Part shown: one piece after another, positions 1 through 49,766 of the stretch
Numbering within the stretch: the first letter of the stretch is position 1
Layout of the letters: every line of letters begins with the position of its first letter
Assembly (NCBI RefSeq): GCF_016862795.1
Contig: NZ_BONQ01000112.1
Location: forward strand, 1 to 49,766
From: Dactylosporangium siamense
GTDB lineage: Bacteria > Actinomycetota > Actinomycetes > Mycobacteriales > Micromonosporaceae
Reading direction: 5' to 3'
Length of the DNA stretch: 49,766 nt
Position numbers and translations under genes: made by a program
The notes under the pieces: generated by a model
Databases searched by the model: none
The model's input: the letters and a program-made list of their open reading frames with translations, nothing else
Told to the model about the DNA's origin: nothing

Positions 1-83
1 AAGTGAGGACGCATGACCGGTCGAGTCTGCCATGCCTGGAGAGCGGCGGGAGCGGCGACGGCCGCCCGCCGGTCGATAGAGTC

Positions 84-479
84 ATGCCGGTGAGCACAAC
101 CCCGCCCGCGGGCGACCGGCGGCGCAGGCCCGGACAGCTCGAGGCTGAGGTGATCACCGTGCTCGGGACCGCCCCGGCGCCGCTGACCCCGGGCGAGGTC
201 CGTGACCTGCTGGACCCCACCGGCGCGCTGTCCTACAGCGCCGTGGTGACGACGCTGACCCGGCTGCACGAGAAGGGTTCCGTCACGCGGCACCGTGACG
301 GCCGGGCGTTCCGCTACGGTGCGCTCAGCGACGCGGCCGGCCTGGTCGCGGAGCGGATGAGCCGGCTGCTCGCCGACGAACCCGACCGGGCCTCGGTGCT
401 GCGCCGGTTCGTCGGCACGCTCGACGACCGCGACGAGGAGATCCTCCGCGCGCTGCTGCGGGAGCACCCGGAGGGCTAA
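84..479 (+). CDS. BlaI/MecI/CopY-family transcriptional repressor
   Basis: A 131-residue winged-helix protein of the BlaI/MecI/CopY (penicillinase repressor) family. The core runs from RPGQLEAEVITVLG through the recognition-helix region (SYSAVVTTLTRLHEKG) and the wing (RHRDGRAFRYG), with a helical dimerisation tail ending in LRALLREHPEG. The reading frame is open further upstream, but ATG at 84 leaves the usual short N-terminus and is preferred. BlaI proteins bind palindromic operators as dimers and normally pair with an M56 sensor protease (BlaR/MecR). No such protease gene lies beside it here, so what inactivates it is unknown. A second BlaI-type gene is at 9349-9738. The family call is firm; the target is not known. 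Confidence 0.85.
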   Translation: MPVSTTPPAGDRRRRPGQLEAEVITVLGTAPAPLTPGEVRDLLDPTGALSYSAVVTTLTRLHEKGSVTRHRDGRAFRYGALSDAAGLVAERMSRLLADEPDRASVLRRFVGTLDDRDEEILRALLREHPEG

Positions 480-488
480 GCTCTGTTA

Positions 489-507
489 CTTCTACGTCGT
501 GTAGAAG
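489..507. promoter_or_regulatory. Perfect inverted repeat, probable repressor operator
   Basis: CTTCTAC, a 5-nt spacer (gtcgt), then GTAGAAG: 7-bp perfect arms, 24 nt upstream of the ATG at 531. Its position and dyad symmetry fit autoregulation by the PadR-like protein it precedes, or binding by the BlaI-type repressor just upstream. Which protein binds is inference. Confidence 0.6.
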
Positions 508-530
508 GTAGCGGGGGGAGGTGCCTGGCG

Positions 531-1055
531 ATGGTGCTGGACGATGTCCTGCTCGCACTGCTGGGCGGCCGCGACAGCAGCGCGTGGGAGCTCATGCAGC
601 GCCACGACGAGATCTTCGGCAGCGCCCACCGGATGGACATCGTCCGGGTGATGGCGGCCGTGACCCGGCTGGAGCGCTCCGGTTTCCTGCGCATCGACGC
701 CGCCGTCCCCGCGCGGATGGCCAGCGGCAACCGGCGCACCTGCTCGCTGACCGCCGCCGGCCGGCAGCGGCAGCGGGCCTGGCTGTGCGACCTGGCCCCG
801 GACATCAGCACCGAGGACGTGTACGTGCGGGGGATGCTGGCCGTCGAGACCGCCGACGAGACCACGTTCGACACGTTCATCCGCAACGGCCTCGCCGTGA
901 CCCGGGCCCGCATGCAGGTGCTCGCCGACGACGCGGCCGGCGCGGCGCCGGTGACCCGCGCGAAGGACGCCTTCGAGCGCGAGACCGTCCGGGCCCTCGC
1001 CCTGTGGCTGCACCAGCTGCCCGATCACCGTTACCCCCGGTCCGCCGCCGGTTGA
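531..1055 (+). CDS. PadR-like transcriptional regulator
   Basis: A 174-residue protein with PadR layout: an N-terminal winged helix (residues 1-80, LDDVLLALLGGRDSSAWEL, with a wing that reads out into TCSLTAAGRQRQRAWL) and a C-terminal helical region for dimerisation. PadR proteins usually repress efflux or detoxification genes and their own gene. The start at 531 follows a GGGGGGAGG ribosome-binding site. An inverted repeat at 489-507 sits in the promoter region. The sequence is rather divergent from textbook PadR (the usual GYxL motif is replaced by SAWELMQ), so family membership is likely but not certain. Confidence 0.7.
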   Translation: MVLDDVLLALLGGRDSSAWELMQRHDEIFGSAHRMDIVRVMAAVTRLERSGFLRIDAAVPARMASGNRRTCSLTAAGRQRQRAWLCDLAPDISTEDVYVRGMLAVETADETTFDTFIRNGLAVTRARMQVLADDAAGAAPVTRAKDAFERETVRALALWLHQLPDHRYPRSAAG

Positions 1056-1118
1056 CGGACGCGGTCCGGGTAACCTCCACCCGGTCAGCACAGCGCAACC
1101 CCTTGGACGGAGCGGCCC

Positions 1119-2342
1119 ATGGCTCGCCTGCATGGCCGTTTCGGCCCGTTACCCCGGTGGGTCGTCGCCGTCGGTGCCGTGGTGCTCATCGCCGTGGCGG
1201 CGGTCTGGTATGTCACGGCCGGTAGCGGTACACCCGCCGAGAACGCCAGGACGTCCGGCCCTTCGACGGGTGCCAGCGCCGCCGGGTCCCCGTCGCCGAG
1301 CGCCGACTGCGCCACGACGCTCGTGGCGAAGCTGACCCTGGAGCAGCAGGTCGGGCAGCTGGTCATGATCGGCACCCCGATCGAGACGCCGCTCAACGCG
1401 GTGCCGGCGATCCAGCGGTACCAGCTGGGCGGCATCTTCCTCGCCGGCCGCAGCACGGCATCCGCGGCGTCGCTCAAGGAGGCGATCGGGCAGCTGCAGG
1501 CGGCCGCCCCGACCACCGGTCTCGGCCTGCAGATCGGCATCGACCAGGAGGGTGGCCAGGTCCAGACGCTCAAGGGCGCCGACTTCCCGGCCATCCCGAC
1601 CGCGGTCAACCAGGGCAAACTGGACGACGCGACCCTGGCCGCCAACACCGCGGAATGGGCCGGCCGGCTCAAGGCCATCGGCGTGACCATCGACCTGGCC
1701 CCGGTCGCCGACGTGGTCCCGGCCGACGTCGGCAAGGCCAACCCGCCGATCGGCGGCTTCGACCGGCAGTACGGCTCGACCCCGGAGCCGGTGGCCGCCG
1801 ACGTGGCGACGGTCGTGACGGCGATGCAGGGCGCCGGGGTGCTCACCACGCTGAAGCACTTCCCGGGCCTGGGCCGGGTCCGGGTCAACACCGACAAGGC
1901 CACCGGCGCCCGCGACGACGTCACCACCGCCGACGACCCGGCGCTGCAGCCGTTCGTCAAGGGCATCGAGGCCGGGTCGGCAGCGGTCATGATCTCCTCG
2001 GCGACGTATCCGAAGCTGGACGCCGCCAACGTCGCCGCCTTCTCCGCGCCGATCGTGACCGGGCTGCTGCGGCAGAAGCTCGGCTTCGACGGGCTGGTGC
2101 TGTCCGACGACCTGGGCGCGGCCGTCGCGGTCAACTCGGTGCCCCTCGGCCAGCGTGCGGTGCGGTTCATCACGGCCGGCGGCGACGTCGCGCTGTCGGT
2201 GCGACTGTCCGACGCCGGACCGTGGACCGACGCGCTCATCGCGGCCGCGAAGGCCGACCCGGCGTTCGCCGCCCGGGTGGTCGAGTCCGCGACCCGGGTC
2301 GTGCGCGCCAAGGTCCGCGCGGGCCTCGCCCGCTGCGCGTGA
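1119..2342 (+). CDS. Glycoside hydrolase family 3 protein, membrane-anchored (NagZ-like)
   Basis: A 407-residue GH3 catalytic-domain protein resembling beta-N-acetylhexosaminidases that act on muropeptides. One N-terminal membrane segment (about residues 14-33) and a Ser/Pro/Ala linker to about residue 63 place the domain outside the membrane. Visible motifs are LTLEQQVGQLVMIG, GIDQEGGQV (142-148), KHFPG (246-250) and GLVLSDD (326-331) with the probable nucleophile Asp330. In NagZ the loop after KHFPGHG carries an Asp-His dyad (DSH) that acts as general acid/base. Here the loop reads KHFPGLGRVRVNTDK with no histidine, so the mechanism or substrate may differ, or activity may be weak. GH3 membership is confident; the exact substrate is not. 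Confidence 0.8.
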   Translation: MARLHGRFGPLPRWVVAVGAVVLIAVAAVWYVTAGSGTPAENARTSGPSTGASAAGSPSPSADCATTLVAKLTLEQQVGQLVMIGTPIETPLNAVPAIQRYQLGGIFLAGRSTASAASLKEAIGQLQAAAPTTGLGLQIGIDQEGGQVQTLKGADFPAIPTAVNQGKLDDATLAANTAEWAGRLKAIGVTIDLAPVADVVPADVGKANPPIGGFDRQYGSTPEPVAADVATVVTAMQGAGVLTTLKHFPGLGRVRVNTDKATGARDDVTTADDPALQPFVKGIEAGSAAVMISSATYPKLDAANVAAFSAPIVTGLLRQKLGFDGLVLSDDLGAAVAVNSVPLGQRAVRFITAGGDVALSVRLSDAGPWTDALIAAAKADPAFAARVVESATRVVRAKVRAGLARCA

Positions 2343-2352
2343 TCCACTAGCG

Positions 2353-2442
2353 CGTGCCGTAGCGGCGGCGCAGGCCGTCTGGGACGTGCCGTAGCGGCGG
2401 CGCAGGCCGTAGGGGGCGTGCCGTAGCGGCGGCGCAGGCCGT
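2353..2442. repeat. Three tandem 26-bp repeats with 32-bp period
   Basis: An identical 26-bp unit beginning CGTGCCGTAGCGGCGG and ending GCAGGCCGT occurs at 2353-2378, 2385-2410 and 2417-2442, separated by 6-nt spacers (ctggga, aggggg). The array fills most of the gap between the GH3 gene and the DUF4184 gene, ending 12 nt before the ATG at 2455. No coding role is visible. It is too short and too regular to be called CRISPR. Confidence 0.9.
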
Positions 2443-2454
2443 AGGGTCGGGATC

Positions 2455-3243
2455 ATGCCGGCCACGTTCCCCTCGCACGCCGCGGCCGTGCTGCCGCTGA
2501 AGCTGTGGCAGCCGACCTGGTTCGACGGCGTCGCGCTGGTCATCGGATCCGCGGCGCCCGACCTGCCCTACGCGCTAGGGGTCAGCAGCCGGCCGCCGTA
2601 CACCTACGGCCACACCTGGTGGGGCGTGCTCGCCTCGGTGCCCGCCACGATGGTCGCGACCCGGCTGGTGCGCCGGGCGGCCCCGGAGGTCGCCGCGCAC
2701 CTGCCCGGCCTCGGGCCGCTCGCCGCCGGCGACTACGGCGTGCTCGGCGGCGTGCGGCACCCGTGGTGGGTCACCGCGAGCTCGGCGCTCATCGGCGCCG
2801 TCAGTCACGTCGCCTGGGACCACGGCACGCACGCCTCGGTGCACGGCACCAAGATAGGTCTGCCCGGCCTGGCCCGGGAGGTGCTGCCCGGGGTGCCGGC
2901 GTGGATGCCGCTGCACCTGGCCTCCAGCGCCGCCGGTGCGGCCGGCTGGCTCGCGTTGTCCGCCCGCGTCGGCCGCCGCCGGCGGCTCGTGGCCTGGCAC
3001 GGACCGGCGCCGGAGATCCGGCGCCGGCCCGTGGTGTTCTGGGGGACGGCCGCGGCGACCGCGGCGGCGGGCGTCGCCGCCGCGGTGCTCACGCCGCAGC
3101 CACGGGAGCGGATCGTGCGGTTCCTGCCCCCGCTGCCCCGGCCGGCGGTGCTGTCCGGACGGCTGCTCGGCATCACCGCGGCGGCCATGATCGCCGCCGC
3201 GGCGGTCCACCGGCGTCAGGCGGCCCGGCGGCGGGCCACGTAG
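2455..3243 (+). CDS. DUF4184-family integral membrane protein
   Basis: A 262-residue protein matching the actinobacterial DUF4184 pattern: N-terminal MPATFPSHAAAVLP, then GSAAPDLPYAL, YTYGHTWWG and SHVAWDHGTH. The conserved His/Asp residues in membrane-embedded motifs recall membrane metal-dependent hydrolases of the YdjM type. Several hydrophobic stretches follow, ending in a basic tail (HRRQAARRRAT). The biochemical function is unknown. Its last 28 bp overlap the 3' end of the convergent methyltransferase gene. The start at 2455 matches the conserved N-terminus of the family; a 32-bp-period repeat array lies immediately upstream. Confidence 0.75.
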   Translation: MPATFPSHAAAVLPLKLWQPTWFDGVALVIGSAAPDLPYALGVSSRPPYTYGHTWWGVLASVPATMVATRLVRRAAPEVAAHLPGLGPLAAGDYGVLGGVRHPWWVTASSALIGAVSHVAWDHGTHASVHGTKIGLPGLAREVLPGVPAWMPLHLASSAAGAAGWLALSARVGRRRRLVAWHGPAPEIRRRPVVFWGTAAATAAAGVAAAVLTPQPRERIVRFLPPLPRPAVLSGRLLGITAAAMIAAAAVHRRQAARRRAT

Positions 3244-3962
3244 ACGACGTTGACGGCGTAGCGGTCGGCGCCGGGCAGCACGCTCGCCGCCGAGTCGACG
3301 CCCCGGGCGATGCGGTCCAGCCCGCGCCGCTCGTACCAACCCTGCGTCAGCATCGAAAACCCGCGCCGTTCGACGATCTCGAAGCCGTGCCGGTCCAGCA
3401 GCCGGTCGATGTCGTCGTGGGACAGCTCGGCGAACCAGCGCTGGCCCCGCAGCCGGCGCGCCCGCAGGTGCCGCAACGAGCGGGCGTTGCCGTGGTTCTC
3501 GATGACCAGCAGGCCGGCGTCGGGGTCGGGCAGCACCCGCGCGGCGAACGCGAGGGCCCGGTTGCGGACCGCGTCGTCGACGTTGAGCAGCAGCCGGAAC
3601 ATGGTGACCAGGGCCGGCCCGTCCGACGGCGAGGGCGTGGGCACGGGGCCGTCCGCCGCGACCGCGTGCAGCCGGGCCAGCGTGCCGACCTCGGCGGCCT
3701 TGGCCAGCATGTCGGCGGAGGTGTCGTAGCCGTGCGCGGTCCGGACCAGGCCGTGCAGGCTGCGGATGGCCCGGCCGGTGCCGCAGGCGAAGTCGTGCTG
3801 GACGGGCCGGACGGTCGGGAACGCCCGGCGGACCAGGGCGCGCAGGTAGGCCCGCTGCCGTTCGTTGATCCGGGACGCGTAGCTGCCGGGTGCGTAGGTG
3901 ACGTGCTCGTACTTGTCGACCGCGCCGGTGTCCTGGAACACCCGCGCGTAGTTCGTGTCCAA
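3216..3962 (-). CDS. Class I SAM-dependent methyltransferase
   Basis: A 248-residue Rossmann-fold methyltransferase. Motif I is HDFACGTGR at residues 56-64, followed by an acidic strand end (AHGYDTSADML) and the post-motif region LVTMFRLLLNVDD. The C-terminus (HDDIDRLLDRHGFEIVERRGF) is typical of this class. The substrate cannot be told from sequence. It stands alone on the minus strand and overlaps the convergent DUF4184 gene by 28 bp. An inverted repeat at 3996-4014 lies 34 nt upstream of its start and is a probable control site. Confidence 0.8.
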   Translation of the reverse strand: MDTNYARVFQDTGAVDKYEHVTYAPGSYASRINERQRAYLRALVRRAFPTVRPVQHDFACGTGRAIRSLHGLVRTAHGYDTSADMLAKAAEVGTLARLHAVAADGPVPTPSPSDGPALVTMFRLLLNVDDAVRNRALAFAARVLPDPDAGLLVIENHGNARSLRHLRARRLRGQRWFAELSHDDIDRLLDRHGFEIVERRGFSMLTQGWYERRGLDRIARGVDSAASVLPGADRYAVNVVYVARRRAA

Positions 3963-3995
3963 AGCTGATCCCCGTTCGTCGTGCCGCCGTCCTTA

Positions 3996-4014
3996 TACCT
4001 ACAACGGGTAGGTA
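3996..4014. promoter_or_regulatory. Inverted repeat between methyltransferase and histidine kinase genes
   Basis: TACCTAC, 5-nt spacer (aacgg), GTAGGTA: 7-bp perfect arms. It lies in the 143-bp divergent intergenic region between the methyltransferase gene (minus strand, starting at 3962) and the histidine kinase gene (plus strand, starting at 4106). It is probably an operator; the binding protein is unknown. Confidence 0.5.
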
Positions 4015-4105
4015 GTGGTGCGGATACGGTACGTAGTTGTTCCTCGCTGATCGTGTACCGCGGTTCTTCAGCACGGTTTCAGGTCGGCCCGGCTAGGTTT
4101 CTGAT

Positions 4106-5497
4106 ATGACCAGCTGGCGCCGCCTCCCACGCCGCCTCTCGGCGCGGCTCGGGGTGCGAATGCGCTCAGCGCTCGCCGCGGCGGCGGTCGTCGCGATCGC
4201 CGCCCTGGTCAGCGGTGCGGTCCTGGTGGTGGCGTCCCGGCTCATCCTCACCGACAACGTGGACCAGTCGACCGGGCAACGCGCCGCGCAGGTCGCGGCA
4301 GCGCTCGGCGACGCCGACGGCGCCGGGCTCGCCGCCACCCTGCGGCCATCGGCCCGCGACCGGACCGTCGTGCAGGTCGTCGACGGCACCGGCAGGGTCG
4401 TCTCCGCGTCCGCCGCGGTCGGCGGGGCCGAACCGATCTCGCCGCTGCGACCTGCGGCCGGGCAGACGGCCCGCGAGGAGCGCCGCCTCGAGATCGCCCA
4501 CAACGAGCGCTTCCGGATCGTCGCCGTCGGCGTCGCGACTCCCGATGGACCGCGCACCGTCCTGGTCGCGCAGTCCCTCGACGAGGTCAACGACGGCACC
4601 GAAGCGATCCTCGGTGCGCTCGCCGTCGGGATGCCGCTCCTCACCCTGGTGGTCGGCGCCGCCACGTTCCTGTTCGTCGGGCGGACCCTCCGGCCGGTCG
4701 ACGCGATGCGCCGGCAGGCCGACACCATCACCGCCCGGAACCTGCACACCCGCCTCCCCGTGCCCGCCACCGCGGATGAGATCGCCGCCCTCGCCACGAC
4801 GATGAACACCATGCTCGACCGGATCGAGGCGGCCACCGAGGCGCAGCGCCGGTTCGTCGCCGACGCCAGTCACGAGCTGCGCAGCCCGCTGTCGACCATC
4901 CACGCCGGCCTCGACCTGCTCGGCTCGACGGACCTGCCGCCGTCGGCGGGCACCCACGTCACGCGCATGCGCCACGAGAGCGCCCGCATGGCCCGGCTCA
5001 TCGCCGACCTGCTGCTGCTCGCCCGCGTCGACGAGTCCGGCCCGCAGCTGCGCCGCGAGGACGTCGACCTCGACGACATCGTCTACGCCGAACGCGATCG
5101 CCTCGTCGCCGGTCACCCCGACCTGCACGTCGAGACGCACATCGTCCCCGTCCGGGTCCACGGCGATCCGCACCACCTGCAGCGGGTCCTGCGCAACCTG
5201 CTCGACAACGCGGCCCGGCACTGCCACGGCAACGTCACGATCAGCCTCACCGCCGCCGGCGGCACCGCCGAGCTCACCGTCGCCGACGACGGTCCCGGCA
5301 TCCCCGCCGCCGACCGGGAACGCGTCTTCGGCCGGTTCGTGCGCCTCGACGACGCCCGCTCCCGCCAGAGCGGCGGCACCGGCCTCGGCCTGCCGATCGC
5401 CCGTGACGTCGTCACCGCCCACGGGGGCACCCTCACCGTCGACGACGGCCCGCGCGGCGGCGCGCTCCTGCGCATCCGGTTGCCCGTCTCGGAGTGA
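4106..5497 (+). CDS. HAMP-domain sensor histidine kinase (HisKA type)
   Basis: A 463-residue membrane histidine kinase. Membrane segments are at about 22-44 and 170-192, flanking an extracytoplasmic sensor of about 125 residues. A HAMP linker (TLRPVDAMRRQADTI, about 194-245) leads to the dimerisation/phosphoacceptor domain with DASHELRSPLSTIHAGLDLL (His256). The ATPase domain shows the N box (LRNLLDNAARHC), G1 (VADDGPGIP), the F box (VFGRFVRLDDARS) and G2 (GGTGLGLPIA). Kinases of this class normally pair with an OmpR-type regulator, but none is adjacent: the neighbouring regulator is NarL-type, convergent, and belongs to the kinase at 6163-7341. It therefore looks like an orphan sensor. Confidence 0.92.
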   Translation: MTSWRRLPRRLSARLGVRMRSALAAAAVVAIAALVSGAVLVVASRLILTDNVDQSTGQRAAQVAAALGDADGAGLAATLRPSARDRTVVQVVDGTGRVVSASAAVGGAEPISPLRPAAGQTAREERRLEIAHNERFRIVAVGVATPDGPRTVLVAQSLDEVNDGTEAILGALAVGMPLLTLVVGAATFLFVGRTLRPVDAMRRQADTITARNLHTRLPVPATADEIAALATTMNTMLDRIEAATEAQRRFVADASHELRSPLSTIHAGLDLLGSTDLPPSAGTHVTRMRHESARMARLIADLLLLARVDESGPQLRREDVDLDDIVYAERDRLVAGHPDLHVETHIVPVRVHGDPHHLQRVLRNLLDNAARHCHGNVTISLTAAGGTAELTVADDGPGIPAADRERVFGRFVRLDDARSRQSGGTGLGLPIARDVVTAHGGTLTVDDGPRGGALLRIRLPVSE

Positions 5498-5503
5498 CGC
5501 GGC

Positions 5504-6166
5504 TCAGCTGGCAGGGCGGACGAGCCCGGCGTCGTAGGCGGCAATGACGAGCTGGGCCCGGTCACGGGCGCCGAGCTTCATCAGCAGCCGCCCGACATGG
5601 GTCTTCGCCGTCGACAGCGTGATGTGCAGATCTCCGGCGATCTCCTGGTTGGACCGGCCGCGGCCGACGAGGGTGAGCACCTCCCGCTCCCGTTCGGTCG
5701 TGTCGGCCAGCGCGGCGGCCCGTGGCACGCCGGTGCCCGGCCGCCGGGTGAACTCCTCGATGAGCCGGCGGGTCACCCCGGGCGCGAGCAACGACTCCCC
5801 GGCGGCCACGACCCGGATTCCGGTCAGCAGGTCGCTCGGCCTGGTGTCCTTGAGCAGGAAACCGCTCGCGCCCGCATGCAGCGCGGCGAACACGTACTCG
5901 TCGGCGTCGAACGTGGTCAGGATCAGCACCCGCACGGCCGCAGTCGCGGGGTCGGCGCAGATCTGCCGGGTGGCCTCGATGCCGTCCAGATCCGGCATGC
6001 GGATGTCCATGAGCACCACGTCGGGGCGCTCCTGACCGGCGAGCGTGACCGCCTCGGTGCCGGTCGCGGCCTCACCGACCGAGACGAGATCGGCGGCGGT
6101 GTCGACGAGGAGCCGGAAGCTGCCGCGGACCAGTGCCTGGTCGTCGGCGACGAGGACCCGGATCAT
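5504..6166 (-). CDS. NarL/LuxR-family response regulator
   Basis: A 220-residue two-component regulator. The receiver domain (1-120) has acidic residues in VLVADDQ, phosphoacceptor Asp54 in VLMDIRMPDLDG, and the conserved Lys in GFLLKDTRPSDLL. The C-terminal LuxR-type helix-turn-helix (about 150-210) shows TEREREVLTLVGRGRSNQEIAGDL. The start ATG overlaps the stop of the upstream kinase gene by 4 bp (ATGA), so the two are translationally coupled. The divergent ABC exporter at 7514-9297 is the likely target. Confidence 0.93.
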   Translation of the reverse strand: MIRVLVADDQALVRGSFRLLVDTAADLVSVGEAATGTEAVTLAGQERPDVVLMDIRMPDLDGIEATRQICADPATAAVRVLILTTFDADEYVFAALHAGASGFLLKDTRPSDLLTGIRVVAAGESLLAPGVTRRLIEEFTRRPGTGVPRAAALADTTEREREVLTLVGRGRSNQEIAGDLHITLSTAKTHVGRLLMKLGARDRAQLVIAAYDAGLVRPAS

Positions 6167-7341
6167 GCGGCCGCCTTGAGCGTGAGCGGGAACGTGGCGC
6201 GCACCGTGAAGCCGCGGTCCGGTGCCGGGCCGGCGGTGAACGTCCCGCCGTACATGTCGACGCGTTCACGCATGCCGTCGATGCCGTGCCCGCCGGACGC
6301 CGCCGGCGCACCCGGGCCGCCGTCGGCGATCTCGAGGGTGAGCGCGTCGGGCCGGAAGCCGACGGTCACCCGGCAGCGGTCGGTGGCGGCATGCCGCAAC
6401 ACGTTGGTGACGGCCTCCTGGATGATGCGATACGCGACCAGGTCGAGCCCGGTGGGCAGCTCCGGGCGGGCACCGGTCGTCTGCAGGTCCACGACGAGGC
6501 CGGCGTCGGCGGTGCGCCGCACCAGCTCGTCCAGGTCGTCGAGGCCCGGGCCCGACGCGGGGAGCGGGCCGGCGCGCAGGACGCCGAGCATCGAGCGCAT
6601 CTCGCGCAGGGCGTCCCGGCTGGTCTCCTCGATCGACAGCAGGGCTCGACCGGCCTCGTCCGGCCGTTCGGCCGCGACATGGTTGGCGACGCCGGCCTGC
6701 ACCGCGATCAGGCTCAACGTGTGCGCGACGACGTCGTGCAACTCCCGCGCGATCCGCAACCGTTCCTCACTCATCGCGCGGCGGGCCTCCGCGAGCCGGG
6801 CCTGCGCCTCCCGCGCCTCCTGCTCGCGCAACCCGGCGGTGTGCAACGCCTGCTGGCGCACCGCATAGCCGATCGTCCAGGCCACCGTGAGGAGCAGGAG
6901 GATCTCGGTGAGCATCGCGACGCGGTTCGGGCCGGGACGGGCCCAGACCGCGTCGAGGAGGCCGGCGAGCCCGACCATGGCCGCGGCCACCGAACCGACG
7001 AGGAGCCAGATCGCCTCCCGGCGCGCAATCCGTTGTGGCACTGCATACATCACGAACGCGACCGCGACCCATGGCGCGGGGAACGAACCGGATCCGGTGG
7101 CGAGGACCGCCACGGCGACGGTGAGCGCGAGGGCGGTCCGCGGCCTGCCGCGCCGCATCGCGCCACCGGCGACCGCGGCGGCGAACACCACCGCGTCGAC
7201 CCATCTCGACCCGTGCGGGCCGGCGGACTGCCACGCCACGACCGTGGCCACCGCGACCAGGGCCGCAGCGGTCAGCCCGTCGGCCACGGCCCGCTGCGCC
7301 GGCCCGAGGCGACCGGACCACGGTGGTCGGGGCAGCTGCAT
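6163..7341 (-). CDS. Sensor histidine kinase, HisKA_3 (NarX/DesK-like) type
   Basis: A 392-residue kinase with about five hydrophobic segments in the first 150 residues, a short coiled linker (LREQEAREAQARLAEARRAM), the HisKA_3 motif ERLRIARELHDVVAHTLS carrying the phosphoacceptor His, and an ATPase domain with NVLRHAA and the glycine-rich box ASGGHGIDGMRERV. The frame is open further upstream, but ATG at 7341 starts the protein at a short basic leader before the first membrane helix and is preferred. It forms an operon with the regulator at 5504-6166 (4-bp overlap) and is divergent from an ABC-2 exporter across about 170 bp. That arrangement is common for sensors of cell-envelope stress or antibiotics. 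Confidence 0.9.
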   Translation of the reverse strand: MQLPRPPWSGRLGPAQRAVADGLTAAALVAVATVVAWQSAGPHGSRWVDAVVFAAAVAGGAMRRGRPRTALALTVAVAVLATGSGSFPAPWVAVAFVMYAVPQRIARREAIWLLVGSVAAAMVGLAGLLDAVWARPGPNRVAMLTEILLLLTVAWTIGYAVRQQALHTAGLREQEAREAQARLAEARRAMSEERLRIARELHDVVAHTLSLIAVQAGVANHVAAERPDEAGRALLSIEETSRDALREMRSMLGVLRAGPLPASGPGLDDLDELVRRTADAGLVVDLQTTGARPELPTGLDLVAYRIIQEAVTNVLRHAATDRCRVTVGFRPDALTLEIADGGPGAPAASGGHGIDGMRERVDMYGGTFTAGPAPDRGFTVRATFPLTLKAAA

Positions 7342-7513
7342 GGACAAACCGTAGCGGCCCGGCCGGCGTGCCGCGTCAGACCACAGCACGACGCCGGAGG
7401 TGTACCTGGGTCTGACAACGCGCCCCGGTGCCGCTGTGCCCAGGCATGACGACACCCGCGCCCGGCGTCGCCAGGATCGTCATCACCGCAACCGACACGA
7501 GGAAGGACGAACG

Positions 7514-8254
7514 ATGAGCACTGTCGTGGAGGCCCGTGGCCTGGGCAAACGATATGGGGACAGGTGGGCGCTCGCGCAATGCACGCTGTCGATCCCGGCC
7601 GGCCGAGTGGTCGGCCTCGTCGGGCCGAACGGGGCCGGCAAGAGCACCCTGCTGAACCTGGCGGTCGGTCTGCTGGCGCCGACGGCCGGCACCGTCGAGG
7701 TCCTCGGTCGCCGGCCCGGGACCGACCGGGCCCACCTGGCGAAGGTCGGCTTCGTCGCGCAGGACGCACCGCTCTACGCGACGCTGACGGTCGCCGAACA
7801 CCTCAAGCTCGGCGCGCGACTCAACCCCGGCTGGGACGTCGGCTATGCCGAACGGCGGGTCGACCGGCTCGGCCTGGACCGGGGCCTGCGCGCCGGGCGG
7901 CTGTCCGGTGGGCAGCGCGCTCAGCTCGCCCTCACCTTGGCCGTCGGCAAGCGTCCCGACCTGCTGGTCCTGGACGAGCCGGCGGCGAGTCTCGACCCCC
8001 TCGCCCGGCACGAGTTCCTGCAGGACCTGACCGAAGCGGTCGCGGACCGGGAAATGAGCGTGGTGCTGTCCTCGCACGTCGTGGCGGACCTGGCCCGCAC
8101 CTGCGACTACCTGATCGTGCTGAGCACCGCCCGGGTGCAGGCGGCCGGCCCGGTCGCGGCGTTGCTCGCCGAGCACGCGCCGCTGAGCCTGGAGGACCTG
8201 GTCCTCACCTACCTGAGCCGGGGACGGCACGACGACGCGGAGGCGGCACGATGA
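7514..8254 (+). CDS. ABC transporter ATP-binding protein (ABC-2 exporter)
   Basis: A 246-residue ATPase with Walker A GPNGAGKST, Q-loop FVAQDAPLY, signature LSGGQRAQLAL, Walker B LLVLDEP, D-loop SLDPLAR and switch histidine SSHVV. The order and spacing fit ABC-2 drug or lantibiotic exporter ATPases. The ATG at 7514 follows GGAAGG at 7501-7506, so the longer open frame upstream is not needed. The gene overlaps the permease start by 4 bp (ATGA). The divergent two-component genes at 5504-7341 probably control it. Confidence 0.93.
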   Translation: MSTVVEARGLGKRYGDRWALAQCTLSIPAGRVVGLVGPNGAGKSTLLNLAVGLLAPTAGTVEVLGRRPGTDRAHLAKVGFVAQDAPLYATLTVAEHLKLGARLNPGWDVGYAERRVDRLGLDRGLRAGRLSGGQRAQLALTLAVGKRPDLLVLDEPAASLDPLARHEFLQDLTEAVADREMSVVLSSHVVADLARTCDYLIVLSTARVQAAGPVAALLAEHAPLSLEDLVLTYLSRGRHDDAEAAR

Positions 8255-9297
8255 CCTGGTTGACCTGGCGGCAGATCCGCTCGCAGGTGTGGGCCGCGGC
8301 CGTCGTGCTCGCGGTGGTGGCCGTCGCGCTCGCCCTGACCGGCGCGCGGCTTTCCGACCTGTACACGGCCAGTGGACTCGGCACGTGCGCCGCCGACGAC
8401 TGCGGGCGGGCCCAGGCCCTGTTCGCCGCCGGTGTCCAGGCCGGCGACCTGCGCCCGTTCCTCTATTTCGCCGGCATCGCGCTGATGTACCTCACCCCGG
8501 CCGCCATCGGCATGTTCTGGGGTGCCCCGCTGATCGCCCGGGAGTTGGAGGCCGGGACGCTGCGGCTGGCCTGGACGCAGACCGTCACCCGGTCCCGCTG
8601 GCTGCTCGTGCGGCTCGGGCTGCCCGCCCTGGCGGCGGTGCTGACGACCGCGTTGCTGAGCCTCGCGGTCACCTGGTGGGCCGGCCCGCTCGACCGGGCC
8701 GGCGGCCGGCCCGGTCACGACCAGGGTCTGGACCTGCCGAACCGGTTCGCGCCGCTGCTCTTCGGCGCCCGCGACGCCGTCCCCGCCGGCCATGCCGCCT
8801 TCGGCTTCGTCCTCGGCGTCGCGGTGGGCCTGCTGATGCGGCGCGCTGTGGCGGCGATGGCGGTGACCCTCGCCATCCTGGCGGCGGTGCAGGTGCTCGT
8901 GCCGGCGGTCGTGCGCGAGCACTATCGCGAACCGCTGTCCACCACGACACCGCTCACGGTGTCCGGCCGGCCGCACCTGGTGCGGGTGGACGACCGGGGC
9001 ATGGAGGTGTCGATGCCGGTGGACCTCCCCGGAGCGTGGATCACCTCGGTGCGGACGGTCGACTCGGCGGGCCGCCCGTACGCCGGACCGGTGCCGGAGG
9101 CCTGCACCTCACCGGCGTTCCCACCGGCGGAGTGTGACGCGGCCGTCGATCGGCTCCGGCTCGGCCAGCTGGTGACGTATCAGCCGGCCGGCAGATACTG
9201 GACGTTCCAGTGGGTGGAGACGGTGGGCTATCTGCTCCTGGCCCTGGGTCTGACCATGCTCTGCGCCGCCCGGATCCGTCGGCTGAGATTGTCGTGA
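8251..9297 (+). CDS. ABC-2 type transporter permease
   Basis: A 348-residue membrane protein beginning MTWLTWRQIRSQVWAAAVVL, typical of actinobacterial ABC-2 permeases. It has about six membrane segments. A long extracytoplasmic region (about residues 225-310) lies before the last helix and contains four cysteine codons or fewer; two are in the segment EACTSPAFPPAECDAA. It is the partner of the ATPase at 7514-8254, with translational coupling, and forms the pore of the exporter. The substrate is unknown. A short GC-rich dyad at about 9311-9326 (CCCC...GGGG) follows the stop but is weak as a terminator. Confidence 0.85.
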   Translation: MTWLTWRQIRSQVWAAAVVLAVVAVALALTGARLSDLYTASGLGTCAADDCGRAQALFAAGVQAGDLRPFLYFAGIALMYLTPAAIGMFWGAPLIARELEAGTLRLAWTQTVTRSRWLLVRLGLPALAAVLTTALLSLAVTWWAGPLDRAGGRPGHDQGLDLPNRFAPLLFGARDAVPAGHAAFGFVLGVAVGLLMRRAVAAMAVTLAILAAVQVLVPAVVREHYREPLSTTTPLTVSGRPHLVRVDDRGMEVSMPVDLPGAWITSVRTVDSAGRPYAGPVPEACTSPAFPPAECDAAVDRLRLGQLVTYQPAGRYWTFQWVETVGYLLLALGLTMLCAARIRRLRLS

Positions 9298-9348
9298 CCC
9301 GCCGCCCGGTCCCCTGACAAGCGGGGGAGCGGCGGATATCGTCTGGCC

Positions 9349-9738
9349 GTGAATGAACGGCAGCCGCGGCGGGCGTGGGGTTCCCTCGAGTCGGACATCA
9401 TGGCGTTGCTGTGGGCGGCGACTGAGCCGCTGACACCCGGGCAGGTGCAGACCGCGCTGGCGGAGCGCCACGGCGGTGACCGCACGGTCCTGGCGTACAA
9501 CACGGTGCTGACGATCCTGACCCGGATGCACGACAAGGGCCTGCTGCAGCGGCAGCCGTCCGGTCGCGCGCACGCCTACCGGCCGACCCACGACGCCGCG
9601 ACGGCGGCCGCCACGCAGATGCGGGCGGTGCTCGACGGGCCGGGGGACCGGCGGGCGGTGCTGCGGCATTTCGCCGACCGGCTGGACGCCTCCGACGTGG
9701 AGGTCCTGCGAGCGCTGCTGGAACGCACCGACGGGTGA
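9349..9738 (+). CDS. BlaI/MecI/CopY-family transcriptional repressor
   Basis: A 129-residue BlaI-type repressor starting at GTG 9349 (NERQPRRAWGSLESDIMALLW). The helix-turn-helix is LTPGQVQTALAERHGGDRTVLAYNTVLTILTRMHDKG and the wing is LLQRQPSGRAHAYRPTHDA; the dimerisation tail ends VEVLRALLERTDG. No M56/M48 sensor protease gene is adjacent. It stands 68 bp upstream of the flavoprotein/kinase/antiporter gene run, with an inverted repeat (9769-9790) between, so it may be that run's repressor; this is inference from position. Confidence 0.88.
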   Translation: MNERQPRRAWGSLESDIMALLWAATEPLTPGQVQTALAERHGGDRTVLAYNTVLTILTRMHDKGLLQRQPSGRAHAYRPTHDAATAAATQMRAVLDGPGDRRAVLRHFADRLDASDVEVLRALLERTDG

Positions 9739-9768
9739 GGTGATCTCCGCCCCCACAGGTTTGCGCCG

Positions 9769-9790
9769 GTGTGCTACCTCTATGGCACAC
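9769..9790. promoter_or_regulatory. Inverted repeat upstream of the flavoprotein operon
   Basis: GTGTGC, 10-nt spacer, GCACAC: perfect 6-bp arms. It ends 5 nt before the GGGGG ribosome-binding site of the flavoprotein gene. The position suits an operator for the downstream operon, perhaps bound by the BlaI-type repressor encoded just upstream. A hairpin in the leader RNA is the alternative. Confidence 0.5.
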
Positions 9791-9806
9791 AAATCGGGGG
9801 ATTGAA

Positions 9807-11318
9807 ATGGATGCTGGCGATCTCACGCCGGAACTGCTGGGCGCGGCCGTCTGGGACGACGCGATGGTGGCCGCGGCCGGGATCCCGGTGCACGATGTGC
9901 CGTTCGTGACCGTCGGCGGCGGGATGGGCTCGTTCGTGACCGCCGACTACCTGCGCATCGCGGGTGTCCCGGCGTCCGACATCCGGGTGCTGTCCAACAT
10001 CGATCACCCCTGGCAGACGTACCAGTACCTGACCCGCGTCTCGCAGATCCCGGAGCCCGAGCGGATCCGGTCGGACTCATCGTCGCGGCCGGACAACATC
10101 TGGGGCTTCCCGTCCTACGCGCTGAGCGAGGCGTGGCGGGACCGGACGCTGCGGCCGCTGGTGCACATCCTCGGTGAGCCCATCTTCGCCGACTACTGGA
10201 CCCCGCAGGCGGGCACGGTCTTCGCGAGCCTGCGCCGGGAGTCCGCGCGCATCGGCTACGACGCGATGCTCGTCAAGGGCGTGGTGCGGATGGTGCGCCG
10301 GCGCGCCGCGGGCGGCTACTTCACCGTCCTGACCCCGCCGGCGGGCTCCAGTGCCACGAAGCGGGTGGTGTACCGGTCGCGCTTCGTCCACCTCGCCGTC
10401 GGCTACCCGGGCCTGCGGTTCCTGCCCGACCTGCAGGAGTTCCGGACCCGGCACAGCGACTACGAACACGTGGTCAACGCCTACGAGCCGCACGAGCACG
10501 TCTACGAGTTCCTCAAGACCAAACCCGGCACGGTGCTGATCCGCGGCGGCGGGATCGTCTCGTCGCGGGTCCTGCAACGCCTGATCGACGACCGGGAGCG
10601 GCTCGGGCTGCAGACGCAGATCGTGCACGTGTTCCGCACGTTCGTCACCGGCGCGCACGGGCCGCACTGGTGGGCCCGGCGCAAGGGCGGCGACGGGTTC
10701 GCCTACCAGGGCTTCAACTACCCGAAGTCGGTCTGGGGAGGGCAGCTCAAGGCACGCATGCGCCGCCTGGAAGGGCAGGAGCGGGCCAAGCAGTACGCCG
10801 AGATGGGCGGCACCAACACCCCGAAGCGGCGGCGCTGGCAGAAGCAGCTGCGCCAGGGCCGGCAGGGCGGCTGGTACCGCGCGATGCAGGGCGTCGCCCA
10901 GAAGGTCTGGCCCGACACCGACGGCACGCTGGTCAGCCTCATCAACGGCGACAACGGCACCGTCGAGGTCCGCGCCGACTACATCATCGACTGCACCGGG
11001 CTGGAGGCCGACATCGCCGAGCACCGCGTCCTGGCCGACCTGCTGGAGCACGGCGGGGCGGGCCGCAACCCGCTGGGCCGCCTCGAGGTCGAACGGCACT
11101 TCGAGGTCAAGGGCACCGCCAGCGGCGACGGGGCGCTGTACGCGTCCGGGGCGACCACGCTCGGCGGCTACTTCCCCGGCGTCGACACGTTCCTCGGCCT
11201 GCAGATCGCCGCCCAGGAGATCACCGACGACCTGGCCAGGCGCGGCTTCGGCCGCAGGATCGGCCCGATCCGGTCCACGACGCAGTGGGTCCGCTGGGCG
11301 CTCGGCCGTCCGGTCTAG
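9807..11318 (+). CDS. Two-Rossmann FAD/NAD(P)-binding oxidoreductase-like protein
   Basis: A 503-residue soluble protein with a dinucleotide-binding signature near the N-terminus (VPFVTVGGGMGSF, residues 31-43) and a second in the middle (GTVLIRGGGIVSSRVLQRL, 241-259). This is the arrangement of two-dinucleotide flavoproteins. Late motifs YIIDCTGLEAD and ALYASGATTLGGYFPG match the FAD-closing strands of such enzymes. No redox-active CxxC is visible. Between the Rossmann motifs and the C-terminus lies an unusual basic, Trp/Arg-rich insert (WWARRKGGDG, PKRRRWQKQLRQGRQGG). The start at 9807 follows CGGGGG. It leads a co-directional run with a 4-TM protein, an FHA protein, kinases and an antiporter, which suggests a redox-sensing or signalling job. 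The substrate is unknown. Confidence 0.7.
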   Translation: MDAGDLTPELLGAAVWDDAMVAAAGIPVHDVPFVTVGGGMGSFVTADYLRIAGVPASDIRVLSNIDHPWQTYQYLTRVSQIPEPERIRSDSSSRPDNIWGFPSYALSEAWRDRTLRPLVHILGEPIFADYWTPQAGTVFASLRRESARIGYDAMLVKGVVRMVRRRAAGGYFTVLTPPAGSSATKRVVYRSRFVHLAVGYPGLRFLPDLQEFRTRHSDYEHVVNAYEPHEHVYEFLKTKPGTVLIRGGGIVSSRVLQRLIDDRERLGLQTQIVHVFRTFVTGAHGPHWWARRKGGDGFAYQGFNYPKSVWGGQLKARMRRLEGQERAKQYAEMGGTNTPKRRRWQKQLRQGRQGGWYRAMQGVAQKVWPDTDGTLVSLINGDNGTVEVRADYIIDCTGLEADIAEHRVLADLLEHGGAGRNPLGRLEVERHFEVKGTASGDGALYASGATTLGGYFPGVDTFLGLQIAAQEITDDLARRGFGRRIGPIRSTTQWVRWALGRPV

Positions 11319-11339
11319 GTCTCGGAAAGGAGACAGACG

Positions 11340-11777
11340 ATGGTGCCCGTGTTGCTGGGTCGCATCCAGACCCGGATATTCCTGCTCGCCGTGGTCGGGT
11401 CGGTGATCACCGCCCTGATCACTCCCGTGCTGCCGGGCGGCGGACCGCTCGCCGACCGGTACCGGACCGCGTTCGTCGTGCTCGGCGCCGTCGCCGTCCT
11501 CGGCGTCGCCTGGGAGCTGCTGTATCACCTGCTCATGCAGTTCCGCTGGGAGAAGGACTGGCCGTCGCTGTTCGGACTGCTCACCGGCGTGCCCGAGGCG
11601 GTCGTGCTGTGGCTGCTGCTGCGCGCCGGGGCGGTGCCGGGGGTCGAGACCGCCCCGCCGGTGGCGGCGTTCGTGCTGCAGTTCGCCGCCGTGTGGACGG
11701 CGGTCTGGCTGGCGGCGAACGGCCCGATGCGGGTGCCGTTCCTGCGCTGGCGGTTCCGGGGCGGACGGCTGACATGA
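11340..11777 (+). CDS. Small four-TM membrane protein of unknown function
   Basis: A 145-residue protein with four likely membrane helices at about 12-31, 43-66, 76-97 and 106-126 and a basic C-terminal tail (RWRFRGGRLT). I do not recognise a named family. The ATG follows a GGAAAGGAGA ribosome-binding site 21 bp after the flavoprotein stop, and its stop overlaps the start of the FHA gene by 4 bp (ATGA). Its position makes it the likely membrane partner of the flavoprotein and FHA protein. Confidence 0.75.
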   Translation: MVPVLLGRIQTRIFLLAVVGSVITALITPVLPGGGPLADRYRTAFVVLGAVAVLGVAWELLYHLLMQFRWEKDWPSLFGLLTGVPEAVVLWLLLRAGAVPGVETAPPVAAFVLQFAAVWTAVWLAANGPMRVPFLRWRFRGGRLT

Positions 11778-12778
11778 GCGAACCCGTCGTGCAACCCCTG
11801 CCGGGCGCCGGTCTCGTCATGCGGGCCGGCCGGCTGTTCGCGGTGTGCGAACCGGCCGGGTCGGAGGAACTGCTGGCGCTCGTCGCGCGGGTCGCCGCGG
11901 ACGGCGGCGACGGCGAGGAACTGACCCGGCACGCGGCCGCGCTGCTGCCCGCCGGCGAGCTCAGCTGCGCCGTCGGTGGCCCGGCGGCCGGCGGCGGCGT
12001 CGCGGTGTTCGTCTGCGGGCACGGCGCCGCCGAGGTGGACGGCCGGGTCCGGATGTCCGGCCCGGAGCCGGTGCGGCACGTCGTCGCCGGACCCGTCGGC
12101 ACGCTGCGGCTGGCGCTGCCCGGTGCCGGGACACCGCACCCCCTGGCCAGCCTCGACGCCGGGGTCGTCGGCGCCGCCGGGCTGACCATCCGCTTCTCCA
12201 GGCCCCCGCAAACCCAAGCGCCGAAACCGGCGGCGTTCCAGTCGGTCCTGCTGCTGCCCGGGCACGCGCCGGCACCGCCGCCCGACGCGGCGGCCGCCGC
12301 CACCCAGCCGCTGGTCGAGGGCGTGGACTGCAAGAACGGGCACTTCAACGACCCGGCGGTGCGGTTCTGCCAGCTGTGTGGCATCGCCATGCTGCAGGTG
12401 ACGCACGTGACCCGGCTCGGGCCGCGGCCACCGCTGGGGATCCTGCTGCTCGACAACGGCATGACACTGCGCGCCGACGCCGACTACGTGGTCGGGCGGG
12501 AGCCGGAGCGCGACGCCGACGTCGCCGCCGGGCAGGCCCGGCCGCTGCGCATCGCCGACTCGCACGGCGGCATCTCCCGGCGGCACCTGCGGATCCGGCT
12601 GACCGGCTGGCACGTCCAGGTGCTGGATCTCGGCTCGGCCAACGGCACCTTCGTGCAGGAGCCGGGCGCGCCGGAGGCCACACCGGTCCCGCCGGCGCAG
12701 CCGGTGCCGATCCGACCCGGCGCCAAAGTCATTTTCGGCCGCCGCTGGCTGCGGTACGAGTCGCACCGCAACCCGTGA
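11774..12778 (+). CDS. Zinc-ribbon and FHA-domain protein
   Basis: A 334-residue protein in three parts. Residues 1-150 form an unrecognised mixed domain. A Pro/Ala-rich linker leads to a small metal-binding motif CKNGHFNDPAVRFCQLCG (Cys186, His190, Cys199, Cys202). The C-terminal FHA domain carries GRE (241-243), SRRHLRI (268-274) and GSANGTFV (287-294), the residues that bind phosphothreonine. FHA domains recognise targets of Ser/Thr kinases, and a kinase gene follows directly. The start ATG overlaps the previous stop by 4 bp. It probably reads out or scaffolds the phosphorylation carried out by the downstream kinase. Confidence 0.88.
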   Translation: MSEPVVQPLPGAGLVMRAGRLFAVCEPAGSEELLALVARVAADGGDGEELTRHAAALLPAGELSCAVGGPAAGGGVAVFVCGHGAAEVDGRVRMSGPEPVRHVVAGPVGTLRLALPGAGTPHPLASLDAGVVGAAGLTIRFSRPPQTQAPKPAAFQSVLLLPGHAPAPPPDAAAAATQPLVEGVDCKNGHFNDPAVRFCQLCGIAMLQVTHVTRLGPRPPLGILLLDNGMTLRADADYVVGREPERDADVAAGQARPLRIADSHGGISRRHLRIRLTGWHVQVLDLGSANGTFVQEPGAPEATPVPPAQPVPIRPGAKVIFGRRWLRYESHRNP

Positions 12779-12795
12779 CCACAGAAGGGACCGGC

Positions 12796-13584
12796 GTGCA
12801 GGGTATCGCCGACTACGAATTCGTCAGGCCGCTCGGCTCGGGCAACCACGGGCAGTACTTCCTGGCCCGCCGCCCGCCCCGGCTGCCGGTCGACGTCGAG
12901 CACGTGGCCGTCAAGGTGCTGTCCGCCGAGTCGACCGAGGTCGCGTTCCGCCGGGCCGTGCGGGAGCTGACCGCGTTCAGCGCCGTGCAGTCGCCGTACC
13001 TGGTGTCCCCGTACGACGCGGGCCAGCAGGACGGCAAATTCTTCTACTCGATGGAGTACCTGCCGGCCGGGTCCCTGGCCAACCCGGCGACCCCGCCGAA
13101 ACCCGCCGATGCGATCCGCGCCGTCGCCGACGCGGCCCGCGCCGCGGCGGCCCTGCACGAGGCGGGCCTCGTCCACCGCGACATCAAACCCGGCAACGTC
13201 CTGCTGAGCTCGGCGGGCGGCAGGCTGTCGGATCTCGGACTGGCGCAGGTGTTCACCGAGGGCGTCACGATCACCGGGATGGGCGCGCTCGACTCGGTGG
13301 AGTACGTCGACCCGGCGGTGCTGACGGGCGGCCGGTTCGTCCCCGCCGCCGACGTGTGGTCCCTCGGCGTCATGCTGCACCGGGTGGTGAGCGGCACCGG
13401 CGTGCACGGCGACCTGCCCGCCGCCGACGGGCTGCTGGCCCTGCGCCGGGTGCTGTCGGAGGCACCGCGGATCGACCCGTCGCTGCCGGCTCCCGTCGCG
13501 GACCTCGTCGGTGACTGCCTCGGCCCCGCCGGGCAGCGCCCCACCGCGGCAACCTTCGCGGCCCGCGCCGACGCCTTCGTATGA
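12796..13584 (+). CDS. Soluble Ser/Thr protein kinase
   Basis: A 262-residue Hanks-type kinase domain with no membrane segment. Visible are the glycine loop LGSGNHGQYFLA, Lys40 in VAVKVL, a helix-C Glu at 57, the catalytic loop HRDIKPGNVLL (127-137), DLG in place of DFG (146-148) and the P+1 region VEYVDPA. GTG at 12796 is chosen because AGAAGGGA lies 6 nt upstream. An alternative GTG at 12775 would overlap the FHA stop as GTGA. It is probably part of the operon with the flavoprotein, 4-TM and FHA genes, and the FHA protein is its likely phospho-partner. Confidence 0.88.
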   Translation: MQGIADYEFVRPLGSGNHGQYFLARRPPRLPVDVEHVAVKVLSAESTEVAFRRAVRELTAFSAVQSPYLVSPYDAGQQDGKFFYSMEYLPAGSLANPATPPKPADAIRAVADAARAAAALHEAGLVHRDIKPGNVLLSSAGGRLSDLGLAQVFTEGVTITGMGALDSVEYVDPAVLTGGRFVPAADVWSLGVMLHRVVSGTGVHGDLPAADGLLALRRVLSEAPRIDPSLPAPVADLVGDCLGPAGQRPTAATFAARADAFV

Positions 13585-13633
13585 GCACGGCCGTGAGCGC
13601 GGCCATGTGCGCACCAGACAACCGGGGGTCGGC

Positions 13634-15586
13634 ATGACGGCACATCAGCTCGGTCAGCTCCTGCTCGCGCTCGCGGGTGTCATCACGCTCGCGCGGCTGC
13701 TCGGCGCGGCGGCCCGCAGGCTCGGCCAGCCGCCGGTCATCGGCGAGATCCTGGCCGGGGTGCTGGTCGGGCCGACCCTGTTCGGCACACTGATCAGCGA
13801 CCGGCTGTTCCCCGTCGACATCCGCACCGCCCTCGCCGGGCTCGCCAACGTCGGCCTGGTCCTGTTCATGTTCATCGTCGGCTACGACCTGGACTTCGAC
13901 TCGGTGAAGGGGCGGCGCAAGGCGGCGGTCTCCGTCTCGATCGGCTCGGTGCTGCTGCCCCTCGGGCTCGGCGTCCTGCTGGCGCTGTGGCTCGCCCGCC
14001 ACCACGACGTGGCGGACGTGGCGCCGTTCGCGTTGTTCATCGGCGCGGCGATGTCGGTGACCGCGTTCCCGGTCCTGGCCCGCATCCTCACCGACCGGGG
14101 CATGCTGCGGACCGAGGTCGGCGGGCTCGCGCTGGCCAGCGGAGCCGTCGACGACGTCATCGCCTGGACGCTGCTCGCCGGGGTCGTCGCGATCGGCGCC
14201 GGCGGCGGTGACGTGCCGTGGCAGACGCTGCTCGCCGTGCCGTACGCACTCGTCATGTTCCTGCTCGTCCGGCCGCAGCTGCGGCGGCTCGTCGAGGCCC
14301 GGACGCGGGCCGGGCGGCTCACCCCCGGCATCCTCGCGGTCATGCTGGTCGGGCTGCTGCTGTCGTGCTGGTGCACCGAGGCGATCGGCGTCCACGCCAT
14401 CTTCGGCGCGTTCGTGTTCGGCGCGATCATGCCACGCGCCGGCGGCGAGCTGCTGCGGCACGAGACCCTGGAACGGCTCGAACAGGTCAGTGTCCTGCTC
14501 CTGCTGCCGGTCTTCTTCGTCATCGCCGGTCTCCGCGTCGATCTGTCCACGTTGGACAGCACGGGGTTGCTCGACCTCGCCCTGATCCTGGTCGTCGCGA
14601 TCACCGGGAAGTTCGCCGGCGCGTATCTCGGCGCCCGGCTCAACCGCATCCCGGCGCGCCGGGCGGGGGCCCTCGCGGCGCTGATGAACACCCGGGGGCT
14701 CACCGAGATCGTCATCCTCACCGTCGGGGTCCAGCTGGGCATCCTCGACGACACGCTGTTCTCGCTGATGGTCGTGATGGCGCTCGTCACCACCGTGATG
14801 GCCGGGCCGCTGCTGTCCCTCATCTACCCCAAGTCCCTCGTGGCACGGGACATCGCGGAGCTGGAACGGGCGGCGCTGGGCGTGCCGGACGCCTACCGGG
14901 TGCTGGCCGTCGTCCCGGCCGGGGCGTCGGCGCGGCCGATGGTGGACCTGGCGACCGCGGTGGCGGCGCGGCACGACCCGGCCGAGGTGGTGCTGAGCCG
15001 CATCGTGCCGTTTCCGGCGGCCCGCGTCGAGGTCGGCGCCGGGCTCTCCGGCGACCTGCTGGCGATGACGGCGGCGATGAAAGAACTCGCCGACCTCGCC
15101 GAGCCCGTCCGGCGGCAGGGGCCGTCGGCGGCGGTGTTCGCCCGGTTCAGCGCCGACCCGGCCGCCGACATCCTGGCCCAGGCCGACACGACCCGCGCCG
15201 ACGTCGTCTTCGTCGCGGCCGGACAGGAGGGCCTCGCGGCGCTGCGCGCGAGTCTGGTGACCGTGCTCGCGCCGCCACCCGACGGCTGGGACACCGTGCT
15301 GGTCAGGGCGGACGGCGACGACGGCGAGGCGGTCCTGCGCCTCGGCGCCGCCATCGCCGCCACCCAGGGCGCCGAACTGATCGTCGACGCCGGGGCACGC
15401 CCGGGCCGGCGCCTCGCCGCCGCTGTGCGCGAACTCGGCGGCACCGTCCTCGGCCCGGCCGTCCCGCCGGCGGCCCTGGTCATCGGCACCGTCGCGGCGG
15501 CGGACGCGCACCTCGTCGTCCGGGCCGCCCATCCGGCGGTGCGGGACGACCGGGACGCGCGGGTACCGACAACCACGCCCGCATGA
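13634..15586 (+). CDS. CPA2-family cation/proton antiporter with C-terminal USP-like region
   Basis: A 650-residue protein. About residues 1-410 form the 12-13 helix Na+/H+ (or K+/H+) exchanger domain: PPVIGEILAGVLVGPTLFG, GLVLFMFIVGYDLD, MSVTAFPVLARIL and the ion-site pair Asp173-Asp174 in GAVDDVIAW. ALMNTRGLTEIVIL is also typical of CPA2. Residues from about 430 form a soluble cytoplasmic region resembling universal-stress-protein folds (RVLAVVPAG..., DVVFVAAGQEGL), likely regulatory. The ATG follows GGGGG at 13624-13628, 49 bp after the kinase gene. Its position between two Ser/Thr kinase genes suggests that phosphorylation controls ion exchange (inference). Confidence 0.88.
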   Translation: MTAHQLGQLLLALAGVITLARLLGAAARRLGQPPVIGEILAGVLVGPTLFGTLISDRLFPVDIRTALAGLANVGLVLFMFIVGYDLDFDSVKGRRKAAVSVSIGSVLLPLGLGVLLALWLARHHDVADVAPFALFIGAAMSVTAFPVLARILTDRGMLRTEVGGLALASGAVDDVIAWTLLAGVVAIGAGGGDVPWQTLLAVPYALVMFLLVRPQLRRLVEARTRAGRLTPGILAVMLVGLLLSCWCTEAIGVHAIFGAFVFGAIMPRAGGELLRHETLERLEQVSVLLLLPVFFVIAGLRVDLSTLDSTGLLDLALILVVAITGKFAGAYLGARLNRIPARRAGALAALMNTRGLTEIVILTVGVQLGILDDTLFSLMVVMALVTTVMAGPLLSLIYPKSLVARDIAELERAALGVPDAYRVLAVVPAGASARPMVDLATAVAARHDPAEVVLSRIVPFPAARVEVGAGLSGDLLAMTAAMKELADLAEPVRRQGPSAAVFARFSADPAADILAQADTTRADVVFVAAGQEGLAALRASLVTVLAPPPDGWDTVLVRADGDDGEAVLRLGAAIAATQGAELIVDAGARPGRRLAAAVRELGGTVLGPAVPPAALVIGTVAAADAHLVVRAAHPAVRDDRDARVPTTTPA

Positions 15587-15632
15587 TGCACAATCTTCCC
15601 GGCCGACAGATGCATACGGGGGGACGAAACCG

Positions 15633-17411
15633 ATGACGGGCAACGAGCTGCCAGGATCGCCGCTACGGCCCGGGGACCCGAGGCAGCTCGGCCGGTACAC
15701 CATGATCAGCCGGCTCGGCGAGGGCGGCATGGGCAGCGTCTACCTGGCGCAGACCCCGGACGGCGGGCTCGTCGCGGTCAAGGTGATCCGCGGCGACCTG
15801 GCCCACGACGACCAGTTCCGGCGCCGGTTCCGCAGCGAGGTCAACCGCGCCCGGCAGGTCCCGCCGTTCTGCACCGCCGAGGTCCTCGACGCCGACCCCG
15901 ATCACGAGCTGCCGTATCTGGTCGTCGAGTTCGTCGACGGGCCGAGCCTGTCGGACGTCGTGCGCCAGCGGGGCCCGTTGACGACGTCGAACCTGCACGG
16001 TCTCGCGATCGGCGTCGCGACCGCGCTCACCGCGATCCACGGCGCCGGGGTCATCCACCGTGACCTGAAGCCCAACAACGTCCTGCTCGCGGCCGGCAGC
16101 CCGAAGGTCATCGACTTCGGCATCGCCCATTCGCCGTCGGCGACGACCGGGCTCACCCGCACCGACCAGGTGGTCGGCACCGTCGCGTACATGGCACCGG
16201 AGCGGTTCGGCCCGGTCGACGGCCCGCCCGTCACCCCGGCGGTGGACATCTTCTCCTGGGGCGCCGTCATCGCCTACGCCGCCACCGGCCGCAACCCGTT
16301 CGGGTCGGACGCCGGGCCGATCATCGCCACCCGGATCCTGACCCAGCCGCCGGACCTGACCGGGCTGTCCGGGCTGCTGCGCGAGCTGGTCGAGCAGGCC
16401 CTGGCCAAGGACCCCGCGGACCGGCCGACCGCCCGCGGGCTGCTCGACCGGCTGCTGGTCGCCGGGCCTTCCCAGCCCAGCGCGGTGGCGGCCGCGTTCG
16501 CCCGCCAACCGGCCCTCCTGGTCGCCGCCGAGGAGGCCGTCCAGGCAACGGACCTGCAGACCTCCCCGTCGCTGGGCACCACGGACGGGCAACCACCCGC
16601 GGCGCCGCGCGACCCGGACGCGACGACGAGGTTCGTGGACGACGCGCAGTTCGCGGTGCCTGCGGCGGCGGCCCCGGCGGTCCCGGTGGCCGCATCAGGT
16701 GGCGGGCGGTGGGGACGGGCCGTCGTCGCGGTGGTGGCGGTCGCCGCGATCATCACGTCGCTCACCGTCGCCGGTCTCGTCTACGGCGTCATCCCGCTGC
16801 CGTCCCGCGGCGCACCGTCGGCGTCGCCCACCACCTCCGCGAGCCCGACCGCCCCAGGCTCGCCGGGCGCGAGCGGCAAGGTGTTCATCGCCGACCCGCT
16901 CACCGCCGTCGGTATGTGGCAGGCCCGCGACGACAAGGAGAACCGGGCGACCTGCCGGTTCGACAACGCGCTCGTGGTCACCAAACAGAGCGCCGGGCCC
17001 TACCGGTGCCCGGGCGTGCAGGACGAGCTGACCGACTTCAGCGTGACCGTCGACGTTCGGCTGCTGACCGCGGGCAGCTGCGCCGGGATCTGGTTGCGCT
17101 TCTCCACCACGGGCTACGTCCTGCGGGTCTGCGCCGACGGCGCCTCCCTGGCGACGCACGACGCTGCGACCATCACGCCGGTGCGCACGTTGCCGTCCGT
17201 CGGCCCGGTCGCGCTGAACACCGTGACCAGGATCGGCATCACGGCCCAGGGGACGAACGTGACGTTCACCCGCGACGGCCGGGACGCCGGGACCTGGAAC
17301 GAGGCACGGTTCCGGAGAGGCCGCGTCGTGCTCGGCATCCTCCAGGCCGACCAGACCAGCGAGCCGCCGCCGTTCGCCGTCTCGTTCGCCAACCTCGAGA
17401 TCCGCACCTGA
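15633..17411 (+). CDS. Receptor-type Ser/Thr protein kinase with an extracytoplasmic C-terminal domain
   Basis: A 592-residue protein. The cytoplasmic kinase domain (about 20-275) has glycine loop LGEGGMGSVYLA, Lys50, catalytic loop HRDLKPNNVLL (142-152), DFG (161-163), GTVAYMAPE (182-190) and DIFSWG. A Pro/Ala/Gln-rich juxtamembrane linker with possible phosphosites (DATTRF, about 329-334) precedes one membrane helix (362-385). A Ser/Pro/Thr stalk leads to an extracytoplasmic domain of about 175 residues rich in beta strands, with cysteines at 441, 459, 483 and 500, which could form two disulfides. It resembles concanavalin-like/laminin-G-type sandwich domains, so it may sense a carbohydrate (inference). 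It follows the antiporter gene by 46 bp. Confidence 0.9.
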   Translation: MTGNELPGSPLRPGDPRQLGRYTMISRLGEGGMGSVYLAQTPDGGLVAVKVIRGDLAHDDQFRRRFRSEVNRARQVPPFCTAEVLDADPDHELPYLVVEFVDGPSLSDVVRQRGPLTTSNLHGLAIGVATALTAIHGAGVIHRDLKPNNVLLAAGSPKVIDFGIAHSPSATTGLTRTDQVVGTVAYMAPERFGPVDGPPVTPAVDIFSWGAVIAYAATGRNPFGSDAGPIIATRILTQPPDLTGLSGLLRELVEQALAKDPADRPTARGLLDRLLVAGPSQPSAVAAAFARQPALLVAAEEAVQATDLQTSPSLGTTDGQPPAAPRDPDATTRFVDDAQFAVPAAAAPAVPVAASGGGRWGRAVVAVVAVAAIITSLTVAGLVYGVIPLPSRGAPSASPTTSASPTAPGSPGASGKVFIADPLTAVGMWQARDDKENRATCRFDNALVVTKQSAGPYRCPGVQDELTDFSVTVDVRLLTAGSCAGIWLRFSTTGYVLRVCADGASLATHDAATITPVRTLPSVGPVALNTVTRIGITAQGTNVTFTRDGRDAGTWNEARFRRGRVVLGILQADQTSEPPPFAVSFANLEIRT

Positions 17412-17452
17412 CAGTTCGGACCGCTCCTTGAGGGGGATCGGTCTCGCTGTAT

Positions 17453-17493
17453 CTACGCTGAGGGTATATACGCGGCGTATACGCTCAGCGTAT
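17453..17493. promoter_or_regulatory. Stacked palindromic operators upstream of the PadR gene
   Basis: Two perfect 15-bp dyads overlap: TATACGC-G-GCGTATA (17467-17481) and ATACGCT-C-AGCGTAT (17479-17493). A third, imperfect copy (CTACGCTGAGGGTAT, 17453-17467) abuts them and differs from the last by 3 of 15 bases. The array ends 10 nt before the ATG at 17504, so a bound repressor would block transcription start or early elongation. The obvious binder is the PadR protein encoded immediately downstream. Confidence 0.85.
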
Positions 17494-17503
17494 GGTGGTC
17501 TCC

Positions 17504-18031
17504 ATGAGCGTTCCCCTCACGTTGCTCGGGCTCCTGGAACGGGAGCCGAGCCACGGCTATGACCTCAAGCGCGACTACGACACCTTCTTCGGCCGCGGCA
17601 AGCCGCTGTCGTTCGGTCAGGTCTATGCGACGCTGAGCCGCCTCGCCCGCGACGGCAAGGTCGTGATCAGCGACGTCGAGCCCGGCGAAGGCCCCGACCG
17701 GAAGCGGTATGTCATCACCGACGCCGGCGCGACCGAGGTCGACGCGTGGCTCACCGAACCGGTCGAGCCGGAGCCGCACCTGCAGACCGTCCTGTTCGCC
17801 AAGGTCGTGCTGTCGCTGATGCTCGGCCGCTCCGCCGAGGACTACCTCGACCTGCAACGCAACGCGCACCTGCGTCGCATGCAGGCGCTCACCGACATCA
17901 AGCGCGCCGGCAACCTCGTCGACGCGATGCTCGCCGACCACGGGCTGTTCCACCTCGAGGCCGACCTGCACTGGATCGAGACGACGGTGGCCCGCCTCGA
18001 CGCACTCACCAAGGAGGTCCGCGATGCTTGA
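17504..18031 (+). CDS. PadR-family transcriptional repressor
   Basis: A 175-residue PadR protein: the winged helix SVPLTLLGLLEREPSHGYDL with FGQVYATLSRLARDGKV and YVITDAGATEVDAWL, then a C-terminal Vir-type helical domain for dimerisation. Of the candidate starts, ATG 17504 gives the usual N-terminus (MSVPLTLLGLL); ATG 17492 lies inside the last palindrome. The stop overlaps the ABC ATPase start by 8 bp. It probably represses its own operon (PadR-ATPase-FtsX permease) through the palindromes at 17453-17493 and is released by a ligand that the pump exports (inference from the family). Confidence 0.93.
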   Translation: MSVPLTLLGLLEREPSHGYDLKRDYDTFFGRGKPLSFGQVYATLSRLARDGKVVISDVEPGEGPDRKRYVITDAGATEVDAWLTEPVEPEPHLQTVLFAKVVLSLMLGRSAEDYLDLQRNAHLRRMQALTDIKRAGNLVDAMLADHGLFHLEADLHWIETTVARLDALTKEVRDA

Positions 18032-18701
18032 GGCCCGCGACGTGAAGCTCGCCTTCGGGCAGACCCCGGCGCTGCGCGGCGCCACTCTGGCCGTCGCCGA
18101 GGGCGAGATCGTCGCCGTGATGGGGCCCAGCGGCTCCGGCAAGTCGACCCTCCTGCACTGCCTCGCCGGCATCCTCGTGCCGGATGAGGGCGAGATCATG
18201 TTCGACGGCACCCGCGTCGACCAGCTCGACGAGACCCGCCGCAGCACCCTGCGCCGCGACCGGTTCGGCTTCGTGTTCCAGTTCGGCCAGCTGGTGCCGG
18301 AGCTCACCGCCGAGGACAACGTCGCCCTGCCGCTGCTGCTCGGCGGCGCCCGCCGAGCCGCCGCCGTCGCGGAGGCCCGGCCCTGGTTCGCCAAGCTCGG
18401 CCTCGACGGGCTGGAGCAGCGCCGCTCCGGCGAACTGTCCGGCGGTGAGGCGCAGCGCGTCGCTCTCGCCCGCGCGCTCGTCGCCAAGCCCCGCGTCCTG
18501 TTCGCCGACGAGCCCACCGGCTCCCTCGACTCGCTCACCGGCGAGCAGGTCATGGACCTCATGGTCGACTCCGCCCGCGCCCAGGGCACCACCGTCGTCC
18601 TCGTCACCCACGAGGCAAGGGTCGCCGCGTACGCCGACCGCCAGGTCATCGTCCGCGACGGCCGGGTGCACGCCCTCGCCGCCGCCCGGGGCGCGTCATG
18701 A
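18024..18701 (+). CDS. ABC transporter ATP-binding protein (MacB/LolD type)
   Basis: A 225-residue ATPase with Walker A GPSGSGKST, Q-loop FVFQFGQLVPELTAEDNV (the LTA.ENV pattern of the MacB/LolD group), signature LSGGEAQRVALARAL, Walker B VLFADEPTGSLD and the switch-His segment LVTHE. It overlaps the PadR gene by 8 bp and the permease gene by 4 bp (ATGA), a tightly coupled operon. In this class the ATPase drives a mechanotransmitting FtsX-like permease rather than a classical channel. Confidence 0.94.
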   Translation: MLEARDVKLAFGQTPALRGATLAVAEGEIVAVMGPSGSGKSTLLHCLAGILVPDEGEIMFDGTRVDQLDETRRSTLRRDRFGFVFQFGQLVPELTAEDNVALPLLLGGARRAAAVAEARPWFAKLGLDGLEQRRSGELSGGEAQRVALARALVAKPRVLFADEPTGSLDSLTGEQVMDLMVDSARAQGTTVVLVTHEARVAAYADRQVIVRDGRVHALAAARGAS

Positions 18702-20848
18702 TCCGGTTCGGGGTGCGGCTCACCCTCGCCGGCGGCCGCGAGGCGCTCGTGCGGCTCGTGGTCATGGCCGGCGCCGTCGCACTCGGCGTGTGGCTGCTGG
18801 TGAGCACCCTGGCCGCCGTCAACGCGGTGGACGGCCAGTTCGGCCGGTTCGCGGCGCTCCGCCCGATGCCCTCCGCCGACGGTCCGCTGTGGTGGGCCGA
18901 ACGCTACGACTACTTCGACGGCCAGTCCATCGTGCGGATCGAAGTCGCCGCGACCTCGGCCGGCGCACCGGTCCCGGGGGGCCTGCCGCGGCTGCCCGCA
19001 GCGGGGGAGTACTACGTCTCGCCGGCCCTCGCGGACCTGATCGCGCAGCACCCGGCGGACCAGCTCGGCGCCCGCTTCCCGGGGCGGCAGGCCGGCCTCA
19101 TCGGCGACGTGGCGCTGCCCTCACCCGGCAGCCTCACCGTCATCGTCGGCAGCACGCCGGAGTTCGTCTCGCAGCTGTACCACGCCCAACGCGTCTCGGG
19201 CTTCCGGACCGAGGCATCCGGCATCCCCCTCGCCGCGCTCGACCTGATCCTGTCCGTCGTCGCCGGCGGGCTGCTCTTCCCGGTGCTCATCTTCATCGGC
19301 ACCGCGACCCGGCTCACCGCCGCCCGGCGCGAGCAACGCTTCGCCGCGATGCGCCTCATCGGTGGCACCCCGCGGCAGATCTCGGTCGTCGCCGCGGTCG
19401 AGTCGACCGTCGCCGCGCTGTTCGGCACCCTCATCGGGTTCGGGCTGTACGTCGCCTTCCGCGTGCAGCTCGCCGGGATCCCGTTCACCGGCATGCCCTT
19501 CCACCTTTCCGACGTGACCCTCGGCGCGCCGATGGCCGCCGCGGTCGCGGTCGGCGTGCCCGTCGGCGCGGCCGTCGCGTCCCTGGTGGCGCTGCGCCGG
19601 GTCCGCATCTCACCGCTCGGCGTGGTGCGCCGGGTCACGCCGAAACCACCGCGCTGGTATCGGCTGATCCCGCTCCTGCTCGGCATCGCCGAACTCACCT
19701 TCTTCATCGGCCGGGTGCCGAGCCACTCCACTGCCCAGGTCGCGGTGTTCCTGCCCGGGATGCTGCTCATCATGGTGGGCCTGGTGTCCGCCGGACCGTG
19801 GCTGACGATGATCGGTGCCCGCCTGCTCGCCCGCCGGGCGCAGCGGCCCGCGACCCTCATCGCCGCCCGCCGCCTCGCCGACAACCCCGGCGCCGCCTTC
19901 CGCGCGATCAGCGGCGTCGTCGTCGGCCTGTTCGTCACCACGGTGTCCGCCGGCATCATCCAGACGATCGTCGCCGAGCGCGGCGCGTACGTCGACGCGC
20001 TCGCCGTCTCGACGATGGTCAACCGGTTCGAACGGTACCCCGACACCATCCCGGCCCCGGTCATCGCGTCGCTGGCCGCCGACCCCGCGGTCCGCACCGT
20101 GACGGTCGTCCGGAACAACCCCGTCGCCGACGCCGGCTACGCCGGTGTCGTGTCGTGCGCCGACCTCGCCCGGTCCCCCGAGTTCGGCCGCTGCGCCGAC
20201 GGGGCCACGGTGGCGTGGGTGGAGGAGGGCTTCATGCAGTACCGCGAGACACACGGCGCCGGCGTCGTCTGGCCGGCCGCGCCGCTGACCGAGGCACAAC
20301 TCGCCGCCCAGCCGGTCATCTCGATCGTCCTCAGCACCGACGGGTCCACCGCGGGTCTCGAACGCCTCCGCACGGCGCTGCAACTGGCGTTCCCCGACCT
20401 GCGGATTCTGCCGGCCACCGAATGGGACCGCGCCAACGACCAGAACTCGCAGCTGGCCGGCTTCGAACAGCTCGCCGCCGTGATCATCTTCGCCAGCCTG
20501 CCGATCGCCGGTTGCAGCCTCGCGGTCAGCGTCATCGCCGGTCTCACCGACCGCAAACGGCCCTTCAGCCTGCTGCGGCTCACGGGGGTACAGCTGGGCG
20601 TGCTGCGCCGCGTGGTTGCTCTGGAGAGCGCGGTGCCGCTGCTGGCCGCCGCCGTTCTCGCGGTCGCCGCCGGCCTCCTCGGCGCGCAACTGTTCCTCAC
20701 CGCGCAGATGCAGTACACCCTGCACCCGCCCGGCCTCACCTACGGCGCGATCGTGGTCGGTGGGCTGCTGCTGTCACTGGGCATCATCGCCGCGACGTTC
20801 CCGCTGCTGCGCCGCATCACCGGACCGGAGACCGCCCGCAGTGAATGA
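18698..20848 (+). CDS. FtsX-like ABC transporter permease
   Basis: A 716-residue membrane protein with an N-terminal helix (about 18-40), a large extracytoplasmic region, a first FtsX domain around residues 180-300 (GGLLFPVLIFIGTATRL..., REQRFAAMRLIGGTPRQI), central helices, a second extracytoplasmic region (about 420-590) and a second FtsX domain at the C-terminus (RPFSLLRLTGVQLGVLRRVV). The motif of an Arg-Leu-(I/T)-Gly loop after each cytoplasmic helix appears twice, as expected. Partner of the ATPase at 18024-18701 under PadR control; the substrate is unknown. Confidence 0.9.
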   Translation: MIRFGVRLTLAGGREALVRLVVMAGAVALGVWLLVSTLAAVNAVDGQFGRFAALRPMPSADGPLWWAERYDYFDGQSIVRIEVAATSAGAPVPGGLPRLPAAGEYYVSPALADLIAQHPADQLGARFPGRQAGLIGDVALPSPGSLTVIVGSTPEFVSQLYHAQRVSGFRTEASGIPLAALDLILSVVAGGLLFPVLIFIGTATRLTAARREQRFAAMRLIGGTPRQISVVAAVESTVAALFGTLIGFGLYVAFRVQLAGIPFTGMPFHLSDVTLGAPMAAAVAVGVPVGAAVASLVALRRVRISPLGVVRRVTPKPPRWYRLIPLLLGIAELTFFIGRVPSHSTAQVAVFLPGMLLIMVGLVSAGPWLTMIGARLLARRAQRPATLIAARRLADNPGAAFRAISGVVVGLFVTTVSAGIIQTIVAERGAYVDALAVSTMVNRFERYPDTIPAPVIASLAADPAVRTVTVVRNNPVADAGYAGVVSCADLARSPEFGRCADGATVAWVEEGFMQYRETHGAGVVWPAAPLTEAQLAAQPVISIVLSTDGSTAGLERLRTALQLAFPDLRILPATEWDRANDQNSQLAGFEQLAAVIIFASLPIAGCSLAVSVIAGLTDRKRPFSLLRLTGVQLGVLRRVVALESAVPLLAAAVLAVAAGLLGAQLFLTAQMQYTLHPPGLTYGAIVVGGLLLSLGIIAATFPLLRRITGPETARSE

Positions 20849-20851
20849 CGG

Positions 20852-21376
20852 TCAGGCCAGTCGCGCCTCGGCGAGGACGCGGGCCATGATGCGGACCGAA
20901 CCGTCCGCGTAGTCCCAAACCTCGTCGAGGGCGGCGGCCGCCGGCACGATCCGGCGGTGCGGCACCTCGAACCTCGGCTCCCACGGGTCGACGAGGACCT
21001 CCGCCCGCCAGAACGACCGGACCAGGACCAGGCCAAGCTCGGGCCCGGCGACGCACTCGGACCGGGAGAAGCCGAGCAGGCCGGCCGCGGTGACCCGGAC
21101 ACAGGCCTCCTCGCGCAGCTCGCGGCAGAGGGTCTCCAGGTCGGTCTCATCGCCCTCGGGACGGCCGCCGGGCGGGCCGAAGTGGCCTCCGTGGTGGCTG
21201 ACCAGCACGAGGTCGGCGCCGGCGACACAGACGCCGCTGGCGCCGTGGGCCCTGCCTTCCGGTCGCTCACCCGGCGGGTGCCAGGACAGCAGCCAGTCCT
21301 GGTGGTTGCCACGGGCGGCGAGCGGTGTGCCGTCGGGCGCGGGCACGGCCTGCCCGACGGGAATCAGGTCCACCAT
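20852..21376 (-). CDS. Nudix hydrolase with a non-consensus Nudix box
   Basis: A 174-residue protein with the Nudix pattern G-x5-E-x7-REUxEE: GGRPEGDE...LCRELREEACV. The final glycine of the box (EExG) is cysteine here, while the metal-binding RE..EE residues are intact. Nudix enzymes cleave nucleoside diphosphates linked to another group; the substrate is not evident. ATG at 21376 is preferred over GTG at 21379. It is convergent with the FtsX permease gene (3 bp apart) and divergent from the thioesterase gene. Confidence 0.8.
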   Translation of the reverse strand: MVDLIPVGQAVPAPDGTPLAARGNHQDWLLSWHPPGERPEGRAHGASGVCVAGADLVLVSHHGGHFGPPGGRPEGDETDLETLCRELREEACVRVTAAGLLGFSRSECVAGPELGLVLVRSFWRAEVLVDPWEPRFEVPHRRIVPAAAALDEVWDYADGSVRIMARVLAEARLA

Positions 21377-21417
21377 CACCGCAGGCTATCGGGTGCGCGT
21401 CGACCTACGATGTCCCG

Positions 21418-22176
21418 ATGGCGTTCTACCTTCCGCTCGGCGACGGCCGGTTCGAGTCCACCGAACACACCCGCGGGCCGTGGGACGCCGGGTCGCAGCA
21501 CGCCGGACCGCCGGCGGCGCTGCTCGGGCGGGCCGTGGAGTCGGTGGCGCCACCGGGGATGCGGGTGGTGCGGCTGACGTACGAGATCGCGCGACCGGTG
21601 CCGATCGCGACGCTCGAGGTGACCGCCCGGGTGACCCGGCAGGGCCGCAGCGTCGCGCTGGTCGAGGCCGCGATCGACCCGTTCATGCGCTGCTCGGCCC
21701 TGCTCATCCGGGCCGGCGAGGACCTGGTGCCGGCCGCCACCCCGCCCGTCACGGTCCACCTGGACGGGGCCACCGCCAAACCCCTGTACCCGACGGCGCA
21801 CGACGTCGGCTACCACACCGCGATGGAGTTCCGCTTCTCCGAGGGCTCCTTCCTGGAACGCGGACCCGCGACCGCCTGGCTGCGCATGCGGGAGTCCCTT
21901 GTGGACGGTGAGGAGCCGGGCCCGCTGAGCCGGGTGCTGGTCGCCGCCGACTCGGGCAACGGCATCAGCAACGAACTGGAGCTCAGCCGGTTCCTGTTCG
22001 TCAACGCCGACCTGACCGTGCACCTGCTGCGGCACCCGGTCGGCGAGTGGGTGTGCCTGCGCTCCGCGACGTCCATCGACGCCGCGGGCATCGGCCTGGC
22101 CGACACGGCCCTGCACGACCAGCACGGCCCGATCGGCCGCTCCGCACAGAGCCTGTTCGTCGCCCCCCGCCGCTGA
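21418..22176 (+). CDS. Acyl-CoA thioesterase-like (double hotdog) protein
   Basis: A 252-residue protein of the TesB-like/thioesterase-superfamily type. The first hotdog half has HAGPPAALLGRAVE (helix start) and RLTYEIARPVPIATLEVTARVTRQGRSVALVEA. The second half runs from ELSRFLFVNADLTVHLLR to SIDAAGIGLADTALHDQHGPIGRSAQSLFV, which contains the conserved G.a.t.l.D..G..gr..Q.l pattern. The ATG at 21418 gives the expected MAFYLPLGDGRFEST N-terminus. It probably hydrolyses an acyl-CoA thioester; the chain length is unknown. Confidence 0.82.
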   Translation: MAFYLPLGDGRFESTEHTRGPWDAGSQHAGPPAALLGRAVESVAPPGMRVVRLTYEIARPVPIATLEVTARVTRQGRSVALVEAAIDPFMRCSALLIRAGEDLVPAATPPVTVHLDGATAKPLYPTAHDVGYHTAMEFRFSEGSFLERGPATAWLRMRESLVDGEEPGPLSRVLVAADSGNGISNELELSRFLFVNADLTVHLLRHPVGEWVCLRSATSIDAAGIGLADTALHDQHGPIGRSAQSLFVAPRR

Positions 22177-22203
22177 CCGCGGGGTCAACTGATCGATGGA
22201 ACT

Positions 22204-22219
22204 TCGTACAAATGATCGA
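22204..22219. promoter_or_regulatory. LexA-box-like operator upstream of lexA
   Basis: TCGTACAAATGATCGA matches the actinobacterial LexA/SOS box TCGAAC-N4-GTTCGA at 10 of 12 specified positions. It lies 21 bp upstream of the lexA start, where autoregulation is expected. The match is judged by eye against the known consensus. Confidence 0.65.
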
Positions 22220-22240
22220 ATCTTGCCGTATGGTGATCAC

Positions 22241-22870
22241 ATGGCGGACAGTGATCTCAGCGATCGGCAGCAGCACGTCCTGTCGGTGATCCGCGGCTGG
22301 GTCGAGGAGCGCGGATATCCGCCGACGGTGCGCGAGATCGGCGCCGCGGTCGGGCTCGGGTCGACCTCGTCGGTGTCGCATCACCTCAAGTCCTTGGAGC
22401 GGCTCGGATATCTGCGCCGCGACGGGCGGTGGCCGAGGGCGATGGACGCCCGCGACGCCGACACCGCGGCCGGGCCCACGGTGGTCCACCGCGACGCCGG
22501 GGTCAGCGTGCCGGTGCTCGGCGCGATCGCCGCCGGTCAGCCGATCCTCGCCGAGGAGCAGTCGGACGACGAGCTGACCCTGCCGTCCTCGCTCGTCGGG
22601 CACGGCAGCCTGTTCGCCCTGCGCGTCAAGGGTGACTCGATGATCGAGGCGGCCATCTGCGACGGCGACTTCGTCGTGGTGCGCCGCCAGCCGGTCGCCG
22701 AAAACGGTGACATCGTCGCCGCGATGATCGACGGCGAGGCGACCGTGAAGGTCTACCGGCGCCGCGACGGCCACGTCGACCTGGTGCCCCGCAACCCGTC
22801 CTACGACGTCATCCCCGGTGACGAGGCCGTCATCCTCGGCCGGGTCGTCAGCGTGCTGCGCCGCCTCTGA
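22241..22870 (+). CDS. lexA: LexA-type SOS repressor with self-cleaving S24 peptidase domain
   Basis: A 209-residue repressor. The N-terminal winged helix ([54 protein letters not shown]) is classic LexA. The C-terminal domain holds the cleavage site Ala98-Gly99 (GAIAAG), catalytic Ser133 in KGDSMIEA and Lys170 in GEATVKV. On DNA damage, RecA filaments would trigger self-cleavage and derepress SOS genes. It is shorter than the principal LexA of many actinomycetes, so a paralogue is possible. A LexA-box-like site lies at 22204-22219. The final codons and stop are the first unit of a tandem repeat array (22849-22974). Confidence 0.9.
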
Positions 22871-22974
22871 CCGTCGCGGCGCGCGTTTCAGCGTGCTGCG
22901 CTGTCTCCGACCGTCGCGGCGAGCGTCTCTCCAGCGTGCTGCGCTGTCTCCGACCGTTGCGGCGGGCGTCTCTC
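22849..22974. repeat. Tandem repeat array derived from the lexA 3' end
   Basis: Three units of 40-43 bp begin CAGCGTGCTGCGC: 22849-22888 (the end of lexA, including its stop at 22868-22870), 22889-22931 and 22932-22974. The second and third units are near-identical to each other and carry TGTCTCCGA where the gene has CGCCTCTGA. The array ends at the junction with a 5'-truncated hydrolase gene. Confidence 0.92.
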
Positions 22975-22986
22975 CAGGGAGACGCC
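22965..22986. terminator. GC-rich hairpin after the lexA repeat array
   Basis: GGCGTCTC, loop tccagg, GAGACGCC: 8-bp perfect arms and a 6-nt loop, straddling the end of the last repeat unit and the start of the hydrolase remnant. It could terminate lexA transcription, though there is no U tract (many actinobacterial terminators lack one). Confidence 0.5.
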
Positions 22987-23464
22987 GGACCTGCCGGCCT
23001 CCGCGACACCGCAACCGGGGCCGTGGCTCACCGCCTACGGCGCCGTGGTCGGCGGCACCGATCCGGCCGACACCGTGCTCGTCGGGCACAGCATCGGCGG
23101 CGTCAACGTGTTGCGCCTGCTGGAGACGCACGACCCGGACCGGGACGGCAGGTTCGCCGGTGCCGTGCTGGTGGCCACGCCGGCGCGGGACGTCGGCTAC
23201 GAGGCGCTGGAGGAGTTCTTCGCCGCACCGCTCGACTGGCCCAGGATCCGGCGCGCCGCCACCTCGATCCGGGTGCTCACGGCGGTCGACGACCCGGTGC
23301 TGGCACCGGACCCGATCGAGCACGTCCGGACCTTCGCCACCGAGCTCGGTGCCACGGCGACGGTGACCGCCGGCGGCGCCCACTTCGGCGCCACCCCGGA
23401 CGACCACATCGAGCTCCCCGAGGTCGTCCACCTGATCCGCGACTGCCTCACCGGACCGCGATAG
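22979..23464 (+). pseudogene. 5'-truncated RBBP9/YdeN-family serine hydrolase
   Basis: The open frame starts mid-domain. It reads TPDLPASATPQPGPWLT, then TVLVGHSIGG (nucleophile elbow), an Asp segment (TAVDDPVLAPD) and the His segment GGAHFGA, matching RBBP9/YdeN alpha/beta hydrolases from about residue 35 onward. The missing part is the first strand with its HG motif (YIIHG...HWFPWL) and the true start. In its place lies the lexA-derived repeat array, in which the frame stays open with no recognisable hydrolase sequence. The only nearby start codon (GTG 23045) would begin even later. The catalytic triad is present but the fold is probably incomplete, so I call it a remnant. Confidence 0.7.
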
Positions 23465-23535
23465 CGCCGCGCCGGCCGTGGCGGATCCCGGTCCATCCGA
23501 GCCCAGCCTTGCGGGCCCGGTGCTGGTCGCGAGCT

Positions 23536-24219
23536 TCAGGCGGCCTGCGGCATCGAGTCGGAAGAGCCCGCCCGGCGGCGCAGTGCCTCCAGATCCAGGA
23601 CGGTGACCGACCGGCGGCCGGTGCGGATCCAACCCTGCCGCCGCCACACCGTGAACGTCTTCGCGATGGCCTCGCGCGACGCGCCGACCCAGTGCGCCAG
23701 GTCGTCCTGGGACAGCATCGGTCCGATGTGGACGCTGCCCCCGTGCGGCCGGCCGAAGCGGTCCGCGAGCTCGACGATCCGGGCCGCGAGCCGGTCCGCC
23801 GCGCTGTGCACGCTCAGCTCGACCCGGGTCCGGTCCGCGTCACGCAGGCGGCGGGTCACCTCCTGCGTCAGCACCAGACCCACCCGCCGGTGCGCGTCGA
23901 GGTACCCGTCCAGCGCCGCCATCGGCATCAACGCCGCCGTGACGTCGCCGAGCGCCTCGACGGTGCCGGACCGCGGCCGCCGGTCGATGGCCGACAGGTC
24001 GCCGATCAGCGCGCCCGGCCCGCAGATGGCGAGCATCACCGTGTCGCCGTCGGCGGTGTGCAGCGAGACCTTCACGTGCCCGGTGAGCAGCAGCGCCACC
24101 CAGTCCGGCGGGTCGCCCTGCCGGCACAGCACCGCACCGCCGCGCCAGGACCGCCGGAAACTCCGCCCGCTGAACGCCTGCCGCTCGGCCACCGTCAGGT
24201 GACCCCAGAATCCCGTCAC
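23536..24219 (-). CDS. Crp/Fnr-family transcriptional regulator
   Basis: A 227-residue regulator. The N-terminal cyclic-nucleotide-binding beta-roll (about 15-125) includes RRSWRGGAVLCRQGDPPDWVALLL and a pocket-like segment GDLSAIDRRPRSGTVEAL. A C-terminal Crp-type helix-turn-helix is at SQDDLAHWVGASREAIAKTF. GTG at 24219 follows AAGGGGG and is the likely start; the frame is open much further upstream without family resemblance. No Fnr-type cysteine cluster is seen, so a nucleotide or other small ligand is more likely than oxygen. Two inverted repeats with GTTGGAA/TTCCAAC arms lie upstream, in the region divergent with the reductase gene at 24419. Confidence 0.88.
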   Translation of the reverse strand: MTGFWGHLTVAERQAFSGRSFRRSWRGGAVLCRQGDPPDWVALLLTGHVKVSLHTADGDTVMLAICGPGALIGDLSAIDRRPRSGTVEALGDVTAALMPMAALDGYLDAHRRVGLVLTQEVTRRLRDADRTRVELSVHSAADRLAARIVELADRFGRPHGGSVHIGPMLSQDDLAHWVGASREAIAKTFTVWRRQGWIRTGRRSVTVLDLEALRRRAGSSDSMPQAA

Positions 24220-24247
24220 GACCGCATCCCCCTTCCGACGCCGTGTT

Positions 24248-24268
24248 CGTTGGAACCAGATTCCAACG
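24248..24268. promoter_or_regulatory. Inverted repeat in the Crp/reductase divergent region
   Basis: CGTTGGAA, 5-nt spacer (ccaga), TTCCAACG: 8-bp perfect arms, 29 nt upstream of the GTG start of the Crp-type gene. It shares its arm sequence with the dyad at 24291-24319, suggesting one protein binds both. Confidence 0.65.
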
Positions 24269-24290
24269 GCCACCACCCAGCCCCAACCTC

Positions 24291-24319
24291 GTTGGAAAGA
24301 TCCGCGGATGCGTTCCAAC
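24291..24319. promoter_or_regulatory. Second GTTGGAA/TTCCAAC inverted repeat
   Basis: GTTGGAA (24291-24297) and TTCCAAC (24313-24319) are 7-bp perfect arms with a 15-nt spacer. It uses the same half-sites as 24248-24268, midway between the divergent Crp-type and reductase genes, so it may control both. Confidence 0.55.
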
Positions 24320-24418
24320 CTGGGTCGAAGTTCCTCGGGTGTGGTTGTCGATCGGGGGCGGTGCCGTTCGTAGCACTGTTGAGAGCCCGGCACGTACACC
24401 GACCGCATGGAGGACAGC

Positions 24419-24997
24419 ATGACCGCCACCTACACGTTCGACGTCTTTTCCAGCCTCGACGGCTACGGCACGGCGACCGGCAACTGGACCGGCTACTGGG
24501 GCAAACAGGGTCCCGAGCTGCTCGCGCACCGCCTCGCCCTGTACACCGAGGAGCAGCGCATGGTCTTCGGGGCAGACACGTATCGGGCGTTCTCCCGGAT
24601 GCTGGCCGAGAGCACCGAGGAGTCCGAGGTCCGCGACCCCTGGGTCACCCGGATGGTCAGCTTCCCGGCCACGGTGGTGTCGAGCACGCTGCACGGGCCG
24701 CTCGACTGGCCGGACGCGACGATCGCCGGCGGGGACGGCGCGGACGTCGTCGCCCGGCTGAAGAAGGAGTCCGATGTGCCGTTGCGGTCGCACGGCAGCC
24801 TGTCGTTGAACCGGGCGCTGATGGCCGCCGGCCTGGTCGACTTCGTGCAGGTGACGGTGTTTCCGGTGATCACCGGTCAGACCGGCACGGAGCCCATCTT
24901 CCAGGGCGCGGCGGACTTCGACCTGGAGCTGATCGAGAGCCGGACCCTCGACGGGCGCACCCAGGAGCTGATCTACCGGCCCACCCTGCACGTCTGA
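24419..24997 (+). CDS. RibD C-terminal/dihydrofolate-reductase-like protein
   Basis: A 192-residue protein of the RibD-C/DHFR-like superfamily. It starts with the strand TYTFDVFSSLDGYGTATGNW, has RMVFGADTYRAF and VVSSTLHGPLDWPDATI, and ends with the typical HGSLSLNRALMAAGLVDFVQVTVFPVITGQTGTEPIF. Relatives use NADPH; the physiological substrate is usually unknown. ATG at 24419 is chosen over 24407 because GGAGG (24409-24413) sits 5 nt upstream. It is divergent from the Crp-type regulator, which may control it. The last 25 bp overlap the convergent Trp-rich gene. Confidence 0.87.
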   Translation: MTATYTFDVFSSLDGYGTATGNWTGYWGKQGPELLAHRLALYTEEQRMVFGADTYRAFSRMLAESTEESEVRDPWVTRMVSFPATVVSSTLHGPLDWPDATIAGGDGADVVARLKKESDVPLRSHGSLSLNRALMAAGLVDFVQVTVFPVITGQTGTEPIFQGAADFDLELIESRTLDGRTQELIYRPTLHV

Positions 24998-25785
24998 GGT
25001 ACGCATGACCACTGCGGAGACTGGAAGACCGCATCGGCCCAGCCTCCGAAGCGGAAGGCGGAAGATCCCTGCAGCTGGATGTCGAACCTCAGCTCCAGCT
25101 CCACCACGAGCGGCCTGCCCGGCACGACCTCGAAGACGATCTCGGGGAGGTTGAACGTGCCCGGCAGCGTCCGCTCGCCGGACTCGAAGGCGGACTCGAA
25201 CGACAGCAACGTGTCCCACCAGTGCGCCTGGCCGATCATCGGACCGCCGGCCACGGAGATCTTCTGGTTGGCGTGCAGCAAGCACTTGGACCAGGTGTCA
25301 CCGAAGCCGAGCGGCCCGTTCGCGCCGGTGGAGCCCCAGACCTGGCCCCACAGGTTCACCGGGGGAGCCGACCGGTACCACCCCGGCCTTGGCAGGCGGT
25401 CGCTGCCGATGCCGAACACCGCGGTCACGCCGGTGCTGCCGAACCACAGGTCTCCGTGGTCCCAGTGCAGCTGCCCCCGGAAGTGCAGTCCGTCGGACCG
25501 GTCGGAGACGCTCAGCCCGAACAGGTGCCCGGGCCACCACCAGTGGCTCTCGCCCCACCACCACATGCCGATGTCGGCCGCGGCGTCCGCCACCGGCGCG
25601 ATGTCGAACGAGACAAGGGAGTCGTCCGCCTCCCTTGCGGGGAGCGGCTGATAGCAGCGGTGGTCCCGCATGATCCGTGCCCTGGCCCGGGCGCCGGCCG
25701 CGGCGACGCCGGCTCGCGCGTCTCCGAGGGGGGCGAGATCGTCGTTGACGACCGTGTAGCTGTCGGACACCTGGGTCTCTGTCAC
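24973..25785 (-). CDS. Tryptophan-rich protein of unknown function
   Basis: A 270-residue protein starting at GTG 25785 that I do not recognise. It has 16 tryptophans, concentrated in the motif MWWWGESHWWWPGH (74-87) and in HWDHGDLWFG, NLWGQVWG and QAHWWDT. It looks like a soluble beta-strand-rich fold: alternating hydrophobic/polar strands such as LVVELELRFDIQLQ, and no signal peptide or membrane helix. It is the last gene of a minus-strand operon with a 4-TM protein and a glycine-zipper protein. Its 3' end overlaps the convergent reductase gene by 25 bp. The Trp clusters suggest ligand, carbohydrate or membrane-interface binding (inference). Confidence 0.7.
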   Translation of the reverse strand: MTETQVSDSYTVVNDDLAPLGDARAGVAAAGARARARIMRDHRCYQPLPAREADDSLVSFDIAPVADAAADIGMWWWGESHWWWPGHLFGLSVSDRSDGLHFRGQLHWDHGDLWFGSTGVTAVFGIGSDRLPRPGWYRSAPPVNLWGQVWGSTGANGPLGFGDTWSKCLLHANQKISVAGGPMIGQAHWWDTLLSFESAFESGERTLPGTFNLPEIVFEVVPGRPLVVELELRFDIQLQGSSAFRFGGWADAVFQSPQWSCVPQTCRVGR

Positions 25786-25818
25786 GGCGGAACCGTCCTG
25801 TCGTCCCGTATCAAATGT

Positions 25819-26337
25819 CTACAACGACGCCCTCGCCTCGGCGGTCATCAGGATCTCCTCGTCGGCCAGGCGCAGCCCGACCATTCCCAGCAGGCTGGCG
25901 GGGACGCCGATCAGGGCGAAGACAAACAGCCCGCGCAGGATCGTGCCGCCGCCGTCGGACTCGTCCATCGCGGCGAGGACGAACCGGGTGAGCACGACCA
26001 TGCCGCTGCCCACGGCCAGGCAGGTGATGATGAGCAGCAGCCGGCCGAGCCGGTCGCGCCAGCCGCGGCGACGTGCGCCGCGCCAGAGGTACCGGCCGAT
26101 GGTCATCACCGTGGTGCCGACGACGAAGACGGCGAACCCGTCGAGCATGGGTCCGAGGTCCTCGCGGGCGTGCGGCCCGGCGCCCAGGTCGCTGAGCTGC
26201 GGTGTCCTGTCGGCGAGGCCGAGGACGGTCAGGACCGCCCAGGCGAAGCCGCCGACCATCACCACGATGCCGACGATGATGAGGAGCAACCCGGCAAGCA
26301 GCATGAGCGGGTTCGCCGGGTGTCGGGTGGCGGGCAT
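25819..26337 (-). CDS. Membrane protein of unknown function
   Basis: A 172-residue protein with about four hydrophobic segments (11-41, 65-85, 98-121, 133-155), separated by a polar loop (DRTPQLSDLGAGPHARED) and a strongly basic loop (WRGARRRGWRDRLGR) that should be cytoplasmic. No family is recognised. Its ATG is 1 nt from the stop of the glycine-zipper gene upstream, and the Trp-rich gene follows after 33 bp, so the three are almost certainly co-transcribed. Confidence 0.75.
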   Translation of the reverse strand: MPATRHPANPLMLLAGLLLIIVGIVVMVGGFAWAVLTVLGLADRTPQLSDLGAGPHAREDLGPMLDGFAVFVVGTTVMTIGRYLWRGARRRGWRDRLGRLLLIITCLAVGSGMVVLTRFVLAAMDESDGGGTILRGLFVFALIGVPASLLGMVGLRLADEEILMTAEARASL

Positions 26338-26338
26338 G

Positions 26339-26911
26339 TCACTCGGTCGCGGTGACGAGGACGCCGACGAGGGCGCCCACCGCGGTGCCGACGGCCGTCC
26401 CGCCGGGACTCCCGGTGAGCAGGGTGCCGATCACGCCCCCGACGGCGGCGTACTCGGCCACCGTGGCCGCCTGGTCGTTCTGGTCGTCTTCGATGAGGTC
26501 CTTCCCGATCTTGCCGAACTTGCCAATTTTGCCGATCTTGCCGCCGGCGACGGCTGGCGGCGCCGCGACCACCTGCTGGTCGGCCAGGAGGAAACTGCCG
26601 AACGCGTCGCGCAGGGCGTCGAGAATGCCGTTGGCGTCGGGGCCGAACCGGGGCGCGTCGGCGGGCTCGGCGACGAGCAGCTCGCCGGCCTTGATGCAGG
26701 TGTCCTGGGCGGGCATCGTGCCGATGCGCACCGCGACCTCCACGGGACCGCCGCCGGTGAAGTCCGCGCCCGGCTGCCAGCCCACCCGCACCGAGTCGTT
26801 GGTGGCGGGCACGGCGAACGTGAGGTGCCGCTGATCCGAGGCCTCGTCCGAACCAGCTACGACCTGGAACGCGCCGCCGTCATGCCGTTCGAGGGTGATT
26901 GTGGCGTCCAT
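26339..26911 (-). CDS. Glycine-zipper protein with a KIG repeat, unknown function
   Basis: A 190-residue protein. Residues 1-75 look like a beta domain (MDATITLERHDGGAFQVVAG, RHLTFAVPA, VEVAVRIGTM). A helical stretch ILDALRDAFGSFLLA (96-110) precedes a cationic repeat KIGKIGKFGKIGK (125-137) and an acidic patch (EDDQNDQ). The C-terminus (157-187) is a Gly/Ala/Val-rich glycine zipper able to insert in membranes. The repeat DNA (about 26500-26545) uses AAA and ATT codons, rare in this window. The KIG pattern resembles amphipathic membrane-active peptides. It heads the operon with the 4-TM and Trp-rich proteins. Confidence 0.7.
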   Translation of the reverse strand: MDATITLERHDGGAFQVVAGSDEASDQRHLTFAVPATNDSVRVGWQPGADFTGGGPVEVAVRIGTMPAQDTCIKAGELLVAEPADAPRFGPDANGILDALRDAFGSFLLADQQVVAAPPAVAGGKIGKIGKFGKIGKDLIEDDQNDQAATVAEYAAVGGVIGTLLTGSPGGTAVGTAVGALVGVLVTATE

Positions 26912-26988
26912 CCGTCACTCCTTCAGGGACTCGACCGGCGGCTCGCCGGTCGGACACCATCGTGGGCAGCGGGCCGGCCGGCTTGACG

Positions 26989-27002
26989 GTTCCGAACGGA
27001 AC
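26989..27002. promoter_or_regulatory. Palindrome in the divergent promoter region of the STAND gene
   Basis: GTTCCG-AA-CGGAAC: 6-bp perfect arms and a 2-nt centre. It directly follows TTGACG (26983-26988), a fair -35 element for the plus strand; no convincing -10 is seen. It lies between the divergent operon (start 26911) and the STAND gene (27088). Confidence 0.5.
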
Positions 27003-27087
27003 TGGACACGCGCCGGAATCGGCTTTACACCGTCGGAGGGCGCTGCCACCCTGGAGTGCGGCCCACGCTTCGATGGCGGGAGGTGGC

Positions 27088-29442
27088 GTGGTGGCAGCGC
27101 TTCCGAAGCCGGATGTCGCGGAGGGTCCGGTCAGGGACCTCGTCGACGCGCTGCACGAGCTGCATCACCGCGCCGGCTGGCCCAGTCTGCGGCGGATCGC
27201 CAAGGAAGTCGGTTGCAGCCATACCACCGTGTGGGCGGCGTTCGCGGAGCCGAAGGTTCCCCGCTGGGGGCTGCTGGAGCTCATTGTCGAGAGCCTCGAC
27301 GGCGATACCGCCGCCTTCCACCGATTATGGTTGGCGGCCAGCTCCGCTGACCCACCCCCCGCGACCGCGCCGGCCGTGACGCCACCGGCCGTGACGCCAC
27401 CGGCCGTGACGCCACCGGCCGTGACCACGCCGGGTGCGACGCCGCCGCGGCAGCTGATCGCCGACGTCTCCGGCTTTGTCTGCCGGCGTGCCGAGATCGC
27501 CGCGCTCGACGCGTCGCTTGCCGGAAACGGGTCAGCGGTGACGGTGGTGGCGATCTCCGGCACGGCCGGCGTGGGCAAGACGGCCCTGGCGGTGCACTGG
27601 GCGCACCAGGCGGCGGACCGGTTCCCGGACGGGCATCTGTACCTGAACCTGCGTGGGTTCGACCCCACCGGCCAGCCGCTGACGACCAGCCAGGCGGTGC
27701 GCGCGCTGCTGGACGCGTTCGACGTGCCACCGCAGCGGATCCCGGCCACCATCGACGGGCAGCTGGCCCTGTACCGGAGCATCCTGTCCGGGCGGCGCAT
27801 GCTGCTGGTGCTCGACAACGCCCGCAGCGCCGAGCAGGTCCGGCCGCTGCTGCCCGGCACGGCCAGCTGCAGCACGGTCGTGACCAGCCGCAACGACCTG
27901 TTCGGCCTGGTCGTCGGGGAGGGCGCGCATCCGCTGGTCCTGGACCTGATGCCGGCCGCGGACGCCCGGGATCTGATCGCCGGGAGGATCGGCGCCGGCC
28001 GGGTCGCGGCCGAGCCGGCGGCCGTGGACCTGATCGTCGAGCGATGCGCGCGATTGCCGCTCGCGCTGGCAGTGGTGGCGGCGCGAGCCGCGACGCATCC
28101 CCGGTTCGGTCTCGCGGCGGTCGCGGACGAGCTGTCCGTGGCCCGCGGCGGACTGGACTCCTTCGGCAGTGAGGATCTGACCACCGACCTGCGGGCCGTG
28201 ATCTCCTGGTCGTACGTGCAGCTGAGCCCCGACGGCGCGGGGCTGTTCAGGTTGCTCGGAGGGCATCCGGGGCCGGATCTCACGGTGCCGGCGACGGCGA
28301 GCACGGCCGGGTCGGGCGCCGGACCGGCCCGCCGGCTGCTGTCCGAGCTGGCGGCCACGAATCTGGTCACGGAGCACCTGCCGGGCCGGTACCATCTGCA
28401 CGATCTCCTGCGCTCCTACGCCTCGGAGCTGGCCGAGGCCGGCGACCCGCAGGAGCGGCGCGCCGCCGTCGTGCGGATGCTCGACCACTATCTGCACACG
28501 GCGCACCGGGCCGCGCTGATCCTCAACCCGTACCGGCATCCCATCGCGCTGGAGCCGGCCGCGCCCGGCGTCACCCCGGAGTCCCTCGCCGGCTACGCAC
28601 AGGCGCTCGCGTGGCTCACCGCGGAGCGGCCGGTGCTGCTGGCCGCGGTGCGTCTCGCCGCGGACGCCGGCCTCGACCGCCACGCCTGGCAGCTGGCCTG
28701 GACCATGACCACCTTCCTGGACCGGCGCGGACACTGGCACGACTGGCTGGCACTGAGCCGGGCCGCGGTCGAGGCGGCCGACCGGCTGCCGGACCCGCAA
28801 GGCCAGGCATACGCGCATCGCGGGCTGGGCCTCGCGCATTTCCGGCTCAACCAGTACGAGCCGGCGCAGGCGGAGCTGTCCACGGCGGCCGGCCTGTTCG
28901 CGGCGCGCGGCGACGCAAGCGGCCAGGCGCACGCCGAACTGGACCTGTCCTGGACGTGTGAGCGGGCGGGCCGCCACCGGGACGCGCTCGCGCACGCCCG
29001 CCGCTCGCTCGACCTGCACAGCGCCGCCGACGACCTGCCGGGCCAGGCCAGGGCGCTGAACTCGATCGGCTGGTTCGCCGCGCTGCTGCACGACCACACC
29101 ACGGCGCTCGCCTACTGCCGGCGCGCCCACGCGCTGTTCCAGCAGCTCGGCGACCCCGTGGGCCAGGCGGCCACGCTGGACAGCATCGGCTACGCGAACC
29201 ACCAGCTGGGCGACCACGCGGAGGCGGCCGGCTGCTACCGGCGCGCGGTCGCGATGTTCCGCGAGGCGGGGGACCGCTACCACGAGGCGCAGTCGCTGGC
29301 CAACCTGGGCGACGCGCTGCTCGCCGCGGCGGACACCGGCGGCGCGCACCACGAATGGCGGACCGCCCTGCGGATCCTGGACGAGCTGGGCCACCCCGAC
29401 GCGCAGCGGGTGCGGCACCGCCTCGCCGTGCCGGTCAGCTGA
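27088..29442 (+). CDS. HTH / NB-ARC / TPR protein (STAND ATPase)
   Basis: A 784-residue protein. The N-terminal helix-turn-helix (about 34-53, LRRIAKEVGCSHTTVWAAF) is followed by a Pro-rich linker (88-120) with VTPPA repeats. The NB-ARC domain (about 125-450) has Walker A GTAGVGKT (158-165), Walker B LLVLDN (239-244), TSR (266-268) and RLPLA (322-326), plus a winged-helix segment with the HLHDLLRSYA motif. The C-terminal half (about 580-770) holds tetratricopeptide repeats. Such STAND proteins sense a ligand through the repeats and oligomerise on ATP binding; in actinomycetes many regulate transcription. GTG 27088 or 27091 fits the GGGAGG at 27078-27083. It is divergent from the glycine-zipper operon. 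Confidence 0.88.
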   Translation: MVAALPKPDVAEGPVRDLVDALHELHHRAGWPSLRRIAKEVGCSHTTVWAAFAEPKVPRWGLLELIVESLDGDTAAFHRLWLAASSADPPPATAPAVTPPAVTPPAVTPPAVTTPGATPPRQLIADVSGFVCRRAEIAALDASLAGNGSAVTVVAISGTAGVGKTALAVHWAHQAADRFPDGHLYLNLRGFDPTGQPLTTSQAVRALLDAFDVPPQRIPATIDGQLALYRSILSGRRMLLVLDNARSAEQVRPLLPGTASCSTVVTSRNDLFGLVVGEGAHPLVLDLMPAADARDLIAGRIGAGRVAAEPAAVDLIVERCARLPLALAVVAARAATHPRFGLAAVADELSVARGGLDSFGSEDLTTDLRAVISWSYVQLSPDGAGLFRLLGGHPGPDLTVPATASTAGSGAGPARRLLSELAATNLVTEHLPGRYHLHDLLRSYASELAEAGDPQERRAAVVRMLDHYLHTAHRAALILNPYRHPIALEPAAPGVTPESLAGYAQALAWLTAERPVLLAAVRLAADAGLDRHAWQLAWTMTTFLDRRGHWHDWLALSRAAVEAADRLPDPQGQAYAHRGLGLAHFRLNQYEPAQAELSTAAGLFAARGDASGQAHAELDLSWTCERAGRHRDALAHARRSLDLHSAADDLPGQARALNSIGWFAALLHDHTTALAYCRRAHALFQQLGDPVGQAATLDSIGYANHQLGDHAEAAGCYRRAVAMFREAGDRYHEAQSLANLGDALLAAADTGGAHHEWRTALRILDELGHPDAQRVRHRLAVPVS
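27373..27417. repeat. In-frame 15-bp tandem repeat encoding AVTPP units
   Basis: GCCGTGACGCCACCG occurs three times in perfect tandem, plus a partial fourth copy to 27426, within the STAND gene linker. As multiples of 15 bp, copy-number changes would lengthen or shorten the hinge between the DNA-binding and NB-ARC domains without a frameshift. Confidence 0.9.
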
Positions 29443-29453
29443 CCGGCACGGCG
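29424..29453. terminator. Perfect 30-bp palindrome between convergent genes
   Basis: Two 15-bp arms (CGCCGTGCCGGTCAG and CTGACCGGCACGGCG) with no spacer. The STAND stop codon (29440-29442) lies inside it and the metalloprotease stop follows at 29461. It is a likely bidirectional transcription terminator. It could also be a protein-binding site. Confidence 0.75.
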
Positions 29454-29460
29454 GACATGG

Positions 29461-31308
29461 TCATCCGTTGCCCTGGTAGCGGCGGGCCAGGCGGGCCGTG
29501 CTCTGCGCCGTCTGGGGATCGAAGTTGCCCAGCGCGGCCGCGTCCAGGCCGCCCAGCAGCGCCGCGGCCCGTCCGGGGTCGGCCGGCCGCTGCGCGAACG
29601 CGCCGTTGCGGACCCGGACGAAGTGGCGTCCGGCGTTGATGCCGGCAGCGCGGGCGATGGCGGTGGCCACCGGGTCGGCGGGACCGTTGACGGCGCTGCG
29701 GCGTTCGTACACCGCCATCAGGTCGTCCTCGGCCCGGGTGAGGCAGTCGCTGCCGCCGAGGGCGAAGTACGTGCCGACGTCGGGCCGGGACAGGACCAAC
29801 GCGTCGTGCTCGTCGCCCACGTCCTTCGGGTACCCGATGCGGATCCGCAGCACCTCGCCGACGACGAGCTGGTCCGTGTCCGGCGGCCCCGCCGTCGGCC
29901 GGCTCAGCAGCGGCAGCACCTGATACGTGCCGGGCTCGGCGAAGGCGAAGCCGCCGGAGCCGAACGTGAGGTTGACGTTGTTGCTCAGCGTGCCGCCGGG
30001 CGCGAGGGTGACCTCCGTCGACTCGTCCTCCAGCTCGCACGCCTGCATCAGCGGCACGAACGGGCTGGCGTCGGCGAAGGACCGGTCATCGGTCGTGCCG
30101 GTGACCCGCCGGATCAGCAGCTCCAGTCCGCCGGTCTTCGGATCCAACGGATTGGACGGGAACTGCACCGCGGTGTCGCCGACGTTCTGCAGCGTGACGC
30201 CGAGCAGGACCGGCTGGCCGTAGGCGAACAGCGGCCCGTTCTGCGGCGGCACCAGCGCCAGCCGCATCCCCGTCTGCGGCACCTCCGGCAGGTACGGCAC
30301 GTAGCCGCCGCCGGTGTCCCGCCAGTACCGCACCGAGTGGAACGCGGCGTCGCCGGGGCGGACCGCGCCGCGCGGGCCGTGCCGCAGGAACTCCAGCTCG
30401 TCCGCGTCGAACGTGTACGCGAACCTGGTCCAGTAGTCCTCGACGTGCCCGCCCCGCAGGTACCGCTGCGGGTAGTTCATGAACGACGTGGAGTCGGCCC
30501 GGCCGACGGCGCGCTCGAACCGGTGCGCCAGGTTCAGCGCGTGACCCAGCTCGTGCACGGCCGTGCGCAGGATCTGCCGGTCCTCGTCGTCGTCCTTGAC
30601 CAGCTCGCGGATGGTGTCGACGAACACCGCCGAGCCCTGCCGCGGCAGCGGCCAGGTCTGGTCGAACATGATGCCGGCGAGCGACGGCCGGCTGCACCGG
30701 GACAGCAGCAGCAGGTGCAGCTTCCAGGCGGGCACCAGCCCGGCCGGCCCGCTGAGGTCGGTCATCAGGTCGTTGAGGACCGAGAAGATGGTCGAGTAGT
30801 CCCACGGCTCAGGGGGAGCGGGGACGGGGGACGGCGCCGCGGTGACGGTGGTGGCGAAGCCGGCCGAGCGCAGGCAGCTCCCGAGGTCCATGGGTGCACC
30901 CTGGAAGTCCACCGGTGCGGGCGCCCGCACACCCGACTCGAGGTCGACCTCGACGCCGAGGTCGCGCACGTCGTCGCCCTGCCGCGCCACGGTGCCCGGG
31001 TAGTCCGCCGGCGGTAGGCCGTTGAGTGAGTGGTCCAGGTGCAGCGTCACCGCCAGCTGCTCCGGGTGCGCCGGCACCGCGGCGACGGCGATCGTCCCGG
31101 TCGCGGTGGCGCCCGGCACGTCCTGCCACTGCGCCGGCCAACGCCCGTGCGGCGCGTCGACCTTCACGCCCGGCGCGGTCCGCACCGACGCGAGGTAGGT
31201 CAGACCACGCGACACGTCGGCGCTCAGTACACCGCTGCCACCCAGGTCGACCCTCAGCACGATGGAGAGTTCTTCGGTGCCGCCAACGTAGCGGCCATCA
31301 GTCTTCAT
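29461..31308 (-). CDS. Metzincin-like zinc metalloprotease domain protein
   Basis: A 615-residue protein. Residues 1-150 look like a beta-rich domain. The protease core has HELGHALNLAH (His252, Glu253, His256, His262), i.e. HExxHxxNxxH, and a candidate Met-turn SFMNYPQ (275-281), the metzincin hallmarks. C-terminal parts contain beta-sandwich sequence (PLFAYGQPVLLGVTLQNVGD; NVNLTFGSGGFAFAEPGTYQV) typical of Ig-like modules. There is no signal peptide or membrane helix, so it appears cytoplasmic or leaves by another route. ATG 31308 is preferred; ATG 31386 is possible, and neither has a clear ribosome-binding site. It is convergent with the STAND gene. The target is unknown. Confidence 0.72.
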   Translation of the reverse strand: MKTDGRYVGGTEELSIVLRVDLGGSGVLSADVSRGLTYLASVRTAPGVKVDAPHGRWPAQWQDVPGATATGTIAVAAVPAHPEQLAVTLHLDHSLNGLPPADYPGTVARQGDDVRDLGVEVDLESGVRAPAPVDFQGAPMDLGSCLRSAGFATTVTAAPSPVPAPPEPWDYSTIFSVLNDLMTDLSGPAGLVPAWKLHLLLLSRCSRPSLAGIMFDQTWPLPRQGSAVFVDTIRELVKDDDEDRQILRTAVHELGHALNLAHRFERAVGRADSTSFMNYPQRYLRGGHVEDYWTRFAYTFDADELEFLRHGPRGAVRPGDAAFHSVRYWRDTGGGYVPYLPEVPQTGMRLALVPPQNGPLFAYGQPVLLGVTLQNVGDTAVQFPSNPLDPKTGGLELLIRRVTGTTDDRSFADASPFVPLMQACELEDESTEVTLAPGGTLSNNVNLTFGSGGFAFAEPGTYQVLPLLSRPTAGPPDTDQLVVGEVLRIRIGYPKDVGDEHDALVLSRPDVGTYFALGGSDCLTRAEDDLMAVYERRSAVNGPADPVATAIARAAGINAGRHFVRVRNGAFAQRPADPGRAAALLGGLDAAALGNFDPQTAQSTARLARRYQGNG

Positions 31309-31472
31309 CAGGTGACTGTGCGCCGCGCCGGGACCGGGTTGACGAACTCTGACAGATCCCAACAGCCCTTGTCCGGTGCCCGACATGCGCTGGTGAGGTC
31401 GGCGGAAAACCTTCCCGGAGACGCGTGCAAGGTTGTGGGGCCCGTGGGCGTACTGATGGGGGGAGGTTACGT
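31309..31472. other. Intergenic region upstream of the metalloprotease gene
   Basis: Together with the doubtful small frame at 31473-31688 this makes about 376 bp without a firm gene. It should hold the promoters of the metalloprotease gene (minus strand) and the downstream plus-strand genes. I see no clear dyad or RNA gene in it. Confidence 0.5.
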
Positions 31473-31688
31473 ATGGACGGCGGGGCCGCCCGAGCGCGGC
31501 GCCCCACCGGCGAGGACACCGCCCTGCGGGTCGCCGTCCAGGTCATCTCCGTCACGACCCGGCGCGACGATCAGCACGCTGCCCGTCAAGGGGTACGTGG
31601 CCGGCGCCTGCAGCTGGTCGACCGACAGCCGCTACGTGGTGACCGAGATGCGGCCCCCGATGAGCCATCCTTGATCATTATCCGGTGA
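31473..31688 (+). CDS. Possible small protein or decayed gene remnant
   Basis: A 71-residue frame (MDGGAARARRPTGEDTALRV...) with an excellent ribosome-binding site (GGGGGGAGG, 31458-31466) and a GTGA overlap with the next gene, which argue that it is translated. The amino-acid sequence matches nothing I know. Another frame of the same DNA reads GACSWSTDSRYVVTE, like one blade of a TolB/PD40 beta-propeller, so this may be the end of a decayed, frameshifted gene. Low confidence in either view. Confidence 0.35.
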   Translation: MDGGAARARRPTGEDTALRVAVQVISVTTRRDDQHAARQGVRGRRLQLVDRQPLRGDRDAAPDEPSLIIIR

Positions 31689-32563
31689 CGACATTGGCGG
31701 AGCGGTATCAGGCCGGGGAGCGCCGGCAGGTCTGGGACGAACTGGTCGCCCTGGGCCCGGCGGCCTACGACGACCGGTGGCACGCGGATGCGACGGCGGT
31801 GGCGGAGGCGACCATGCAGCGGGTCGCGGCGAACATCGCCACCGTCGTCGAGCGCCTCAACCGGATGGACTACCGCTTCGCCGTGCAGTACCTGCGGAAC
31901 CAGCGGGCCGAGGAGGTGCGCTCCGGCGCCTACGAGCGGCGCCGTGCGAGGATGGTCGCCCTCGGCCTCGACCCCTCCCTGATCAAGGAACCGGTGGTGG
32001 AGGACGACCTGAACCAGTTCCACTACCGGTGGCAGCCACGCCAGGGCGCCCGCGGTGAGGGGATCGAGCGCGCGGAACGCATCTGCGGCCCGCTGCCGAT
32101 CTCCCTGCGCGCCATGTGGAGCATCGTCGGCGACGTCGCGCTGCTGGGGTCGTTCCGATCGTGGGTGCCGTCGGCGTTCGTGTTCGAGGACGAGATTCCG
32201 TGGCCGGCGCCCGGCCGCCACTCCGCGCCGCTGGATCTCAGCGACGAAGAGGCGATCTTCGCCTACTGCGTCCCCGGCACCGACGAGATCGGCAGCAGGT
32301 ACCGCGACGCCGCCGGGCGGTTCGGGGTGACCGTCGGCGCCGACGAGATCCACGGCGCCGGATACTCCGGTGGCGTCCACCAGGTCCGGATACCGGACGC
32401 CGTCGCCGACCCGGTCGTCGACGGGGTGTGGGGCCACGAGGGCATCCGGCTGGTCGAGTACCTGCGGCTGTGCTTCGAGTGGGGCGGCTTCCCCGGCTTC
32501 GCCGAAGAGGACGACGTTCCCGCGGAGATTGCCGTCCTGCGGGAGGGGCTGCTGGCCATCTGA
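31685..32563 (+). CDS. Hypothetical protein, possibly SMI1/KNR4-like
   Basis: A 292-residue soluble, acidic protein beginning at GTG 31685 (MTTLAERYQAGERRQVWDEL). The first half is helical (ATMQRVAANIATVVERLNRM). The second half has PLPISLRAMWSIVGDVALLG, an arrangement like the LP..l...y...ng motif of SMI1/KNR4 (SUKH) proteins, and ends LRLCFEWGGFPGF, also reminiscent of that group. The resemblance is by eye only. SUKH proteins often act as immunity or adaptor proteins. The start overlaps the preceding small frame as GTGA. Confidence 0.6.
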   Translation: MTTLAERYQAGERRQVWDELVALGPAAYDDRWHADATAVAEATMQRVAANIATVVERLNRMDYRFAVQYLRNQRAEEVRSGAYERRRARMVALGLDPSLIKEPVVEDDLNQFHYRWQPRQGARGEGIERAERICGPLPISLRAMWSIVGDVALLGSFRSWVPSAFVFEDEIPWPAPGRHSAPLDLSDEEAIFAYCVPGTDEIGSRYRDAAGRFGVTVGADEIHGAGYSGGVHQVRIPDAVADPVVDGVWGHEGIRLVEYLRLCFEWGGFPGFAEEDDVPAEIAVLREGLLAI

Positions 32564-32576
32564 CGCGGTCCGTAGA

Positions 32577-33527
32577 ATGCCGCGGGTGAGCACGCCTCGA
32601 ACGGCGGTGGGCAGCCTGCCGAACCTGCCCGGCGTGTACCGGTTCCGCGACGAGCGCGGACGGGTGCTGTACGTCGGCCGGGCCACCGCGCTGCGGTCCC
32701 GGGTCGGCTCCTACTGGACGAACCTGAAGGGCCGGCGGCACCTCAGCCGGATGGTGCCGCAGATCGTGCAGGTCGAGGCGGTCGTGTGCGACTCCGTCCA
32801 CGAGGCCGCCTGGCTGGAGCGCAACCTGCTGGAACGCGCCAAGCCGCGCTGGAACCGGGTCCGTGGTGGCCTCGAGGTGCCGATCTACCTGCGGATCGAC
32901 CGCAAGGGCGGGGTGCCGCGGCTGGTGGTCGACTACGGGCCGTTCGGCGCCGACCGGCCCGACGACGTGTTCGGACCGTACCTCGGCGGGACGCAGGCGC
33001 GGCTGGCCCTCGCCGGGCTGGGGCGGGTGCTGCCGCTCGGATACACCGATGAGCGGCTGACCGGCGCCGCCCGGGACATGGCCCGCATCCGGGGTGTCGA
33101 CGCGACCGACCGCGACGCGTTCCTGGCCACCACGATCGCCGCGCTGCGGCGCGAGCCGGACGCGGTCGAGGCCGTGCGCGAGCAGTTGATCCAGCACCGG
33201 GACCGGGCGTCGGCCGGCCTCGCGTTCGAGTTCGCCGAGAAGATCCAGCAGGAGATCGAGGCGATCGACTGGCTCGTCGCGGAGCAGAAGGCGACCGTCA
33301 TCACCGATCCCGACAGCGACGTGTACGGCTGGGCCGACGACCTTCTGGTCCGCTTCGAGATCCGGGGCGGGCGGCTGTCCACCTGGACGCAGCGCACCTG
33401 CCGGCAGGCCAACGCGAAGCGGTTCCTGGAGCAGACCCCGGACGGGTGGCGGCCGTTCGCGGACCGCAGCGCCGAACTCGCCAGCCGGTTGCGCGACGCA
33501 CACGAACGGAGTGTCCACAGTGGATGA
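32577..33527 (+). CDS. Short UvrC-like GIY-YIG endonuclease (Cho-like)
   Basis: A 316-residue protein matching the N-terminal part of UvrC. The GIY-YIG nuclease domain (about 15-95) has PGVYRFRDERGRVLYVGRA, the catalytic-type Arg in LRSRV and AAWLERNLLERAKPRWN. A UVR/UvrB-binding-like helical hairpin (EFAEKIQQEIEAIDWL) follows at about 220-245. The C-terminal RNase-H-like nuclease and helix-hairpin-helix domains of full UvrC (about 600 residues) are absent. The shortened layout recalls E. coli Cho, which makes only the 3' incision. ATG 32577 or GTG 32586 could be the start. The PaaK-like gene begins inside its last codons. Confidence 0.8.
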   Translation: MPRVSTPRTAVGSLPNLPGVYRFRDERGRVLYVGRATALRSRVGSYWTNLKGRRHLSRMVPQIVQVEAVVCDSVHEAAWLERNLLERAKPRWNRVRGGLEVPIYLRIDRKGGVPRLVVDYGPFGADRPDDVFGPYLGGTQARLALAGLGRVLPLGYTDERLTGAARDMARIRGVDATDRDAFLATTIAALRREPDAVEAVREQLIQHRDRASAGLAFEFAEKIQQEIEAIDWLVAEQKATVITDPDSDVYGWADDLLVRFEIRGGRLSTWTQRTCRQANAKRFLEQTPDGWRPFADRSAELASRLRDAHERSVHSG

Positions 33528-34983
33528 AAAGGTACTCGAAGGACTGCGCGACTTCTACGCCGCGCCGCTGCTCGGTGCACCGGGCGACGGTGCCGGGGCG
33601 GCGCTGCGGCTCTTCCATGACGTCGCCGCGACCGTGCCCGCGTATCAGGCGTTCCTGCGCGAACACGGGGTCGACCCGGCGGCGGTCGACTTCTCCCGGC
33701 TGCCGCTGCTGACGAAGGCCGACTACCACCGCAGATATCCGCTGCCGGAGCTGTGCCGCGGCGGGACCCTCGACGGCGCCGAGACGGTCGCGGTGTCGTC
33801 CGGGTCCTCCGGGCAGCCGACCGTGTGGCCGCGGTCGGTGCTGGACGAACTGGTCGTCGCCCGCCGGTTCGAGCAGGCCCTGGTCGGCAGCTTCCACGCC
33901 GACCGGCGGCGGACCCTGGTCGTGGTCTGCTTCGCGCTGGGCTCCTGGGTCGGCGGGATGTACACCGCCGCCGCGTGCCGCCACCTGGCCGCGAAGGGCC
34001 ACCCGATCACCGTGGCGACACCCGGCAACAACGTCGATGAGATCCTGCGGGTCGTGCAGGAGCTCGGGCCGCACTTCGAGCAGGTGGTCCTGGCCGGCTA
34101 CCCGCCGTTCGTGAAGAACGTCGTGGACGCCGGCCGGCAGCGCGGCGTGGACTGGCCCGGCTACTCGATTCGGCTCCTGCTCGCCGGTGAGGTGTTCAGC
34201 GAGGAGTGGCGCACGCTCGTCGGTGCCCGCGCCGGGATGACCGACCCGCTGTCGGACTCCGTCTCGCTCTACGGCACCGCCGACGCCGGGGTCCTCGGCA
34301 CCGAGACGCCGCTGAGCGTCGCGATCCGGCGCTTCCTCGCCGGCCGCCCCGACGTGGCCCGCGAGCTGTTCGGCGACCCGCGGCTGCCGACGCTCGTGCA
34401 GTACGACCCGGAGACCCGGTACTTCGAGACCCACGACGGGACGCTGCTGTTCACCGGCGACGGCGGGATCCCGCTGATCCGCTACCACATCGCGGATGAG
34501 GGCGGGCTGATCACGCACGACGCCCTGCTGGCGTTCTGCCGCGACCACGGCTTCGACCCGACCGCCGGTCTCGACGGCCCGGCCGCCCCGCACCTGCCGT
34601 TCGTCTGGGTCTTCGGCCGCTCGCTGTTCACGGTCTCCTACTTCGGCGCCAACATCTACCCGGAGAACGTGACGGTGGCGCTGGAACGCGACGGCATCAG
34701 CGACTGGGTGACGGGCAAGTTCGTCCTGCAGGTCGTCTCGGACAGCGACGAGGAACGCCACCTGTCCATCGTGGCCGAGCTCGCGCCCGGCGTCACCGAG
34801 GAACCCGCCCACGCACCGCTGCTGGCCGGCGCGATCCGGGCGGAGCTGGTGCGGCTCAACAGCGAGTTCGCCAACTACGTGCCGGCCGGATATCAGACAC
34901 CACGGGTGCGGCTGCGGGCCACCGGCGACCCCGACTGGTTCCCGCCGCAGGCCAAGCACCGCTACACGCGGCCCGGCCCCTGA
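33520..34983 (+). CDS. PaaK-like adenylate-forming ligase
   Basis: A 487-residue protein of the phenylacetate-CoA ligase-like AMP-forming group. Supporting motifs are the phosphate loop VAVSSGSSGQPT, SVSLYGTADAGVLG (adenine-binding region), the segment GTLLFTGDGGIPLIRYHIADEGG and SYFGANIYPENV. It would activate a carboxylic acid as an acyl-adenylate; the acid is unknown. GTG 33520 lies 8 nt after GGAG (33508-33511) and is preferred over GTG 33511. It overlaps the UvrC-like gene by 8 bp and the convergent PH-like gene by 22 bp. Confidence 0.82.
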   Translation: MDEKVLEGLRDFYAAPLLGAPGDGAGAALRLFHDVAATVPAYQAFLREHGVDPAAVDFSRLPLLTKADYHRRYPLPELCRGGTLDGAETVAVSSGSSGQPTVWPRSVLDELVVARRFEQALVGSFHADRRRTLVVVCFALGSWVGGMYTAAACRHLAAKGHPITVATPGNNVDEILRVVQELGPHFEQVVLAGYPPFVKNVVDAGRQRGVDWPGYSIRLLLAGEVFSEEWRTLVGARAGMTDPLSDSVSLYGTADAGVLGTETPLSVAIRRFLAGRPDVARELFGDPRLPTLVQYDPETRYFETHDGTLLFTGDGGIPLIRYHIADEGGLITHDALLAFCRDHGFDPTAGLDGPAAPHLPFVWVFGRSLFTVSYFGANIYPENVTVALERDGISDWVTGKFVLQVVSDSDEERHLSIVAELAPGVTEEPAHAPLLAGAIRAELVRLNSEFANYVPAGYQTPRVRLRATGDPDWFPPQAKHRYTRPGP

Positions 34984-35477
34984 ACGCGGTGCTGGATGCT
35001 CCACAGCAGCAGATCGGCGTCGCCGGCCAGGGAGTTGAACCGGATGTTGCGGCCCTTGCGGACCACCACGACGGCCCGCAGCCCGGAGCCCAGCCACACG
35101 GCCAGGTCGCCGCTGCGGGTGACGCCGATCTCGCGCACCCCGGCAACCTGATCCCACGGCACGAACCGGTCGCCGCGCGAGGTGTGGTGCAGCAGCCCGT
35201 CGTCGCTCACGTCGAACCGCTCGCCCGGCCGCAGCGCGCTCTGCGCCAACCGCACCAGGCCGAAGATCAGCGCCACCAGCCCGATGCCGAGCACGAGGCC
35301 GGGCAGCGGACTGAACCCGCCCTTCCCGGCGGCGGCGACGTACGCGACGCTGACCGTCACCCCGATCCAGGTGACCACGGCGCCGGCCGCGGTGAACCCG
35401 ATGCCCTGCCGCAGCCGCCGACCGGTGTCGACCTGGAAGGTGCGCGCGATCCGCTCGTGCTCCACGACACCTCGCAT
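34962..35477 (-). CDS. Two-TM protein with a PH-like domain
   Basis: A 171-residue protein with two membrane helices (about 27-48 and 56-78) followed by a small beta domain (85-165: ERFDVSDDGLLHHTSRGDRFVPWDQVAGV..., AVVVVRKGRNIRFN) typical of bacterial PH-like/YcxB-type domains. It is probably a membrane-bound protein with a cytoplasmic C-terminal domain. ATG 35477 gives a sensible short N-terminus; the longer open frame overlaps the next gene and lacks similarity. Its end overlaps the PaaK-like gene by 22 bp. Confidence 0.7.
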   Translation of the reverse strand: MRGVVEHERIARTFQVDTGRRLRQGIGFTAAGAVVTWIGVTVSVAYVAAAGKGGFSPLPGLVLGIGLVALIFGLVRLAQSALRPGERFDVSDDGLLHHTSRGDRFVPWDQVAGVREIGVTRSGDLAVWLGSGLRAVVVVRKGRNIRFNSLAGDADLLLWSIQHRVQGPGRV

Positions 35478-35515
35478 CGTCACCGACGTCGATGCGTCGA
35501 AGGTACCATCCGGGG

Positions 35516-36145
35516 TCAGAGGCGCACGACCACCATGTCCCACTGGCCGTTCTGGTCCTCCCACGAGGCGAGGACCGTCCCGCGTGGGGCGCGCGCCTCC
35601 TCGTCGGCGCCGAAGTAGGTGATCCCCGTGGTGCCGTCGCCGCAGCACCAGCGCAGGTGCGCGCGCAGCTCCTCGTCGACCCCGGCCTCAGCGAGCGCCT
35701 CGTCCCACTCCTCGTCGGCGTCGTCGTCGAACTCGAAGAGGTCCTTCGGGCCGTCGCCGACCTGGGTGGCGGCCCGCATCGCGTCGAAGAGCGTGCCGTC
35801 GGAGGCGAGCCGGATGTATCCGACGCGCCAGCCGTCCGGCGGCGGCAGCGGCAGGTCGCGGCCCTCGACGGGCTCATACGCCGGCGGCACGTCGAACAGG
35901 GACCCCGCCGCGTCGATGCGCAGCGGCCCCTCGTCATGCATCCCCAGGTGCATGTTGACCAGCACCTTGTCGCCGCGCAACACCGCCGGGTCGAGCCAGT
36001 CGGGGAGCCGGTCCAGCTCGGCCTCACGGATGAAGTTGCCCCACGCGAAGGTGGCGTAGGTCGCGTCCGCCGGGTAACTCGACAGCGGAGCGCCGAGCAG
36101 GACCTCGAACGCGGGCGCCAGCCGGGCGCGCCATTGCTCAGACAT
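35516..36145 (-). CDS. Hypothetical acidic protein
   Basis: A 209-residue acidic, soluble protein (MSEQWRARLAPAFEVLLGAPLSSYPADATYATFAWGN). It contains the Asp/Glu-rich run FEFDDDADEEWDEAL and single cysteines in RWCCGDG. I do not recognise a family. No signal peptide or membrane helix is present. It lies on the minus strand between the PspC gene and the PH-like gene, with 38 bp to the latter, so the two may share a transcript. Confidence 0.65.
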   Translation of the reverse strand: MSEQWRARLAPAFEVLLGAPLSSYPADATYATFAWGNFIREAELDRLPDWLDPAVLRGDKVLVNMHLGMHDEGPLRIDAAGSLFDVPPAYEPVEGRDLPLPPPDGWRVGYIRLASDGTLFDAMRAATQVGDGPKDLFEFDDDADEEWDEALAEAGVDEELRAHLRWCCGDGTTGITYFGADEEARAPRGTVLASWEDQNGQWDMVVVRL

Positions 36146-36156
36146 GCCCGCCGATC

Positions 36157-36414
36157 TTAGTCAGCGCTCTGCGCCCACACCGACGAGGGTGGCGCCACGG
36201 TCACCGGCTCGGCCGGCATGATGATCCAGAGGATCGGGTACACCAGGATCTGGCTGCCCGGGATCAGCAGCAGCACCAGGATGAACAGCAACCTCGCCGG
36301 CCACGGGTCGATGCCGAAGCGCCGTCCGAGCCCGGCACACACCCCGCCGAGCACCCGGCCCTGCGCCGGCCGGACCAGGCCCTGTTGTCGCATCGACTGG
36401 TACACGGTCTCCAT
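36157..36414 (-). CDS. PspC-domain membrane protein
   Basis: An 85-residue PspC-domain protein: GRVLGGVCAGLGRRFGIDPWPARLLFILVLLLIPGSQILVYPILWIIMPAE is the domain almost complete, with its two hydrophobic segments. PspC domains occur in phage-shock and envelope-stress responses. The start is ATG 36414, or ATG 36393, which still keeps the domain. Two inverted repeats upstream (36428-36455 and 36479-36495) are probable control elements. Confidence 0.9.
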   Translation of the reverse strand: METVYQSMRQQGLVRPAQGRVLGGVCAGLGRRFGIDPWPARLLFILVLLLIPGSQILVYPILWIIMPAEPVTVAPPSSVWAQSAD

Positions 36415-36427
36415 TGTCTCGCTCCTT

Positions 36428-36455
36428 CACGCTTGTTCGTTGTGCTTCAAGCGTG
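36428..36455. promoter_or_regulatory. 8-bp inverted repeat upstream of the PspC gene
   Basis: CACGCTTG (36428-36435) and CAAGCGTG (36448-36455) are perfect 8-bp arms around a 12-nt spacer, beginning 14 nt upstream of the PspC start. It is either an operator or a leader hairpin that could sequester the ribosome-binding site. Confidence 0.6.
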
Positions 36456-36478
36456 CGGCAGCGGGACCCCCGCCGGCA

Positions 36479-36495
36479 TCAGGGAACGCCCCTGA
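36479..36495. promoter_or_regulatory. TCAGGG-N5-CCCTGA dyad
   Basis: TCAGGG, spacer aacgc, CCCTGA: perfect 6-bp arms, between the VOC pseudogene stop (36497) and the PspC gene. It may be an operator for PspC or a short terminator for the VOC gene. Confidence 0.5.
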
Positions 36496-36496
36496 G

Positions 36497-36840
36497 TCAG
36501 CCCGGAGCGAGGAGACAGAACTCGTTGCCCTCCGGGTCGGCCATCACGGTCCACGGGACGCCGCCCTGCCCCCGCAGCCGCGCGACGAGGTCCGCCTGGT
36601 GGGCCACCGAGGTGGTGGCGAGGTCGACGTGCACCCGGTTCTTCACCGTCTTGGGTTCCGTCGAGGCGACGAGGTCGATGCAGACGGCGACGGGATCGGG
36701 GTGGACGAACCCCGGCGGCCCGAGGTTGGTCACGCCGGGCCCCTCGCTGGAGAGCTCCCAGCCCAGCGCGGAAGCCCAGAACCCGCCCAGCGCGCTGTCG
36801 TTCCGGCCTTCATGTTGATCTGTACCAGCCGCGTCGCCAT
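36497..36840 (-). pseudogene. VOC/glyoxalase-family gene with a 1-nt frameshift
   Basis: Translation from ATG 36840 gives MATRLVQINMKA, the normal start of an actinobacterial VOC protein, then runs out of frame to a stop. From about 36802 onward another frame continues the family sequence: NDSALGGFWASALGWELSSE, ...VHPDPVAVCIDLV, NRVHVDLAT, ADPEGNEFCLLAPG. Loss of one base at about 36802-36804 explains this. The rejoined protein would be about 114 residues, the normal size for a single VOC module. Either a real inactivating mutation or an assembly error. Confidence 0.8.
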
Positions 36841-36875
36841 GCCGGCGATGCTACGGCGGTGGCAGACTTCCTTGG

Positions 36876-37355
36876 GTGCCCGAGATCGTGGAGTTGCTGG
36901 CCTCGCCGTCGCACCGGTACGTGGGGCGACCCGCCGACGGCCCGTTGCCGGCGCCGGTGGGGGAGCTCGTCGAGGAGATCCGGATCAGGGCCGGCCTCGG
37001 CATCGTCGGCGACCGGTACTTCGGCAAACCCGCGCACCGGGAGGCCAGCGTGACCGTCATCACGCGCGAGTCGTTGCCGGCCGGGGCGGGCCTCGCCGCG
37101 GTGCGCCGCAACATCCTGGTCGCCGGGATCGCCGTCGACGACCTCGTGGGCGCGGTGCTGATCCTGGACTCCGGCGATGGCCCGGTCCGGCTGCGGGTCC
37201 GGCGGGCGGCGCACCCGTGCGCGTGGATGGACGTGACCGTCGGCCCGGGCGCGTGGAAGGCGTTGCGCGGCAAGGGCGGCGTGCGCTGCGAACCGCTCGA
37301 CGACGGCGTCCTGCGCCTCGGCCCGGTGACCGCGACCGTCACGGCCGCCGCGTGA
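36876..37355 (+). CDS. MOSC-domain-like protein
   Basis: A 159-residue protein starting at GTG 36876 (PEIVELLASPSHRYVGRPADGP). MOSC hallmarks are present: GDRYFGKPAHREASVTVITRESL, AVRRNILVAGI and the conserved cysteine in AAHPCAWMD. MOSC domains handle sulfur or molybdenum-cofactor transfer; stand-alone ones detoxify N-hydroxylated compounds. It is a single-domain form with no YiiM-type extension. Its last codons and stop are repeated just downstream (37334-37435). Confidence 0.8.
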   Translation: MPEIVELLASPSHRYVGRPADGPLPAPVGELVEEIRIRAGLGIVGDRYFGKPAHREASVTVITRESLPAGAGLAAVRRNILVAGIAVDDLVGAVLILDSGDGPVRLRVRRAAHPCAWMDVTVGPGAWKALRGKGGVRCEPLDDGVLRLGPVTATVTAAA

Positions 37356-37435
37356 CCGGGACCGTCACGGCCGCCGCGGGAGCACGGCGGGCGCGGCCGC
37401 CGCGGGAGCGTGAGCCCTCACGGCCACCGCGTGAC
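37334..37435. repeat. Repeats of the MOSC gene 3' end
   Basis: GACCGTCACGGCCGCCGCG occurs perfectly at 37334-37352 (the last MOSC codons) and 37360-37378. A partial copy (GCGGCCGCCGCGGGAGC) is at 37392-37408. A further copy matching 19 of 21 bases (CCTCACGGCCACCGCGTGACC) is at 37415-37435, inside the convergent PLP-enzyme gene end. A short hairpin CGTGAG-cc-CTCACG (37409-37422) covers that gene's stop and may act in termination. Confidence 0.8.
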
Positions 37436-38461
37436 CTCGATGCCCTTGGCGTGCAGCCACTCGTCGTTGTAGTACGTGTCCCGGTACGGTTCATCGCCGT
37501 CGCAGATCAGGGTCGCGACCGTGCCGTGTTCGCCGCGTGCCCGCATCCGGGACACCAGATGCATGGCGCCCCACAGGTTCGCGCCCGTCGACGGGCCGGC
37601 CCGCCAGCCGTGCTCGTCGGCCAGGTGGCGCATCGCGGCCACGCTCGCCCCGTCGGCGACCGGGATCACCAGGTCGATGACGGCCGGCAGGAACCCGGGC
37701 TCGGTGCGCGGCCGGCCGATACCCTCGATGCGCGACGGCATGCCGGTCGCGTATCCGGGATCCCCGGTGACCCAGCCCGGGAAGTACGCGGAGTGCTCGG
37801 GATCGACGACGGCGAGCCGGGTCGGCAACCCGTGGAAGCGCGCGTGCCGGCCGATCGCCGCCGAGGTGGCGCCCGTGCCCGCGCCGGTCACGACCCAGTC
37901 GGGCGGCGTCCCGGTCGCCGCGGTGACCTGCCGGACCAGCGTCGCGGCCAGCCCGGAGGGGTCGCGCCAGTCCTCGGACCGCGCCGCCCACGCGAAGTGG
38001 TCCAGCAGGTGCGTGCCGGGCTCCTGCGCCAGCCGGCGCGCCTCCTCGTAGATGCCCAGCGGCGGGTCGAACGGGTGGCAACGGCCGCCGTACGCCGAGA
38101 TCCTGGCGCGCTTCGCCGGTGCGGTGCGACCGGGAACGACCGCGACGAACGGCAGCCCGAGCAGTCCGGCGAGCCGGGCGGCGGCGACCGCGCCGTTGCC
38201 GGCGGTGGCGTCGATGAGCGTGGTCCCCGCGCCGATCCAGCCGCTCGCGATCGCGTGCTCGAACGACCGGCGGACCGTGCCGTCCTTCACGCTGCCCGTC
38301 GGCCCGTGCGAGTGGTCCTGCAGCAGCAGCGAGATGCCCCACTCCGGCGGCAACGGATAGTGCCGTAGGGGAGGACCGGCAACAGGCGCCCGCAGCGCGG
38401 CGAGCGCGTCCACGGCCCAGCGCCGCTCCCGCGCGGCCGCCGGCAGATCGTCGTGCATCAT
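37418..38461 (-). CDS. PLP-dependent cysteine synthase-fold enzyme (Cds1-like cysteine desulfhydrase)
   Basis: A 347-residue fold-type II PLP enzyme. The Schiff-base Lys59 lies in HGPTGSVKDG, the substrate loop is DATAGNGAVAAARLAGLLG, and the phosphate-binding loop is VTGAGTGATSAAIG. The C-terminal CDGDEPYRDTYYNDEWL is characteristic of the mycobacterial Cds1 type, which releases H2S from cysteine. ATG 38461 and ATG 38458 are adjacent; either could be used. The open frame upstream runs into a copy of the chemoreceptor gene end and is not coding. The exact reaction needs assay; the fold is certain. Confidence 0.85.
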   Translation of the reverse strand: MMHDDLPAAARERRWAVDALAALRAPVAGPPLRHYPLPPEWGISLLLQDHSHGPTGSVKDGTVRRSFEHAIASGWIGAGTTLIDATAGNGAVAAARLAGLLGLPFVAVVPGRTAPAKRARISAYGGRCHPFDPPLGIYEEARRLAQEPGTHLLDHFAWAARSEDWRDPSGLAATLVRQVTAATGTPPDWVVTGAGTGATSAAIGRHARFHGLPTRLAVVDPEHSAYFPGWVTGDPGYATGMPSRIEGIGRPRTEPGFLPAVIDLVIPVADGASVAAMRHLADEHGWRAGPSTGANLWGAMHLVSRMRARGEHGTVATLICDGDEPYRDTYYNDEWLHAKGIEVTRWP

Positions 38462-38477
38462 GGCAGTCTGCCACGGG

Positions 38478-38507
38478 TCACACCCGGAACCGGCCGACCA
38501 GGCGGTG
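38478..38507. repeat. Copy of the chemoreceptor gene 3' end
   Basis: On the minus strand this 30-bp stretch encodes HRLVGRFRV followed by TGA. It nearly matches the true chemoreceptor end [12 protein letters not shown] at 38541-38570, 63 bp away. It lies in the leader of the PLP-enzyme gene. It is either a duplication or the last codons of a lost paralogous chemoreceptor gene. Confidence 0.8.
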
Positions 38508-38540
38508 CCCGCGAGCATGTCCGGCCGGCACCCGAGGCCC

Positions 38541-40157
38541 TCACACCCGGAACTGGCCGACCAGGTCGCGCAGTTCGTGGCTCATCGCCGACAGCTCGTG
38601 CGCGGCGGTGCGGGTGTCCTGGACGCCGCCGGTGGTGCTCTGCGCCGCGGCGGAGATCCCGGCGATGTTCGCGGCGATGTCGGCGGAGCTCGCGGCCGCC
38701 TGGGTGATGTTGCGGCTGATCTCGTCGGTGGTCGCGGTCTGCTCCTCCACGGCGGCGGCGATCGTGTTCTGGTAGTCGCCGAGCCGGCCGGTGATCTCGA
38801 CGATCTGGTTGATCGCGTCGGTCGCGGCCGCGGTGTCCTGCTGGATGCTCTGCACCTTCGCGGTGATGTCCTCGGTGGCGCGGCCGGTCTCCTGCGCCAG
38901 CTGCTTGACCTCGCCGGCGACCACGGCGAAGCCCTTGCCCGCCTCGCCGGCGCGGGCGGCCTCGATCGTCGCGTTGAGGGCGAGGAGGTTCGTCTGCCCG
39001 GCGATCGCGGTGATCGCCTTGACCACGTCGCCGATCTCCCGGCTGGACGAGGCGAGCCGGCCGATCAGGTCGAAGGTCGCCTGGGTCAGCTCGTTGGTCT
39101 GGCCGCCGATCCTGGCCGCCTCGGCCGCGGTCCCGGCGATCTGCTGGATCGAGACGCTCATCTGTTCCGCGCCGTTGGCCACGGTACGGACCGTGCCCGA
39201 CACCTCGTCCGCCGAGGCAACGATCAGCCCGGACCGGTCCGACGTCTGTTGGGCGCCGGTCATGATGCTGGTCGACGTGTCGGTGAGCCGGGCGCTGGCC
39301 TCGGCGACGGTCGCCGCCGACCCGCCGATGGCGCGGACCGTGTCACCGATCTTCGCGACGAACGTGTTGAACGACCGGCTGACCGACGTGAACTCGTCGT
39401 CGCCGCCGGCGTCGAGGCGGCGGGTCAGGTCCCCGTCGCCGTCGGCGATGTCGGCGAGCCGGTCGCCGATGGCGCGCAGCGGCCGGATGATGGACAGCGA
39501 CAGCGCGACGGCCAGCAGGATCGACAACAGCAGCGCCGCGATGCCGGCGACGGTCGCGGTCCGGCTCGTCGTGCTCGCCGAGTGCTGCGCGCCGCGTTGC
39601 GCGGCGGCGGACTTCTGCCGGGCGACGGCGAGCAGGTCGTCGACGCCGTCGCTGATCGTCTGGTACACGTCCAGGGCCGCACCGGCGACGATGTCGTTGG
39701 CCTCGGCCGTCCGCGCCGGGGTGCCGGCCCGGTAGGCGGCGATGACCCGGTGGTCGAGGTCGAGGAACTCGGTGAACGCGGCCCGGATCGCGCGCACGTC
39801 GGCCTGCTGGCCGGCGGTCAGCGGCAGCGCCGCCATGGCGTCGACCTCGGCGCTGAAGCTGTCCATCGCCGCGAGGAACGCCGCGCGGGACACCGCCGTG
39901 TCCGCGGTCGCGTCGGCGGCGCCCCGGATGATGTCGAAGGCGTAGCCGGCCTGCCAGCCCAGCACGTCGGTGCTGCGGAACTTCAGCTGCTGCGCCGCGT
40001 CGAGCTCGGCCTGTGCGGCGGACAGGCTGGACGCGGTCGTGCGGGTGCCGTCGGCGGAGGACAACGCCGCCAACCAGATGGCCACCACGCACAGGGAGAC
40101 GATCAGGAACCCGACCGCCAGCCGCGTCGCGACCCGGGTCCGCCGGAGCATGTTCAT
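38541..40157 (-). CDS. Methyl-accepting chemotaxis protein
   Basis: A 538-residue chemoreceptor. Membrane helices are at about 14-33 and 205-225, flanking a helical extracytoplasmic sensor (4HB-like). A HAMP domain follows ([29 protein letters not shown]). The signalling domain has the highly conserved hairpin tip [39 protein letters not shown] 40157 follows AGGAGG with a 9-nt spacing. It would control a CheA kinase and flagellar motor encoded elsewhere. It has no CheR/CheB-binding pentapeptide at the C-terminus (LVGQFRV). Its presence points to a motile life stage. Confidence 0.95.
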
Positions 40158-40179
40158 GTCGTCGAGCCTCCTGAACGGG

Positions 40180-40668
40180 CTACGCCATCGGGCACTCCTG
40201 AGCCTCATCGGCTCCGCCCGGCGGCACGGCAGGAAAACCCGCGGACTTCCGGATCGGGTCGAACAGCGGCGAGCGCACCAGCTGCCGCCACGGCAGGAAG
40301 AGGGGCTCGGGCAGGGCGTCGAAGTCGTACCATCCCAAACTCGCGCACTTGTCGGGCTCGAGGATCGCCGGCTCGCCGGACACGTGGTCGCTGAGCATCC
40401 AGACGGTGACGTAGTGGCGGTCCTCGTCGGCGAAGATGTCGTTGGTGACGGCGCCGAACCGGACATTGGTGATCTGGACGCCGGTCTCCTCGGCGACCTC
40501 GCGGACCGCGGTGTCCTCGAACGACTCGCCGAACTCGAGGTGGCCGCCGGGGACCGACCACGTGCCGGCGCCGTGCGCGCCCTGCCGCCGCGCCATCAGG
40601 AACCGTCCGTCGCGGAAGACGAACACCCCGATCCCGACCTTGACGTCCCCGTTTTCCACGGCGGCCAT
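40180..40668 (-). CDS. Nudix hydrolase (MutT/nucleotide-type)
   Basis: A 162-residue protein with a perfect Nudix box: GGHLEFGE...[11 protein letters not shown]. The N-terminal strand [20 protein letters not shown] and the WSVPGGHLE segment resemble the actinobacterial MutT-like group that cleans the nucleotide pool or cleaves CTP-like substrates. It lies 22 bp upstream of the chemoreceptor start and may be co-transcribed with it. Confidence 0.9.
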
Positions 40669-40703
40669 GGTACCGGTGAGCTACAGCGGCGAGATCCTCG
40701 GCG

Positions 40704-41753
40704 TCAGTCCGTGGCGCGGCGTTCGAGCGGACACTGGTACCAGAGGAAATCCGGCAACGGCGGGGTCTCGAACTGCCGTCCGTCGGCCCGCACGGCCACG
40801 ACCGCGTCCGGCTCGCTGAGCGCGGCGGTCTGGATCCAGCCGCCGTTGCGGGCCCGGCCCGTCCGGATCAGTTCGTCGTGCAGCCCGCTCGGCGCCCACT
40901 GCGCCTCGAACGCCTCGACCAGGCCTTCGGTCGTGTCGGCGAACTCGTACCGCACTGCGTACGGCCGGTCGCGGTGCCACCACTCGACCCGGTTCACCGG
41001 GCGTCGCAGGGTCTGCTCGACCCGGCCGCCCGGGTTCTCCTCCTCGGCCAGGCGCAGCCGGATCTCGAGGATCTCGGTCTGGTCGCGCACATGGATCCCG
41101 GCGGCCAGCCCACCGTCGTCGTCGCGATACGCGTAGCTCTCCACGTGGTCCGCCGGCCACGACCGGGCGGCGATGTACAGCGCGTCGAGGAGATCCTCCT
41201 CGGCGGCGGTGAGCGGCTGATCGACCCCCGGCTCCCATTCGTAGCCGAACCACTCGTCGCTGCGCAGCTCGGCCGGCAACGGATCCGGCGCGACGGTCGA
41301 TCTCGGCCGTCCCCACCGCCTGTCGGCCCGCTGCTTCCAGGCGGTGCTGGCCGTCCCGAACGCGGCGCCGGCGAGGGCTCCGACGCCCAGCCAGCGGGCG
41401 CGCCCCTCACCGAACACCGTCGCCGCCACCCCGAACCCGACGAGCAGCAGCACGCCCACCAGCAGCATCCACGGCTTCGGCGTCATATCGACCGGCGCCC
41501 GGTCCTCAGCGGTAGCGGGCTGCCGCTCCGGGCGCGACCCCAGCAGGTCGCGCAGGCCGTAGACCAGGCCGACCGCGAAGAACGCCGCCCCGCCGCCGCC
41601 CACCCAGCGCGCGACGCCGTCGCCGGTCACCGCCAGCCAGGTCCCGGCCGCGATGAACCCCAGCATGACCGCGACGAAAGCCCATGGTTTCACCGGCAGA
41701 TCATGCCGGACCGCCGAGCCCCGCCGCTCGCCCGTTTCCATCGGGCCGACCAC
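40704..41753 (-). CDS. Membrane protein with an internal TM-hairpin duplication
   Basis: A 349-residue protein. Two similar membrane hairpins occur in tandem: residues 22-67 (KPWAFVAVMLGFIAAGTWL...DGVARWVGGGGAAFFAV) and 93-138 (KPWMLLVGVLLLVGFGVAA...EGRARWLGVGALAGAAF). They are clearly homologous to each other. A soluble C-terminal domain (about 150-349) contains DALYIAARSWPADHVESYAYRD and FLWYQCPLER. No family is recognised. ATG 41753 or ATG 41741 could be the start; the D,D-carboxypeptidase gene is divergent only 20-32 bp away. Confidence 0.7.
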   Translation of the reverse strand: MVGPMETGERRGSAVRHDLPVKPWAFVAVMLGFIAAGTWLAVTGDGVARWVGGGGAAFFAVGLVYGLRDLLGSRPERQPATAEDRAPVDMTPKPWMLLVGVLLLVGFGVAATVFGEGRARWLGVGALAGAAFGTASTAWKQRADRRWGRPRSTVAPDPLPAELRSDEWFGYEWEPGVDQPLTAAEEDLLDALYIAARSWPADHVESYAYRDDDGGLAAGIHVRDQTEILEIRLRLAEEENPGGRVEQTLRRPVNRVEWWHRDRPYAVRYEFADTTEGLVEAFEAQWAPSGLHDELIRTGRARNGGWIQTAALSEPDAVVAVRADGRQFETPPLPDFLWYQCPLERRATD

Positions 41754-41773
41754 CGGCGGCTACGCTCCCCGCC

Positions 41774-42976
41774 ATGGGAGTGACGGGACTGGTGGCCGCG
41801 GTGCTGAGCGCGGGGCTGATGGCGTGGCCGGCGCCGGTGGTGAGCCCGTCCACTGCGGCACCGGCGCCGGTGCCGTGCCCGTACGCCACCATCGCCACGA
41901 TCCCGCCGACGCCGCCGTCGCCCGAACGCGATCCGGCCGCGCCCGTGGTCGGCGGCGGCCAGCTCGGCACGACCGGCCTGGCCGTCGCCCCGGGAACCCC
42001 GGCGCCGCCGACGCTGTCAGCGATGTCGTGGATCGTCGCCGACCTCGACACCGGCGAGGTCCTCGGCGCCTGCGCGCCGCACCTGCGCCGCCGGCCCGCC
42101 AGCGTGCAGAAGCTGCTGCTCGCCGCGACCGCGCTGCCGAAACTCGACCCGGCGCTGGTCGTCGAGGCCACCCCGGAGGACCTCGCGTTGCCGAAGGACA
42201 GCTCGGCCGTCGGCATGATCGTCGGCGGGAAGTACCCCGTGTCGACGCTGTGGCTCGGGCTGCTGCTCCAGTCGGGCAACGACACCGCCAACGCCCTCGC
42301 CCGCGTGGCCGGCGGCGACGGCGGGGTCGCCGCGACGGTCGCGGCCATGAACGCCGAGGCGCGCCGGCTCGGCGCCGACGACACCCACGCCGTCACCCCG
42401 TCCGGCCTGGACGCCCCGGACCAGCTCACCAGCGCCTACGACCTGGCGCTCATCGCCCGCGCCGACTTCGCCCGGCCCGACTTCGTCACCTACGACACCA
42501 CCCTGGTCTTCCAGTGGCCGGCGCAGCCGCCGAAGGACCCGAAGGGCTTCCAGATCCAGAACGAGAACAAGCTGCTGACCGAGTACCAGGGCGGGCTGGG
42601 CGGCAAGACCGGCTTCACCGACGAGGCCCGGCACACGTACGTCGGCGCCGCGCAACGCAACGGCCGGCGGCTCGTGGTCACCATCATGGGCGCCGAGATC
42701 GTGCCCGCCCGCGCCTGGAAGCAGAGCACGATGCTGTTCGACTGGGGGTTCGCGCTGCCCGCCGCCACGTCCGTCGGCCACCTCGTGACGCCGGAGGAGG
42801 CGGCCGCGCTGCACAGCCCGCCCCCGCCGACCGCACCCGTCCAGTCCGCCGCACCGGCCGCGCATCGGGCCGGCGGCTACTCGATCTGGCCGACCGTGCT
42901 CGCGGTCGGCGCGGTAGCCCTCACCGCCGTCACGGTCGGAGTGATCACGGTCCTGCGCCGCCGCCGGCGCTCCTGA
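41774..42976 (+). CDS. D-alanyl-D-alanine carboxypeptidase (low-molecular-mass PBP, S11 family)
   Basis: A 400-residue penicillin-binding protein. All three active-site motifs are present: SVQK (Ser110, Lys113), SGN (167-169) and KTG (278-280). An N-terminal signal segment and Pro-rich stretch (to about 80) precede the domain. A C-terminal membrane helix (about 374-394) followed by RRRRRS anchors it. It trims the terminal D-Ala from peptidoglycan stem peptides outside the membrane. The anchored layout fits actinobacterial DacC-type enzymes. Confidence 0.92.
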   Translation: MGVTGLVAAVLSAGLMAWPAPVVSPSTAAPAPVPCPYATIATIPPTPPSPERDPAAPVVGGGQLGTTGLAVAPGTPAPPTLSAMSWIVADLDTGEVLGACAPHLRRRPASVQKLLLAATALPKLDPALVVEATPEDLALPKDSSAVGMIVGGKYPVSTLWLGLLLQSGNDTANALARVAGGDGGVAATVAAMNAEARRLGADDTHAVTPSGLDAPDQLTSAYDLALIARADFARPDFVTYDTTLVFQWPAQPPKDPKGFQIQNENKLLTEYQGGLGGKTGFTDEARHTYVGAAQRNGRRLVVTIMGAEIVPARAWKQSTMLFDWGFALPAATSVGHLVTPEEAAALHSPPPPTAPVQSAAPAAHRAGGYSIWPTVLAVGAVALTAVTVGVITVLRRRRRS

Positions 42977-42991
42977 CGCTATCCTCGCGAC

Positions 42992-43852
42992 GTGGATGAT
43001 CAACCCTGCGGCTGCCTGATCTGCACCGGCACGCTCCCCGGCCGGGACGCGAAGCTGCTGTCCACCGTCGCGGGGCAGGGCTGGTCCGCGCTCCGGGTCC
43101 CCGGCGCCGTCGACTTCGCGTACACCGTCGGGCTCTGGCACACGTTCCGCCTGCCGGAGCTGGCCATGTTCGGCCTCGAAGGCGACGACATGCAGGGCTG
43201 GCTCAACAGCTGCGCCGAGCACGTGCGGGCCAACGGGCTGCCCGCCGCCGAGGTCCCGTTCACCGGTGTCATCGACGGGTTCCCCACCCAGCTGCGGCCC
43301 GTCGACGAGTCGTGGCGGGACGCGTTCTTCGGCACCGCGCACCGGTTCTACCGCGGCCGGCCCGTGCCGTTCCAGCAGCTGGTGTGGCCCGACTCGGCCG
43401 GCCGCTGGCCGTGGGACGAGCAGGCCACGGCGAGCAGCCGCACCCGGCAGGCGTTCACCTGGCTCCCCGTCGACCGGCACCCCGCCGGCGGCTGGCGGCT
43501 GCTCGGCGAGTTCGGCGACGACTTCCCGCTGCCGGCCGAGGCCGACAGCTGGGCGCTCACCACCCGCGCCGTTCTCGACGGCACCCGCGCGCCGGCGCTG
43601 GTGCTGTTCGACGACGAGGTGTTCGACGTGCTCGACGATCGCGGCCACGACGCCGACGACCTGTGCGTCACCCACCTCGGCTCGCTCGTGCACCGGCATC
43701 CGTCCCTGGGCGGGCTCGGCGACCTCCGCGACGGGTGGGCGGCCACCGGTACCCCCGCCGGCGGCTGGCACCACACGGAGCTGACGGCGGAGCAGCGCGA
43801 CGCGAGCGTCGCCGGCTGGGAACGCGGGCAGGAAACCCGGGTCATCGGCTGA
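42992..43852 (+). CDS. DUF4262-family protein
   Basis: A 286-residue protein starting at GTG 42992. The DUF4262 part (about 10-150) shows FAYTVGLWHTFRLPELAMFGL and PVPFQQLVWPDSAGRWPWD, the family signatures. A cysteine motif PCGCLICTG near the N-terminus could bind metal or be redox-active. About 120 further residues, of unknown character, follow (FDDEVFDVLDDRGHDADDL). Function is unknown for the family. Confidence 0.8.
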   Translation: MDDQPCGCLICTGTLPGRDAKLLSTVAGQGWSALRVPGAVDFAYTVGLWHTFRLPELAMFGLEGDDMQGWLNSCAEHVRANGLPAAEVPFTGVIDGFPTQLRPVDESWRDAFFGTAHRFYRGRPVPFQQLVWPDSAGRWPWDEQATASSRTRQAFTWLPVDRHPAGGWRLLGEFGDDFPLPAEADSWALTTRAVLDGTRAPALVLFDDEVFDVLDDRGHDADDLCVTHLGSLVHRHPSLGGLGDLRDGWAATGTPAGGWHHTELTAEQRDASVAGWERGQETRVIG

Positions 43853-43868
43853 GGCCTACGATCGGGCG

Positions 43869-44762
43869 ATGGCACTTGATCGGCTGGACCTCGGCGTGCC
43901 CGTGCGCCGCATCGGGCTCGGGCTCGCCGCCGTCGGGCGGCCCGGCTACATCAACCTGGGGCGGCAACGGGACCTGCCGGAGGACCGGTCGGTGGCGTCG
44001 ATGCGGGCGCGCAGCCACGAACTGCTGGACTTCGCGTACGCGGCCGGGGTCCGCTACATCGACGTGGCCCGCTCCTACGGTCTCGCTGAGGAGTTCCTGG
44101 CCGGCTGGCTCGGTGACCGGCGCGACATCGTCGTCGGCTCCAAGTGGGGGTACACCTACACGGCCGGGTGGCGCATCGACGCGCCGGTGCACGAGGCCAA
44201 GGACCACGGCGTCGCCACGTACGACCGGCAGGTCAGCGAGACCCTGGCGCTGTTCGGGGACCGGCTCGACCTGTACCAGATCCATTCCGTGACACCGGAC
44301 AGCACCGCGCTGACCGACCGGGCCCTGCACCACCGGCTCGCGGACCTGGCCGCCCGCGGCGTCACCGTCGGGCTGTCCACCAGCGGGCCGCGCCAGGCCG
44401 ACGCCATCCGGGCCGCGCTGCGCGTCGAGGTCGCCGGCGAGCCGCTGTTCCGCAGCGTCCAGGCGACCTGGAACCCCCTCGAGCCGTCGGCCGGGCCCGC
44501 GCTCGCCGAGGCACACGCCGACGGGCGCACCGTCATCGTCAAGGAAGCCATGGCCAACGGTCGCCTCGCCGACCGGGACGCGGACGCCATCGCGGCGGCG
44601 CTGGACCAGCCGTGGGCGGGCGTGGTGCTGTCCGGCGCGGCGACCACGTCGCAGCTCACCTCGAACCTGCGGGCCCTGTCCCTGGCCGACCTGGGCCCGC
44701 TGCCGTTGCCGGAGACTCCGGACGGATACTGGCGGCACCGCGGCACGCTGGCGTGGTCGTAG
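43869..44762 (+). CDS. Aldo/keto reductase
   Basis: A 297-residue (beta/alpha)8 NAD(P)H-dependent reductase. The catalytic tetrad is visible: Asp65 and Tyr70 (YIDVARSYG), Lys92 (VVGSKWGY) and His139 (LYQIHS). The end ALDQPWAGVVLSGAATTSQLTSNL is the nucleotide-binding end segment of the family. The substrate is unknown. The next gene starts 3 bp after its stop, so the two are probably co-transcribed. Confidence 0.9.
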   Translation: MALDRLDLGVPVRRIGLGLAAVGRPGYINLGRQRDLPEDRSVASMRARSHELLDFAYAAGVRYIDVARSYGLAEEFLAGWLGDRRDIVVGSKWGYTYTAGWRIDAPVHEAKDHGVATYDRQVSETLALFGDRLDLYQIHSVTPDSTALTDRALHHRLADLAARGVTVGLSTSGPRQADAIRAALRVEVAGEPLFRSVQATWNPLEPSAGPALAEAHADGRTVIVKEAMANGRLADRDADAIAAALDQPWAGVVLSGAATTSQLTSNLRALSLADLGPLPLPETPDGYWRHRGTLAWS

Positions 44763-44765
44763 CCC

Positions 44766-45422
44766 ATGCACGGTGCCGCGTACTGGCTGCAGTACGAACC
44801 GTTCGCGAACGGTGACGCCCACCTGGTCGAACGGGACCCGCGGGTCCATGACCTGTTCATCATGGCCAAGTTCCGGCTCGAGCTGGCCTTCCTAGGCCGG
44901 CGGTGGCTGCTGCCCCACTTCGGCCAGGACACGGACCTCGCACTGCGCGCACGTCTGGCTGAAACCGCCACCGCCGCCGTCGCCGGGATCACGCTGGGCA
45001 GCCTCCGCGGCGTGCCGAGCATCCTGTGCGACATCGACCTGCCCGCGGACTGGTTCCGCGGACCGGTCGACGGCCTGGTCGGCCTGCGGATCATCACGGC
45101 CGGCGTGGACGCCCTCGGCGTCGTCGGCCGGGAACTCGGCCTCGGCCCGATCCCGATGCGGTCCCCGGGCCAGGACCGGCGCCGCGATCCCTATGCCGAC
45201 GACATCTGGCTGTTCACCCCGGAGCCGGCGTTGGTCGCGGCGCAGCGGGCGGCCCGCGAGGCGTTCGACGCTGTGCCGCCGGGGCACGGCGTCCTGTGCG
45301 GCCGCCCGGGCGGCGCGAAGCCGCGGTGGACCGCTCGCGTTGTCTCGGCGCTGCGGGCCGAGCCCTTGTCCGACCCGGCCGGAGGGGAGGTCCACCTGTG
45401 GCAGATCCCACCACTGCCCTGA
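44766..45422 (+). CDS. Hypothetical protein
   Basis: A 218-residue soluble protein (MHGAAYWLQYEPFANGDAHLVERDPRVHDL) with no family I recognise. It has no signal peptide or membrane helix. Notable motifs are LFIMAKFRLELAFLGRRWLLPHFGQ and YADDIWLFTPEPALVAAQRAAREAF. The start is 3 bp after the aldo/keto reductase stop and its last 25 bp overlap the next gene, indicating translational coupling. Confidence 0.65.
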   Translation: MHGAAYWLQYEPFANGDAHLVERDPRVHDLFIMAKFRLELAFLGRRWLLPHFGQDTDLALRARLAETATAAVAGITLGSLRGVPSILCDIDLPADWFRGPVDGLVGLRIITAGVDALGVVGRELGLGPIPMRSPGQDRRRDPYADDIWLFTPEPALVAAQRAAREAFDAVPPGHGVLCGRPGGAKPRWTARVVSALRAEPLSDPAGGEVHLWQIPPLP

Positions 45423-45916
45423 CCTACGAGGTGGTCGGGGGTACCCCCAGACAGCGCAAGGCGGCGGGGAAGGACTGCGTGACGGTGCTGCACTGGCTGT
45501 CGCACTGGTCGGACCTGCTGACCTCGGCGTTCCGTCAGCCGCCGAGCCTGCGGTTCGACGTCGACGGCACGGGCGCCGCGGCGCAGGGCACGACGCTGAC
45601 CGTCGGGCTCCGCGACCTGGCCGGCGGACCGGCCGCGCTGCTGCTCGCGGTGCTCACCGCCATCGACCGGGACCTGGCCCCGACCCAGCGCCGGGTGCCG
45701 GCGCTGGAAGTGTCACGCAACCGCCGCCGCACCGACATCGACGACCCGGACATCGCCTTCCTCAGCCACGACGAGCTGGTGCTCACCGTCAACCTCACCG
45801 GCACCGACCTGCACGCCGTCGACGACCGGCTCGGCGAGCTCCTCGACGGCGTCGCCGACCTCGCCGACGTGCACGGCGGCCCGACCACGGGGCGCTGGAT
45901 CCTGCTCCCACCGTGA
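45398..45916 (+). CDS. Hypothetical protein
   Basis: A 172-residue soluble protein starting at GTG 45398 behind a strong GGAGGGGAGG site (45381-45390). It begins ADPTTALTYEVVGGTPRQRKAAGKDC and contains LLLAVLTAIDRDLAPTQRRVPALEVSRNRR. No family is recognised. It overlaps the upstream hypothetical gene by 25 bp, and the pair likely functions together. It is convergent with the response-regulator gene 16 bp away. Confidence 0.65.
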   Translation: MADPTTALTYEVVGGTPRQRKAAGKDCVTVLHWLSHWSDLLTSAFRQPPSLRFDVDGTGAAAQGTTLTVGLRDLAGGPAALLLAVLTAIDRDLAPTQRRVPALEVSRNRRRTDIDDPDIAFLSHDELVLTVNLTGTDLHAVDDRLGELLDGVADLADVHGGPTTGRWILLPP

Positions 45917-45932
45917 GGACGGCACCCGTGTG

Positions 45933-46616
45933 TCACCGGTCGTCGTGGCGCACCAGCCCGCACTCGTAGGCGAGGATCACCGCCTGGACCCGGTCGCGGA
46001 GGCCGAGCTTGGCGAAGATCCGGCCGATGTGGGTGCGCAGCGTCCCCGGCGCCAGCAGCAGGTCGTGGGTGATCTCGGGGTTGGACCGGCCACGGGCGAT
46101 CAGGGTGAGGACCTCGAGCTCCCGGGCGGTGAGGACGGCCAGCCGATCGGACGGGTCCACCCGGGACGGCGCGCTGCCGACGTAGTGGTCGATGAGCCGG
46201 CGCGTCACGCTGGGCGCGGTGACGGACTCGCCGGACGCGACGGTGCGGACCGCGGCGAGGAGGTCCTCGGCGAGCGCGTCCTTGAGCAGGAAGCCGCTGG
46301 CTCCGGCCCGCAGCGCGGCGTACACGTACTCGTCCAGGTCGAAGGTCGTCAGGATGAGCACCCGGGCGTCGGCGCCGGGCAGGGCACGGACGCGCCGGGT
46401 CGCCTCGACGCCGTCCATGCCGGGCATGCGGATGTCCATCAGGACCACGTCGGGCCGGACGCTGTCGACCACCCGCACCGCGGCCTCGCCGGTCCCGGCC
46501 TCACCGACCACGGCGATGTCGTCGGTCTCGTCGAAGATGACCCGGAACGCCGTGCGCATCAGCGTCTGGTCGTCCACGAGCACCACGCGGATCCGCCGGG
46601 CGGGGTCGTCGCTCAC
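45933..46616 (-). CDS. NarL/LuxR-family response regulator
   Basis: A 227-residue regulator. The receiver has phosphoacceptor Asp61 in VVLMDIRMPGMDG and Lys in GFLLKDALAEDLL. The LuxR-type helix-turn-helix is LTARELEVLTLIARGRSNPEI...GTLRTHIGRIFAKLGLRDR. GTG 46616 starts 4 bp inside the kinase stop (GTGA overlap). The frame remains open far upstream, but that stretch is the kinase gene read out of frame. It likely controls the divergent efflux operon at 48125-49766. Confidence 0.93.
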   Translation of the reverse strand: MSDDPARRIRVVLVDDQTLMRTAFRVIFDETDDIAVVGEAGTGEAAVRVVDSVRPDVVLMDIRMPGMDGVEATRRVRALPGADARVLILTTFDLDEYVYAALRAGASGFLLKDALAEDLLAAVRTVASGESVTAPSVTRRLIDHYVGSAPSRVDPSDRLAVLTARELEVLTLIARGRSNPEITHDLLLAPGTLRTHIGRIFAKLGLRDRVQAVILAYECGLVRHDDR

Positions 46617-48016
46617 CGGACGGCCGCCGTGCTGTCGGGGACCCGGCCCGGCTGCGACGACACGGGGAGGCGGGCCCGCACGGCGAACCCCCCGCCCGGC
46701 TCCGGCCCGACGGTCAGCGCCCCGCCGAGCAGGTGGACACGCTCGGCGATGCCCCGCAGCCCGTTGCCGTCCTCCCGGCGCGGGCCGGCGGGGCGGCCGG
46801 CGCCGTCGTCGACGACCTCGATCTCGACCCGGTCCGGGCGGATCGTCACGGTCACGCCGGCCTCGGCGCCCGGCGCGGCGTGCTTGAGCGTGTTGGTGAG
46901 CGCTTCCTGCACGATCCGGTAGGTGGACAGGTCCACCCCGGCGGGCACGTCCTCCGGCGGCCCGGTGACCGCCAGGTGCACCGGCACGCCGGCCGCCCGG
47001 ACCCGCTCGACCAGGCCGGGCAGCTCGGCGATGCCGACCTGCGGGGCGAGGCCGTGCCCGGCGTCCGGCGCGGGCCCGAACGCGCCGACCAGCCGCCGCA
47101 TCTCGGCCAGAGACTCGCGGCCGACCGTGATGACCTCGCGCATCGCCTGCGTGGTGCGCTCCGGGTGCCGGTGCTGGGCGGCCAGCGCCGCCTGCGCCTG
47201 CGCGACGACGACGGAGAGGCTGTGCGCCACCACGTCGTGCAGGTCCCGGCCGATCCTGGCCCGCTCGGTGGCCGTCGCCAGCGCGATCCGATGGCGCTGA
47301 TCCCGCTCCAGGTCCGCGGCGCGCTGTTCGAGGGTCTCCAGATGGGCCTGCCGGGCGCGGGAGGCGGTGCCGAGCGCGTAGGCGAGCGCCAGGACCAGCA
47401 GCATCGTCAGCCCCGGCTCGATGACCTTGTGCTGGATGTCCGCGACGGAGAGCTCGAAGCTGGGCACGGCCTTGCCGGGGGACGTCGGCTTCCTGACCCC
47501 GGGGCCGGCGGAGAGGCCGAGCTGGTTGACGACGCCGACGACGATGACGGCGAGCATCAGCCCGCCCAGCGCCGCCGCGGACAGCCGCCGGGACCGGCTG
47601 CGGCTGGCCAGGGTGTACAGCGTGACCGGCACGGCGAGGTCGATGAGCAGGAAGAACTGGATCTGCGGTCCCTGCGGGTCGCGGGTCAGCGCGTGCGCCG
47701 CCGCGCCGAGGCTGGTCAGGGCCAGCGCCACCAGCGGCCACCGGTGCTGCAGGAGCAGGCCCACGACCATCACGGCGGTCCAGGCCCACCAGGTGGCGAG
47801 CAGCCGGCCGGCGGCCTGCGGGTCGTTCGTCGTGTCGGTGAGCAGCGCGCCGTCCACCTGCCACTCGACCGGTTTCAGCACCGGGTTGGACAGCACCGTC
47901 AGGAACAGTGCCAGCACCGCGTCGAGGAGGTAGACCCGTCGAGCGAGCAGAAGACGGTACAGTTCGCCGGCCCGGTGCACGGAACCCAGCGTAGACAGCG
48001 GTGCTGCGGTGCGCAT
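46613..48016 (-). CDS. Sensor histidine kinase, HisKA_3 type
   Basis: A 467-residue kinase with about five or six hydrophobic segments in the first 210 residues, an extracytoplasmic stretch between them (NQLGLSAGPGVRKPTSPGKAV), the HisKA_3 motif ERARIGRDLHDVVAHSLS with the phosphoacceptor His, and an ATPase domain with TNTLKHAAPG and the glycine box REDGNGLRGIAERV. ATG 48016 and GTG 47980 are both possible starts; neither has a strong ribosome-binding site. It is translationally coupled to the regulator at 45933-46616 and divergent from an efflux operon it probably governs. Confidence 0.9.
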   Translation of the reverse strand: MRTAAPLSTLGSVHRAGELYRLLLARRVYLLDAVLALFLTVLSNPVLKPVEWQVDGALLTDTTNDPQAAGRLLATWWAWTAVMVVGLLLQHRWPLVALALTSLGAAAHALTRDPQGPQIQFFLLIDLAVPVTLYTLASRSRSRRLSAAALGGLMLAVIVVGVVNQLGLSAGPGVRKPTSPGKAVPSFELSVADIQHKVIEPGLTMLLVLALAYALGTASRARQAHLETLEQRAADLERDQRHRIALATATERARIGRDLHDVVAHSLSVVVAQAQAALAAQHRHPERTTQAMREVITVGRESLAEMRRLVGAFGPAPDAGHGLAPQVGIAELPGLVERVRAAGVPVHLAVTGPPEDVPAGVDLSTYRIVQEALTNTLKHAAPGAEAGVTVTIRPDRVEIEVVDDGAGRPAGPRREDGNGLRGIAERVHLLGGALTVGPEPGGGFAVRARLPVSSQPGRVPDSTAAVR

Positions 48017-48029
48017 CGGACCGCGCTCG

Positions 48030-48041
48030 TACCCCTGGGTA
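48030..48041. promoter_or_regulatory. Short palindrome in the kinase/lipoprotein divergent region
   Basis: TACCC-ct-GGGTA: perfect 5-bp arms, in the 108-bp region between the histidine kinase and lipoprotein genes. NarL-type regulators bind short dyads like this, so it is a candidate site for the regulator at 45933-46616. It is short enough to be chance. Confidence 0.4.
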
Positions 48042-48124
48042 GGAGCGGACTCCGATCAGCCGGCGGCAAAGATGGGATCGGGCTCAGACGACACCGGTGC
48101 CGCCCGGGCTCCAGCCTATGAGGC

Positions 48125-48673
48125 ATGACGACAGTCCTTCTCCGGCACCGGATAGCGATCGTCCTGCTCGCCGCGGTCGGCATCCTCTCGGCCTGCGGCG
48201 GCGGCAAGGCCGACCCGGCCGCGTCCCAGACCGCGGCCGCGATGAGCGACGACCAGATCATGACCCTCGTCCGGCAGTACGGGCAGTGCATGCGCGACCA
48301 CGGCGTCGCCCGCTTCCGGGACGGGACGCTCGAGGACGGGCGGCTCACCCGGGCCGGCGCGCCCGACGGGTCGGTCACGGAGGAACAGATGCGGGTCGCG
48401 ACCGAGGCGTGCGAACACATCTCCGCCCAGCTGCCGGCCAGCGTCCTGGCGCCGGAGCCGCCGCCGTCCGCCGCGAAACTCGAGCAGATGACCAGGTTCT
48501 CCGAATGCGTCCGGCAGCACGGACTGCCGGACTGGCCGGACCCGGACAGCCGCGGCGCGTTCAAGGTCACCGACCCGACCGTGGTGAAGTCCGACAAGTT
48601 CCAGGCGGCCCAGGCCGCGTGCAAGGAGCACTACGACGGCGGGATCAAACTCAACGGCGGGTCGAAGAAGTGA
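48125..48673 (+). CDS. Small lipoprotein of an efflux operon
   Basis: A 182-residue secreted lipoprotein: a basic start, hydrophobic core and lipobox LSAC with the acylated Cys24, then GGGKADPAAS. The mature part has four cysteines in a repeated pattern (QYGQCMRDHGV...EACEHI; FSECVRQHGLPDWPDPD...QAACKEHY), suggesting two disulfides and an internal duplication. Proteins of this kind commonly precede HlyD-like and MacB-type genes in actinomycetes, as here. The stop overlaps the next start (GTGA). Confidence 0.85.
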   Translation: MTTVLLRHRIAIVLLAAVGILSACGGGKADPAASQTAAAMSDDQIMTLVRQYGQCMRDHGVARFRDGTLEDGRLTRAGAPDGSVTEEQMRVATEACEHISAQLPASVLAPEPPPSAAKLEQMTRFSECVRQHGLPDWPDPDSRGAFKVTDPTVVKSDKFQAAQAACKEHYDGGIKLNGGSKK

Positions 48674-49749
48674 GCACCGGCAGGGTGCTCGGCAGCGTCG
48701 TGGCGGTGGCCGCGGCCGGCACGGCGGTCGGGGCGGTCTGGTTCGCGGTGGCCGCGCAGCCGCAGGCCGCCGACGACGGCACGGTGGCGGTGGCGACGGG
48801 CACCGCCGAGGTCACCAGGGGCACGGTGTCCGAGCGGGTGCAGGTCAGCGGGGCGCTGGGCTTCGCTGGGTCCTACCCGGTGAACCGCCTCGGCGAGCCG
48901 GGCGTGCTGACCGCCGTGGCCGCGGCCGGCGCCACGGTCGGCCGCGGCGGCGAGCTCTACGCGGTGAACGGCCGGCCGGTGCGGCTGCTGTTCGGCGCCA
49001 CACCCGCCTACCGGGACTTCGCCGGCGGCATGACGGACGGCGCCGACGTCCGGCAACTGGAGGAGAACCTGGTGGCGCTCGGCGCCGACCCCGGCCACCA
49101 GATCACCGTGGACCAGCACTTCTCGGCGGCCACCACGACCGCGATCCGCCGCGTGCAGACCATCTGGGGGCTGCCGGTCAGCGAGCGGACCGGCAGCCTG
49201 GCGCTGGGTCAGGTGGTGTTCCAGCCCGGCGCCCTGCGGGTCAGCCAGGTCCAGGGCGCCGTCGGCACCACGATCGAGCCGGACCGGCCGGTCCTGACCG
49301 CGACCTCCGCCACGCCCGCCGTCACCGCCCAGGTCACCCTGGAGCGGCGGCCACTGATCCACGTCGGTGACCTGGTCACGGTCACCGTCGCCGGCGTGCC
49401 GCCGTTCCCCGGGACCATCACGGAGATCGGCCGGGCGACCAGCGCCCCGACGAACGGGCCGGCCGGGCCGCCCATGGTGCCGGTGACGATCAGCGTCACC
49501 CTGCCGGCCGCCGCCGGCGACCTGGACGAGGCGCCGGTCGACATCGCCGTCACCCGGCAGACCCACGACGACGTTCTGCTGGTGCCGGTCGCCGCGCTGC
49601 TGGCCCGCCCCGGCGGCGGATACCAGGTGCGCCTGGACTCCGGCCAGTACGTGCCGGTCGAGCCCGGCCTGTTCGACAGCCTCAGCGGCACGGTCGAGGT
49701 GACCGGTGACCTGAGCGCCGGCCAGCGGGTGCAGGTGCCCGCCGCATGA
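48670..49749 (+). CDS. HlyD/MacA-like periplasmic adaptor with a peptidoglycan-binding domain
   Basis: A 359-residue membrane-anchored adaptor starting at GTG 48670. An N-terminal membrane helix (about 8-27) is followed by a barrel/lipoyl-like part (TVSERVQVSGALGFAGSY). An inserted PG_binding_1-type domain (about 115-185: DVRQLEENLVALG..., FSAATTTAIRRVQTIWGL) comes next, then beta-barrel segments (TAQVTLERRPLIHVGDLVTVTV; VLLVPVAALLARPGGGYQV). It should link an ABC pump to the cell wall. It overlaps both neighbouring genes (GTGA, ATGA). Confidence 0.87.
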   Translation: MSTGRVLGSVVAVAAAGTAVGAVWFAVAAQPQAADDGTVAVATGTAEVTRGTVSERVQVSGALGFAGSYPVNRLGEPGVLTAVAAAGATVGRGGELYAVNGRPVRLLFGATPAYRDFAGGMTDGADVRQLEENLVALGADPGHQITVDQHFSAATTTAIRRVQTIWGLPVSERTGSLALGQVVFQPGALRVSQVQGAVGTTIEPDRPVLTATSATPAVTAQVTLERRPLIHVGDLVTVTVAGVPPFPGTITEIGRATSAPTNGPAGPPMVPVTISVTLPAAAGDLDEAPVDIAVTRQTHDDVLLVPVAALLARPGGGYQVRLDSGQYVPVEPGLFDSLSGTVEVTGDLSAGQRVQVPAA

Positions 49750-49766
49750 GCGGCCAGCGCAGCGGC
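49746..49766 (+). CDS. Start of the next gene, cut by the window end (probable ABC ATPase)
   Basis: ATG 49746 overlaps the stop of the adaptor gene (ATGA) and reads MSGQRSG to the window end. In operons of this layout a MacB/LolD-type ABC ATPase follows, so that is the expected product; the seven visible residues cannot prove it. Confidence 0.5.

Follow-up and report, generated by a model that had tools for sequence, protein, structure and literature searches.

A flavoprotein and a co-occurring membrane protein, often encoded beside kinase, FHA and transporter genes, point to a possible new redox-to-transport switch in actinobacteria

Introduction

The CPA2 exchanger KefC is described as fully active only with the flavoprotein KefF, which is encoded in the same operon (PMC10224563). 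The pairs KefC-KefF and KefB-KefG resemble the gene set reported here in that a CPA2 exchanger goes together with a gene for a flavoprotein partner. However, KefF is a small FMN quinone reductase, whereas the flavoprotein of our locus (FP) has 503 aa and a predicted N-hydroxylase fold, and KefC carries RCK/KTN domains that find no match in the exchanger found here. The other members, a four-TM protein (TM4), an FHA-domain protein (FHA) and a soluble Ser/Thr kinase (K1), are additions with respect to a KefFC-type system. The transporter Rv1747 is reported to be modulated by the kinase PknF, and there too a Ser/Thr kinase and a transporter are described in one operon (PMC3908365). Its FHA domain binds phosphothreonine in the phosphorylated universal stress protein (USP) Rv2623 (PMC5549992), so that the combination of FHA and USP is a shared theme. 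In contrast to our locus, with its secondary transporter, separate FHA protein and flavoenzyme pair, Rv1747 is an ABC exporter with built-in FHA domains.

Two of the single proteins have described counterparts. FP shares the predicted fold and the order of FAD and NAD(P) motifs with the class B N-hydroxylating monooxygenases PvdA, SidA, DesB and KtzI. However, it is only 11-16% identical to them, has no Lys_Orn_oxgnase Pfam match and, unlike them, comes with a 4-TM partner and with signalling and transport genes around it. The nearest solved FHA domains are those of GarA/OdhI, whose N-terminal phospho-motif, ETT, is bound by their own FHA domain. The phosphothreonine-site residues are intact in our FHA protein, which differs in having a zinc ribbon and an N-terminal domain, while the letters ETT occur in only 3 of 66 FHA rows. 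Word searches of the open-access literature returned no paper describing the set FP-TM4-FHA-K1-antiporter in its title or abstract, in line with the sequence-only reading, which knew of no such system.

Results

The window analysed is a stretch of 49,766 nucleotides from Dactylosporangium siamense (contig NZ_BONQ01000112.1). Its plus strand holds, between 9807 and 17411, six co-directional genes in the order FP-TM4-FHA-K1-antiporter-K2, K2 being a receptor kinase. The tight packing noted in the sequence-only reading (gaps of up to 49 bp, or overlaps) is borne out by the coordinates: FP and TM4 are 21 bp apart, TM4/FHA and FHA/K1 overlap by 4 bp each, and the gaps K1/antiporter and antiporter/K2 measure 49 and 46 bp. 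The start originally given for the run, 9769, is that of an inverted repeat, GTGTGC-N10-GCACAC (9769-9790, no strand assigned), and FP itself starts at the ATG at 9807; an alternative GTG at 9771, inside the repeat, is less likely. The repeat is real, with 0.02 occurrences expected in the window, and its extended version occurs nowhere else in the 12.7 Mb genome when up to 3 mismatches are allowed. The same repeat precedes FP in 2 of 80 related loci (L009 and L079), both from Dactylosporangium. It probably serves the FP operon as an operator/promoter element. The repeat shows no consensus promoter of the sigma-70 type; the single sigma-70-like match lies ahead of a BlaI gene and none ahead of FP. 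Terminator-like matches numbered one on the plus strand, within the antiporter gene, and two on the minus strand (chance mean 1.3), and no known RNA element reached Rfam gathering scores in the window.

The BlaI-type repressor gene that had been noted before the run is indeed there (9349-9738, Penicillinase_R 4.9e-22), but it is not kept in the relatives: tblastn gave no match at E<=1e-3 in any of the 80 related loci. BlaI was accordingly rejected as the module regulator, and the repressor gene expected beside a BlaI/BlaR-regulated operon is missing in these loci; by this comparison BlaI is outside the module. A phage-defence system was also discarded, PADLOC having matched only kinase models, for K1 and K2, and none of the other five genes.

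A neighbourhood check showed that relatives of the flavoprotein and FHA genes are found with the kinase and the antiporter in other genomes, so that the core of the earlier proposal survives. Among the 68 loci with at least 6.5 kb after FP (six-frame scan, window included), TM4 was present in 68, FHA in 60, K1 in 37, the antiporter in 37 and K2 in 9. Thus FP, TM4, FHA, K1 and the antiporter stand as a recurrent set, while BlaI, K2 and a fixed antiporter do not, and a module FP-TM4-FHA-K1-transporter in actinobacteria is well supported by these gene neighbourhoods. Genes in the relatives were called by a custom script and no standard gene finder, and the counts of spacing and adjacency leave out two loci without a gene call. 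The alignments used 51 of 81 rows for FP, 38 of 66 for FHA, 27 of 79 for TM4, 24 of 38 for K1 and 33 of 38 for the antiporter.

FP (9807-11318, plus strand) has conserved FAD- and NAD(P)-type motifs at residues 37-43 and 246-253 and an ATG-like motif, DCTGLEAD, at 395-402. An ATGY motif is part of the signature of the amine N-hydroxylating monooxygenase family. Relatives in the aligned set are 49-85% identical, and many invariant residues lie beyond the nucleotide motifs (e.g., E85, R86, R88, S89, D90, W99, K307 and W344). The window FP matched no family in Pfam or NCBIfam, no flavodoxin or NQO family was matched, and no Lys_Orn_oxgnase signature appeared in 51 family members at E<=1 or in 10 members at E<=5. 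The AlphaFold model (pLDDT 84, pTM 0.83), in contrast, resembles amine N-hydroxylating monooxygenases in Foldseek (1.6e-18; TM 0.63/0.76). At E<=0.001 there were 366 PDB matches, and the 50 listed are without exception amine N-hydroxylases, most of which belong to siderophore pathways. FP is therefore predicted to have the fold of these enzymes, with FAD and NAD(P) dinucleotide-binding domains, and because of this fold it may make a product rather than only sense redox. Profile comparison gave 89% (E 2e-6) against a class-B monooxygenase profile built from eight proteins of the same genome, a match whose length was stable in only 5 of the 8 leave-one-out runs and with which the structure model later agreed, and 0.9% against one own-genome protein labelled SidA-like by eye; L164 was left out of these comparisons, being the same gene as L163. 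The Pfam tryptophan halogenase family matches 8 of 51 FP members, but a halogenase was rejected, since in the three rows with a position shown the match lies only around DxIDCTG (profile 158-220) and a group of three from the same genome scored 3.5% in the profile comparison. A thioredoxin-reductase type was likewise rejected (0.2%), as was carriage of FP on a plasmid, the sole plasmid-record match being an 11.85 Mb Nonomuraea record without annotation.

TM4 (11340-11777, plus strand) is an integral membrane protein of 145 aa with about four TM segments; its relatives are 47-85% identical in the aligned set and no domain family scored above its cut-off. In a survey of 396 genomes within the phylum Actinomycetota, TM4 and FP were found in exactly the same 12 genomes (log10 P about -22, or about -17 by genus, a statistic that ignores kinship). 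Where gene calls allowed the measurement, the gap from FP to TM4 has a median of 16 bp and does not exceed 60 bp in 68 of 79 cases.

The FHA protein (11774-12778, plus strand) comprises an N-terminal domain of unknown fold, a CxxxH...CxxC zinc ribbon and a C-terminal FHA domain with an intact phosphothreonine site. The zinc-ribbon/FHA assignment made from the sequence holds, the FHA domain by Pfam and the ribbon in 59 of 66 rows. These 59 were chosen by a pattern that already requires two ribbon residues, the first Cys and the His, so that the counts of those two are by selection. The remaining 7 rows lack the ribbon stretch because the contig stops or the gene was called too short, and were left out of the count of site residues (R, S, R, H, N), which are kept in 58-59 of 59 rows. 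The junction with TM4 is an overlap of 1-4 bp in 29 of 61 loci. FHA relatives occur in 21 of the 396 genomes, among them 10 of the 12 with FP and TM4; the other 11 of 21 lack FP, some of them matching at generic FHA scores only. A degenerate PP2C phosphatase was rejected for the N-terminal domain (P 0.1%, with only 2 PP2C rows in the comparison set).

Both kinase domains were confirmed by Pfam. K1 (12775-13584, plus strand) belongs to a distinct GNHG-loop family of soluble Ser/Thr kinases, and the window copy has all of the Hanks-type catalytic Lys, Glu, HRD Asp and DxG Asp. The HRD Asp is kept in 34 of 37 K1 sequences, with other letters in L035, L044 and L048; the copies that have lost the catalytic Asp are two Gordonia K1 and that of the Gordonia-like genome G298. 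L013 was left out of the K1 profile, its best match being to K2. At E<=1e-50, K1 was found in 10 of the 396 genomes, every one of them within the 12 with FP and TM4. When 16 genomes with FP were checked at E<=1e-40, K1 was not found in 12 of them (4 of Nocardia, 3 each of Actinomadura and Nonomuraea, 2 of Parafrankia), the best 150 candidates having been scored in 8 of those 12. FP-TM4 therefore seems able to work without K1. K2 (15633-17411, plus strand) has a single TM segment at about 364-382 and an ectodomain with four invariant Cys (441, 459, 483 and 500). The receptor kinase is thus a real gene of the window, but one found only in Micromonosporaceae loci (9 of 68), and by its distribution it is a lineage-specific add-on.

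The antiporter (13634-15586, plus strand) was correctly recognised as CPA2 (PF00999, 2.4e-55), a family with only 10 genes in the 12.7 Mb genome. It is closer to NapA (2.3e-38) than to KefC (1.2e-9) by profile, and D173 and D174 of the window copy align with the DD motif of NapA (4bwz). Among homologues, the second Asp of this ion-site pair is kept in 32 of 33 and the first in only 19 of 33. No RCK/TrkA family was detected in the 33 homologues at E<=0.01. The USP-like cytoplasmic tail that had been proposed is weakly supported: Usp matches 8 of 33 homologues (best 1.2e-5) but not the window copy. No Thr is conserved along the tail, where three columns mix S and T, so that a general role as FHA ligand is not obvious, and a direct phosphothreonine site on it was rejected. 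The antiporter holds its place in the module only in part. Within 7 kb of FP, 42 of 76 evaluable loci have a CPA2 protein, but in some clades MFS (10), SulP (4) or TauE (4) stands in its place, and 16 have none of these four types nearby. When both were gene-called, K1 directly adjoins the antiporter in 31 of 34 loci (16 divergent, 15 co-directional), and in Rhizohabitans and Antrihabitans stalagmiti the two are still a divergent pair away from FP. By gene calls, 37 loci have both genes, 29 neither, 5 only the antiporter and 5 only K1, a table that misses the K1 of L016 and L054 detected in the six-frame scan; a tree-aware test of this association was not significant (median p 0.125, 7 independent pairs).

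Discussion

FP and TM4 are two families without a name, found in the same sampled genomes and often accompanied by a kinase, an FHA protein that would read phosphothreonine, and a transporter. Such company suggests a switch, so far undescribed, by which redox chemistry would act on membrane transport. Our preferred reading, to which we give a probability of about 0.42, is that of a conserved actinobacterial module in which FP and TM4 act as a membrane flavoenzyme upstream of a phosphothreonine switch, made of K1 and FHA, that controls the transporter. FP, as a FAD/NAD(P)H enzyme of the amine N-hydroxylase fold that turns over NAD(P)H, would bind TM4 and act with it at the membrane; K1 would read the activity or the product of FP and phosphorylate threonines in module proteins (FHA, TM4 or the antiporter). 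The FHA protein would then bind such a phosphothreonine, and the resulting complex would set the activity of the transporter, in the window a NapA-type Na+(K+)/H+ antiporter, with K2 contributing an extracellular input. The redox or cell-wall signal and the effect on pH, Na+ or K+ proposed in the sequence-only reading are hypothetical parts of this scheme. Should the link hold, one operon would join flavin redox chemistry to Ser/Thr phosphorylation and ion homeostasis, a regulatory use would be added to the siderophore N-hydroxylase fold, and orphan bacterial kinases and FHA proteins would gain a concrete testable circuit. A further, doubtful idea is that FP-TM4 is a new membrane-bound flavoenzyme, with a membrane amine (e.g., an aminolipid) as substrate or NADPH/O2 turnover as signal, which different lineages have wired as a plug-in sensor, via the K1/FHA relay or directly, to CPA2, MFS, SulP or TauE proteins. 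The swap among four unrelated superfamilies would make the module a modular regulator, and not part of one transport system.

The structural matches to siderophore-pathway enzymes, together with the many invariant residues away from the nucleotide motifs, as expected of an active site, would also suit an enzyme of biosynthesis, either an N-hydroxylase or another class B monooxygenase. Such an FP would make a modified amine or lipid with TM4, the transporter would move the product or counter-ions (MFS, SulP and TauE proteins carry solutes or anions), and kinase and FHA would only regulate expression or activity. We regard this as unlikely: no acyltransferase, synthetase or NRPS family recurs beside FP in the neighbourhoods listed (by eye), a cation/proton antiporter is the transporter met most often (42 of 76) and searches for the signatures of the N-hydroxylase family in the sequences gave no match. 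Quite improbable, in our opinion, is that FP-TM4 is a KefF-like redox/electrophile sensor or quinone reductase bound directly to the transporter, with the kinase and FHA as a separate phospho-signalling unit that shares the locus. The precedent described for KefF and KefC (PMC10224563) favours it, as do three Nonomuraea loci that keep FP-TM4-MFS without an adjoining FHA (K1 was not found in the three Nonomuraea genomes tested) and the position of FP-TM4-FHA in Nocardia, where all 10 of 10 loci have it next to what is likely the complex I operon. However, at E<=1e-50 K1 occurs in none of the 396 genomes that lacks FP and TM4, and in the deep lineages FP-TM4-K1-FHA form one run.

A gene order inherited by descent, or arisen by chance, among functionally unrelated neighbours is very improbable. 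Related genera do share gene order, many loci come from few families, and one FP copy (L057) has no TM4 in the 1.4 kb of sequence after it, a second FP of the same assembly (L074) having one. However, the 12 genomes with FP and TM4 span 9 family codes, at least 4 of which (f1, f2, f16 and f44) also hold members lacking both, and the order and strand of K1 and the antiporter are rearranged among relatives. Co-occurrence of FP, TM4, K1 and FHA is not only a matter of linkage, since in genome G374 FP lies at C1:49187 and TM4-K1-FHA at C1:3802479-3805464, 3.75 Mb apart, a distance that falls to about 0.8 Mb if a circular contig is assumed.

A six-gene run of Dactylosporangium siamense

The run of six co-directional genes proposed in the sequence-only reading was borne out at 9807–17411 of the window, which is contig C112 of a high GC genome of 12.7 Mb. 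It starts with the flavoprotein FP (503 aa, from 9807), followed by the 4-TM protein TM4 (145 aa), the zinc-ribbon/FHA-domain protein FHA (334 aa), the soluble Ser/Thr kinase K1 (269 aa), the CPA2 antiporter (650 aa) and the receptor Ser/Thr kinase K2 (592 aa, ending at 17411), with successive gaps of 21, -4, -4, 49 and 46 bp. Pfam agreed with the identities proposed for FHA, K1, K2 and the antiporter, while FP and TM4 were assigned to no family by Pfam (E ≤ 0.1) or by NCBIfam. Among the papers listed by word searches of the open-access literature, none describes this gene set in its title or abstract. We regard the module as a putative kind of kinase/FHA- and flavoprotein-regulated transport in which FP-TM4 is the new element.

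The inverted repeat GTGTGC-N10-GCACAC noticed upstream of FP is also real (9769–9790, with 0.02 expected by chance). Its longer form occurs only once in the genome, even allowing up to 3 mismatches, and among 80 related loci the dyad was found upstream of FP in two, both of Dactylosporangium. The BlaI gene located before the dyad had no match across the 80 related loci and therefore is probably a bystander.

FP and TM4 are found together across Actinomycetota

A scan of the genome collection found 153 relatives of FP, of which the best 80 were retained; the nearest of these was from Dactylosporangium (85%), and every title among the matches listed was from Actinomycetota. Neighboring genes were scored with per-gene profiles and a six-frame scan in the 68 loci, counting the window, whose sequence extends 6.5 kb or more beyond FP. 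The proposal that these genes travel together in other genomes held up for its core, with TM4 present in 68/68 loci, FHA in 60, K1 and the antiporter in 37 each and K2 in nine. Over 81 FP loci TM4 was present in 79, at a median gap of 16 bp (60 bp or less in 68/79), i.e., FP and TM4 are a near-constant pair. As for the two TM4-less loci, in L051 the sequence stops 5 bp past FP, and in L057 the 1.4 kb that follow FP contain a gene resembling cytochrome oxidase but lack TM4, in an assembly that has a second FP paired with TM4 (L074). In this region of L057 (995–5230) FP lies between what we take to be a ClC chloride channel gene and a cytochrome oxidase subunit I gene.

The FP loci are nearest relatives clumped by genus, and an even draw of 396 genomes of the phylum is less biased. 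At thresholds of 1e-30 (FP), 1e-5 (TM4), 1e-50 (K1) and 1e-15 (FHA), FP was found in 12 genomes belonging to nine family codes and TM4 in the identical 12, an overlap with a log10 chance of about -22, or -17 by genus, figures that ignore kinship. K1 was present in 10 genomes, all of them among the 12, and FHA in 21, including 10 of the 12. In the two of the 12 that gave no K1 or FHA match, FP is on contigs of 3.1 kb (G370) and 10.2 kb (G220). On the 4.58 Mb contig C1 of genome G374, TM4-K1-FHA (3.80 Mb) is remote from FP (49 kb), so that here they are kept together without being neighbors. Around this unlinked FP (L126, 8173–17999) are the genes of a DM13 (electron transfer) protein and a CPA2 antiporter, and what resembles a pknB-pbpA-rodA-pstP locus.

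Grouping of the genes within the module

TM4 and FHA overlapped by 1–4 bp in 29/61 cases. Both K1 and the antiporter were present at 36 loci, and in 31 of the 34 with usable gene calls they were direct neighbors (16 divergent, 15 in line), forming a second unit of the module. In Rhizohabitans and Antrihabitans stalagmiti the FP loci lack both genes, and a divergent K1-antiporter pair occurs elsewhere on the contig, at a distance of tens of kb. A tree-aware test of the K1-antiporter link was not significant (seven independent pairs, median p 0.125). Deep lineages have an uninterrupted FP-TM4-K1-FHA run (L131, L134, L168), with each gene overlapping the next by 4 bp in L168. Next to the G269 module (L168, 81–5957) and the Rhizohabitans K1-antiporter pair (L166, 1–9664) are genes that we take to be of the Pup-proteasome system (Dop/ARC, PafA/PafBC).

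Of 16 FP genomes searched, K1 was not found in 12, which belong to Nocardia, Actinomadura, Nonomuraea and Parafrankia; in eight of these 12 only the best 150 candidates were scored. The FP loci of these genera also lack the antiporter. In 10/10 Nocardia loci (L065, L069, L076, L077, L081–L084, L086 and L088) FP-TM4-FHA is divergent from a small response regulator and an operon that we take to be complex I (nuo).

The transporter is exchangeable

Within 7 kb of FP, the 87 FP loci contained a CPA2 antiporter (42), an MFS carrier (10), a SulP permease (4) or a TauE exporter (4); 16 had none of these and a further 11 end too early to score. The transporter slot is thus exchangeable. In the FP tree the SulP label required one change, as did TauE, although two of the TauE rows are on long branches and their joining is unsure, and every MFS row fell inside a single supported set of 20. 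Three species of two genera have two FP copies (L016/L050, L019/L049 and L021/L053), one with the antiporter and the other in the MFS-type set; of the three second copies, an MFS gene adjoins only L053.

Where an MFS carrier stands in for the antiporter (L041, L042, L053, L055, L060, L062, L066, L068, L070 and L073), it has a conserved Met/His-rich stretch close to the N-terminus, approximately M-H-Y-x(3)-G/D-M-x-M-D-x-P-M, suggestive of metal binding. In Frankiaceae (L040, L043, L045, L046) FP-TM4-FHA is followed by a DUF305 protein and the SulP permease. The TauE/SafE exporter adjoins K1 in the antiporter's place at L058, L071, L130 and L132, which are also the deepest FP lineages in the midpoint-rooted tree.

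Partner proteins and a proposed mechanism

A simple hydropathy scan of TM4 gave about four hydrophobic stretches, a count that ranged from three to eight among homologues, and W58, E59, Y62, H63, Q67, R69, W70, K72, D73, W74 and P75 are conserved in at least 26 of 27. The nearest solved structures to the FHA domain were GarA and OdhI, and both the phosphothreonine-site residues and the zinc ribbon are intact; the protein also has an N-terminal domain. Relatives of FHA were also found in FP-less genomes (L135, 6867–9657; L136, 6055–11853) beside genes that we take to be PP2C-like phosphatases and WXG100-like genes; the FHA family is therefore wider than the module. K1 of the window has the full catalytic residue set. 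In two Gordonia loci and in genome G298 the HRD of K1 is replaced by HAN; this Gordonia-type K1 (L044, L048, L133), which also has S for the catalytic-loop Asn, is predicted to be a pseudokinase retained next to the antiporter. The antiporter is NapA-like, with the DD pair present in the window copy and a Usp-like tail in 8/33 homologues. K2, found only in Micromonosporaceae loci, is an AfsK-like kinase scoring far under the AfsK family cut-off, with four Cys in its ectodomain.

There are precedents for parts of this arrangement. In KefC-KefF, the CPA2 exchanger is fully active only with a flavoprotein from the same operon (PMC10224563, PMC11150392). In Mycobacterium tuberculosis, the kinase PknF and the transporter Rv1747 are in one operon (PMC3908365), and the FHA domain of Rv1747 recognizes phosphothreonine 237 of a universal stress protein (PMC5549992). 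The window has comparable elements, each on a protein of its own: a flavoprotein, a kinase, FHA and an exchanger, some relatives of which have a Usp tail. Given these like elements, we propose by analogy that FP-TM4 would be a flavoenzyme at the membrane, with its turnover or its product as the input, K1 as the writer and FHA as the reader of phosphothreonine, and the transporter as the output. Against the links of this putative scheme are the lineages that manage without K1 and the antiporter tail, in which no conserved Thr was found.

Sequence and predicted fold of the flavoprotein

A search of the FP genome at E up to 5 gave no paralogue of FP. An alignment of 51 members had a mean column identity of 63%, and G37, G39, G41, S42, R246, G247, G249, I250, V251, D395, T397, G398 and L399 were invariant in 28 diverse members. 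The FP profile matched that of eight class-B monooxygenase-like proteins of the same genome (89%, E 2e-6, profile positions 36–411), and none of ten unrelated profiles, eight versions with shuffled columns or the alignment in reverse exceeded 2.1%; the length of the match was retained in 5/8 leave-one-out runs. Two of the eight proteins were looked up and match solved Baeyer-Villiger and flavin monooxygenases.

The AlphaFold model (mean pLDDT 84.1, pTM 0.83) was compared with the PDB by Foldseek, and all 50 among the matches listed were amine N-hydroxylases, including PvdA (1.6e-18, TM 0.63/0.76, 15% identity), DesB, SidA, KtzI, DfoA and putrescine and lysine hydroxylases. No sequence match of FP members to the amine N-hydroxylase family was found. 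Loop 302–311, poorly modelled and containing the invariant F303, K307 and G311, might be a mobile active-site lid.
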